A stretch of 41,961 nt of DNA. Source: a virus. The notes under the pieces are model-generated. The model worked only from the letters and a program-made list of their open reading frames with translations. It had not been told where the DNA came from and did not search any database. Below are positions 1-41,961 of the stretch, one piece after another (within the stretch, counting starts at the first letter, position 1; each line of letters starts with the position of its first letter). A program made the position numbers and the translations under genes. The DNA lies in IMG/VR virus record IMGVR_UViG_3300030061_003686, positions 2,027 through 43,987 of that record; one strand, given 5' to 3'.

Positions 1-3000
1 GTTTTGTTGATTGAACAGAATCTCCATCAACTTGTAATGTTTCATGTTCTTCTGATGCAATAAATAGATATGAACCGCAACTTCTTTCACCTAAAAGATA
101 TTGATCATTAGGATCAAAGCTAGTTTTTGTATTTCTAGAATAATTAATGTTAGTTAAATCTCCATAGTCTAAAGTAGGACTTGGCGCAAAAGACTGAGCT
201 GCGTTACCCGGGGCAGCCATGGTGGCTGGCCACTGCCCACCTTGTAAAAGAGCTAATTGGTTAATATTTTCATTAATGTAAATATTTTGGGTTTTACCTT
301 TTTCTTCATCAGATTGTAAAGGTGAAAATTTAGACTGTCTAAATAGTACATCAGCCCCACCGCCAGATGCAGCAGCATCGTAAATTCCACCAGCAGGAAA
401 TTGTAAATTTACACCGGCAACAAAACCAGGCTGTCTTGTGGCTAAATTGTAATTTCTAATAAATGAACCTAACGTTGCAACATAAGGATGTTCAATATGT
501 ACCTCTAAACAATCACTTCCTAGTGATCCTTCGTAATCTGAAGCAGTAGTTGGTTGACCATTATCAAAACCTCCACCCCAAATAAATTCTGCCGGGTCAG
601 TCTGAGCTGTATCGGCTGTTCGTGAATAATTATTTTCTGCCTTGTCTAAATTTATTACATATTCACCGTCTGGGTTAATATAATTATAGAATACTTCTTC
701 TGACGAAACATCTTTAAATCTACTAAAAACAAATTGGCCTTTATTTTGTGCAGATTGGTATGGCGCAATTGATACATCTTGCCCATAAGGCTGTTCAACA
801 GGGACTGTTGGGTTTGTTAATAATAAAGGCGCTAAATCATATTTTCGCAAGGTATTGTAATCAGCATCATCTGAATTATATAGTGTCCTACCATCGGATT
901 GATTAATTGCATTATTATTTAACCATGGGTATGAAGCAGGTATAATAGCAGTTCCATTTGTGGCTTCTGTTACAGTGAATGCAGGATTTTCTGAAGATTT
1001 AACCATTCTTCCTCTATTACCAGTTACCCTAGATATTAATTGTAAAGTTGTTTGTTCTGCATTTGCTAAATTAATAAAAAATGTTTTACTTACAATTGCT
1101 CCTCTAGGATCATCCAGGTCTCTAACATCTTGTGTATAAAATCCTGCAAACACTTTTGTTAATGTATCTTGTTTAACTCTTGTAGTATTACCTAATTCAT
1201 CGACCAAAGTAACACTTAATCTTCCACTTGCTCTTCTTAATATTTCCGAGAACTCTGTAAGTTGGTTATTCATATCAACCAATTTGCTAAATAAATCTAT
1301 TGGTGTTTGGTTTTCTGATAAAAATCCTGACGCTATTACATTTGTTGTATGAGCATAATAATTTTCATTAGCAGTAAATGATGAACTTAAATGCTGATCT
1401 ATTTGCATTTCGTTTAGAGTTTGTTCAAGACTAACTCTAGCCTGGTCTTGTTCATTTTCTTTAAGTATTCTTTCAACACTACTATCAGAACTAAGATCTG
1501 CTGGAAATTCTATTCTTGCAGCGTTTGACCAATCACTTTCAATAGGATTACCTGGCCACCCTGCCTCAGATATAGATTTAACCTGTACTTCTACAACTTC
1601 TCCCTTTCTTACTGGAATATCAAGTTGGTTAATGTTTATAGAACTTGCATTATCATCATCTATCTCAACCCATTCATATAGCCCAGTAACCTGGTTCTTT
1701 TCTCTTGGTCTAACAACACTTTCAAGTTGTACCCAGTTTGAAAATGCACCTTGGCTTTTTCCTACACCATCTTGGAATTCAAATTCTTGTACAGGGTTAG
1801 CTGCACCGTCAGCTGATAAGTATCTATATCGTGTTACAAATTTAACGATGTCTTGATTTCCGGTATCTGGTGATACTCTAGGATCAGGCATTCTCCAAAA
1901 TCCTCTTGCTCTGTACTTAGGTAAAACACTACCTACTGAATTATCTTCTCCCTTTGCAGCTATCTCTTTAACAACCGATGCATATAGTTCAGATTTAGAT
2001 CCTCTGTCGGTTACTAAACCTTGTAATTCATTTCGGTCAGCATCTCTTTCAACCTCAGTCGCATAATTAGTTGTTTGAATTCTTGTTCTCTTTTGCTTAA
2101 TAGCAGTATCTAATTCTTTAAGTTCAGATTCTAATGTATTCTTTTGATTATTTAATTCTTGTAAACTTACAATCGCATCTCCATTGGTAACTTGCCCATT
2201 AATTAAAACAACCTTAAAGTCATCAGCTTCTAATACAGGAGCATTAGGAGTTAAGCCTTGTTTTGAAGTAGGTATTTTGTCCTGTGCAAATGATAATAAA
2301 AATCTACCAAAATCAACAGCCTGTTGTTGGTAAAATGTTGCTAAAGTTTCCTCAGTACCATTTTCATTAATAGTTGTTAATTCACTTGTATAAAAACCAC
2401 TACCAGGTGACCAATTTACAGCAGGCAGTTTTGAATTTGCATCAATAGGTTTAACGAAGGTTACACACCTTTCATCAAAACCAACAGAGACATCCAAGCC
2501 AACAGCGTTGTTTGCACTCGATGAAACTTGTAAAATGTTAGCACCAATAGTAACCGCTCTTGATCCTTCTACTAATTCTAAGACTATTGAATTCGTACTG
2601 CTGTCAACTTGCTTAACGACATATCTTGTATCAATAGGATCAGATACAATCTCTAATGAATCTCCAACCTTTAATCCTACAGTATCAGGAAATTCTGCTA
2701 ATGTATCAGAATAACTTAGTTTATTTAATTTGTATAATTTCTTTTGTGTAGTAATTGAAATACCATTTACTTCTTCTGTTACATCAACCTCAGAAATTCT
2801 AATAACACTAAACTTACCAAAGAATTGTTTATCTCTAGGTGGAATATCTACAACATCATTGTCTAAAACATATTGGATATTATTGTTTGCCAAATCCTCT
2901 AAAAACTGAATGTAATCAATATCAGACTTACCAAGAAAGTTATTATTGAAATAATTAATCTTACTTTTTGTATTTGTGTTTAGAATAAATCTACTTACAA

Positions 3001-3448
3001 TAGCTCTTTCGGTATCAATAGGAACTTGTCCAGTTAAATCAAAAGTAACATACAAAAGAGGGTTAATCAAACCTTCAAAAAACCAATTAGATTTAAAATC
3101 AAATGAAGTGACAGAATTTAAAGAAGTAACATCTTGTGCTTCAACTGGTAATTTTGCCAATACTAATTTTCTAAATGTACCATCCGATAAACGAATAGAA
3201 CTATCCCCACCGCTTATATTAGTTATAGTTTGTATATTTTTGTCTAGCCTATCAACAGAATTCTTTAGAAAACCAAAGCTAGGAATAGTGACACGAGAAA
3301 TTGTATTATCCTCGTTTTGCAAATTTACCGTTACGGAATCTCTGCTTGATGTTATAGCCTGGTTTACTTTCTCAAAACTTTCAACAGAGTTGTTGAAGAG
3401 TCTAAGAAACTCAGGTAAAATCGTCGATATTGAATTTTGTTCTGCCAT
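1..3448 (-). CDS. Giant tail/baseplate protein with FN3-like region (C-terminus cut by window edge)
   Basis: The reading frame is open from an ATG at 3446-3448 to position 2, giving 1149 residues with no stop, so the gene runs off the left edge. The N-terminus starts MAEQNSISTILPEFLRLFNN. Around residues 450-490 there is a charged stretch (QELNNQKNTLESELKELDTA) that looks like a coiled coil. Residues of about 540-650 resemble a fibronectin type III sandwich, ending in VQVKSISEAGWPGNP followed by SDWS. It follows the baseplate wedge genes in the position where T4 has its outer baseplate and fibre genes, so it is probably a virion protein of the baseplate periphery or host-binding apparatus. 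No family was recognised with certainty. The leader before the ATG has no Shine-Dalgarno sequence. Confidence 0.75.
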   Translation of the reverse strand, partial: MAEQNSISTILPEFLRLFNNSVESFEKVNQAITSSRDSVTVNLQNEDNTISRVTIPSFGFLKNSVDRLDKNIQTITNISGGDSSIRLSDGTFRKLVLAKLPVEAQDVTSLNSVTSFDFKSNWFFEGLINPLLYVTFDLTGQVPIDTERAIVSRFILNTNTKSKINYFNNNFLGKSDIDYIQFLEDLANNNIQYVLDNDVVDIPPRDKQFFGKFSVIRISEVDVTEEVNGISITTQKKLYKLNKLSYSDTLAEFPDTVGLKVGDSLEIVSDPIDTRYVVKQVDSSTNSIVLELVEGSRAVTIGANILQVSSSANNAVGLDVSVGFDERCVTFVKPIDANSKLPAVNWSPGSGFYTSELTTINENGTEETLATFYQQQAVDFGRFLLSFAQDKIPTSKQGLTPNAPVLEADDFKVVLINGQVTNGDAIVSLQELNNQKNTLESELKELDTAIKQKRTRIQTTNYATEVERDADRNELQGLVTDRGSKSELYASVVKEIAAKGEDNSVGSVLPKYRARGFWRMPDPRVSPDTGNQDIVKFVTRYRYLSADGAANPVQEFEFQDGVGKSQGAFSNWVQLESVVRPREKNQVTGLYEWVEIDDDNASSININQLDIPVRKGEVVEVQVKSISEAGWPGNPIESDWSNAARIEFPADLSSDSSVERILKENEQDQARVSLEQTLNEMQIDQHLSSSFTANENYYAHTTNVIASGFLSENQTPIDLFSKLVDMNNQLTEFSEILRRASGRLSVTLVDELGNTTRVKQDTLTKVFAGFYTQDVRDLDDPRGAIVSKTFFINLANAEQTTLQLISRVTGNRGRMVKSSENPAFTVTEATNGTAIIPASYPWLNNNAINQSDGRTLYNSDDADYNTLRKYDLAPLLLTNPTVPVEQPYGQDVSIAPYQSAQNKGQFVFSRFKDVSSEEVFYNYINPDGEYVINLDKAENNYSRTADTAQTDPAEFIWGGGFDNGQPTTASDYEGSLGSDCLEVHIEHPYVATLGSFIRNYNLATRQPGFVAGVNLQFPAGGIYDAAASGGGADVLFRQSKFSPLQSDEEKGKTQNIYINENINQLALLQGGQWPATMAAPGNAAQSFAPSPTLDYGDLTNINYSRNTKTSFDPNDQYLLGERSCGSYLFIASEEHETLQVDGDSVQSTK

Positions 3449-3468
3449 TCAGCCGGTTCTTTATTTAT

Positions 3469-5568
3469 TTATTTAACTATATCATAGACGAAACTAAGAT
3501 TAGCAGCATCTGTACATATAAGTTCGATAATAGGTTTATCAGAAGTTATTTCAGAATTATCTATCTCAGCCATTTGTATCCCATATGATCCTGCATTTAG
3601 TCTACTTAATGAGTCAGTATAAAATTTTAATTTTTGTGTTCCTAGATTTAAAGTGGTATCAAATACTACTCTTATAGTTTGTCCTGTTTTAAATTGTATA
3701 GCAGAATCATCTATATAAAAACTTACATTCCCACCTGCTTGATTATTTGTACTAACTCTACACATATTTGTATAAGGTTGTAAACCAAAGTAAATCGATG
3801 GAGTTGCTACATTTATATTAATAGGTGACAGAGTTGTAATAGGATCATTATTGGTGTCTGCTAACGAATTAAATGTATATTCTTGTACACCTAAAGAAAG
3901 TATTATTCTGTTAGGAGTATTTGTATCAACTATAATCCCAGTGCCTGCTTGTATAACATCAGTATTATATTGTACCTGTAGCGGAACATTTCCATTTGCT
4001 ATATCATTTATGCTATCGGCATTTGCAGCAATAAGGTCCAATAATGTTGTGCTATTTGAAAATGCAAGCTGAGCATTATCAATTTGACCTTGTAAGCCAG
4101 TAACTTGATCTTGTAAGAACTCTAATGAACTTACCGACGAAACTTGATTTTCCAAGGTTTGAACTCTTTGATCCAAATCAGATACCTCAAGTTGTTGTCT
4201 TTGAAATATTTTAGCAGACTCTTGTAGTTGAGCAGTGGCGTCACTAAAGAGTCCCATCGAAAAAGTATTGTAATCATTAACAATAGTGTCAATACCAGTC
4301 GTTCCAGGAGACGCATCGAATCTTAAATTTATTTTAAAACCAAATGAATTACCATTTTGACCAGTAACTTTATTTGGTTTAAATTTTGGATACCGTTGTA
4401 TGTATCCACCCTCTGTAGTGGGAGTAATATTATCCAATAATAAAATACCATACAAGTTTGTTACAGTATTGTCAGAGTTATTTAAATCAACTAGATCATA
4501 ATATACTAATACAGCATTAAACTCAAAGTTACTTGACAAATCAGTGCCATTAAATTGAGGTATTGTACTTATATTACTATTGTTTGTAATCTGTTCATAA
4601 TCGTTAGCATTCCAATCAATTGAAATACCATCCAACTTAGATCTTCTATATGCAACTCCGGCAAAACCTGCAGGATTACCATAATCATTAGGATACTTTC
4701 TAATATCTACTGATGTAGGATCTATAAATGTTATAGGTTCAGTAAAGTAAGCATCGTTTGTAGTTGTAGGCTGTGGCTGATCCATCCAATTTGCATTAGG
4801 ATCGGTATATGTAATAGAATCATCTATATCATAATATGCTCTAATATCAAAACCTTGCGGGTGGACAGTTGCAGCATTTCTTCCTTCTATAAATTCAGTC
4901 GAACCTTGTATCGCTAGACTAGGTTCGTAATTAGCATCTTCTATAGTATCAAAAAGAATCGTTGGTGTGTTACCAACTTCAGTAGGAATATTTATATACA
5001 GCTCAGTGTAGGCCTCCCCAGCCTTATCTACATTATTAACAATATCAATTTCTCCTAAATACCTAACTACAGGTTGATAGTGTACTCCACCTGTACATGA
5101 AAAATCTTCCTCGACAAAAAGAGGTCTTGTTACACTTGGTGCTTGTTCCAAATTGGTTGCACCTCTGAATCGCATTGCTCCTGTTTCCTTAAGCCATTTA
5201 AAGAATACTCTTTCTGCTGGACTTTGTTTAACCGTGTTATCAAAGTCAGGGTTACTTAAAATTATTTCTTCTAAGTTAAGTGCGTAATTTTGTAAACCTT
5301 CTGCCCAGTTAATATTTGGATCTGCATTTAACCCTCCGTTCCAGATTTCTCCGTCGATGGTATTAAATTGCATATAATTGTCGTATGTCCCAAATGTATT
5401 AAAATCTAAGCGGTTAAAGTCTGGTATGTTAAGCACGGCAAACTTCGAAAAGACCAGCCTAGTATTCTCGTTATTGAGAGTTTTAGACAGATCTCTTGCA
5501 GCTGAAGAAAAGGTATAAAATGTACCTCCTTCTACTTGTGGGGTTCTGATTAAGGGCGTCGTTGCCAT
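3469..5568 (-). CDS. 699-aa tail/baseplate structural protein
   Basis: The protein starts MATTPLIRTPQVEGGTFYTF and is built mostly of beta-rich, Asn/Asp/Thr-rich sequence. A coiled coil at about residues 455-500 (QRQQLEVSDLDQRVQTLENQ) separates a large N-terminal part from a small beta-rich C-terminal domain. This head, coiled coil, C-terminal knob layout is usual for trimeric baseplate or fibre proteins. The style of the N-terminus is one I associate with conserved structural proteins of large phages, but I cannot assign a T4 number. It lies 20 bp upstream of the giant protein to its left and 28 bp downstream of the short fibre-like gene, all in one direction, so co-transcription is likely. 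An alternative is a wedge protein equivalent to T4 gp8 or gp10. Confidence 0.75.
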   Translation of the reverse strand: MATTPLIRTPQVEGGTFYTFSSAARDLSKTLNNENTRLVFSKFAVLNIPDFNRLDFNTFGTYDNYMQFNTIDGEIWNGGLNADPNINWAEGLQNYALNLEEIILSNPDFDNTVKQSPAERVFFKWLKETGAMRFRGATNLEQAPSVTRPLFVEEDFSCTGGVHYQPVVRYLGEIDIVNNVDKAGEAYTELYINIPTEVGNTPTILFDTIEDANYEPSLAIQGSTEFIEGRNAATVHPQGFDIRAYYDIDDSITYTDPNANWMDQPQPTTTNDAYFTEPITFIDPTSVDIRKYPNDYGNPAGFAGVAYRRSKLDGISIDWNANDYEQITNNSNISTIPQFNGTDLSSNFEFNAVLVYYDLVDLNNSDNTVTNLYGILLLDNITPTTEGGYIQRYPKFKPNKVTGQNGNSFGFKINLRFDASPGTTGIDTIVNDYNTFSMGLFSDATAQLQESAKIFQRQQLEVSDLDQRVQTLENQVSSVSSLEFLQDQVTGLQGQIDNAQLAFSNSTTLLDLIAANADSINDIANGNVPLQVQYNTDVIQAGTGIIVDTNTPNRIILSLGVQEYTFNSLADTNNDPITTLSPININVATPSIYFGLQPYTNMCRVSTNNQAGGNVSFYIDDSAIQFKTGQTIRVVFDTTLNLGTQKLKFYTDSLSRLNAGSYGIQMAEIDNSEITSDKPIIELICTDAANLSFVYDIVK

Positions 5569-5596
5569 TTACTGATTATTTTTTAAGTGTTAGTTA

Positions 5597-6247
5597 TTAG
5601 GATATCACATATCCATTTCCACCAACGATATACCAATCTCCATTTCCGGTTCCATTATCAACACATACTAAATGAACTGTTTTACCTTGTCCATCTAAAG
5701 AAACTGTATTATTTGTACTTCCTAATATTAGAGCATTAATTGCTCCTACTATTTGAACTTCTCCAGTTGTTGGTTTTGAATATGTAAAGAAAATTTCTTG
5801 TCCTATTGAACCGTCATTTAATTGTACAATTACTGGTGCTGTTCCACCATTACCTACTCTTTCAAAAGTATAAGGTGGTACTGCTGTACTTGTTCCAACC
5901 TCTGCGACATTACCTGTCCCAGCTGTAAAAATTTCATCTAATGTTTGAGGATCAATACTATTTCTAATTAAACCACCACCATTTAAACTAATGTTACCGC
6001 CACCTACAGCCACATCGGCTATAATGTCAAAGGTACTTGCATTAATATCAAGTCTAACTGTTCCTAGTCCTACTCTTAATGCATTAGTTTGAAGATTGTT
6101 TAAATTCGTTATTGTCCCTGCACTTGGAGAAAAATAATTCTCCATTGCATTGATTTCACTGGTCAAGATATTAAAGTTATCATTTATTACTAACCTTGAA
6201 CCTGATAGTGAATCTGTACCGAGGATTTCTGTTACGCTTATTGCCAT
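5597..6247 (-). CDS. Short fibre-like structural protein (216 aa)
   Basis: This small protein starts MAISVTEILGTDSLSGSRLV. It has an N-terminal helical stretch (INDNFNILTSEINAMENYF), a Gly/Asn-rich middle, and a beta-rich C-terminal domain ending DWYIVGGNGYVIS. The C-terminal layout (a Gly/Gln-rich turn, several beta-strands, then a final W-Y/F-I strand) resembles the end of the 1716-aa fibre encoded at 26880-32030, so both may carry the same kind of tip or trimerisation domain; this similarity was judged by eye. It sits between two large structural genes with gaps of 8 and 28 bp. The role is inferred as a short fibre or baseplate decoration protein. The leader is A/T-rich with no Shine-Dalgarno sequence. 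Confidence 0.65.
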   Translation of the reverse strand: MAISVTEILGTDSLSGSRLVINDNFNILTSEINAMENYFSPSAGTITNLNNLQTNALRVGLGTVRLDINASTFDIIADVAVGGGNISLNGGGLIRNSIDPQTLDEIFTAGTGNVAEVGTSTAVPPYTFERVGNGGTAPVIVQLNDGSIGQEIFFTYSKPTTGEVQIVGAINALILGSTNNTVSLDGQGKTVHLVCVDNGTGNGDWYIVGGNGYVIS

Positions 6248-6255
6248 TGCTTTTG

Positions 6256-9200
6256 TTATTTTATTATTAAGATATTTTTTTCTTTAGTATATTTATTACC
6301 ATTCGTATCTTCAAGTTCTAACGTGATTGCATACTTTCCTTTATCCTGAAAAAGATAAGTTAAGTATTTACTCTCAAAATATATATTAGAGCTCATAGGG
6401 TCTGTAGTATTCTTTATAGTCCATCTTGGTTTATCCTTACCTGCAATTTTACATTTATCATAAACAAACATTAACCAAGTCATTCTAGGCAGAGTTTTTC
6501 CATCTATTACAAATTTTGCAGTATTCCATGTAGGGTTACTTGCGACATGACCACCTGATCTAAATATTATACTGTCACAATTTGTAACTCCTCCGGTAGA
6601 AGTAGCACAAATTCTATTTCCTGCCGTATCTAATATATCGACACTTTGGAAATCTCCATAGTATCCGAAGTACCTTGCAACAGCTTGTATGAATATTTGG
6701 TTTTCTGTTGCATCCAACACAAGATTGTAAATGTACTTATGTATAATAGGATCTGTTGATGTATTTAACTGATTAGTAGCCTTTCTTAAAGTATCGACAC
6801 TAGAATCAAAATAATGCTGTGCCACATTTCCCTCCGTATCAGTTATCGTTAAATAAGAGTCTGGTACAATTTCAGCAAATTGAAAATAAGCCGGTGTATC
6901 TCCAGTTGTTGAAGTCATATCCCACCATAGATGGCATGTATCATTCCAATCACCTTTATCTAAATTATTCCAAAAATAAGGTCCTCTAAAACTAACAGCA
7001 TCTGTGGCTTGGTAATTCATAATGGAGAAATTTGGATTAGTCCCAACACCAAAATTATTTAATATTGCATTTACCCTATCTAACGACTCATATAAACTTG
7101 CCTGTTCAGTTTCCCATGTGGTTTCTGGTGGTATAGGTAAGTCCCAGTATGCACCATAATCTTTCCAATAAAAATCACCTTCACTTTCCCAACTATATGT
7201 ACATTCTCTAGACTGATACCAACCTAAAAATTCTACTTCTCTACCTTCAACACAAACCTCATCTATCTTAACCAAACTTGATATGTTATTAAACAAATCA
7301 AATAATTTCATTTCTACCGTATAAGTACCAACATAAGGTAGGACTATTGGAAATTTATCATAATCATCAATAGGACCTCTTATCTTGTAAAAATATTCAG
7401 GGGTTTCGTCCTGTTCTTTAAATATAGTCCATTCTATCTCCTGGTAGTTTCCTCTTAAAATACTATCCCATGTGTAAAGTAATGGTCCAGGTAATTCTTC
7501 TCTCTTAAATTCAGCATTACTGAAAGGAGTTTTAATTAATTCATATTCTAATACATTAGGATTACTTCCAAATATTCTAACGACCGGTCCACTTATAGTG
7601 TCTTGTGAAGTTATGTCATAGAATATCCAAGGAACTTGGAATGAAGCGCGTAATGCGTCCAACTGAGCAAATAAGTTATCTCTAACTATTTCTGCCGTGT
7701 CACCAGGTTGTACTGTATAGCTTACACCAGTTTGTGTAACTGGGTCTGTTATTTTAAATACATCATTTAAGTCTGGGTTAACAGGTTCAAAATCAAATGT
7801 ATAATAAACTCCATTATCCAATTGATCCCATGTTGAATCCACATCCTCCCAAGTTAATTGACCAAAGCTTGTATTTTCTAAGACAATAGGAGCTCCTACT
7901 GGAATACCAGGTTTATCTGGAAGGTAATAAGAAGATTCACCGTCAGGCCATGCACCTACTCTATTAAGGTTTGGGGCATATCTACTAAAATAGGCTAAAT
8001 ACTGATCTGCTAATTCACCAACCGTATAATTATTACCATCCACAGCTGGACCTAATGAACTATAAGGGTCCGGGCCAACAGGTGGTCCAGGAATAGTTGT
8101 AGATGCAGATCCTATTGCGTTAGGATTAGCACAGCCTATAACACAAGTTCCGACTATACCTTGTCCAATGTAACAGCATTCATCTCCGCCATCATAAGGC
8201 CCTAATACTAAATTTTGTGGAAAAGGACAATAGCCTGTAGACTCTGGATAAATTAAACAGTTAATATCTCTAAGATCTTGTACTAAATTGCAACCTTCTG
8301 GAGAATATTTAAAGTCAGCAGCAATACCTGTCTTAATTGTATTTGCATCATTTCTACTTATTGTGTTTGTTACTTCCTGTAAGCCAAAGAAATCAGCCTC
8401 TCCTATGATATCCTTAATATGTGCATTAAGTGGAAGAAAGTCTTTTTCTAATTTACGCTTAAGACCGTATAACTTGATTAGTACTTCTTCTAATGAATAA
8501 TCAAATACTTCTTCAGTATTAGGAAGATCTTCAATATCATAACTGTTTGGAGTTATTTTATTAATTCTATAAATCAAACTAAATAAACTAGTCTTTCTAA
8601 ATTTCTTATTTGGTAACTCTATTGAATTATCATTGTAATTTACAACAGGATCAAACGCACCGATAGGATTACTATGAATGTATTTACCAAACCTAGGAGA
8701 TGTCTTATCAACATTTTTCCAATACTCCTTTATCGTTAAATTGTTATACCCAAAGAATTTAATTGCATTTACTAAACCTTTATATGATCCTAAGAAAGTA
8801 TAAATGTTTTGAGCTTCTAACATCATCTCCTTTCTTTTCATATTGACTTCTTGCCAATCTGGGAGTATTTCATTAATGTCAGTTTCTTTAAATATAGAAG
8901 AGTCTTGTGCTAAAACTTGATAACCGAAGTTTTGAGTCATAACTTTTAGTCTTTCATCTTCTTCGACAGTTTCCCCATATACAACGAATTCTGCTATTAT
9001 TTTACCGGTACTTTTATCAACAAGTTGTAAAGTACGTTTATATGTATTTTCTGATCGAGAGCTAAGTGCAAAGTTAATTGTTAAAACCTCAGATGTAATA
9101 CTACTTGATTTGACTAAACCATCAGTACTTTCTTCTAATAATATTTGACCACCATTTTGTAAAGTCAGATAATTACTATTTCCATTTTGTAATGTAATGA

Positions 9201-9612
9201 AACCAGGCGGTACTGGATATACATCATTAGGATCATAATCTAATTCAATATCAATAGCATCATATACAGTTATTAAAGGTTCAGGATCTTCTAAATCACA
9301 AGGTTCAGCAAAATCTGCTGTAAATTGAAATAAGAATAATTCCTCCGGTGAATTGTCTTTCCATTGTACTACCCATCCACCTTCTTCACCTGTACCAGAT
9401 TCTTCTGTATCATGCGGAAAACCAAATACTCTTGCTCCAGTATTTGCATCAAGAAATTCTTGAAGAATAAAAAGTTGACCAACCTCATATAGGCCAGTAG
9501 AAACTAATGGAAGGTAAATGTCACCAGTCCAAATGTCATTAGTATCGTCATAATTAAAATTAAGATACCTTCCGTTTTTATCGAAGAAATTTAAATTTTG
9601 CCAAAGATTCAC
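6256..9612 (-). CDS. Baseplate wedge protein, gp7/gpI-like, with PKD-like end
   Basis: This 1118-aa protein follows gp6-like and a 90-aa gene, the place of gene 7 in T4 (gp7 is about 1030 aa) and of gene I after J in P2-like tails. The region from about residue 265 (YTFLGSYKGLVNAIKFFGYN, then EEVLIKLYGLKRKLEKDFLP) has the look of the tail-protein-I fold: an aromatic loop, a FFGY turn and paired helices. A Cys-rich loop lies near residues 448-495 (ECCYIGQGIVGTCVIGCANP). At the C-terminus a PKD-like beta-sandwich is visible (FQDKGKYAITLELEDTNGNK), and a similar strand pattern occurs near residues 755-785 (LPYVGTYTVEMKLFDLFNNI). The gp7 assignment rests mainly on position and size. The added PKD-like modules suggest surface exposure. 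Confidence 0.6.
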   Translation of the reverse strand: MNLWQNLNFFDKNGRYLNFNYDDTNDIWTGDIYLPLVSTGLYEVGQLFILQEFLDANTGARVFGFPHDTEESGTGEEGGWVVQWKDNSPEELFLFQFTADFAEPCDLEDPEPLITVYDAIDIELDYDPNDVYPVPPGFITLQNGNSNYLTLQNGGQILLEESTDGLVKSSSITSEVLTINFALSSRSENTYKRTLQLVDKSTGKIIAEFVVYGETVEEDERLKVMTQNFGYQVLAQDSSIFKETDINEILPDWQEVNMKRKEMMLEAQNIYTFLGSYKGLVNAIKFFGYNNLTIKEYWKNVDKTSPRFGKYIHSNPIGAFDPVVNYNDNSIELPNKKFRKTSLFSLIYRINKITPNSYDIEDLPNTEEVFDYSLEEVLIKLYGLKRKLEKDFLPLNAHIKDIIGEADFFGLQEVTNTISRNDANTIKTGIAADFKYSPEGCNLVQDLRDINCLIYPESTGYCPFPQNLVLGPYDGGDECCYIGQGIVGTCVIGCANPNAIGSASTTIPGPPVGPDPYSSLGPAVDGNNYTVGELADQYLAYFSRYAPNLNRVGAWPDGESSYYLPDKPGIPVGAPIVLENTSFGQLTWEDVDSTWDQLDNGVYYTFDFEPVNPDLNDVFKITDPVTQTGVSYTVQPGDTAEIVRDNLFAQLDALRASFQVPWIFYDITSQDTISGPVVRIFGSNPNVLEYELIKTPFSNAEFKREELPGPLLYTWDSILRGNYQEIEWTIFKEQDETPEYFYKIRGPIDDYDKFPIVLPYVGTYTVEMKLFDLFNNISSLVKIDEVCVEGREVEFLGWYQSRECTYSWESEGDFYWKDYGAYWDLPIPPETTWETEQASLYESLDRVNAILNNFGVGTNPNFSIMNYQATDAVSFRGPYFWNNLDKGDWNDTCHLWWDMTSTTGDTPAYFQFAEIVPDSYLTITDTEGNVAQHYFDSSVDTLRKATNQLNTSTDPIIHKYIYNLVLDATENQIFIQAVARYFGYYGDFQSVDILDTAGNRICATSTGGVTNCDSIIFRSGGHVASNPTWNTAKFVIDGKTLPRMTWLMFVYDKCKIAGKDKPRWTIKNTTDPMSSNIYFESKYLTYLFQDKGKYAITLELEDTNGNKYTKEKNILIIK

Positions 9613-9618
9613 TTGCCT

Positions 9619-9891
9619 TTAATTTATTTTATCATAATCTTTTCTAACCGCAAAGTTAAAATATATTCTTACATACTTAACAGTATTAATATATTTAACC
9701 ATAATTGGCTGTAAGTACTTGGTTAAGAATTTTGCTAAATTAGGATTCTTCAACATGTAAGGAGAAAGGGTTCTCTTCATTAGGTTGTCAGTATAATTAT
9801 ATCCTAAGTTTTTAAGGTCATCCCAATATTCATACGATTCTCTATATAAACTTGGAAACCCTACTCTTCTATCTATTTTAGGTTCTTCCAT
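9619..9891 (-). CDS. Small protein between gp6- and gp7-like genes (90 aa)
   Basis: The protein starts MEEPKIDRRVGFPSLYRESY, is rich in Tyr, Lys and Asn, and has a basic, helical C-terminal half. There is no signal peptide or membrane segment. It lies 2 bp after the stop of the gp6-like gene and 6 bp before the gp7-like gene, so it is almost certainly translated as part of the wedge operon. I do not recognise the family. By position it is probably a minor baseplate component or an assembly factor. The AGGAAG just before its ATG falls within the end of gp6 and may or may not act as a ribosome-binding site. Confidence 0.65.
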   Translation of the reverse strand: MEEPKIDRRVGFPSLYRESYEYWDDLKNLGYNYTDNLMKRTLSPYMLKNPNLAKFLTKYLQPIMVKYINTVKYVRIYFNFAVRKDYDKIN

Positions 9892-9893
9892 AA

Positions 9894-11759
9894 TTAGCTT
9901 CCTGTATTTCCACTCGACGCTTTAAGTGTCGGTGTATTTTGTAGTCTTCCTCTATTTTGCCCCATTGCATTTTTACCATCGGCTATAGTTGTTCCTCGAG
10001 TTCTCTTTAGATCGTTAAAGTTTTTCTGCTGAGTTTTTGAATATAAATCATTTGGTATAGCAGTCTTAAAGAAGATGTTAAGAGAACATAATTTTTTAAG
10101 ATCTGGAAATTCTTCGTAATAGTTTTCATTTCTATCTTCCCATCCACCTCGAATTATTGCTAATTCTTGACTTTCTATTTTAATATCACCAAACTCATCT
10201 AATCCTAAAAGAGGATCTTCTCCTGGTTTTAAAACTATCTTTTTATTTTCTATTAATACCTGTTGGTCTGTTGCAGGATCTGTTCCATAAACAGGAACAA
10301 AGTAATAACCATCATTAATTGCCTTTTCGTTTTCTTCAGATATAAAGAATACATTTACCGAATCAATCCCTTCTACATTTTCTATTATTGAAATAATATC
10401 GGATCGTGGTATTCTATCTCTTCTGTTTACATTTAAAAAGTAATCATTTAATTGTTTGTTTATTTCATCATACATAGTACCTTTATCGGCATTTTCAAAA
10501 TATCTTATTACAATATTAAGAGCATACTTTTTAATAATAGGATCCTTTATCCTAACCTCGGCTGTTACAACTTGTCTACCACTTTCATTTAAAATATCTA
10601 AGACCTGTTCCTTTTCTGCAACGGTTAAACTAAATTCTTCTGTAGGTACAGTAAAGTAATCCTTATCACTTGTTAATTTCTTTTTAACATCAGGTATTAA
10701 GAATAAGTAAATAATATTATCATCGTCTAAATATTGATCATCTTTAGTATTGTATGCATCAATAAAAGAAAACTGATCATACTTGCTTAAGTAATAAACA
10801 TAATTGTTAGGGTTGGCCAATACAAAAGATCTGCTTGAATAAGGAGCTATCAATCTTGTAAAATCTGGATCCTCTGTGTTACTACCGAATGCAGGTGATC
10901 TTAAAATATTTACAGCAAGTACTTCGGTTAAATCAACTTCCTCACCTTGAGCGTCTGTACCAGGATCAATAAATTTAAAGGATAAACCTTTTCCACCAAT
11001 GTTTCCACCACTGCCTTGTGTCTTTAAGTATTTAACATCAATATTAGCACCTAATGGTGGTGGATAACCAAATGATGTATTTCCAAAGAATAAGTCTATA
11101 CCACCGCTTAGTCCAGTTTTTACCATAACCTTTCTTTCGTTATAGTTCATATCATATAAACTTTCGACATGTTCCCAGACTTGGCCATCAACCTTTACCT
11201 CCACCATAAATTGATCTGTCGCTTGTTTAGTAATAACTGAAAAACTTTGTAAAGGTCCACCATTACCTGTAAATTTTTGAGATTCCCATTCACCTTGTAT
11301 TATTTCGCAGTTAACCCATTCTCTACTAGATTTTTGAATTCTTACTGAAGAGTCGGTAAATTTAAGAAAATATGTTCGACCATTATTTACGATTTGTACT
11401 TTTGCTTCATCTGCTATATCAACAAAATCACCTTCTACTAAAGTAGCCGCATCGGCATTTAATCTTAAGCCAATCATTCCTTTTGCAGAAATTCCACGAG
11501 TAGGGTTATGCCCAGTTAATCTAGATAAGCCATATATCGATTCTAAATTTCTAGCTTGTGATATATTTAATTCGGTTATAGCACTCTCTATATAGAAGAA
11601 AATTAATTCTCCTAAGTTTGCCACCACTGTTAAGACTTGACCAAACGGTGATGCAGGCGTAAATACTGTTCTTGCCTGGTTATATGTTTTTTGCAAATAC
11701 AGAAATGAATCTTCAAACAGTTCTGTTGCCTTTATTCTCGTCTTACTAAAAAATGACAT
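9894..11759 (-). CDS. Baseplate wedge protein gp6-like (baseplate J family)
   Basis: The product, 621 aa (T4 gp6 is 660 aa), would form the inner ring of the contractile baseplate by linking wedges. The N-terminus has the helical segment typical of this family (PFGQVLTVVANLGELIFFYI, followed by ESAITELN and NLESIYGLSRLTGHNP, residues about 38-90). Next comes the beta-rich segment GMIGLRLNADAATLVEGDFV, as in baseplate J-like proteins. A later region (residues about 395-460: EVRIKDPIIKKYALNIVIRY, then SIIENVEGIDSVNVFF) matches the gp6/gpJ C-terminal domain pattern in which strands precede a helix and a G-I/V-D-S-V motif. It follows the gp25-like gene by 16 bp, exactly the T4 order 25-6. Confidence 0.8.
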   Translation of the reverse strand: MSFFSKTRIKATELFEDSFLYLQKTYNQARTVFTPASPFGQVLTVVANLGELIFFYIESAITELNISQARNLESIYGLSRLTGHNPTRGISAKGMIGLRLNADAATLVEGDFVDIADEAKVQIVNNGRTYFLKFTDSSVRIQKSSREWVNCEIIQGEWESQKFTGNGGPLQSFSVITKQATDQFMVEVKVDGQVWEHVESLYDMNYNERKVMVKTGLSGGIDLFFGNTSFGYPPPLGANIDVKYLKTQGSGGNIGGKGLSFKFIDPGTDAQGEEVDLTEVLAVNILRSPAFGSNTEDPDFTRLIAPYSSRSFVLANPNNYVYYLSKYDQFSFIDAYNTKDDQYLDDDNIIYLFLIPDVKKKLTSDKDYFTVPTEEFSLTVAEKEQVLDILNESGRQVVTAEVRIKDPIIKKYALNIVIRYFENADKGTMYDEINKQLNDYFLNVNRRDRIPRSDIISIIENVEGIDSVNVFFISEENEKAINDGYYFVPVYGTDPATDQQVLIENKKIVLKPGEDPLLGLDEFGDIKIESQELAIIRGGWEDRNENYYEEFPDLKKLCSLNIFFKTAIPNDLYSKTQQKNFNDLKRTRGTTIADGKNAMGQNRGRLQNTPTLKASSGNTGS

Positions 11760-11775
11760 TCATTTACTTTTATTT

Positions 11776-12147
11776 TTAATAGAGTACTCCAACTACTCTT
11801 TGGTCATTTACAAATATATCTATAAAGCAGCCGCTTCTTTCAGGTGTTTGAAAAAATTTAACCTGGACATCAACGACAAAGCCGTCCTGGCCAGTTAAAC
11901 AATATTCAACAACCTGCTGCCCGCATACATTTCTAATTGTATCTTCATTGCTTGTTAAAGAAAATATCATATCATCCAAATTACATCCAAAATCAGGTGC
12001 TCCTAAAACAGAAGTTCTTCGGGTAAATAATGTATTTTCAATCTTTATGATAAGATCATCTAACGCTTCGTCAACCTCTAACCTAGTATCTTGATATTTA
12101 GGTGCCTCGGTGTCTCTGCTATAAAAATCTCTTAAGTTATCTGCCAT
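11776..12147 (-). CDS. Baseplate wedge subunit gp25-like
   Basis: This 123-aa protein (T4 gp25 is 132 aa) is the small conserved wedge protein that joins sheath and baseplate and is shared by contractile phages and type VI secretion. Diagnostic features are a helical N-terminal half (DEALDDLIIKIENTLFTRRT), the motif SVLGAPDFGCNLDDMIFSLT and a short beta-rich C-terminus with FVVDVQVKFFQTPERSG. It lies directly upstream of gp6-like, as in T4. A promoter-like AATATATAAT box lies 11 nt before its ATG, so gp25, gp6 and the following genes may form their own late unit. Confidence 0.87.
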   Translation of the reverse strand: MADNLRDFYSRDTEAPKYQDTRLEVDEALDDLIIKIENTLFTRRTSVLGAPDFGCNLDDMIFSLTSNEDTIRNVCGQQVVEYCLTGQDGFVVDVQVKFFQTPERSGCFIDIFVNDQRVVGVLY

Positions 12148-12158
12148 GATGATATTTT

Positions 12159-12168
12159 ATTATATATT
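12159..12168 (-). promoter_or_regulatory. Late-promoter-like box before the gp25-like gene
   Basis: The minus strand reads AATATATAAT, ending 11 nt before the gp25-like ATG, in an otherwise A/T-rich gap of 32 bp. The same box precedes several other gene blocks here at similar spacing. It resembles the T4 late consensus TATAAATA in composition and position. Its function is inferred from recurrence only. Confidence 0.5.
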
Positions 12169-12179
12169 CCTTTAGCAAT

Positions 12180-13022
12180 CTAAGCAGTAAAGAAATAGTC
12201 TACACCTTCATCTCCTTTAATTTCTTCTATTAAAGAATCCAATTCATTTTGACCTTCATTCATAACAAGATCATAATTAATTGTAATATTACCAGGTAGG
12301 TTAAAGTTAAAGGTACCTAAGATTCTAGAAAGTTGAATTTTTGCTTTTGCTATACAATACCTAACAAACGCATCATCCTCAAATAATGCACAGTCAGGAA
12401 TAGTAGAATAAATTTGAAATACACAAGCTTGTTTTGGTAATCGGCCAGTAAATCTAAAGTCATGTGTTAATCTATTATATGTATATCCTAATGGTGCCTG
12501 TAAGTACTGTCTTGAATTATCAAGAAATTTCATATTAACAATGTAGTATAAAAGGTTATCACTGCCAATACCGGCGCCATATACATCAGAGTAAATAAAT
12601 TTATCAATAGAGAAATCCGGATCTCCTCCAAATTCCATACCTCCTAACCCACCATCTTCTCCAGACCAACCGCCTATTTCATATACGGCATTGACAGAGT
12701 ATACTCTATTAGGCATTTTAACAATACCTCTTGTACTCTTAAGATCAGTTTCAGACAATTTATTTTCTAGCGGTTGATCTTCTACACCTCTACTAAATGA
12801 AGGCATACCAAATGCACTACCAGGTAAAGCGATATACATCTCTTCTACACTATCTTCGTAGATTTTGTAAAAATATTTTTTAGCACGGTTAATAATTCTT
12901 ACCAATTCTTTTTTAGGAACGGTAAAAGGAATCTGACATGCAATAGTAAGTTCATCGTTAATCTCTTGTAACAATGCATCTAAACATTTACCATCAGCAG
13001 GATCACAGTTTGTTAAAGCCAT
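12180..13022 (-). CDS. Conserved tail/neck structural protein (280 aa)
   Basis: The protein starts MALTNCDPADGKCLDALLQE. It has an N-terminal helical part with a PKKELVRIINRAKKYFYKIY helix, a Gly-rich loop (GGWSGEDGGLGGMEFGG) at about residues 117-133, and a C-terminal segment FVRYCIAKAKIQLSRILGTF followed by NFNLPGNITINYD and an acidic helix. I associate the C-terminal pattern (R-Y-x-x-A-K-A-K-x-x-L-x-R-x-L-G-x-F-N-F-x-L-P-G) with structural proteins of large myoviruses, but I cannot name its place in the virion. It lies 3 bp downstream of the amidoligase gene and 32 bp upstream of gp25-like. Neck or baseplate adaptor are both possible. Confidence 0.65.
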   Translation of the reverse strand: MALTNCDPADGKCLDALLQEINDELTIACQIPFTVPKKELVRIINRAKKYFYKIYEDSVEEMYIALPGSAFGMPSFSRGVEDQPLENKLSETDLKSTRGIVKMPNRVYSVNAVYEIGGWSGEDGGLGGMEFGGDPDFSIDKFIYSDVYGAGIGSDNLLYYIVNMKFLDNSRQYLQAPLGYTYNRLTHDFRFTGRLPKQACVFQIYSTIPDCALFEDDAFVRYCIAKAKIQLSRILGTFNFNLPGNITINYDLVMNEGQNELDSLIEEIKGDEGVDYFFTA

Positions 13023-13025
13023 CTT

Positions 13026-14324
13026 TTATTTTATTTTTTCGTATTCAATTATTTCGACATCTTTAGAAAATCTTGCATGATTTGTATACTTTCCTTTTCT
13101 AAATACTCCACCATCCATCTCTCCACTGAAAACTCCTCTCCATCCATAAACGTAACAATTTTCAGCCATTACATTTCTGTTAACATAACAGTTATCAATT
13201 TTTGATGCGACAATATTAGTAGCACCGAATACGTTACAATCTATTAATGAAGAATTATTTATAGTAGATGAAAAGATATCACATTGTGTAACGTTGCCAT
13301 TAAGAGTACAATCAACAGCATCTATATCAGTCATTTCAAATATTCTTGGTAAATCTGCATTCTTTAATTGAATTCTTCCTATATCAGAATCATAGTTAAC
13401 CCAACCTTCTTCTAACCCAGCCTTTGTAATTAAATCAAATATCTTATCTCTCATTTTAACAAAATACATTTCCACAACATTTTCGCTAGAATTTAAATCA
13501 GCCATTAATTTAATATTAGGAAAGTATTCCTTGAATGAAGAATACGATTTCATTCCTCTGATAACAGATTTATGTTTTTCTAATATAACATCAAGTTGTT
13601 CAATATCTTCTTTAGAATATTTAGGGTTAACTAAAGTTTCGTATAATGATATAATAAAATGTTCTGTTAAGTTAAGTATTTTATTGTACTTTTTTTCGTA
13701 ATCTTTACCACCAATATATCTAAATTCGATATATCCCTTTGGAACTTTGCCAAAGTTAACACCATAATACTTTTCAGAAACAAACATATAGTTTTTTGAC
13801 AGAGTCTTTTCTGGTGAGGTTTGGTGGAAACCACTAAGTGGAGTAATAAATTTTATAGATTTTGCGTATACTGAATCTTTTCTTTCTGGGAATAATTCAA
13901 AAACTTTGTTTTCGTTAAAGCTTAAAACGAACTTACCGACATCAAGTTTACTTACATTTGTCTCAGGTCCTAATTTCTTGCCATCGAAAGCAAGATTAAC
14001 ATGAATAGAACATTTATCATTAGTGCTTCCATTTTCCTTTATCCATTTTAAAGTTTTAGCTAAAATTATTTTAGCCTCAACAAATGGAAGTGGTCCAGTA
14101 ACAAGTTCTATCATGCCACTTCCACCAGAACTATCAGGTTCAAGTTTAAAAGTTTTATCGGTTGGGGCATAGTCGCTGTGAGCCAGCTCTTCTATTCTAA
14201 TTTTTTTATCTAAGGTCTGACATAACGAAGTTTTAACCTCATTAATATCGCTTTTAGCAAAAAATTCAAATTCGAATCCTATCTTGGAAAAGTGGATCGC
14301 ATTAAGTTGTTCATTAGTATACAT
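13026..14324 (-). CDS. Glutamine-synthetase-fold amidoligase fused to a C-terminal beta-helix-like domain
   Basis: Enzymes of this family form amide bonds between a carboxylate and an amine using ATP. The family pattern is clear: IGFEFEF at residues 15-21 (metal-binding glutamates E18, E20), KLEPDSSG at 60-67, ELVTGPL at 73-79, SIHVNL at 106-111 (H108) and GVNFGKVPKGYIEFR at 188-202. Residues of about 205-320 are helical. From about residue 325 to 405 the sequence changes to short Cys/Asn/Ile-rich repeats (DCTLNGNVTQ, CDIFSSTINN, DCNVFGATNI, NCYVNRNVMA) that look like turns of a beta-helix or pentapeptide-like fold. The gene sits among baseplate genes, just downstream of the S1-like gene. Its start is preceded by a 12-bp hairpin with a promoter-like box in the loop. 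Substrate unknown: a host protein, a cell-wall peptide or a virion protein are all possible. Confidence 0.8.
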   Translation of the reverse strand: MYTNEQLNAIHFSKIGFEFEFFAKSDINEVKTSLCQTLDKKIRIEELAHSDYAPTDKTFKLEPDSSGGSGMIELVTGPLPFVEAKIILAKTLKWIKENGSTNDKCSIHVNLAFDGKKLGPETNVSKLDVGKFVLSFNENKVFELFPERKDSVYAKSIKFITPLSGFHQTSPEKTLSKNYMFVSEKYYGVNFGKVPKGYIEFRYIGGKDYEKKYNKILNLTEHFIISLYETLVNPKYSKEDIEQLDVILEKHKSVIRGMKSYSSFKEYFPNIKLMADLNSSENVVEMYFVKMRDKIFDLITKAGLEEGWVNYDSDIGRIQLKNADLPRIFEMTDIDAVDCTLNGNVTQCDIFSSTINNSSLIDCNVFGATNIVASKIDNCYVNRNVMAENCYVYGWRGVFSGEMDGGVFRKGKYTNHARFSKDVEIIEYEKIK

Positions 14325-14360
14325 ATTCTACCTGAATTTTTTTATATATTCAGGCAGAAT
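14325..14360 (-). promoter_or_regulatory. Hairpin covering the amidoligase translation start region
   Basis: On the minus strand ATTCTGCCTGAA (14360-14349) pairs with TTCAGGTAGAAT (14336-14325): 12 bp, 11 Watson-Crick and one G-U pair, with a 12-nt loop. The right arm ends at the base directly before the ATG. It would form in transcripts reading through from the S1-like gene. There is no T-tract after it, so attenuation of translation is likelier than termination. Confidence 0.65.
14341..14350 (-). promoter_or_regulatory. Late-promoter-like box inside the hairpin loop
   Basis: The minus strand reads AATATATAAA, ending 16 nt before the amidoligase ATG. It occupies most of the loop of the hairpin at 14325-14360, overlapping the left arm by 2 nt. 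A transcript started from this box would lack the left arm of the hairpin. Confidence 0.55.
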
Positions 14361-14376
14361 TGTATATTAAATATTA

Positions 14377-15522
14377 TTAGACTAAAGAAAGAGATACCTT
14401 TCTTTCTTGTGGTTGTACACCTTTAATTTTAACAGTAACGATATCACCTTTGGTTAATTCAACTTCTTTGAGTTGTGATTTGTGAATTAGTCCACTTATA
14501 CCTTTTTCTAATTGAATAAATGCACCATAGTTAGTTATCTTTGTAACTTTACCTTCAGCTTCTGACATAGGAGTATACTTTTTTGCAGCTTCTTCCCATG
14601 GATCAATTGGTGCACCGGCTTGAGTTAAAATTATTTTCTTATTTGAAATAATTTCTTTAACCCAGAATGTAATTTCATCCCCGGCTTTAATATCTCGATC
14701 ATTAAAACCTGTAATTGAATGAGTTAATTCAGCTTTAGGTATTAAGCCTGTAAGACATTCATTAAATTGAGCAAATATTCCAAAGGCGGTGGTACCTGTA
14801 ACGAAACCTGTAATTTGCTCTTTTGAATTTTCTCTTAATTCTTCAATTCTTGTAGGAACCATTGTTTGTAAATATGCTCTATGCGATACTACGATGGTAT
14901 CCTTTTCTCTTGAATATGTAATTGGCATTACCACAATATCTTTACCAATTAAGGATTCAAAGTTATGTAACTTATTCATCCCTGCTAAAGAACCTGGCAT
15001 AAATGTTTTTATTCCAGCAACATCAACCCAATAACCTCCATGAATTAATTCCTTTATTCTTGCGGTAAACCCTACCGACTTATCTCCAATAGCATCAAAG
15101 ATTTCTTTTCTCTTAACAGCTTCTATTGCTTCTGATATACTTCCAACAATTTCACCATTACCTTTTGGCTTAATTTTAATATCAACATGCATGCCAACTT
15201 CTAATTGGTCAACAATAGTAGCATCTTCTTTTTTAAGGTTAATGTAAGATGTAAATTTATTACCAACATCCACTAATGCTTCAGTAGGAACACCTTCATC
15301 GTTTCTTTTAATACTGACTACTTCCCCTTTTGTAATTTGTTCTTGGTCTTCGGCAATATTAATATCTGATTTAGATGGCATTTCCCCAATAGTCTTTTCT
15401 AAATAATCTAAGACATAAGGTTCAGTTGAAAGTACCTTCATACCTTTTGGTAATTTAACGGTTACTTCTTCGATGTCAAATGGATCATCGCTTTTTTGAA
15501 TTTTGATAATTTGTTCTTCCAT
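14377..15522 (-). CDS. Multi-domain ribosomal protein S1-like RNA-binding protein
   Basis: The 381-aa protein has four S1-type OB-folds, at about residues 63-131, 147-216, 234-303 and 320-381. Domain 2 has the bacterial-S1-like FMPGSLAGMNKL segment. Domain 3 has FVTGTTAFGIFAQFNECLTG, and domain 4 the classic VTKITNYGAFIQLEKGISGL, then IHKSQL and RKVSLSLV. The 60-residue N-terminal part is not an S1 fold. Bacterial S1 (about 6 domains) brings mRNA to the 30S ribosome, and a shortened phage version could redirect initiation or protect phage RNA. This matters because phage genes here lack Shine-Dalgarno sites. It lies 52 bp before the amidoligase and has its own promoter-like box. The S1 fold is certain; the ribosome role is inferred. 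Confidence 0.85.
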   Translation of the reverse strand: MEEQIIKIQKSDDPFDIEEVTVKLPKGMKVLSTEPYVLDYLEKTIGEMPSKSDINIAEDQEQITKGEVVSIKRNDEGVPTEALVDVGNKFTSYINLKKEDATIVDQLEVGMHVDIKIKPKGNGEIVGSISEAIEAVKRKEIFDAIGDKSVGFTARIKELIHGGYWVDVAGIKTFMPGSLAGMNKLHNFESLIGKDIVVMPITYSREKDTIVVSHRAYLQTMVPTRIEELRENSKEQITGFVTGTTAFGIFAQFNECLTGLIPKAELTHSITGFNDRDIKAGDEITFWVKEIISNKKIILTQAGAPIDPWEEAAKKYTPMSEAEGKVTKITNYGAFIQLEKGISGLIHKSQLKEVELTKGDIVTVKIKGVQPQERKVSLSLV

Positions 15523-15550
15523 ATTCTTTTTTTAGTGGTTAATAATCTAT

Positions 15551-15560
15551 ATTATATATT
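15551..15560 (-). promoter_or_regulatory. Late-promoter-like box before the S1-like gene
   Basis: The minus strand reads AATATATAAT, ending 28 nt before the S1-like ATG, in a 101-bp gap (15523-15623) that is otherwise plain A/T-rich sequence. Its spacing is longer than at the other boxes. The gap separates the S1-amidoligase pair from the spike genes upstream. Confidence 0.45.
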
Positions 15561-15623
15561 ATGATCATTAACTTCTTTATTTATTTTACTAGGTTATCTG
15601 GTAATTGTTTTAAGAATGTAGAA

Positions 15624-16175
15624 TTATTTTAAGGCAACCCAAGGAAAAACATATGGGATTGGTGAAGGTGCAGCTGGCGCAGTACCAGTCCATAAACCGG
15701 CTACTGTTTTAAGATGACTCTTAAATGCAGAGTCTAAAGCATCAGCAACTAAATAAGGATCTTCCTTTTGAAAAGCTCTACCAATTTGAAAATTAAGAGG
15801 AGTAGGTAATCCTGGAAAGGTTGTTACATTAGCTGCTCCTACTAAACCACCGGGCGGTGGAGGCATAGGTGTAAATGGTACAGCCGTCCAATATGCAACT
15901 ATTGAAGTGGCGGCAGGTAACCAGACCAAGGGAGAAGGTTTACCTATTTTCATTATTCTTGCAAGTTTAAATGATGCAATAAAACCAGCCGCAATAATTT
16001 GATTAGGTTTAAGAATAGCAGGTTTAGAAGCTGAATACATTATTGGGTTAACCGACCTAGCGGCACGACCATAAGTTAATGCAATCTCTTCAGCAGTGGC
16101 TTGATCTGACGATGCATTGTTTGCTGCAAGCCAAGCACCTAATGCATTTTTAAATAAACTTGAACCCCAACTCAT
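15624..16175 (-). CDS. 183-aa Ala/Pro-rich protein next to the spike gene
   Basis: The protein starts MSWGSSLFKNALGAWLAANN and is rich in Ala and Pro. It has a moderately hydrophobic middle (PLVWLPAATSIVAYWTAVPF) followed by TPMPPPPGG. No catalytic motif was seen. The hydrophobic stretch is broken by prolines and is not a clear membrane helix. Its ATG overlaps the stop of the gp5-like spike gene by one base (TAATG), which points to coupled translation and a linked role, for example a spike tip or a spike assembly partner. I do not recognise the family. Confidence 0.65.
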   Translation of the reverse strand: MSWGSSLFKNALGAWLAANNASSDQATAEEIALTYGRAARSVNPIMYSASKPAILKPNQIIAAGFIASFKLARIMKIGKPSPLVWLPAATSIVAYWTAVPFTPMPPPPGGLVGAANVTTFPGLPTPLNFQIGRAFQKEDPYLVADALDSAFKSHLKTVAGLWTGTAPAAPSPIPYVFPWVALK

Positions 16176-17047
16176 TAGTCAGTTTTATTTTTAGTACTTA
16201 AGGCAGAACCCATAGAAATTGTAGGTGGCCCAGAAGGACCAACACCAGTAGGATGTATATGAGCATCAAAGATTCCTTTAAATGTATCTCCTTTAATTAC
16301 AGCTTCAGCTGCAAGTTCTCCTAACTTTATACTTGGTGAATTAATATGAGTTTCAGCACTAGCCGAAATTTTTGCATTTACACAGTTAACTTCAACATCA
16401 GCACTTGCATTAACAGTAACAGTACCTGAATGAGTAAGAGTAACATTTCCATCATTTGACATTACAATAGAATCTCCATTGGCATTAGTTACTTCAAATG
16501 AATTATCGTTCTTTACATTAATAACAGTTGAACCATCAGCCGTTGCATAGTCAATAACAAAACCTTTTTCTTCAGTAAAGAATACTTTAATACCTTCACC
16601 TTCTTGTTCATTAGTAGCTTCAGATGTACTATCGCTTAAACCAAATGCAGTATCATAAATTAATACATGAGCATTTTGATATGAAGGTTCAACTTCAGCT
16701 TTTAATTCATCTGATGGATAAATGTTATAGTGGTATGTAGGCGCATAAATATCACCATTGTCAAATGTAATTTGAATTTCACTACCTATCTTAGGAATAT
16801 CCAATTTACCACCACCTGAATTACTACCACCACCTGAACTATTTGCAGGTCTTGACCAAGGCAAATTTTCAGTAGGTATAATATATGCACTTTCTGGATC
16901 TGTAGGGTCGACTCTACCATCAAACTTACCGTATACTCTTACTTTTACACGACCTTCAAATTTAGGATCATTAGTATCTTCAACAAGACCAACCCATTGA
17001 GTGCCTGTTAAATTATCCTGTGCAAACTCTGCGCTTCCTATTTTCAT
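16175..17047 (-). CDS. Baseplate central spike, gp5/gpV-like, without lysozyme domain
   Basis: The product would form the trimeric membrane-piercing spike beneath the tail tube. Residues of about 15-100 form the gp5/gpV OB-fold (GTQWVGLVEDTNDPKFEGRV, then KVRVYGKFDG and SEIQITFDNGDIYAPTYHYN). From about residue 170 a beta-helical needle follows (NSFEVTNANGDSIVMSNDGN, TVNASADVEVNCVNAKISAS). The end carries the spike-type signature IFDAHIHPTGVGPSGPP, whose histidines may bind metal. T4 gp5 has a lysozyme between OB-fold and needle; at 290 aa this one has none, so it is closer to P2 gpV. It overlaps both neighbours by one base (TAATG), marking a coupled hub-spike unit. Confidence 0.87.
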   Translation of the reverse strand: MKIGSAEFAQDNLTGTQWVGLVEDTNDPKFEGRVKVRVYGKFDGRVDPTDPESAYIIPTENLPWSRPANSSGGGSNSGGGKLDIPKIGSEIQITFDNGDIYAPTYHYNIYPSDELKAEVEPSYQNAHVLIYDTAFGLSDSTSEATNEQEGEGIKVFFTEEKGFVIDYATADGSTVINVKNDNSFEVTNANGDSIVMSNDGNVTLTHSGTVTVNASADVEVNCVNAKISASAETHINSPSIKLGELAAEAVIKGDTFKGIFDAHIHPTGVGPSGPPTISMGSALSTKNKTD

Positions 17048-18417
17048 TATTCAAATATATTATCGTTTCCATCTATACTCGCAGGTCCTGGTGGAGCTTG
17101 TTCAAATACATCTCCTAAATCACTCGTATCACTTTGGTTACTTTTAGGAAACAAATTACCACCTAACGATTCAACCTGGTCACTTACACTTCCACCAAAT
17201 TCATTTGCAGCTGCTACCGCTCCACCTACAGCAATGTTTGCAATTGCCTGTGGATTGGATAGTACACTTCTTAATTGATTTCTTAGACCATATACATTGC
17301 CTAATGCAATTCTTTGTGCGATTGTATTTGCGGCTTGCAAAAGCCTATCATCAATATTTCCAAATTGATTTCCTAAACTGTCAATTTGACCTTTAATACT
17401 ACCTATTCCTGTTTTAACTTGGTCAACCTTATCATCTACAAAGTTTCCAACCTTTTCCTTAAATGAAAGTTCGCTTCCACTAGTTTTATTACCAAATACA
17501 TTTGTACCGCCACCTGCTATTTGACTATCAGTTTGTGTTTTCTTAGTTCCGTCAATTGTATAATTAAGTCCAGAGAAATTATTTACCTCTGACATATTTG
17601 CATAATTAAACCCAAATGAAGTACCTACAAATGTATTTGCTCCATTATTTAATATTTGACCAGCAGCAAACATTTCGGATCCACTGTTGGCATGAAATTC
17701 ACATTCTGATAAATGAAATGAAACGACCGAAGTATTTTCATTTACAAAATCTAATTCATTTATTTCTGATTCTGATTGACCAGAATTTTCTGCTGCATTA
17801 TTTTGATTATTAAATCTAGCATCACTCGTTAAAGAACCGCTACCATCACCATTCACATATGTTACTGGAGTAGTACTTAACTTTCTTATTACCTTTCTAA
17901 AATTTCTAACCTCTAATATTTGAACCATTACATTAAAGTGTCTAAGGTTTTCAGGTAAAACTATTCTCCTATACTTATTATCATAACATGCTTCTCTATA
18001 TAAAGATAAGAGTGCAGTCATTTTTAAATCAATAGCCTCTAAACATTTAACTTTAATACCCGCATCTCTAGCACTACCTTTAAACGGATCTCCTCCGCCA
18101 ATATTATTAGACCATACTTCATCCAATCCTTCAATTTCTTGATAATAGTACGATCTTGTATCAGCAATTTGTAGCCACCCATCTATAAATGCTTCAAGAT
18201 ATTGCGCTCTAGTTTTATCTATCTGTTTAAGATATGATAATGCAGATTCACCATGACTAGTAGTTTCTTTACTAAACAGAGGGCTCATTCTATCAAAGAT
18301 AATATTAAACCCTAAGTATGTAGGATCATCAAAGCTCGTAACGCCATTAGACGATTGTATAATTTCACTATCAGTTACAAATCTTTTTCTTAATGTATAT
18401 TCAGATGATCTGGACAT
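17047..18417 (-). CDS. 456-aa tail/baseplate structural protein
   Basis: The protein starts MSRSSEYTLRKRFVTDSEII. The N-terminal 170 residues are folded-looking, with YRRIVLPENLRHFNVMVQIL, then EVRNFRKVIRKL, a pattern I associate with tube or hub proteins of contractile tails. Residues of about 190-330 are low-complexity Asn/Ser/Gly-rich. The C-terminal part is helical with a Gly/Ala stretch (IANIAVGGAVAAANEFGGSV) and an acidic end. It lies one base before the spike gene (TAATG) and 41 bp after the methyltransferase gene. A tube initiator (T4 gp48/gp54 role) is possible but unproven. The leader contains AATAAATAAT rather than the usual box. Confidence 0.65.
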   Translation of the reverse strand: MSRSSEYTLRKRFVTDSEIIQSSNGVTSFDDPTYLGFNIIFDRMSPLFSKETTSHGESALSYLKQIDKTRAQYLEAFIDGWLQIADTRSYYYQEIEGLDEVWSNNIGGGDPFKGSARDAGIKVKCLEAIDLKMTALLSLYREACYDNKYRRIVLPENLRHFNVMVQILEVRNFRKVIRKLSTTPVTYVNGDGSGSLTSDARFNNQNNAAENSGQSESEINELDFVNENTSVVSFHLSECEFHANSGSEMFAAGQILNNGANTFVGTSFGFNYANMSEVNNFSGLNYTIDGTKKTQTDSQIAGGGTNVFGNKTSGSELSFKEKVGNFVDDKVDQVKTGIGSIKGQIDSLGNQFGNIDDRLLQAANTIAQRIALGNVYGLRNQLRSVLSNPQAIANIAVGGAVAAANEFGGSVSDQVESLGGNLFPKSNQSDTSDLGDVFEQAPPGPASIDGNDNIFE

Positions 18418-18458
18418 AAACCTTTTTATTTTATTATTTATTCACTAAAGGAATAACA

Positions 18459-18968
18459 TTATTTTTTAACTATTACATGAAATTCCGACGTCATATTATT
18501 TGCGGATAACATTATCTTATTAAAATCACTCTTCTTATATCCAAAAGTATTTCTTAGTTTAATAGATAATGTTATTAAATTGTATGCTACAACAGTACCC
18601 GGCTTAATTGAATCCCATATGTCCCAAAACATTTTTTGTGGTATACATATGTTATTTGTATAAATAATATCCGCGCTTTTAACTAATTCTAAATAATCTT
18701 GTATATAACCTAAATGTACTTCACAACTAGGATATTTTTTTAATGATTGTAAGTAATAACTTTCTTGTATCTCAACTCCTACTACATTATTAGTTTTGCT
18801 AAATTCTTTAAAATCATTCAATACCTTTCCTTCTCCGCTGCCAACATCCAAAAATTTTGTGTTAGAGTCAACTTCTTTAATCTTATTAATATACGCATGT
18901 AAAAGGATTGTACCTTCAGTGCTCATAACCCCGTAAGTAAGGCTCGCAGCGTGTTTGTGGTTTATCAT
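18459..18968 (-). CDS. DOT1-like class I SAM-dependent methyltransferase
   Basis: This 169-aa protein carries a full small methyltransferase fold. TYGVMSTEG at residues 11-19 corresponds to the YGE-type loop of DOT1-like enzymes. FLDVGSGEGKVL at 39-50 is the SAM-binding motif I, VGVEIQES at 63-70 the acidic motif II, and DIIYTNNICIP at 100-110 resembles the DOT1 VFVNNFAF segment. DOT1-type enzymes methylate protein lysines; the target here is unknown and could be a virion or host protein. It lies 9 bp after the hub gene and 41 bp before a structural gene, an odd place for an enzyme. SAM binding is well supported; protein lysine as substrate is inference. Confidence 0.75.
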   Translation of the reverse strand: MINHKHAASLTYGVMSTEGTILLHAYINKIKEVDSNTKFLDVGSGEGKVLNDFKEFSKTNNVVGVEIQESYYLQSLKKYPSCEVHLGYIQDYLELVKSADIIYTNNICIPQKMFWDIWDSIKPGTVVAYNLITLSIKLRNTFGYKKSDFNKIMLSANNMTSEFHVIVKK

Positions 18969-18977
18969 GATTTAAAT

Positions 18978-20468
18978 TTATGTACTAGGATAAAATTCTC
19001 TTCTCTGTAAATGTAGCTTCATTCTTAGCGGGCCAGGTGGTCTTTGTACATATTCTATTCCACTGATAACATAAAACCCAGTTAAGAAATTATTAATTGT
19101 AAATTCAGCATCTTCAGAATTTTCTGGTAAGTTATCTCTTTCTGACGCATCAGGTTGAGGTTCTTGTTCCCCAGTTTCTTGTGCGGTTATAGAATCACCA
19201 ACAGCTGAACCATATTCAACAATGTAGCAAAAAATTCTGGTATATCTTAACAAAGCAGGATTAATAGTATCCAGTTCAACAGTCATTCCTAACTTATCAA
19301 CTTCTTGTACATTTTGATAATTCTGTACTATACTGTACATATAATTCTCATGTTCATTATCACTCTGTTTACCTAAGTACTTATATCTGTTCTGAGAATC
19401 TGCTATTCCTTCAGGTTCCTTTTCACCAGCAGGACCAACAGCTCTACCTTTCATGTTTATCATACCTGGGTTGTTATCTGTAATAGGATCAACGAATTCG
19501 CTTAAGTAAGTCTTATCACCTAAATCATACCATTGAGCAAATCTCTTATACCCATTATCATTTGAAATTTCACCAGCATTATTTACCATTTGGAATTTTG
19601 AAAGATATCTTGCACCACCTTGCATTTTAACAATGTTACTTAAGTAATTTGGAAAATCTTCTTGTTCACCTTCAGTGTTACCCATAGTATCACCTGCATT
19701 TTGACTAAATGTTTGACTTGCTTCTGCTGCTCCTTCTTGGTTAAAAAGAATATTGCAATCAACTAAGGTTAAGTAATAATAAGGATCTATATATGACTTA
19801 AAAAAATGTTCATCAGATAAATATGAATTAGCAGTAACATCCTGTATAAACTTATCAGTCGTATCATTAGGGTTAAGCCAAGTCATTGTATCATTTGTAT
19901 TTTCTACATTAGCAGCATAACCTAATTTTAATTCTTCAGCAACAGATAAGAGTGTATCATAACTTGTACTGTCCGGGTATGCTTTAACCATTTCATTAAA
20001 TAAATCAGGCACTAACATTATTCCTTCAACTACAAATTTATTAGCTGACTGATTTCCTCCACCACCAGCAGGGTAGCAATTTGTAATAGTAAAGTCTATT
20101 CTGATTGGCTTAAATGTAGTTTCATCCCCTTGTGATCTAATGTTAAGTTGCATAACTGCACCATCGGTGGGATAAAATCTTGACATAAATGTTCCATCAA
20201 CGTCCGAAAATTTAACACTCATGGTTGGTATAAAGCCAGTTAAGTCTAAATTAAAATTTAAAAGTCGGTCCATCTGGACTTCATATGTATTAATTCTAAT
20301 TATAGGTAGCATTCCACCTGAGAATTTAGAAGGTGCTTGTTTAAGTAAGCCTTCGTCACCAGGTCCAGGTTTTGCATTTTCACTTTCTGCATCTGGCATT
20401 TCTAACGGATCCAATTCAATCTGTGGTTCTATGACCGTTAATATATTTCTTTCAATTGGAGTACTCAT
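18978..20468 (-). CDS. Baseplate hub protein, gp27/gpD-like
   Basis: This 496-aa protein would form the hub ring that connects tail tube and spike. After an acidic, Pro-rich leader of about 45 residues it has the hub pattern: RINTYEVQMDRLLNFNLDLT, FIPTMSVKFSDVDGTFMSRF, and FKPIRIDFTITNCYPAGGG (first beta-barrel). Then comes the central helix-strand unit WLNPNDTTDKFIQDVTANSY, then YYYLTLVDCNILFNQEG, a layout also seen in gpD and gp44-type hubs. The last 35 residues (INNFLTGFYVISGIEYVQRP) close the second barrel. Its start overlaps the LysM gene stop (TAATG). An unstructured acidic stretch lies at residues about 435-460. The hub call is by pattern and by position near the spike. Confidence 0.7.
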   Translation of the reverse strand: MSTPIERNILTVIEPQIELDPLEMPDAESENAKPGPGDEGLLKQAPSKFSGGMLPIIRINTYEVQMDRLLNFNLDLTGFIPTMSVKFSDVDGTFMSRFYPTDGAVMQLNIRSQGDETTFKPIRIDFTITNCYPAGGGGNQSANKFVVEGIMLVPDLFNEMVKAYPDSTSYDTLLSVAEELKLGYAANVENTNDTMTWLNPNDTTDKFIQDVTANSYLSDEHFFKSYIDPYYYLTLVDCNILFNQEGAAEASQTFSQNAGDTMGNTEGEQEDFPNYLSNIVKMQGGARYLSKFQMVNNAGEISNDNGYKRFAQWYDLGDKTYLSEFVDPITDNNPGMINMKGRAVGPAGEKEPEGIADSQNRYKYLGKQSDNEHENYMYSIVQNYQNVQEVDKLGMTVELDTINPALLRYTRIFCYIVEYGSAVGDSITAQETGEQEPQPDASERDNLPENSEDAEFTINNFLTGFYVISGIEYVQRPPGPLRMKLHLQRREFYPST

Positions 20469-20998
20469 TATCCTTTACGTGTATTAAGGTTTTGTCCTAA
20501 TTTAATTTGACCATCTTCATATACCTTTGCCTGTTGACCTTGCTGTAACATATTAGGAGGTAAAGGAGTATCTACACCAGCCTTTTTTGTTTTTGCTTTT
20601 TGGATCATTCTATTTAATCTTGCCTGATCTTTAACGCTTTGTACTTGTGTATTAATATAAGGTTCAATTGTAGCATCAACTCTAGTAAGCGGTGAAGGTC
20701 TTTTGTAAACCATCTTAGGATCATCCAATACAGGAATTACTAAAACATCACCTTCTTCTAATGAGAAAGGGTTGTAAATATTATTCGTATAACAAATAGC
20801 ATCTAAGTTTTCACCGACTCCAAAATATAGGATAGAGATTAAATCAGGTCTCATTGCTTGATCAACCGTCACATAATGAATTGCCTTAATTCCTAATTCG
20901 GCTCTATAAGTAAATGAAGGTACTGTGATGTTCCAATAGTTTTCACCAGTTTTTTCATCTACTAATCTGTTTTTAAGTGTTAGAGATTTTATATTCAT
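20468..20998 (-). CDS. LysM-fold baseplate protein (gp53-like)
   Basis: The 176-aa product (T4 gp53 is about 196 aa) has a LysM-type module at about residues 45-95: HYVTVDQAMRPDLISILYFG, then NLDAICYTNNIYNPFSLEEG and DVLVIPVLDDP. In baseplates this fold holds the wedge or tube instead of binding peptidoglycan. The C-terminus is basic and helical (QVQSVKDQARLNRMIQKAKT). It overlaps the hub gene by one base and follows the 601-aa gene by 13 bp. The LysM fold is likely; the gp53 equivalence rests on position near the hub and spike genes. Confidence 0.65.
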   Translation of the reverse strand: MNIKSLTLKNRLVDEKTGENYWNITVPSFTYRAELGIKAIHYVTVDQAMRPDLISILYFGVGENLDAICYTNNIYNPFSLEEGDVLVIPVLDDPKMVYKRPSPLTRVDATIEPYINTQVQSVKDQARLNRMIQKAKTKKAGVDTPLPPNMLQQGQQAKVYEDGQIKLGQNLNTRKG

Positions 20999-21011
20999 AT
21001 TACTTTATCTT

Positions 21012-22817
21012 TTAAGAATCTATCATCATTGATATCATGTTTGATACATAATCTCCATGAAGTCCTGTTTCAGCGGCTATTTTTTTCTGACCTGCCGCTT
21101 TTGATGTATTAACATCCTTTGCAGCAAACCCAGTAGGAGTACCTCTGCCTGAACCACCGGATTGAGTACCTTCTAAACTTTGTTTTCCAATATTTTGAAT
21201 CGAACCATATACGTCAACATCAAGCCCTGCTAAATTTAAGATATCTTTTTCTCCTTTAGCAGAAGCATATATTTTACCACGACCCATATTAAACATGTTT
21301 TCCATATCGCCTTTATCTCTAGGCTTACCATGTTTAAGATTAACTTCAAATTTAACTTCAGTAGGAAAATCGTCTGGTCCTAAACCTTCTCCTAAAGTCA
21401 TTACGGTATTATCGCATATCATATTACCCATCATATTGATTGGGTTAAGAGGATTTCCTATTGTAACATGCCAGTCTCCGGTAGGTTCAGCACTAATAAA
21501 GGCTTTAGTTGCAACAGAACCACTGGCTCCACCAACTTGCCCTCCTAAGAAACTACCTAACATATTTCCTAACATATTTTTACCAACCTTAAGACCACCT
21601 TCTAAAATACTATCCAATGAAAAACCTCCACTACTATCACCAAATGCGCTTTTAAAACCAGACTCAATGTCATTTACAACAGATCCTACATATCCTGCAA
21701 AATCTCCATTTTTTAATTTATTAATATCTCCAAACTGACTAGCAACATAACCGCCTGATCCATAGAACCTATGACCACCTCCATAAAATTGAGCATTATT
21801 GTAAGTCATGGTCATCATGTTAACCATTATATCTAACATTGCTATTTTAGGATTAACAAACGATAGTGCCTTAGCAGAATACTCAAAATTTAATTTAAGT
21901 TCATTTGTCATAGTTAAACCAGTCTCTCTAATGTATGTTTCATCTACTACATTAATAGGACCTAATACAAAGTTAGCATAAGTAGTTCCTAATGCATCAT
22001 CAACAGAAAAGTTACTCTTTCTAAATTTCTCACCTGCATTAACGCCCTTAAACGTATCAGCTGCTGCTCTACCAATACCTCCTATCTTATTATAGAAAGG
22101 TTGTGAAGTATATCCTTTATCTCCACTACTTAGTTTTTCCATTTCAGATTTTAACTTTTTCCAGTTAAACCCGAAATTGTATTTAAGTAATTCAGCCATA
22201 GGATTCCCAGCAGTTTCACCTAAGTAAGTTACAGCAGTAACACCTGCAGGTGTATGAGCTTCAACTCCACCTTTATCTTGGCCTTTAGGCCTAACCTTTA
22301 AATCATATATGTTATCAAAACAAGGATTACCAAATCTCCTTAATGTAATCATATGATTAATAGGAATTTTTTTGTAATACTTATGATACAAAAAATCTGA
22401 TGGCTGATATCCTATATGTGGATATCTTTCTTGAAAAAATGTAATAATTTTATTTGCAGTTACATGCCTTGCCTGCTGCCCACCTTGTATTTGTTGAACG
22501 CCACCTTCTATAGTATCTCTATATTGACCTTGCGCGCCAGGATCAGAATCTAATCCCCAGTGCATACCTTTGTAATTAAATAAAGCATACTTATTAAAAA
22601 TAGCTCTAGGTATTTGTTTACCTTCTTGTCCAACTGGGATAGACATTGCGTCACCTTCAGCAGTATTAGCATAAAATTGTCTAGCTGCTAACATAGCAAC
22701 GTCATTAGCTAAACCTACGCCTTCACCACCAAATACTGGTAATTTGGTTTCCAAACTTCCATATTGCTGTGTATCTAATGCCTCAGAAGGTCCAGTGATA
22801 TTAGTTGTTAAGCCCAT
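21012..22817 (-). CDS. 601-aa tail structural protein
   Basis: The protein starts MGLTTNITGPSEALDTQQYG. Visible landmarks are IPINHMITLRRFGNPCFDNI near residue 150, a Gly-rich hydrophobic stretch near residues 405-435 (KNMLGNMLGSFLGGQVGGAS), and WHVTIGNPLNPINMMGNMIC followed by FPTEVKFEVNLKHGKPRDKG near residues 450-505. That last segment looks like a beta-barrel tube-type domain. The Gly/Ala-rich stretch could be a membrane-seeking or packing helix. No T4 equivalent was identified. It begins the hub operon (LysM, hub, methyltransferase, 456-aa, spike) and has its own promoter-like box, so it is probably a hub, tape-like or tube-end protein. Confidence 0.7.
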   Translation of the reverse strand: MGLTTNITGPSEALDTQQYGSLETKLPVFGGEGVGLANDVAMLAARQFYANTAEGDAMSIPVGQEGKQIPRAIFNKYALFNYKGMHWGLDSDPGAQGQYRDTIEGGVQQIQGGQQARHVTANKIITFFQERYPHIGYQPSDFLYHKYYKKIPINHMITLRRFGNPCFDNIYDLKVRPKGQDKGGVEAHTPAGVTAVTYLGETAGNPMAELLKYNFGFNWKKLKSEMEKLSSGDKGYTSQPFYNKIGGIGRAAADTFKGVNAGEKFRKSNFSVDDALGTTYANFVLGPINVVDETYIRETGLTMTNELKLNFEYSAKALSFVNPKIAMLDIMVNMMTMTYNNAQFYGGGHRFYGSGGYVASQFGDINKLKNGDFAGYVGSVVNDIESGFKSAFGDSSGGFSLDSILEGGLKVGKNMLGNMLGSFLGGQVGGASGSVATKAFISAEPTGDWHVTIGNPLNPINMMGNMICDNTVMTLGEGLGPDDFPTEVKFEVNLKHGKPRDKGDMENMFNMGRGKIYASAKGEKDILNLAGLDVDVYGSIQNIGKQSLEGTQSGGSGRGTPTGFAAKDVNTSKAAGQKKIAAETGLHGDYVSNMISMMIDS

Positions 22818-22834
22818 AAGTTAGATGTATTTTT

Positions 22835-22843
22835 TTTATATAT
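22835..22843 (-). promoter_or_regulatory. Late-promoter-like box before the hub operon
   Basis: The minus strand reads ATATATAAA, ending 17 nt before the ATG of the 601-aa gene, followed by an A-rich leader. The box overlaps the stop codon of the gene upstream by one base. Confidence 0.5.
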
Positions 22844-23406
22844 CAGTCAAGACTCCTTAGATAACTTTCGATATCCTTTATAGGATCCGCGATCTTGTCT
22901 TCCCATCCCTTTTTAAATCTTATGTTAAATTCCTTTTTACTATCGACAGAAAAAGAACCTTTATAGAATGGTCTTGTTGTAATTGACTTTATTTCCTTTA
23001 TGCTTTTTGAAATTAAATAAAATTGTACTCTTTCAAATAGCTCTTGGAGTTGTACTCTTGTCTTTGTACACATTATAGAATCTACGACCAAATAGAATTT
23101 CTCTCTATCATCTTCGTTAAGTCTTTTTTCTAAAACTTGTACATTTTTAAATTCAGATCCTTTTAAAGAAATCTGTTTTGCTTTTTTATTAAACTGATGG
23201 TGAAAGTTCATGTCAAAGAAATTCTTTTTTAAGAATGCCATTGTATCATAAAACTTTAAAATTCTGATTTGATACTTAGGGTTGACAGAATCCCATTTGG
23301 TATCGATGATTAAACCTTTTACAGGAATTTGTACATTAGGTCTAGTGTGAGAGGATAATAAACAGTAGACATAATTTCCTTTATTGAAAACTCTATGTTT
23401 TTTCAC
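22843..23406 (-). CDS. 187-aa basic protein of unknown function
   Basis: The start is GTG at 23404-23406, sharing one base with the TAG stop of the preceding gene (TAGTG), which suggests coupled translation. The protein is Lys/Phe-rich (KKHRVFNKGNYVYCLL) with two aromatic, basic segments (YDTMAFLKKNFFDMNFHHQF; FERVQFYLISKSIKEIKSIT). No membrane segment or catalytic motif was seen. It lies in a block of small genes just upstream of the hub operon, so a tail assembly chaperone or a virion accessory role is possible. The family is not recognised. Confidence 0.65.
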   Translation of the reverse strand: MKKHRVFNKGNYVYCLLSSHTRPNVQIPVKGLIIDTKWDSVNPKYQIRILKFYDTMAFLKKNFFDMNFHHQFNKKAKQISLKGSEFKNVQVLEKRLNEDDREKFYLVVDSIMCTKTRVQLQELFERVQFYLISKSIKEIKSITTRPFYKGSFSVDSKKEFNIRFKKGWEDKIADPIKDIESYLRSLD

Positions 23407-23801
23407 TAGAAGATTGTTCTACCTTCAAAGAGTTCTGCTGTTCCATTTAAATTAATATCCTCTGTGTAATGAACATTAAACGTAATTGGTCTGTCCGCCC
23501 AATCCAATACATACTCTTTAATGTTAGTAATAATTTGTTTGTCTAACTGACTTAAGACATAATAAACTTTGTCAACCTTAATGTTTTCTATTGATGATTG
23601 TAATTGTTTTATTAGGTAAGAAGAAACCACCGCATCTGATGGTTCATATTGATAGTAATCATTCTTAGTAAGCTTATTTACAATATCTATATAATTAATC
23701 TTATCTCCTTCTTCAACAGTATTAAGATATTTTTTAATACTTAGTGCATCCTTTGCATATACAAAATTAAAGTTGAGTTCTGTGTTTATTATTTCGTCCA
23801 T
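23406..23801 (-). CDS. 131-aa acidic protein of unknown function
   Basis: The protein starts MDEIINTELNFNFVYAKDAL. It is acidic, Ile/Tyr/Asn-rich and looks mostly helical (VSSYLIKQLQSSIENIKVDK, VYYVLSQLDKQIITNIKEYV) with a short beta-rich end. It overlaps the next gene by one base and the gene before it by 13 bp. This tight packing suggests stoichiometric or assembly partners. I do not recognise a family. Confidence 0.65.
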   Translation of the reverse strand: MDEIINTELNFNFVYAKDALSIKKYLNTVEEGDKINYIDIVNKLTKNDYYQYEPSDAVVSSYLIKQLQSSIENIKVDKVYYVLSQLDKQIITNIKEYVLDWADRPITFNVHYTEDINLNGTAELFEGRTIF

Positions 23802-24109
23802 GTTTTTAACAATTCTAATTCTGCTTCAAGTTCTGAAATTCTTGACTTAACTTCTTTAGCAGTAGGTTCATAATGAGATCCCCATTCAGTCGCCATATTC
23901 AATACAGATTTATCAAACTTATTACCAGTCTCAACGCCTAAGTCTTCGCATAATTCAAACAAAAATGATTTCACTGATTGAAACTTGTCATTAGTTTTAA
24001 ATTCAAATACATTTACATTGGCAACGGTTTCTTTACCGCCACCTGCATTTTGATTAATGACTCTTTTGACTACACCGTTAGCAGCCGGTTCTAAATTTAC
24101 AACGATCAT
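23789..24109 (-). CDS. 106-aa protein with C-terminal helix pair
   Basis: The first 45 residues look beta-rich (MIVVNLEPAANGVVKRVINQ, then VNVFEF). A middle helix follows (SVKSFLFELCEDLGVETG). The end is a short coiled coil (AKEVKSRISELEAELELLKT). It overlaps the gene upstream by 4 bp (ATGA) and the one downstream by 13 bp. The short C-terminal coiled coil and cluster position suit an assembly factor, but no family is recognised. Confidence 0.6.
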   Translation of the reverse strand: MIVVNLEPAANGVVKRVINQNAGGGKETVANVNVFEFKTNDKFQSVKSFLFELCEDLGVETGNKFDKSVLNMATEWGSHYEPTAKEVKSRISELEAELELLKTWTK

Positions 24110-24474
24110 ACTCTATCTGCTTTTAATTTTTTTGCTTCAGCGATTAACCTTTTAGCTTCTTTCTTATCAGCTTGGTATGTTTTCTTATCCTTGATTGCTC
24201 TAAGTGCAAAAGCTTCTCTAAGAAGTTCTATCTCCTTTTCGTTATATCCACTTTCTCTCCACTCAGATATCTTCTTACCTTCCTCTTCTTCAAGTCTAGC
24301 TGCAAATGCTTGTTCTACTTCTTGTACATTAGCCTCATGAATTTCTCTACCTCTTTTGATAGAGTCTCTGGTTAATTCCAACCATTTTTTAAAAGGTAAT
24401 TTAGATTTTTGTTTTAAAATTCCTGCTCTTTTTAGAGAGGCTCTTCTTTCTCTGTGATTTGGTAAGTTTCCCAT
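24106..24474 (-). CDS. 122-aa highly charged helical protein
   Basis: The protein starts MGNLPNHRERRASLKRAGIL and is almost entirely Lys/Glu/Arg/Ala helix (EVEQAFAARLEEEEGKKISE; KTYQADKKEAKRLIAEAKKL), likely a long coiled coil. There is no signal or membrane segment. Similar charged helical proteins occur as scaffolding or chaperone factors in phage tail clusters, but nothing here proves that. A promoter-like box lies 13 nt before its ATG, and it heads the chain of four overlapping genes down to 22843. Confidence 0.65.
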   Translation of the reverse strand: MGNLPNHRERRASLKRAGILKQKSKLPFKKWLELTRDSIKRGREIHEANVQEVEQAFAARLEEEEGKKISEWRESGYNEKEIELLREAFALRAIKDKKTYQADKKEAKRLIAEAKKLKADRV

Positions 24475-24487
24475 TGTTCTTTATTTT

Positions 24488-24497
24488 ATTATATATT
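24488..24497 (-). promoter_or_regulatory. Late-promoter-like box before the small-gene block
   Basis: The minus strand reads AATATATAAT, ending 13 nt before the ATG at 24474. It fills the 24-bp gap between the 163-aa gene and the overlapping chain that follows. Confidence 0.5.
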
Positions 24498-24498
24498 A

Positions 24499-24990
24499 CT
24501 ACTTTTTTCTAGTGCCAGAACCTTTGTATCTTTCTTTGATAAGGTTCTTAATTGATTGATTAACTATATCTACCATAGCTTCCATATCTACTTGGCCTTT
24601 AATAAATTTTTCTAATTCTTCTTCTACTTCTAATTCATCAAAGGATGCTCCTATGACTTCATAGATTGTTTTCTTAGGAACTTCTATGGATAGGTTAATT
24701 GGCATTTTAACTTTATCATTCTTTTTTTGTCTATTAAAAAGTTGAAGTATTGGAGAATCTTGAGTTTCTTTTTTTGTTTTTAATTGTGGCTGCTGTCCAT
24801 TAGCAGTAACTCTAGGCGGCCCTTGTTCATAAACCTCTTCTAAGTATTCTTCAATTAAATCATTGGCTATTCTACTACCATCAGTAAAATTAGTCCATTC
24901 ATCATCAGTACCTTTATATTCTACAATTTGACCAGCCTTTTCACTTCTGATCCAACGGTATTTTTTAACATCACTAATTTCCTTTGACAT
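24499..24990 (-). CDS. 163-aa protein of unknown function
   Basis: The protein starts MSKEISDVKKYRWIRSEKAG. An N-terminal segment (QIVEYKGTDDEWTNFTDGSR) is followed by a Gln/Pro/Lys-rich linker (residues about 55-90). The C-terminal helical half is PINLSIEVPKKTIYEVIGAS, then acidic helices and a basic tail RYKGSGTRKK. It lies upstream of the overlapping small genes and downstream of the MSY accessory genes. The leader has a variant box (ATGTATAAAA at 25001-25010). No family is recognised; a structural accessory is the likeliest class. Confidence 0.65.
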   Translation of the reverse strand: MSKEISDVKKYRWIRSEKAGQIVEYKGTDDEWTNFTDGSRIANDLIEEYLEEVYEQGPPRVTANGQQPQLKTKKETQDSPILQLFNRQKKNDKVKMPINLSIEVPKKTIYEVIGASFDELEVEEELEKFIKGQVDMEAMVDIVNQSIKNLIKERYKGSGTRKK

Positions 24991-25026
24991 AGTATTTTAT
25001 TTTTATACATTAAAAAGTAAGATTGT

Positions 25027-25674
25027 TTATGAATCCTTTTCACTAAAATTAAGAAGTACTGATATTGAACCACTATAAGGAGAAAGATTAACAACGAGAC
25101 CAAAATCAAAAATACTACCTGATGAACCAGTATCTTCTACTTGGCCTTCTTCCCCTGCTGTCTGTGCAGCAGATACAAACTGTTTTTGTACACCAGGCGT
25201 AGTTGAACTTGATCTAACATATGCAATTCCTGAATGCTGTACTGACATTTGATCCCCGTCTCCATCATTAGGCCATTGGTTAGGCGCGTTCCATGCAATG
25301 CCTACTCCAAACCTACCATCTATGTTCCCCACACCAGGACTAGCTTGCGTTGGGATTGGTGCATTTAAATATTGTAACCAATACCTTTCAAAAAAGAGAG
25401 TATAAAAAGTACCACCTGTAGGGACAATTTCAGTTGAATACATTGTAGCATCTAAGAACGTTCCTTTTGTTAAATTTTTACCATCCCACTCTCCTGATGA
25501 AAAACCTAAACACCCTTCAAAAGTTTTATTAAATATTGTATCACCATCAAGCTGAGAATTAACCCAAACATATTCGTTCGTACTACCAGATGTTGTATAA
25601 TTGTCCCCTCTTATTACTTTTTGGATATCATCGTGATTACGATCGCCCCATCTATGAAAATGTTGATAGCTCAT
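25027..25674 (-). CDS. Tail accessory protein, MSY-type, third of three in transcription order
   Basis: The protein starts MSYQHFHRWGDRNHDDIQKV. The N-terminal MSY plus a W-G pair within the first 15 residues is shared with the next two genes. The rest is Gly/Ser/Thr-rich beta sequence (GGTFYTLFFERYWLQYLNAP; GDGDQMSVQHSGIAYVRSSS) ending FGLVVNLSPYSGSISVLLNF. There is no signal peptide. It is probably a small fibre-associated or tip protein made with the 1716-aa fibre. Resemblance between the three is limited to the N-terminal motif and composition, so divergence is large if they are paralogues. Confidence 0.6.
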   Translation of the reverse strand: MSYQHFHRWGDRNHDDIQKVIRGDNYTTSGSTNEYVWVNSQLDGDTIFNKTFEGCLGFSSGEWDGKNLTKGTFLDATMYSTEIVPTGGTFYTLFFERYWLQYLNAPIPTQASPGVGNIDGRFGVGIAWNAPNQWPNDGDGDQMSVQHSGIAYVRSSSTTPGVQKQFVSAAQTAGEEGQVEDTGSSGSIFDFGLVVNLSPYSGSISVLLNFSEKDS

Positions 25675-25687
25675 ATTTTTTATTTTT

Positions 25688-26200
25688 TTATACTAACTCT
25701 ACGGTCTGCAATACACAATCAAATAAACCTGCGGATCCTCCGCTGATGGTAACAATACCACACCCTCCCGTTGAAGGATTATTAGTATCTGTAAATGTTC
25801 CATTATTACCAAGTTGAATTACATTCCCTATTGTTGGTCCTTGGCTTAATTGTGCTGGATAAACTCCCATAAATGCAACCAATAAATAACTTTGTGTATT
25901 ACCAACAGCATTACCTCTTATCACAACTCCACAATAATATTGACTACCTGAAGAAGTGCTAAGATATACAAGACCAGACGTATCTACTTGAACCCCATTA
26001 CCGATAGAAATATTATCTGAATTATTTCCTCTGCTTAATCTTTTTACTGCTTGGTCATTAACCCATATATCACCATCCCAGATTTCCATTATCTTCCAAT
26101 CAGTATTCCAGACTGTGTCATGTAATTCTGCATCAGTTTTAGCGTTTATCCATGCTAATGATTTAGATCCCCATGTATAAGGTATTTCTTGGTAACTCAT
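25688..26200 (-). CDS. Tail accessory protein, MSY-type, second of three
   Basis: The protein starts MSYQEIPYTWGSKSLAWINA. An N-terminal helical part ending KIMEIWDGDIWVNDQAVKRL is followed by a beta-rich half with GNGVQVDTSGLVYLSTSSGS, CGVVIRGNAVGNTQSYLLVA and GCGIVTISGGSAG. It looks like a small sandwich-type decoration or spike protein. Gaps to its neighbours are 13 and 15 bp. As with its neighbours, a role in the distal fibre or baseplate surface is inferred from position beside the long fibre. Confidence 0.6.
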   Translation of the reverse strand: MSYQEIPYTWGSKSLAWINAKTDAELHDTVWNTDWKIMEIWDGDIWVNDQAVKRLSRGNNSDNISIGNGVQVDTSGLVYLSTSSGSQYYCGVVIRGNAVGNTQSYLLVAFMGVYPAQLSQGPTIGNVIQLGNNGTFTDTNNPSTGGCGIVTISGGSAGLFDCVLQTVELV

Positions 26201-26215
26201 TTTGTTAATTTTAAT

Positions 26216-26869
26216 TTATCCTGCAATTTCATTTTTACCCCATAAAGTAACTATCGCCCCATCAACAGTAGTAGGATTTGCAGACGTACTTGTTATTATT
26301 GGAAAGTTTGTAGTATAAAATTTTCCAACTGAACCGTCAGCATTAGTCGATTGGTCAAACAGTTCTCCTGGACTTGTATCAGGTATTGCATGATTTCTTA
26401 AGTTTACACTACCATCTCTTTTCACTGGCCAATTCCCTACTGTAGCTACGGTTATGGTATCGCCATTAACTCCACCTACCAATACAATACCAAGACTAAA
26501 TTGATCACTCGTAGAACCACTAGGATCTGATATTTCTGCTAATGGTCTTACACTACCTCCAGAATTTATAGATGAAACAGCCATAAAGGTACCGGGTGTT
26601 ACTGCTGCATTAGGTCCATAATATTGACATAAGTAAACTCCTGTTGTAAACCAGTATAATACCGGACTTGGATTCCTAGGTCCTCTTGTTAAATATTTTG
26701 CGACCAATACTTTATTATTTGTTGAACATACAACAGTGTCATAGTCTTCAACATTACCTTTATCCCAATACTCAGCCGCTCCAACAGTTTCACTATTCAA
26801 AGCAAAAATTTGATTAAATGTTCTTGCGCCCCATGTAGTTCCACCTGCACCTGAAAATGTATAACTCAT
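26216..26869 (-). CDS. Tail accessory protein, MSY-type, first of three
   Basis: The protein starts MSYTFSGAGGTTWGARTFNQ and directly follows the long fibre gene with a 10-bp gap. Features are EYWDKGNVEDYDTVVCSTNN, which resembles the W-D-x-G segment of the second protein, a beta-rich core (DQFSLGIVLVGGVNGDTITV, then ATVGNWPV), and an end DGAIVTLWGKNEIAG. Genes right after a long fibre often code for fibre-tip adhesins or fibre chaperones, and this fits the first better because it is Gly-rich and beta-rich. Not assigned to a named family. Confidence 0.6.
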   Translation of the reverse strand: MSYTFSGAGGTTWGARTFNQIFALNSETVGAAEYWDKGNVEDYDTVVCSTNNKVLVAKYLTRGPRNPSPVLYWFTTGVYLCQYYGPNAAVTPGTFMAVSSINSGGSVRPLAEISDPSGSTSDQFSLGIVLVGGVNGDTITVATVGNWPVKRDGSVNLRNHAIPDTSPGELFDQSTNADGSVGKFYTTNFPIITSTSANPTTVDGAIVTLWGKNEIAG

Positions 26870-26879
26870 ATTAATTAAT

Positions 26880-29800
26880 TTACTTTATGAACCATCTTTT
26901 ATCATCACCTACAACGTATGCTATAAATTCTAAATAAGTCCATTGTGATTTAATTGGTAAAGGTGAACCTGTAACATCGTATCGGTTTACACCATCTATT
27001 GTTTCAGCCGCTGCTGTTGTAGTAACTATAGGTGCATCATTTTGATTAGTTTGTGCAATCCATTTAACTCCTACCATTTCACCATTTGTAGTAGGTGATG
27101 GTAATCTAACGAATAGATTTGCATTTGTTGTAGTATCAATCATTATTAATTGACCTGCAGTTGCAGTAGTGTCAGCAGTCACGATAACTGGTGTTAAACC
27201 ACCACCTGTTGGTGCCGTTGGAAGATTTGCCCATGTAGCAGTACCTGATCCATCCGTTTTTAATACTTGGTTAGCTGCACCATCAGAAGTTGGTAATGTA
27301 TATCCTGTAGTTGATTCTGATCTTATCTCTAAAAGAGGGGCAGAAATAACAGCTTTGGTTTCTTTCGCTGATATTTTAACTTCGTGTGCTGCTCCTTTTG
27401 CAATTGAATATTTCATGTACGCCTCAGCAGTATCAGCATCTGTACCTAATCTTAAATTATGTTGAACTCCAACAGAAGGATAGCGGTTAGTAGTTACATA
27501 AACCTGTGAAGTATTATCACTTGCGTTTAGTACCAAACTACTTTGGTGATCCTGTGTATTAGCATCTATAAAGCCAGCATCATATTGAATTTGGCTACCT
27601 GTTGCAACCATTCTTGAGTTAGAAGTGGCAGAGCCATCTACTCTCCATTGATATAGAGCAGAAAATAAATCGGTAGATGCTTGTGGGTAAGTCCCAGCAG
27701 ATGGATCACCTACAAATTGTTTGACCCCTTTAGCGTTAACCTGCGAATAATTAGTTTCTGATCCACCAGAAGGGCTATTGTCCCATACCATTCTAGCACC
27801 TGCATTATCTTCGTGAGTATTTAAATCAATAAAATTTGTTGTTTCTAATTCAACCGAAGTAGTTAAATTAACTGCGGTAGATCCGTTACCCATTACCTTT
27901 TGCCAATTGGCACCGGACCCTAAGTCTAAGTCAATTACGTTTGATGCTGAAACGAGATCAAAATCAATTGTATTATTATTGGACGTTAAACTGTAAAATT
28001 GTAAATCTACTCCAGATTTTCCTTTAAATAAACCTTGGCCAGCTCCAACATTGGATGCAGTATTAATTTCACCGCCACCACCACCGGTAGCCGTAATGTT
28101 TATATCTACTGCATTACCTTTGGCTGCGCCAACTAAACTTATACCTGGACCTGGTAAAAAGTTAAGAGAAGTTGCATTTCCTATTAAACCGTTTTGTATT
28201 AATATTGGAAGTTCTCCCCCTGGTGTGGAACTACCTTTAGTTTGCCAGATATACCCGGTATCATCTGCATATAAGTTAGAGGCAGGATATGTTTTACCAT
28301 CTGCTGGATATAATGGCAAATCTCTAAACCTAACAAAAGGATAAGGTTGATTTTGTTGGATACCTTCTGGGCCATCATTATTTGGATAAGTACCAACAAC
28401 ATCCAACATAGCAGTTGGTATAATTTCTGGTATTCCTTGCCCTTGGTATTGATTATACGGACTACCGTCTTTTTCAGCAAAGTCATAGCCTTGAATTCCA
28501 ATTAATACATGAGCATTATTATGATTACTTCTATCGTATAAAATATCATTTCCTGCATAAGGTCCTGCTGATGGATCATATGCCCAGCCTGTTCCTAATT
28601 GAACATCTCCACCATTAACACGATAATGAGAAGGATTAGATGTATCACTAGTTGGAGATATAAAAATATTTCCATTGACTCTAAATGCACCTTGTGCAGA
28701 GCCACCTTCTGTTAATGTATAATCCTTAGATTTATTCAAAGTTGACAAATCTTCTGTCAAAGTTGACAATGACTTCATCATACTTTCAATCGCGCTAATC
28801 TGTAAATCTAAAGCTTCTTCCTCTTCACATAGTTGCTCACATGCTCCTGGTGATGGTGCTGCGCAGTTGCAGCCTAAAGCATTAATTTGAGCAAGTACTG
28901 CATCACGTTCTTCATTAGCATCTTGTACTGCATTTTTAAGACAGGCTATGAAGTTTAGATACCAAGCTTCGTATGAAGCTCCTGAACCACTATATCCTCT
29001 CTCTAGGCTCTGATCTAAAAGTGGATCACATCCATAGAACTCGCCAGTTGTAGGATCCGAAAAGTTATTAAGCAAGTTTAATATATTATTACCGGAACTA
29101 AGACCATAATAAGATACCCAGTTAAGCAGTTCTTTTACATTTGACATATAAGGATCAAAGATACCAGGATAGTATAAATTTGCGACTGATCCTTGTGCCG
29201 ATCCAAATCCTCCACCTGATGAAGTAATACCATACTCATTTAATAAACCATACTTACCACCGCCGCTTGAATCAGGCATATCTCCTGAAAATGGGGGATT
29301 TGGATTAAAAGCTACAGCAGCAATATCTTTCCATAAAGTACTTACACCATTTGGAGTTTCTGTATCTGTTTCTAAAACATATCCGTCATGTCGGGTTCTA
29401 CCTAATAGTGTTGGTGCATATGGGTAACTTGGATCTAAATTTCTATTAACAATATCTTGTTCAACATCTGTAAAGTAAGTAGGGTTATTAGTAGATGCAT
29501 TAAATTTAGCATGTTGAGCAAGTACCGATGGCGTTGAATTCCATGCTGTAGTTTTTACGTACTGATATTCTGTCCTATCCCCTGATAGTAATAAACCAGT
29601 AGCTTCTAATTCATTGAATTCATATCCTGGCATGTTATTATCAAGATGTAGCATCGAAGAAACATTTCTCCACTGTGATAAAGGACCTACTCCAGTACCA
29701 CCAGTTTTGCCACCTTCAGGTGCAAACCACCAGTTCCATCCAAAAGTACTTGGCGCCTTTAAGTGTAGATAAAATTGTGGTTCCCCACTTTCTTGTCCGC

Positions 29801-32030
29801 CAAAATTAATTTCTCTGTTTGTTGTAAATATAGATTGATTCGTTGTTTCTAAAACATCATTTCCTAATTCAATACATTCTGTTTCTTCATTTAACGTTAA
29901 GCCTTCCGCTGCACATGTAGCACCACCCCCCTTTGTTAAATCAATATCTCCAAAGTAAATATGATTGTCTACATCACTAACCCATAAAGTTGAATTGCCT
30001 TCTCCTGCACATAGCGGATCGCTACTTTGCGGTTCTAAATATAAGCCACCTTTTTTAATTGCTACACAGCCTACAAATAAACCTGACCATTTTGTTTCTG
30101 TATTAGGAAATTCTGAGGAATATAGTACATCATTTAGATTAGCATATTCATTAATCACATCAGAGAAAACTCCGACATTCCTACTCACATTAGAAATAGT
30201 ATTATTTACTGCAACTAATCCCATGTCAATTTCAGCACCTTCATTTAAATATGATACATGCCCTAAGCTTCCATTTGCGTTAGTATCTACTTTTCTGTTT
30301 TGTACAAGTGAACCAACTGTGATAGGGAATGTTGGACCTGCTAAATCATCATTACCTGCATATGCTATTGTAGATAAGTTAACAGTTGACGCATTTTGCC
30401 CAGTTGGACTAGTTTCATCGTAAACTCTACCTACAAAAGCAGAAGCGAACTCTGTACTTTGTAAACTGTTAAAGCTATAACCTTCTACATCTATACCAAC
30501 ATATTGGCCTTTATCTGTACCTATTACCAAGTCACTCTTTGTATTAGCGACTGCCAAACCTACTTTTTGTCGAGGCTCAAACTCAGATAATCTTCTGTTA
30601 ACTAAAAGAGCATTTGCTTGACTTCCTTTTGCAATTCCACCGGTACCATCATCTACAAATAATAAACCTGTATTAACAGCGGTTATACCTGTCTCAGTTC
30701 CTTTAGCTTTTGCAAATGGAATTAATCTTTCGTTATCAACATCAGTTATTTCAACAGGATTCCCTCGCCAATTACCTACCCATAAATTTTTACTTTGGTC
30801 TATGGTAAATGCATCTTCATTTGCAGCACCATTAAATATACTGCCTGTTGTAATAGAATAATTACCACCCGTTGCAGCCGAAGTTATACCTGTAATAAAT
30901 CCTGGTGTGTTAAAGCCTGTTTCGAACCAAATAGCAGAACCGCCTAATACATTAGAGTTTCTAAAACTTGTATGATATTGCTGAGCGGTGTCCGTAAAAT
31001 TAAATCTAAAGAATTCTGTACTTGCAGCTCCAGCATCCCGACCAAATATAAATTTTTCTCCAGTATTATCAATTAATAAACCTGCTCCATTAGTAGGATC
31101 AACGAATCTTAAACTTCCGACGTTACCATTTAATGTAACAACTCTTAAGTCATTAAATATTTGGTTGTCTGTTGTATAAATGTTATTTCCTAACTGTGTA
31201 TTAGGATTAGCATTTATCCATGTTGCTCCATCCCATACTAAAACATCTCCAGCATTTAGGTTAACATATGTTACATCTGATAGTTCGTTTATTTCTGGAG
31301 AACCTTGGCTTATATTTGCTAGTGTAACTTGAGCTTCATCAAAATTATACTCAATATCTTCTGCTCCTGCTGTATCTATTGTACTCACGGTTAAAGCAGG
31401 TAAGCCTACATTAGCAGCAGTAAACCCTTTAAATGTTAAATCATTATTGCTGCCATTTGCAACCATGCCATTGTAAACCTTTTCTGATACAACAGTTCCA
31501 ATATTTTGACCATGATTAATTTCTCCTAGGCTACCAGTGTTTGTAATAAGTATTGCTTGTTCAGTATCATTCCATCCAAGTATTATACCAGGTCCAGCCG
31601 AAAGCTTTAATTCAGCACCAGCTGTTGGGGCATCAAGTAAACCATTAAAATTTGTGTCCCATGATGTTCCTAGTGGGTATTGCCAATTAGCAAGAACCTT
31701 TCCATAATTATTAGAACCTGCAATTGTAATATCAGTAAAGCCACCAATACCTCCAATTATATCCCACTGTGTTAAATCAAAAACACCGGGAGTAGTTCTT
31801 TTATTTGCTCTCCACCAAGCAAGGTGTTCTTCAGGTTCTCCTGTTGTAGGCGGTGTACCTGTAGGTTCTGCTACTTCAACAGGATGGTATACGATATTTC
31901 CTTTTTCATATCTCCTAGTAGTAACCCACGGATTAGATACCATTCTAAAATTAGTATCTACTTCTTCATTGAAAAGCTCTCTTTTAATTTCCGTTCTAAA
32001 GAGTATGTATTCTTTTAAGTTAAAAGCCAT
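26880..32030 (-). CDS. Long tail fibre protein (1716 aa)
   Basis: This is the largest complete gene here. The N-terminal residues (MAFNLKEYILFRTEIKRELF, NFRMVSNPWVTTRRYEKGNI) probably attach to the baseplate. The body is a long run of Asn/Gly/Thr-rich beta sequence with recurring phrases such as VLVWDGATWINANP and LWVSDVDNHIYFGDIDL. Residues of about 1030-1100 form a helical insert with a Cys cluster (GCNCAAPSPGACEQLCEEEE). Near residue 1610 is TGYTLPTSDGAANQVLKTDG, a phrase common in Flavobacteria-type fibre proteins. The C-terminal 100 residues form a compact beta domain ending DDKRWFIK. No endosialidase-type chaperone domain was seen. The leader has a variant promoter box. Confidence 0.8.
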   Translation of the reverse strand: MAFNLKEYILFRTEIKRELFNEEVDTNFRMVSNPWVTTRRYEKGNIVYHPVEVAEPTGTPPTTGEPEEHLAWWRANKRTTPGVFDLTQWDIIGGIGGFTDITIAGSNNYGKVLANWQYPLGTSWDTNFNGLLDAPTAGAELKLSAGPGIILGWNDTEQAILITNTGSLGEINHGQNIGTVVSEKVYNGMVANGSNNDLTFKGFTAANVGLPALTVSTIDTAGAEDIEYNFDEAQVTLANISQGSPEINELSDVTYVNLNAGDVLVWDGATWINANPNTQLGNNIYTTDNQIFNDLRVVTLNGNVGSLRFVDPTNGAGLLIDNTGEKFIFGRDAGAASTEFFRFNFTDTAQQYHTSFRNSNVLGGSAIWFETGFNTPGFITGITSAATGGNYSITTGSIFNGAANEDAFTIDQSKNLWVGNWRGNPVEITDVDNERLIPFAKAKGTETGITAVNTGLLFVDDGTGGIAKGSQANALLVNRRLSEFEPRQKVGLAVANTKSDLVIGTDKGQYVGIDVEGYSFNSLQSTEFASAFVGRVYDETSPTGQNASTVNLSTIAYAGNDDLAGPTFPITVGSLVQNRKVDTNANGSLGHVSYLNEGAEIDMGLVAVNNTISNVSRNVGVFSDVINEYANLNDVLYSSEFPNTETKWSGLFVGCVAIKKGGLYLEPQSSDPLCAGEGNSTLWVSDVDNHIYFGDIDLTKGGGATCAAEGLTLNEETECIELGNDVLETTNQSIFTTNREINFGGQESGEPQFYLHLKAPSTFGWNWWFAPEGGKTGGTGVGPLSQWRNVSSMLHLDNNMPGYEFNELEATGLLLSGDRTEYQYVKTTAWNSTPSVLAQHAKFNASTNNPTYFTDVEQDIVNRNLDPSYPYAPTLLGRTRHDGYVLETDTETPNGVSTLWKDIAAVAFNPNPPFSGDMPDSSGGGKYGLLNEYGITSSGGGFGSAQGSVANLYYPGIFDPYMSNVKELLNWVSYYGLSSGNNILNLLNNFSDPTTGEFYGCDPLLDQSLERGYSGSGASYEAWYLNFIACLKNAVQDANEERDAVLAQINALGCNCAAPSPGACEQLCEEEEALDLQISAIESMMKSLSTLTEDLSTLNKSKDYTLTEGGSAQGAFRVNGNIFISPTSDTSNPSHYRVNGGDVQLGTGWAYDPSAGPYAGNDILYDRSNHNNAHVLIGIQGYDFAEKDGSPYNQYQGQGIPEIIPTAMLDVVGTYPNNDGPEGIQQNQPYPFVRFRDLPLYPADGKTYPASNLYADDTGYIWQTKGSSTPGGELPILIQNGLIGNATSLNFLPGPGISLVGAAKGNAVDINITATGGGGGEINTASNVGAGQGLFKGKSGVDLQFYSLTSNNNTIDFDLVSASNVIDLDLGSGANWQKVMGNGSTAVNLTTSVELETTNFIDLNTHEDNAGARMVWDNSPSGGSETNYSQVNAKGVKQFVGDPSAGTYPQASTDLFSALYQWRVDGSATSNSRMVATGSQIQYDAGFIDANTQDHQSSLVLNASDNTSQVYVTTNRYPSVGVQHNLRLGTDADTAEAYMKYSIAKGAAHEVKISAKETKAVISAPLLEIRSESTTGYTLPTSDGAANQVLKTDGSGTATWANLPTAPTGGGLTPVIVTADTTATAGQLIMIDTTTNANLFVRLPSPTTNGEMVGVKWIAQTNQNDAPIVTTTAAAETIDGVNRYDVTGSPLPIKSQWTYLEFIAYVVGDDKRWFIK

Positions 32031-32044
32031 TTACTTAAGTTATT

Positions 32045-32053
32045 TTTATATTT
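32045..32053 (-). promoter_or_regulatory. Variant late-promoter-like box before the long fibre gene
   Basis: The minus strand reads AAATATAAA, ending 14 nt before the fibre ATG, within AATAAATATAAAAA. It is one base-step shorter than the usual AATATATAA, so it is a weaker match, but spacing agrees with the others. Confidence 0.35.
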
Positions 32054-32054
32054 A

Positions 32055-32687
32055 TTAGTTAGTGCTAGAATCAACATCCGGTGGATACTGGCTAATATTA
32101 ATATTATTATATGGAAAATGATCAGGTTCTTCGTCATTGCCACTAAAGCTACTATCATAATTTCTAATGTTTACGAACGCCTCACGTAAAGATTTAAGCC
32201 ACCATGTATTTTCTGACCATCCTGGTTCAGCATAACACGGTGAATAAATTCCAGTTACATAGATATATTTTAATTCATTATAGAATGCTAAATATTCTGC
32301 TATGCTTTTATTAATAAAATCTTTCTGTCTATCTTTAAATACTTTTCTTTGTGTATTTCTTTGACCATCAAACGATGCACCTTGTATAAGTTGAAATTTA
32401 TCAGCACTTAATACATCTATTGCTTTATAGTTTGTATTAAAATCATAAGTATCACTGTCAGCTCTAAAGAATGTTATACCACCAAGATCACCTAAAAAAC
32501 AATTGTCGATTCTTGTATAGTTTTCATCCCAATGTTTTTGCATTGCATCAACGTCGCTAAAATCATAATACTCATGTCTAACTCTATCAAAGAAGTCAAT
32601 CTTGATATCGGTAGAATAAATTCTATTCTTTTTAAGATACTTGAAAAAATCTAATGCTAACTTAAAACTTAAGGCTTCAATAATCAC
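32055..32687 (-). CDS. 210-aa protein of unknown function, GTG start
   Basis: The start is GTG at 32685-32687. An ATG 10 bases upstream is in another frame and stops after four codons. The sequence (ALSFKLALDFFKYLKKNRIY; FFDRVRHEYYDFSDVDAMQK; FINKSIAEYLAFYNELKYIY) is Tyr/Phe/Asp-rich and mixed helix/strand, with a disordered end rich in Asn, Pro and Ser. No catalytic motif is obvious. It lies between dCMP deaminase and the long fibre. A promoter-like box lies 16 nt upstream, which groups it with the late genes; a virion or assembly role is possible. Confidence 0.6.
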   Translation of the reverse strand: MIIEALSFKLALDFFKYLKKNRIYSTDIKIDFFDRVRHEYYDFSDVDAMQKHWDENYTRIDNCFLGDLGGITFFRADSDTYDFNTNYKAIDVLSADKFQLIQGASFDGQRNTQRKVFKDRQKDFINKSIAEYLAFYNELKYIYVTGIYSPCYAEPGWSENTWWLKSLREAFVNIRNYDSSFSGNDEEPDHFPYNNINISQYPPDVDSSTN

Positions 32688-32703
32688 TGGGCAGACATTT
32701 TGT

Positions 32704-32713
32704 TTTATATATT
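32704..32713 (-). promoter_or_regulatory. Late-promoter-like box before the 210-aa gene
   Basis: The minus strand reads AATATATAAA, ending 16 nt before the GTG start. Sequence and spacing are identical to the box at the amidoligase gene. It lies in the 49-bp gap after dCMP deaminase, where metabolic genes give way to fibre genes. Confidence 0.5.
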
Positions 32714-32736
32714 CAACCCAACAACAATTGTATTAT

Positions 32737-33198
32737 TTAAAACTCCTTAAGAATCATATCGTGAATGTTACCTGATTTGACTTTACATTTGTCAAATATT
32801 TCAAGGTGAGAGGTTTCTCTATACTCCTGTAGCCAATAAACATGCTTAAAGCCTGCATTGATTAAAATCTTTGTACACATTATACATGGTGATAGAGTTA
32901 ATAGAACATAATAATTTTCTGGATCATGTTCTTTAAATTTAGCAATCATATTTACTTCGGCGTGGATAAAGCCACTATGCCCGGGCTCTAAAGAATCTTC
33001 TTCTGTACCCGTGCTCTCATTTTCTCCTGCACCTGCATATGATCCATTATAGCCAAAGGATGCTATTTTACTAAAGTCTTTTTTGAGAGTCATACAACCA
33101 ACTTTGGTTGTGGAAGAAACCGATAGGTTACTAATGCTTAATAAGATATCTTTAAAAGTATCTAATTTTAATTGAAGTCGTCGAATCTTGGTATCCAT
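32737..33198 (-). CDS. dCMP/cytidine deaminase-family protein
   Basis: The protein is 153 aa and most likely deaminates dCMP to dUMP, feeding dTTP synthesis during phage replication. Zinc ligands are visible: H79 with E81 (FIHAEVNMI) as ligand and proton donor, and C105/C108 in TLSPCIMCTK. KVGCMTLKKDFSKIASFGYN at residues 32-51 is the substrate-side strand pattern of the family. It overlaps the preceding HAD gene by 31 bp, and a downstream ATG in this gene is not apparent, so the long overlap seems real. It is probably co-transcribed with the HAD and 105-aa genes. Confidence 0.85.
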   Translation of the reverse strand: MDTKIRRLQLKLDTFKDILLSISNLSVSSTTKVGCMTLKKDFSKIASFGYNGSYAGAGENESTGTEEDSLEPGHSGFIHAEVNMIAKFKEHDPENYYVLLTLSPCIMCTKILINAGFKHVYWLQEYRETSHLEIFDKCKVKSGNIHDMILKEF

Positions 33199-33731
33199 TT
33201 TTGCTTAATCAGTTTAGCTTTCATTTTAATAGTTGGATCCTCTTTAGCTAATTGGTTTGCTAATCTGATGTTTTCAGAATCGTCGTCATAGAATTCAAAA
33301 TTAGTGAATCCCATATCAACGAATCTTTCAAACGCCTGCTTTTTCTTTTCGGCAGTTGAACCAGTAAACCCTAAATCAGGATCGTTAATTGCATATATGT
33401 AATTACAGTTGATATGTACATCGTTATGCGAAAGAAATTCACATATGATATCTTTATCATCTCTTGCTGTAATGACTCCAACTGGAGTACCTTTTCTAAC
33501 TGCTCTTCTGAGAATTTCAAAAACCCATTCAATAGTCTTTCCTGCTTTAAGAATTTCTAAATCTTTAAAGTCTGAATAATCTAACTTATGATGAGGTTCA
33601 GATTTGTAATGATTAAATTCTTGTGGGGTTAAAGAAAACCATTTCCTAGTTTTAGTATCATATACCTTTATTTTTGATTTTGTAACAACCAAGGTATCAT
33701 CTACGTCAAATATTTTAATCTTGTTTCCCAT
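33168..33731 (-). CDS. HAD-superfamily phosphatase (187 aa)
   Basis: The catalytic pair is D9 and D11 in KIKIFDVDDTLVV, motif II is VITARDDKD around residue 88, a lysine lies near 129-131, and the acidic motif is EFYDDDSENI at 147-156. The spacing between motifs is that of a small capless HAD phosphatase. The substrate could be a nucleotide, a 5'- or 3'-phosphorylated end, or a small metabolite. Its 3' end overlaps the dCMP deaminase start, which hints at a nucleotide role. It is distinct from the PNKP-like HAD at 40178. Confidence 0.75.
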   Translation of the reverse strand: MGNKIKIFDVDDTLVVTKSKIKVYDTKTRKWFSLTPQEFNHYKSEPHHKLDYSDFKDLEILKAGKTIEWVFEILRRAVRKGTPVGVITARDDKDIICEFLSHNDVHINCNYIYAINDPDLGFTGSTAEKKKQAFERFVDMGFTNFEFYDDDSENIRLANQLAKEDPTIKMKAKLIKQKWIPRFDDFN

Positions 33732-33755
33732 ATATTATTTATCAGAAAGATCTCT

Positions 33756-34073
33756 CTATTCTTTTAATCTTTTCAAAAGCAGAGTTACTTCCATACAGTG
33801 TTCATATTGTTCAGTCAGAATATAATGTTGTAATGCAGCATTAAGATTATCTTCCCATACACAGCTTGGAGAACCAAACATAAATTCAGAATCTCCTAAT
33901 AATGCAAGTAGAATATAATCATCATCTAATTTATTATCAAGAATCTCTGTTATCTTTCTTACTAATTTTGCATACATAAAATCTTCAAACTGACTGAAGA
34001 TGTCAATAAACTCATACGTACTACTGTATTCCAAAATTGGAATTTGTTCTCCTTCTACTAATCTATATTTCAT
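33756..34073 (-). CDS. 105-aa acidic helical protein
   Basis: The protein starts MKYRLVEGEQIPILEYSSTY. It is acidic and mostly helical (FIDIFSQFEDFMYAKLVRKI, ALQHYILTEQYEHCMEVTLL) with no catalytic or membrane signature. A gene of comparable length and helical character is the 96-aa gene at 35812 (both end in a Leu/Lys helix after a tyrosine-rich E-Y-E/H-x-C segment: YEHCMEVTLLLKRL versus [14 protein letters not shown]), so these two may be paralogues. A terminator-like hairpin lies 24 bp upstream. Function unknown. Confidence 0.6.
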   Translation of the reverse strand: MKYRLVEGEQIPILEYSSTYEFIDIFSQFEDFMYAKLVRKITEILDNKLDDDYILLALLGDSEFMFGSPSCVWEDNLNAALQHYILTEQYEHCMEVTLLLKRLKE

Positions 34074-34097
34074 CTCTTATATATTTTAATACGGTTA

Positions 34098-34129
34098 AAA
34101 CCTAGTCCCACTAGAGGTGAGACTGGTTT
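34098..34129 (-). terminator. Hairpin terminator after the DNA ligase gene
   Basis: On the minus strand AAACCAGTCTCAC (34129-34117) pairs with GTGGGACTAGGTTT (34111-34098). This gives 13 bp with one bulged base and one G-U pair, and a 5-nt loop CTCTA. The stem is followed by TTTTAA. It is the most G/C-rich intergenic hairpin noticed here and sits 25 bp after the ligase stop. Confidence 0.65.
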
Positions 34130-34154
34130 CTTCCACATTATGTATTTGTACTCT

Positions 34155-35444
34155 TTATACTGTTCGGCCGTTTTCATATACAAATTTAATAACCGGAAAG
34201 CGTAAGCTATATCCACCGCTTTGGTTTTGGCTTTCTTCAAAGTATTGTACCGTTACCGTCTTACCTAAAATAGCATTTGGGTTTTTGTGGTAATGTTCTC
34301 TTTCTTCTTTAGAAAAACCGGATCCTACACTCACTAGGCAGCCTTTATGTTCTATGATTATATTTCTAAGAACTTCTTTTTCTACTTCAGAACCGTTTTC
34401 AATCCATCTCATATTCCCCATCTGAATATCTTTTACTTCATACTCTTCATCGTGGAATTTTTTAACCTTGAGTAGATTCCAACCTCTCTTACCTTCATAG
34501 TCAGAATTCTTTCTTACCATTATTCCTTCGAATCCTTGGTCTTCAGCATCTTTTACCATTTCGGCAAATCGGTCTTCAGTTTTTACAATCTCTTGATCAA
34601 TTACTTCGATATAAGTTCCATCACCTACAATTTCTTTAGCCTTTTGGATCCTATCTCCTAGAGGATTACCTTCTCCTTTAGCATTATCGAATTCTTCGAT
34701 GGTTAAGTAATCAAAAACAAGGTACTTAGGATTCTCTATAGTATGATCCTTTCTTCGAATCTGTTTCATAATGCCTTGGAAATCTTCTTTACCGTTTTCG
34801 TCGACCATACAGATCTCTCCGTCTAATACAAAGTTGCCAGGTAAGAGTTTTACTTCTCCTAATATTTTTCCTAGAGTTTCAATTTCTTTACCGTTCCTTG
34901 AATAAGCTGTTACATCAGAACCTTCTTTTCTGATTAAGCAACGGATACCGTCCAATTTTCTGGATCCAAACCATTCCTCATTTTCTAAATCTACTCTCTT
35001 TGGAGAATAGTTATTTGCCAGAGCAACCTTAAATGTAGGTATACACCCAGGGATTACTTTGTTGATTGACCGTCCGTTAGCTCGGATCTTAAGGTCTCTA
35101 TCAATGATTCTGTAAATTAAGTCGTGGTATTGTTCAGGTAAGTTGGATATAAACCCATTAACATTAGCGATTGCTGCATGCCCGGTTATAGTCCTTTGCT
35201 CTAATGCATCCAAGAGATAGAATAAATCTTGGTACCCGTCCGATTGTAATTCTGGATGCTTTCTTAATACTCTTACATGTACACCGTACTTTTTGTACCA
35301 GTTGTAAGTATACTTCAGTACCTTTACAATGAATGGATCGTTTGAATACTTTTTAAGAATTTCGAGTTTTACATTGTTTGAACTCGTGGCTTCCATTTCT
35401 TGAATGAATTCTTGTAGCCTGTCTAGATTTTGGATAAATGTCAT
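34155..35444 (-). CDS. ATP-dependent DNA ligase
   Basis: The enzyme seals nicks in DNA with ATP, acting in phage replication and repair. Nucleotidyltransferase motifs are in order: motif I GSRKLDGIRCL with the AMP-accepting K163, motif Ia near TAYSRNGKEI (residues 179-188), motif III FVLDGEI (about 205-211), motif IIIa YLVFDYL (241-247), motif IV GFEGIMVRK (304-312) and motif V LLKVKK (324-329). About 150 N-terminal residues form a helical DNA-binding part, and an OB-type domain follows motif V. At 429 aa it is a little shorter than T4 gp30 (487 aa). The leader holds the 85-bp repeated element, and a hairpin terminator follows the gene, so it appears to be a one-gene unit. Confidence 0.9.
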   Translation of the reverse strand: MTFIQNLDRLQEFIQEMEATSSNNVKLEILKKYSNDPFIVKVLKYTYNWYKKYGVHVRVLRKHPELQSDGYQDLFYLLDALEQRTITGHAAIANVNGFISNLPEQYHDLIYRIIDRDLKIRANGRSINKVIPGCIPTFKVALANNYSPKRVDLENEEWFGSRKLDGIRCLIRKEGSDVTAYSRNGKEIETLGKILGEVKLLPGNFVLDGEICMVDENGKEDFQGIMKQIRRKDHTIENPKYLVFDYLTIEEFDNAKGEGNPLGDRIQKAKEIVGDGTYIEVIDQEIVKTEDRFAEMVKDAEDQGFEGIMVRKNSDYEGKRGWNLLKVKKFHDEEYEVKDIQMGNMRWIENGSEVEKEVLRNIIIEHKGCLVSVGSGFSKEEREHYHKNPNAILGKTVTVQYFEESQNQSGGYSLRFPVIKFVYENGRTV

Positions 35445-35462
35445 ATTTTTATTGTTTCCGTT

Positions 35463-35547
35463 GTTATTTAATTATATTTAAATATAATCAATTTTATTGG
35501 GAAAAAAAAATTTTTGCACAACTTTTTTTAAAAAGTTATTAACAATT
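35463..35547 (-). repeat. 85-bp repeated regulatory element, copy 1 (before DNA ligase)
   Basis: This copy aligns without gaps to 41211-41295 with 76 of 85 bases identical. It contains a perfect 18-bp palindrome ATTATATTTAAATATAAT (35471-35488), a C/T-run (CCCAAT after a T-tract on the minus strand), and an 18-bp near-perfect inverted repeat AACTTTTTTTAAAAAGTT (35520-35537) beside GTTATTAACAATT. It starts just after the preceding gene stops and ends 18 nt before the ligase ATG. A promoter cassette for early or middle genes, perhaps with a built-in weak terminator, is the likely role. Confidence 0.75.
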
Positions 35548-35549
35548 TA

Positions 35550-35771
35550 TTACTTATCCTTATTCTTCTTATCTTCTCTACTTTGTTTGCCAATTTCTGC
35601 AAGTTGTTTCCACATAGAGTCGTCTTCTGATGTTTTCTTTACTGTACCATTCTTTGAACCGATACTTACACCAAAGTAAAATATCCTCCATTTAACAAGT
35701 ACTGCTAATAAAACAAATGTTCCTAACCAATGCCAAAAACTACTAAAGATAAATTCTAAAACGTCTTTCAT
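35550..35771 (-). CDS. Single-pass membrane protein (73 aa)
   Basis: The protein starts MKDVLEFIFSSFWHWLGTFV and has one membrane segment at about residues 8-34 (FWHWLGTFVLLAVLVKWRIF, then YFGVSI). A hydrophilic, Lys/Asp-rich cytoplasmic tail follows (MWKQLAEIGKQSREDKKNKD). Size and layout would fit a holin-accessory or superinfection-type protein, but there is no direct evidence. It lies downstream of the DnaJ operon after a variant promoter-like box, and immediately before copy 1 of the 85-bp element. Confidence 0.6.
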   Translation of the reverse strand: MKDVLEFIFSSFWHWLGTFVLLAVLVKWRIFYFGVSIGSKNGTVKKTSEDDSMWKQLAEIGKQSREDKKNKDK

Positions 35772-35785
35772 ATTTAATTTTTATT

Positions 35786-35794
35786 ATTATATAA
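35786..35794 (-). promoter_or_regulatory. Variant late-promoter-like box before the 73-aa membrane protein
   Basis: The minus strand reads TTATATAAT, ending 14 nt before the ATG at 35771. It differs from the common box by one base, and spacing agrees. Confidence 0.35.
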
Positions 35795-35811
35795 GAAAAT
35801 TTGTATTTTGT

Positions 35812-36102
35812 TTAAGTATTAGCTATCATCTTTAATAGCTTATCTAAATCTCCACACTTTTCGTATTCTTCTCTATCCTTAAAATAGTTGATAAGTTTAT
35901 TTAGACCTCTAAGTTTTATTTGAGTATCTTGCCCGTGAGATAGCATCTCTTCTGGGGATTCGACTAATGCTTTATAGCATAGTCTATAATAATGATCTAT
36001 TGAATCAGTCTCTAACTTGTCTAAAAACTTTTTAATATTATTTAAATCTTCTCCTTCAAATTCTTGATTTTCGAAGTCATCCCAGTTATCCATCCTTTTC
36101 AT
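35812..36102 (-). CDS. 96-aa acidic helical protein after DnaJ
   Basis: Its start overlaps the DnaJ gene by 17 bp; a second in-frame ATG three codons in would still overlap. The protein is acidic at the N-terminus ([20 protein letters not shown]) and helical afterwards ([20 protein letters not shown]), ending [17 protein letters not shown]. The end resembles that of the 105-aa protein at 33756. Tight overlap with the chaperone suggests linked expression. No family is recognised. Confidence 0.6.
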
Positions 36103-36946
36103 TATTATTTGTTTTATCTATTCGTAACTCTTTTAACTTTTTAAATAATTCAATTTCTTCATGGGTCAGATTAGTAGGTATATCTACAAAGATGGAAACT
36201 AAAAGATTTCCATACTGACCTTCTTTTTTCCACAGAGGCATTCCCTTTCCACGTATTCTTAAAACTTTACCATGAGATGTTGCTTTAGGTACATTAAAAC
36301 TTATAGTCTTATCAAAAATTTGTAAGGTTTGTTTACCTCCTAATACAGCATCATATAAATCAATATGAACAACAGTATGCAATCCTTGTGGATCTAAATA
36401 AAACTTTTGTGTGTTAAGTACTTCTATCACCAAAACCAAATCACCATGCAAATCTTCAGTCATTCCTTTTTGGCCTTTTCCTTTAAGTCTTAAATTTTGT
36501 CCACTGGTCGCACCAGGTGGAATCTTAACATCAAAGCTTGACATTGCAACTGAAATTCTACGAGTGGTTCCAAAATAAGATTCTTCTAATGTAATCTGAA
36601 TACTTGACTTAATGTCTCTACCCTTTCCTCTTTCGTTATACCCATACCTATTGTTGAACATATCAGCGAAGCCACTATTCCTAAGTATATCCTCAAACAT
36701 ACTGTCATCCATGTTACCTCCTTGGAAATTACCAAAAGGATTTTGCTTTCTTTGGTATTCGGCTTTCTTTTTAGGATCACTTAAAATGCCATAAGCTTCT
36801 GATATCTTTTTAAACTTTTCTTCTGCTTTAGGATCATCTTGGTTTTTATCAGGATGAAACTTTAATGCAAGCTTACGGTATGATTTCTTAACCTCAGTAT
36901 CTGTTGCATTTTGAGGTACTTCTAGTATGTCGTATAATTCTTTCAT
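36086..36946 (-). CDS. DnaJ/Hsp40 co-chaperone, zinc-finger-less (class B, CbpA-like)
   Basis: Residues 1-65 form the J-domain: [20 protein letters not shown], then the invariant HPD at 31-33 that stimulates DnaK ATP hydrolysis, and a C-terminal helix [17 protein letters not shown] short G/F-type linker ([10 protein letters not shown]) follows. The two substrate-binding beta domains are in residues about 110-285 ([40 protein letters not shown]). There are no CXXCXGXG repeats, so it is class B. It probably recruits host DnaK for phage protein folding, for example for the large fibre and baseplate proteins. It overlaps the membrane-protein gene upstream by 4 bp (ATGA). Confidence 0.9.
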
Positions 36947-37290
36947 TTAATAAAAACTTGTATTCCAATTATGCAAAATGCTAATGCTAAACAGATGAGG
37001 TTTTTCATACTAGGTAATTCTCCCATTAACGACCATGTCATTACTAAGAAAATAATTATACCACCAGAAAAACCAAGTAAACGCAATGTCCATAAGGATC
37101 CTTCAAATAATGTATATGCAGTTTTTTGATACTGAATAAAAAGCCAAGCCACAGGAAATGAGAAAATCAAAACTACTAAGTTTTCATTATCCTTAAACCA
37201 ATCCCATTTAAATTGTCCGTTTAGTTGTAACCATGTTAATATATGAGCAGCAATTAACCATAGTGCTGCCATTCCAAATAAGTTATTCAT
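36943..37290 (-). CDS. Multi-pass membrane protein (115 aa)
   Basis: Three to four membrane segments are visible: [20 protein letters not shown] (residues about 4-23), [18 protein letters not shown] (about 37-54), [20 protein letters not shown] (about 71-90) and [18 protein letters not shown] (about 97-114). The loop [12 protein letters not shown] is hydrophilic. I do not recognise the function. Small multi-pass phage proteins can be holins, transport modifiers or superinfection factors. It overlaps the 91-aa gene by 8 bp and DnaJ by 4 bp, an arrangement that ties it to the chaperone. Confidence 0.7.
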
Positions 37291-37558
37291 TTTCTTTGTC
37301 TATATAATAATTATATCCTTGTCTTTCTAAATGATCTATGTGATGAGGTAAATCTTTTGCTATTATCCAGCAACCTTTAGGATCCGGTAAAATTGTTCCA
37401 TCAACTCTCTTATCATAAACCTGATTCATAAACCATTGTTCTGAACCTTCCCAGTAAAAACTAATCTTTTGCCAAGATCTTTGTTTTTTCATATAGGCTG
37501 TATTGCCTTCTTTAAGATGTTTAAAAAATTTAGCTTTTGTTATTTTCGTTAAGTTCAT
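37283..37558 (-). CDS. 91-aa protein of unknown function
   Basis: The protein starts MNLTKITKAKFFKHLKEGNT and contains aromatic-rich SWQKISFYWEGSEQWFMNQV, then GCWIIAKDLPHHIDHLERQG. It is basic with no membrane segment. Overlaps of 29 bp with the 67-aa gene and 8 bp with the membrane-protein gene place it inside the DnaJ operon. No family is recognised. Confidence 0.6.
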   Translation of the reverse strand: MNLTKITKAKFFKHLKEGNTAYMKKQRSWQKISFYWEGSEQWFMNQVYDKRVDGTILPDPKGCWIIAKDLPHHIDHLERQGYNYYIDKENE

Positions 37559-37733
37559 CGCTATTCTTTTTTATTTCTTGTCTTTTTAATCTTTCATCAA
37601 GTCTAAATTTTTGTTCTTCTCTTTCATTTAAACTTTGTAATTGATTGCCAATTTTTTCAAGGACTTTTACCAGTCTGGGTAAATCGCCTTCATAAAATTT
37701 TTGGCCTCTTGCTGTTCTGTGGAAATCTGACAT
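37530..37733 (-). CDS. 67-aa charged coiled-coil protein, first gene of the DnaJ operon
   Basis: The protein starts MSDFHRTARGQKFYEGDLPR, then forms a charged helix (VKVLEKIGNQLQSLNEREEQ, KFRLDERLKRQEIKKN), probably a coiled coil. It is transcribed from the divergent region 37734-37835 and overlaps the next gene by 29 bp. Its leader contains TATAATAATAAA close to the ATG. No family is recognised. Confidence 0.55.
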   Translation of the reverse strand: MSDFHRTARGQKFYEGDLPRLVKVLEKIGNQLQSLNEREEQKFRLDERLKRQEIKKNSDELNENNKS

Positions 37734-37835
37734 ATTTTCTAATTTATTATTATACTACTAAAAACCTGGTTTGTTTCTATATATAGTCAATATGAATAAC
37801 CCGTGTCTAAATATATAAACAAATAACTTATTACA
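37734..37835. promoter_or_regulatory. Divergent intergenic region between minus operon and plus-strand genes
   Basis: This 102-bp gap is the only divergent one in the window. Leftward, the minus strand has TATAATAATAAA near the ATG at 37733. Rightward, a clear late-type box lies at 37811-37819. A short TATATATAG at 37778-37786 lies between them. Both directions must start here. Confidence 0.6.
37811..37819 (+). promoter_or_regulatory. Late-promoter-like box before the plus-strand triad
   Basis: The plus strand reads ATATATAAA, preceded by AA, ending 16 nt before the ATG at 37836. It is the one box found on the plus strand, which shows that the motif follows gene direction. Confidence 0.55.
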
Positions 37836-38330
37836 ATGAAAGAACCTATTAAAAAGTTTGATGATTATGTAAAAGAAGAATTTGTGGCTGTAGGGTTCGG
37901 TTCTCCATTTTCAACTGCATCGTGGAGTACTCCAGGTAGAGTTGGCTATAATACATCTGCTTATGATTTAACACCTATCGCTGGAAGTATTCCAGATTTA
38001 AGTATGGGAATTGCACAACAGGCTCATCAGTATGAAACCAATGATAATGCTGAACATTCAGGAGATGGTTATGTTGCAGAAGCAAAAGACCACATAAATA
38101 AAGCAATAGACGAAGCATACGAAAGTAAAAAGATTGAAACATCAGAAGGCGTAGATGAAGCAATGGTTCAAATTGCTGGAGATAAGAAACCTTCAGGGGC
38201 TAAAATATTAGCACAGGAAATTGCTTTTGCATTAATGGATAGAGGTATTATTGCTCCGGCAAAAAGTAAAAAGGATCAACAACTAGTGATAGCCACAATA
38301 CAGGATGTCATAATTAATTCAACATTTTAA
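37836..38330 (+). CDS. 164-aa protein with capsid-targeting-like N-terminus
   Basis: The N-terminus MKEPIKKFDDYVKEE resembles the T4 internal-protein capsid-targeting peptide (MKTYQEFIAEA): a basic start, a F-x-x-Y/F core and acidic residues at the presumed cleavage region. After a Gly/Ser-rich stretch (FGSPFSTASWSTPGRVGYNT) the middle is acidic and the end helical (AKILAQEIAFALMDRGIIAP). It is first of three plus-strand genes, 1 bp before the next, driven by a late-type box. A packaged internal or head-associated protein is suggested, not shown. Confidence 0.6.
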   Translation: MKEPIKKFDDYVKEEFVAVGFGSPFSTASWSTPGRVGYNTSAYDLTPIAGSIPDLSMGIAQQAHQYETNDNAEHSGDGYVAEAKDHINKAIDEAYESKKIETSEGVDEAMVQIAGDKKPSGAKILAQEIAFALMDRGIIAPAKSKKDQQLVIATIQDVIINSTF

Positions 38331-38331
38331 T

Positions 38332-38616
38332 ATGAGATTAGAAGAAAGCTTTGAGGACTTCTTAAATGAAGATAACAGTGACTTTAAACAAGGCATCAAA
38401 ATAGATGAATTGAAAAGAAGACATAAAATGAATATTGAAAGATATCGTGCTGCACAAGAAAGAGGAAGTAATTATCATATTAAGCTATATGAACTTAGAC
38501 TTAAACTTGATAACCACGATTTTGAAAAGATGAAAATTCGTAGTGCTATTAAGAACCTTAAAAAGCAACATAATAAACTTAAGCCTTCAACAAAAACTAC
38601 AAAGGATGGAGAATAA
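38332..38616 (+). CDS. 94-aa charged helical protein with capsid-targeting-like N-terminus
   Basis: The protein starts MRLEESFEDFLNED, again an F-x-x-F core followed by acidic residues. The remainder is a highly charged Lys/Arg-rich helix (NIERYRAAQERGSNYHIKLY; KMKIRSAIKNLKKQHNKLKP), basic enough to bind DNA. One base separates it from the first gene, and its end overlaps the third by 11 bp. Basic, targeted peptides of this sort fit a role inside the head. Family not recognised. Confidence 0.6.
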   Translation: MRLEESFEDFLNEDNSDFKQGIKIDELKRRHKMNIERYRAAQERGSNYHIKLYELRLKLDNHDFEKMKIRSAIKNLKKQHNKLKPSTKTTKDGE

Positions 38617-39226
38617 CCAAGAACGAGAAGATCTTAATAAGATAAGACATTTTAAAGGATCGGTTGCAGACTTTAAAAATTTCTGGGATGAAATGGCCGG
38701 TAAAGATACTAATGCTACAGGTACTCCAGAATATCAAGGTTTCAATAATGTACATCCTACTAGAGGAGAGGGCGATAGTGAACATTGGAAAACTTCAAAT
38801 GTAGATGAAAAGATTAATCTTAAACAAAGTCATTTATCTTCTGATGATTATCAAAAAGCAAAAAAGCTTAAAGCCTTTAATGCTGATGATTGGGTTTGGA
38901 ATAAAGATACAGGTTTATATGATAGAGTCTATGAAGCAAAATCTAATATACCTCAACCATTAGAGATCAAGTTAGATATAACTAAAGCAAACGGTCTTCA
39001 TAAATTCTTTAGGCAGTGGACCAAGTCAAATGCAAAGGTAAACTTTGAATGGAAAGAAATTGGTAACGAAGCAATAATCACATTTAGAAAAAATGCTACT
39101 CAAGATTCAATAGATGCTTTTAAGAAAGCAGTAGAGAGATCTTCTAATGTTGCCTTAAACGAATCTGCTAATTCAACTGATACCAAGATAACTCGCATAA
39201 GCTCTTTCGAGAATTTCCAGGGGTAA
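38606..39226 (+). CDS. 206-aa protein, third of the plus-strand triad
   Basis: The start chosen is ATG 38606, which overlaps the previous gene by 11 bp; an in-frame ATG at 38543 would overlap by 74 bp and add residues encoded within that gene. The protein starts MENNQEREDLNKIRHFKGSV. The middle contains NIPQPLEIKLDITKANGLHK, then FFRQWTKSNAKVNFEWKEIG and AIITFRKNATQDSIDAFKKA, a compact alpha/beta unit. The C-terminus ITRISSFENFQG repeats the F-x-x-F type motif seen at the N-termini of its partners. Function unknown. Confidence 0.55.
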   Translation: MENNQEREDLNKIRHFKGSVADFKNFWDEMAGKDTNATGTPEYQGFNNVHPTRGEGDSEHWKTSNVDEKINLKQSHLSSDDYQKAKKLKAFNADDWVWNKDTGLYDRVYEAKSNIPQPLEIKLDITKANGLHKFFRQWTKSNAKVNFEWKEIGNEAIITFRKNATQDSIDAFKKAVERSSNVALNESANSTDTKITRISSFENFQG

Positions 39227-39261
39227 TATAAACGAAGTTAAAATCTTCTCCCCATGTTGTG

Positions 39262-39777
39262 TTATATGTCCATTTCATTTTGTATAATATTTAATTCTTT
39301 TTGTACTTTGCCCCAATAATGTTTTGTGGCTTTTCTTTTATACCCTCTGGGTCCACCGTTCCAACATCTTGCGATTGCTTCAAGGCTATCTTCACTATGG
39401 TGGTACTCTTGCCAAACATAAAACATTTCAATTGACTTCTCTCTCGACCATCTATCGTCTAATGTAAATCTTCTTTCTTTCTTTTCTTTCTTTAGAATTC
39501 GATTTACTTCTTTGACCATAACAGGTCGGATCTGTAAACATCCTATAGAAGGTCTTCCTAAATGTCTATCACCTACACAACTATCTTTACCTCTACTTTC
39601 AACTTGTATGATTGCATTTAGCAAAGTTTCTACTGTATCTATTCTTTTATCTTCTATCGCAGTATGAATAACAATATCCTCTAGGCAGAAGTAATCTTTT
39701 GTTACTTCAAGTTTAGGCGCTGTAAATAAGACAACGAAAATTAGATCTACGACAATAAATAAGCTTATGTATTTCAT
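39262..39777 (-). CDS. Membrane-anchored lytic transglycosylase/lysozyme (SLT-like)
   Basis: A hydrophobic segment at residues 3-20 (YISLFIVVDLIFVVLFTA) acts as signal or anchor. The catalytic domain has the SLT/goose-lysozyme pattern: AIIQVESRGKDSCVGD with the likely catalytic E60, IGCLQIRPVMVKEVNR (residues about 78-93) and AIARCWNGGPRGYKRKAT (about 134-151). It would cut the glycan strands of peptidoglycan in the periplasm, most likely for host lysis, because the spike here has no lysozyme. Its ATG shares a base with the stop of the PspC-like gene (TAATG). It is convergent with the plus-strand triad, with a 35-bp gap that has no clear terminator. Confidence 0.8.
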   Translation of the reverse strand: MKYISLFIVVDLIFVVLFTAPKLEVTKDYFCLEDIVIHTAIEDKRIDTVETLLNAIIQVESRGKDSCVGDRHLGRPSIGCLQIRPVMVKEVNRILKKEKKERRFTLDDRWSREKSIEMFYVWQEYHHSEDSLEAIARCWNGGPRGYKRKATKHYWGKVQKELNIIQNEMDI

Positions 39778-39950
39778 TAATATCTTTTAGGTAAAACAAT
39801 CCATAGAAGAATGTATATCCAAAATATACCTCCTCCTAAAAAGAGAAACAAAATTCTCCACAAAATCGAAGGTATTCCAGACCATCTTCCTAGCCCTTCG
39901 CAAACACCTCCGATATATCCTCCGCCTCTATACAATGTTTTATTTAACAT
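39777..39950 (-). CDS. PspC-domain membrane protein (57 aa)
   Basis: The protein reads MLNKTLYRGGGYIGGVCEGL, continues GRWSGIPSILWRILFLFLGG, and ends FWIYILLWIVLPKRY. This is the complete PspC signature: a Tyr-Arg start, I-x-G-V-C-x-G-L, R-W then G-I-x-x-x-L-W-R, a Gly-rich turn and a second hydrophobic segment ending I-V-L-P. It has two membrane-associated segments. In bacteria PspC senses or counters envelope stress. It starts within the stop region of the 73-aa gene (7-bp overlap) and its stop overlaps the transglycosylase ATG, so the three are translated together. A role in timing or protecting the envelope before lysis is inference. Confidence 0.8.
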   Translation of the reverse strand: MLNKTLYRGGGYIGGVCEGLGRWSGIPSILWRILFLFLGGGIFWIYILLWIVLPKRY

Positions 39951-40165
39951 GATGTATTTCCTTTATGTTTTTCTAATCCTTCTTTACACAGATCTTTAAT
40001 GTAAGAGTTTACTGCTAATGAGCAATCTGCTTCGTATTCTTTTTCTGTATATGTTTCTGGGTGGCACCAATTTCCATTTGGCATTATGCTGCCTTTATTG
40101 CTATTGTCTAATTTTTGTTTAAGACCATCTAGCTTTTCAAATAGTTGATTCATTTTTGTTTTCAT
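39944..40165 (-). CDS. 73-aa hypothetical protein before the PspC-like gene
   Basis: The protein starts MKTKMNQLFEKLDGLKQKLD, with a helical first third, then GSIMPNGNWCHPETYTEKEY and a Cys-containing helical end (EADCSLAVNSYIKDLCKEGL). Three cysteines (WCHP, ADCS, LCKE) plus the last residue could form disulfides or bind a metal, but no family is recognised. A second in-frame ATG at codon 5 is possible. It overlaps PspC by 7 bp and follows the HAD gene by 12 bp. Confidence 0.6.
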   Translation of the reverse strand: MKTKMNQLFEKLDGLKQKLDNSNKGSIMPNGNWCHPETYTEKEYEADCSLAVNSYIKDLCKEGLEKHKGNTSC

Positions 40166-40177
40166 TTAGTTGATTAA

Positions 40178-40648
40178 TTAAAAGTCACCTTGTGCTACTT
40201 GGAAGCAGCTTAGGTCATTATCTCTCCACATCTGAACGACTTTATTTCTGTCATCAAATACGGTAAGTATTCTGTCTTTTTGATCACCGGGGAAAATATC
40301 ATCCAACCACTGCTGTTTTAGTTTATCATCCGGCATAAAAGCCCAGGGATGGCTAGTCGGTCTCATTTTCAAAACATGATGTGGTACATTAAATTGAGTT
40401 AACCAATCTTTGGTAGCATCTTTAGTTGCTTTACTTCTCCCAGAGAAAATCACTATCTTAAAACCTTGGTCATGAAATGTTTGTGCCATCTTTATGACAG
40501 CATGATTAGGTTTGTCAAGTGCGATGTTTGCTGGATCAAAGAAAGTTTTCCAGTCCATCTTTCCACTTGGTAATTTTGAAATTGATCTTCTTTTGTCGAT
40601 ATCAGCTAATGTACCGTCTAAGTCAAATATGATTGTATCTTTTGTCAT
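40178..40648 (-). CDS. PNKP-type 3'-phosphatase domain protein (HAD superfamily)
   Basis: The 156-aa protein matches the phosphatase half of T4 polynucleotide kinase-phosphatase. The nucleophile pair is D9/D11 in IIFDLDGTLADIDKR, motif II is FSGRSKATK (residues 68-76), and motif IV is VFDDRNKVVQMW (130-141). The characteristic end is LSCFQVAQGDF. The kinase P-loop domain is absent here, so it is a stand-alone 3'-phosphatase, removing 3'-phosphates from DNA or RNA ends so that ligase can act. It is transcribed with the small genes behind the 85-bp element copy 2. Confidence 0.85.
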   Translation of the reverse strand: MTKDTIIFDLDGTLADIDKRRSISKLPSGKMDWKTFFDPANIALDKPNHAVIKMAQTFHDQGFKIVIFSGRSKATKDATKDWLTQFNVPHHVLKMRPTSHPWAFMPDDKLKQQWLDDIFPGDQKDRILTVFDDRNKVVQMWRDNDLSCFQVAQGDF

Positions 40649-40650
40649 CT

Positions 40651-40926
40651 TTAAAATTTTTGTAACATTGTTATTGGAACTACCCAGCCTGGGTGGAAGA
40701 TTGTACCATCTTCTCCTATTTCTTTTATATCCGCTTTCTTTATCTTTATCTTCTCAACTATCAATTTCTTTCCTTGTAATTGTGGATGATCAATTTTAAC
40801 ATGATCTCCAACTTGGATTGATGATTTGATTTGATTTCTTTTTACTTCATTGCGGAAGTTCATTTCACGAGTAATTTGATTTCTTAAATCTCTTAGTTCG
40901 TCTAGGTTCATTTTTGTAAAGTCCAT
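40651..40926 (-). CDS. 91-aa protein with helix followed by SH3-like/KOW-like half
   Basis: The protein starts MDFTKMNLDELRDLRNQITR; a charged N-terminal helix runs to about residue 37. The second half is beta-rich (QVGDHVKIDHPQLQGKKLIV, then TIFHPGWVVPITML), like an SH3 or KOW fold that can bind nucleic acid or protein. A second ATG at codon 6 is possible. It is 2 bp upstream of the phosphatase gene. The specific function is unknown. Confidence 0.6.
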   Translation of the reverse strand: MDFTKMNLDELRDLRNQITREMNFRNEVKRNQIKSSIQVGDHVKIDHPQLQGKKLIVEKIKIKKADIKEIGEDGTIFHPGWVVPITMLQKF

Positions 40927-40935
40927 TGTCTTAGA

Positions 40936-41196
40936 TTAAAAGGTTAATGCAATTCGGTTAGTCTTAGGGTAAGTTACCATTCTGAAGTTGATTCCTTCGT
41001 ATGTAGACCATCCGTTTTCTTTTGTCTCAAAAGAAGTGTTTTGATTGTTAAAGTCTTTTTTGTTAAAATCAAGTAGCATAATGTTCTCTCCGAGATACCC
41101 TTTGCGTTTTACATTTGTAAAAAGAGATGCAATCGTGTTCATGTCTTGTTCTAGCTTTTCGTAAGCTTCTTTCATTTCTTGTTCAAAGTTGTTCAT
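40936..41196 (-). CDS. 86-aa protein, first gene after 85-bp element copy 2
   Basis: The protein starts MNNFEQEMKEAYEKLEQDMN, an acidic helix, followed by a mixed, beta-rich half (LGENIMLLDFNKKDFNNQNT, WSTYEGINFRMVTYPKTNRI). No membrane segment or motif. It is the first gene behind the repeated element and is followed in the same direction by the 91-aa and phosphatase genes, so it is probably expressed early or in mid-infection. Family not recognised. Confidence 0.6.
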   Translation of the reverse strand: MNNFEQEMKEAYEKLEQDMNTIASLFTNVKRKGYLGENIMLLDFNKKDFNNQNTSFETKENGWSTYEGINFRMVTYPKTNRIALTF

Positions 41197-41210
41197 TCCG
41201 TTTGTTTTTA

Positions 41211-41295
41211 GTTATTTAATTATATTTAAATATAATCAAAATAATTGGGATAAAAAAATTCTAGCCAAACTTTTTTCAAAAAGTTATTAACAATT
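41211..41295 (-). repeat. 85-bp repeated regulatory element, copy 2
   Basis: This is the partner of copy 1, aligning without gaps with nine mismatches in the 85 positions. The 18-bp palindrome (41219-41236) is unchanged, and the inverted repeat AACTTTTTTCAAAAAGTT lies at 41268-41285. Differences fall between these two parts. It begins at the stop of the 108-aa gene and ends 14 nt before the next ATG. Confidence 0.75.
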
Positions 41296-41620
41296 AGCGG
41301 ATCGTTTTGTACAGTCCGTTTTCTTGCTTTTCTAACCTACCGTAGCCAGCATCTCTTAAGAAGTAACCTTTTGGTGTCCATCTTCCACCGTTTGTAAGAG
41401 CTCCAGCAAAGTAACCTCTGTTGGTATTTTTTCTTCTCATACTTGTTTGAATCCACCTACCGTTAACATCTTCATAATGTGGTTCCATTTGAAACCCGTT
41501 GTCCCATGCATCTGGTCCGAACTTTTCAGTTACAATAAATTTGATAATGTCTGTGTATCTTGCTTCTCCTTTGCTTTCTACGAAGTCTAATACTTTTGCT
41601 TTCATTGTTTCTTTTTTCAT
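41294..41620 (-). CDS. 108-aa basic protein of unknown function
   Basis: The protein starts MKKETMKAKVLDFVESKGEA. The first part (RYTDIIKFIVTEKFGPDAWD) looks like a helix-turn-helix or winged-helix start. The second part is Gly/Arg-rich with aromatic residues (YEDVNGRWIQTSMRRKNTNR; GYFAGALTNGGRWTPKGYFL), ending YGRLEKQENGLYKTIR, a beta-hairpin-like wing. A DNA-binding role is plausible from the basic winged-helix look, but no family is recognised. Copy 2 of the 85-bp element directly follows it. Confidence 0.6.
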   Translation of the reverse strand: MKKETMKAKVLDFVESKGEARYTDIIKFIVTEKFGPDAWDNGFQMEPHYEDVNGRWIQTSMRRKNTNRGYFAGALTNGGRWTPKGYFLRDAGYGRLEKQENGLYKTIR

Positions 41621-41657
41621 CTTTTCTTTTTTTTCTTATTTTCAAATTGACCTTAGC

Positions 41658-41961
41658 CTATTCCCAGCTTGGTCCGTTAATTCCTTTTGCCTTTGCTTCT
41701 TCATTCCGTGCAAACGAGGCAGCATGCCCAGCTTCAGTATATGTTTCATACCCCCAGAACATTTCCATTTGATCCTCCCATGTAACATTACCGATCCATG
41801 AATTTTCATTCGCATCTGCGATGTTAGCGAAAGAACGAGGATTGTCCATTCTCCAAGGTTCGGCTATTGCTTGAGCCTGGCGGAATGAACAATTAGGAAG
41901 TTTGACTTTTACATGAAGTTCTCTATGTAGATCCGAGATGATCTCCCATGCTCCACGTTCT
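41658..41961 (-). CDS. Unknown protein, N-terminus beyond the right window edge
   Basis: The frame is open from the right edge to a stop at 41658, giving 100 visible residues, so the start lies outside the window; an internal ATG at 41849 is probably not the start. The visible part reads ERGAWEIISDLHRELHVKVK, then CSFRQAQAIAEPWRMDNPRS, and ends AASFARNEEAKAKGINGPSW. It is Trp/Ala/Glu-rich and helical. No family is recognised. It is separated from the 108-aa gene by 37 bp of A/T-rich sequence. Confidence 0.55.
   Translation of the reverse strand, partial: ERGAWEIISDLHRELHVKVKLPNCSFRQAQAIAEPWRMDNPRSFANIADANENSWIGNVTWEDQMEMFWGYETYTEAGHAASFARNEEAKAKGINGPSWE

Follow-up and report, generated by a model that had tools for sequence, protein, structure and literature searches.

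How might the expression of a phage enzyme be governed when its start codon lies at the foot of an RNA hairpin that also encloses a promoter-like box? This question is raised by the window analysed here (the whole stretch of viral DNA, 41,961 nt in length), a 42-kb piece of a huge-phage-like genome whose nearest named record is LR756500 (462 kb; 43% protein identity in the ligase considered below). A precedent is found in bacteriophage T4, where a combined logic of hairpin and late promoter has been described for e, soc, 49 and I-TevI (PMC3014915; PMC2988022), masking in the T4 cases being counted as that of the Shine-Dalgarno (SD) sequence and/or the AUG (PMC3014915). A first-pass annotation of the window had proposed that a similar timing switch controls an amidoligase gene, with read-through early RNA folding over the start and late RNA beginning inside the hairpin.

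The ligase gene and the hairpin at its start

The gene in question belongs to a minus-strand baseplate cluster that runs leftward from a hub/spike gene (16175-17047) through an S1-domain gene to the ligase, and then to a weak head-tail-adaptor match, a gp25-like wedge and a gp6-like wedge. In most clusters of relatives, 40-59 nt separate the stop codon of the S1-domain gene from the ligase ATG; in the window the gap measures 52 nt and folds into the hairpin. The two genes, and a further box upstream of them, are located as follows:

13026..14324, minus strand: 432-aa ligase of predicted amidoligase/glutamine-synthetase fold with a C-terminal pentapeptide-like beta-helix, its start masked (profile and structure model)
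14377..15522, minus strand: S1 RNA-binding-domain gene, directly upstream of the ligase in almost all relatives (PF00575, E 5e-21; synteny)
15552..15560, minus strand: AATATATAA, a late-promoter-like box that precedes the S1-domain gene and is conserved in relatives

The 432-aa protein is predicted to be a ligase of the amidoligase/glutamine-synthetase fold. Profile searches among its relatives returned PF12224 (Amidoligase_2, E 4.5e-5) together with pentapeptide matches, and the AlphaFold model (pLDDT 88.9) retrieved glutamine synthetases (E 9e-6) and many phage models named "amidoligase enzyme" in Foldseek. TM-scores to solved glutamine synthetases are low, at about 0.3, and we therefore stop at naming the protein a ligase of this fold. 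No relatives of the ligase were found in cellular genomes.

The manner in which these phages begin translation bears directly on what a masked start could mean. Across the lineage (contigs G001-G011 and the window), SD-like sequences precede only 2-10% of starts, which is near the shuffled level, and AGG(A) is confined to some of the A-clade 3' arms. Leaders in the same set, all from phages encoding an S1-domain protein, are about 50-58% A and without SD sequences. Huge phages with rpS1 have likewise been reported to rarely possess SD sequences (Al-Shayeb et al. 2020, PMC7162821), and since SD sequences are rare both there and here, S1 may take part in initiation. A sequestered SD sequence was looked for and not found in these phages, being a feature of the E. 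coli cases. What is masked in the window is the start codon together with the short leader, by the following elements:

14348..14360, minus strand: 5' arm of the core stem, AUUCUGCCUGAAU (RNA fold)
14338..14347, minus strand: unpaired 10-nt loop, AUAUAAAAAA (RNA fold)
14325..14337, minus strand: 3' arm of the core stem, AUUCAGGUAGAAU, abutting the AUG (RNA fold)
14361..14366, minus strand: upstream side of the lower stem, UAUACA, pairing with 14323-14318 (RNA fold)
14318..14323, minus strand: start-codon side of the lower stem, UGUAUA (+2..+7), pairing with 14361-14366 (RNA fold)
14341..14350, minus strand: late-promoter-like box AATATATAAA, invariant in A-clade relatives, its motif enriched before genes on the sense strand only

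When positions 14290-14376 of the minus strand are folded as RNA, the core stem comprises 13 pairs (14360-14348 with 14337-14325), one of them G.U. The A of the ligase AUG (14324) is the base immediately following this stem, the lower stem takes in what remains of the start codon along with the second codon, and 3 further pairs beyond it bring the hairpin to 22 pairs in total. Its minimum free energy is -21.6 kcal/mol, against a mean of -7.0 (sd 2.4) for dinucleotide-shuffled sequences (z -6.1), and none of 200 shuffles was as stable; folded as -45..+15, the region gives a z of -7.75. A hairpin with a box is thus present at the ligase start, as the first-pass annotation had observed, and the RNA folding that it had called for yields a stable start-masking stem with z of about -6 to -8. 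Two of its details require adjustment. The stem that it placed directly before the ATG is correctly positioned and laid out, but was given as 12 bp and is one pair longer; the box that it placed inside the loop lies there only in part, as AATATATAAA straddles the loop and the top three pairs of the 5' arm. Its description of the neighbouring gene as a translation protein agrees with the S1 RNA-binding domains found there.

The box as a candidate late promoter

Within the window the box occurs 3 times where 1.2 occurrences are expected, a frequency that is not significant by itself and was not used as evidence; its significance consequently rests on relatives. We surveyed ten contigs of the lineage, amounting to about 1 Mb, of which G002 and G003 overlap heavily and in which genes were taken as simple longest-ORF calls. 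Among 8-mers lying 10-45 nt before genes, GATATATA showed the strongest enrichment in five of these contigs, while AATATATA or ATATATAA ranked top or second in the others. Orientation is strongly biased, with 146 sense and 4 antisense occurrences in the upstream 80 nt, and the box mostly stands 20-45 nt before the ATG. The consensus continues downstream, ATATATAA being followed by an A-rich stretch in which C is allowed at one place, and this accounts for the AAACAAA that is conserved in the loop. Genes bearing the box include those for the portal, the head maturation protease, the tail tube, the baseplate wedge and, weakly, the small terminase. The version of the box is clade-specific, and that in the hairpin matches the version preceding other genes of its own clade. 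On the grounds of motif statistics and gene content, we take the box to be a late promoter. A loose motif scan of viral contigs for TTGAATATATAAANCAA retrieved mostly unrelated contigs.

A T4-type late sigma factor is encoded by the lineage. The family of T4 gp55 (phrog_234, identified via T4 gp55 itself) is represented in the six longest contigs (G001-G004, G006 and G007; E 4e-14 to 6e-11) and, among six named records of huge or jumbo phages, in five. Our first guess at the sigma family, phrog_297, gave no match, and a sigma-70 scan remained at chance level. The clamp family of T4 gp45 (phrog_223), on which clamp-coupled activation would depend, was found in one megaphage only.

Possession of the box does not in general entail a structured start. 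The 144 box-bearing gene starts of the ten contigs have a median fold z of 0.03, and the ligase ranks at the top among them. When 16 box-bearing ortholog families are compared by mean z, the ligase stands at -3.2 and the gp25-like gene at -1.3, with all others at -0.5 or above. The strong hairpin is therefore a special feature of the ligase gene among box-bearing families.

Upstream of the DNA ligase gene, and of others in a replication-type block, there is a second motif, TGATTATATTTA(A/T)A. Written as TTGATTATATTTA(A/T)A, it is distinct from the late box, stands before DNA ligase and replication-type or small genes, and recurs at 105-124 kb of contig G001; it is probably an early promoter. 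Two copies on the strand of the amidoligase-type gene, about 21 and 27 kb upstream of it, are the nearest early-type promoters:

35471..35490, minus strand: early-type promoter element preceding the DNA ligase gene, TGATTATATTTAAATATAAT (motif)
41219..41238, minus strand: second early-type promoter element, identical in sequence to the first (motif)

The probable early block also holds a DnaJ-type chaperone with J and C-terminal domains (36086-36946), a weak SLT transglycosylase match (39262-39777) and a polynucleotide-kinase phosphatase domain (40178-40648).

Pairing and its variants in relatives

We gathered 270 relatives of the ligase with a readable start, representing 83 distinct upstream regions and 27 clusters at 80% identity. 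Most of them keep a start-masking hairpin, down to roughly 40% protein identity and with unrelated arm sequences, and every hairpin-bearing lineage has an [A/G]ATATATA box in the loop or the 5' arm. Absence of the stem from close relatives had been named by the first-pass annotation as grounds against its reading; almost every close relative has the hairpin, and distant ones build it from other arms. Of the 23 cluster representatives in which the script found a box, 17 gave z < -2 when -45..+15 was folded, and two others gave values near -1.8, bearing in mind that automatic assignment of start and box can err (L271 was scored on a second ATATAT in its 3' arm, the upstream box lying in the 5' arm).

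Entire pairs of arms have been exchanged around a retained box, as in TCCTGGTTTG/CAAATCAGGA, ACCAGGTTTAA/TTAAACCTGGT, ACTTGAATT/AATTCAAGT and AGAGTGTGATAT/ATATCATACTCT, and in L244 the arms, again with the box retained, are a 21-bp repeat. Because the arms are wholly different between clades, the feature that they have in common is pairing. The L279/L305 group, whose S1-domain gene and ligase are separated by an inserted gene, has lost the usual stem; there, TTAGAATATAT pairs with the start region AUGUAUUCUAA, and the new stem joins the box itself to the first codons. At one position of this stem L286 has a G-C pair in place of the A-U of L305, the coding-side change being a silent change of serine codon, and at the same position L312 breaks the pair. 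Formal covariation is modest inside any one clade because close relatives are nearly identical, and as the arms are in a different register from clade to clade, folds of each lineage were used in place of column-by-column covariation (alignments A4/A5). At the non-Watson-Crick positions of the repeats, read on the coding strand, G.U outnumbers A.C by 25 to 9 (p 0.005; related clusters were counted separately and a few spurious repeats are included), a bias that argues for RNA as opposed to a DNA dyad.

Conservation is not universal. Two clusters that keep the box have no convincing hairpin (L285, z +1.35; L235, z -0.01), nor was one present in more distant phages of 462-735 kb, and the hairpin is accordingly not obligatory.

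Two groups have an open reading frame interposed between S1-domain gene and ligase, one of 135 aa (L186/L187/L278/L279) and the other of 164 aa (L002/L179/L254). Neither group retains the original hairpin, whose place is taken by pairing between the box and the first codons.

A putative promoter-choice switch and its alternatives

Considered together, the hairpin, its conservation despite new arms, the promoter-like box, the geometry of these elements and the sigma factor of relatives make it probable that a promoter-choice switch like that of T4 gene e or I-TevII governs translation of the ligase. Read-through RNA from any upstream promoter would carry both arms, such that the hairpin would hide the start codon and the short leader and the ligase would not be made from this RNA. 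A polymerase bearing a gp55-type late sigma would start at the [A/G]ATATATA box within the hairpin, and the resulting RNA, beginning about 6 nt past the box and devoid of the 5' arm, would have some 10-25 nt of open leader and be translated; in the window, the 3' arm would constitute the entire leader. The ligase would thereby be made only when, and in the amount that, its own late promoter fires. The start of this RNA is predicted at:

14334..14338, minus strand: predicted 5' end of the box-started RNA, nominally 14336, assuming the spacing of T4, some 6 nt past the box

The pairs of the hairpin cross this predicted site, and the leader opens once the upstream sequence is removed. In silico deletion of all sequence upstream of the predicted start raises the mean unpaired probability of -15..+3 from 0.16 to 0.55 in the window, from 0.18 to 0.87 in L008 and from 0.22 to 0.91 in L222; where a real hairpin is missing, the effect is negligible (L235) or small (L285).

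We infer the exact 5' end, the block to translation and the identity of the silenced read-through RNA, which would be an early transcript or a late one from the S1-domain gene. Of the timing switch first proposed, the comparison with a hairpin around an internal promoter has held up, while its early-read-through half is uncertain given the late-type box of the S1-domain gene and the remoteness of the early-type promoters. Since the S1-domain gene has such a box, "own promoter versus read-through" is safer wording than "early versus late": the silenced RNA may come from any upstream promoter, late ones included, and early/late timing is one possible consequence of the switch. Late read-through RNA must therefore coexist with the short RNA, and the benefit in timing is less obvious than in T4.

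Run on T4, the same script finds the layout for e, 49, segB and I-TevII, which share the geometry reported here, as the first-pass annotation had supposed of T4 genes. The resemblance to gene e is in the sequestration of the start region on a longer RNA, in a late RNA that starts inside and without the 5' strand, and in a T4-type late sigma (PMC3014915), the late promoters of gene e being located at the 5' arm of its leader hairpin. In T4, however, a strong SD is sequestered, whereas here the AUG and a short leader are masked and SD sequences are not used; moreover, gene e is preceded by early genes, and the ligase, as a member of a baseplate cluster, by an S1-domain gene that itself has a late-type box. 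In I-TevII, the late box TATAAATA stands in the hairpin loop, as in the A-clade here, and hairpins of the same logic occur at I-TevI, I-TevIII and segB (PMC2988022), although these homing endonucleases are mobile genes on early or middle transcripts of host genes and the ligase gene is resident and conserved, with relatives numbering in the hundreds. Soc and gene 49 are likewise late genes with a masked start, gene 49 having a late-type box in the 5' arm (PMC3014915), but they belong to other gene classes and initiate in an SD-dependent manner. The huge phages of Al-Shayeb et al. (2020) carry related ligases in records such as LR756500 and, as here, an S1-domain gene and few SD sequences; late promoters are not mentioned in the main text of that study (PMC7162821).

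Four other explanations deserve consideration. The first is translational coupling, in which the hairpin would mask the ligase on a joint S1-ligase mRNA until a ribosome terminating on S1 opens it, ligase output would be proportional to S1, and the box would be an extra promoter. The short distance between the genes suits this explanation, as the 5' arm begins a few to about 16 nt after the S1 stop, and so does the loss or replacement of the original hairpin in the two groups with an intervening gene. Coupling nonetheless leaves unexplained why every hairpin lineage has a late-promoter box in its loop or 5' arm, and it sits poorly with L279, where a new start-masking stem built from the box itself accompanies the inserted 135-aa gene, and with L309, where a hairpin-like repeat persists across a gap of 106 nt. 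We regard it as unlikely. Still less probable is an action in trans of the phage S1-domain protein, opening or clamping the hairpin so that the ligase would be an S1-regulated target: the order of S1, hairpin and ligase is conserved across clades and the rarity of SD sequences in rpS1-bearing phages is in keeping with it, yet the arms share no sequence, and conservation of the loop is explained by the general promoter consensus.

The remaining two can be given very little credence. An inverted repeat around a promoter-like box could serve as a DNA operator, bound by a repressor dimer, or as a cruciform, but this DNA-dyad reading was rejected on the unrelated arms that often run into the start codon, the G.U bias on the coding strand and the want of such a fold at the other boxes of the same genomes. 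A hairpin for RNA processing or stability, or a terminator, would be at home in the intergenic gap of a co-directional cluster, but a processing site needs no start codon and the stem abuts or includes it in all clades, the box in the loop would go unexplained, and an intrinsic terminator was rejected, there being no GC-rich stem with a T-run, no T-run after the stem and no terminator on the minus strand in a scan that stayed at chance level.

Should the promoter-choice switch be correct, it would mean that a textbook mode of T4 control, described for a few coliphage genes, also operates in a widespread group of uncultured huge phages, and would supply natural variants in which the fold is kept and the sequence is not. 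It also provides these phages with a candidate clade-specific late-promoter motif linked to a sigma factor of gp55 type, points to one enzyme of obscure purpose as apparently needing tight control of expression, and suggests that structure alone can gate initiation where SD sequences are absent. More tentatively, and with slightly less than even confidence, we entertain a broader reading: that a T4-style device has been kept or rebuilt many times in a large SD-less lineage of huge phages, nearly always on the one gene for a glutamine-synthetase-fold ligase beside an S1-domain protein; that masking of the start codon combined with an internal late promoter may be a general phage solution without SD pairing; and that expressing the ligase too much or at the wrong time may be costly.

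Similar arrangements may occur at two further genes. The gp25-like wedge gene (11776-12147), two places downstream of the ligase, shares with its orthologues in L002, L007, G005, G009 and G011 a conserved late-type box, which in several relatives lies in a hairpin, GAGAATAT..ATATTCTC, that ends at the ATG; by its mean z this appears to be a weaker second case of the ligase layout. A possible third case, seen in two contigs only, is a gene of 1565-1584 aa (G001 at 156532; G005) in which the box is flanked by TATCTTTT..GAAAGATA just before the ATG.
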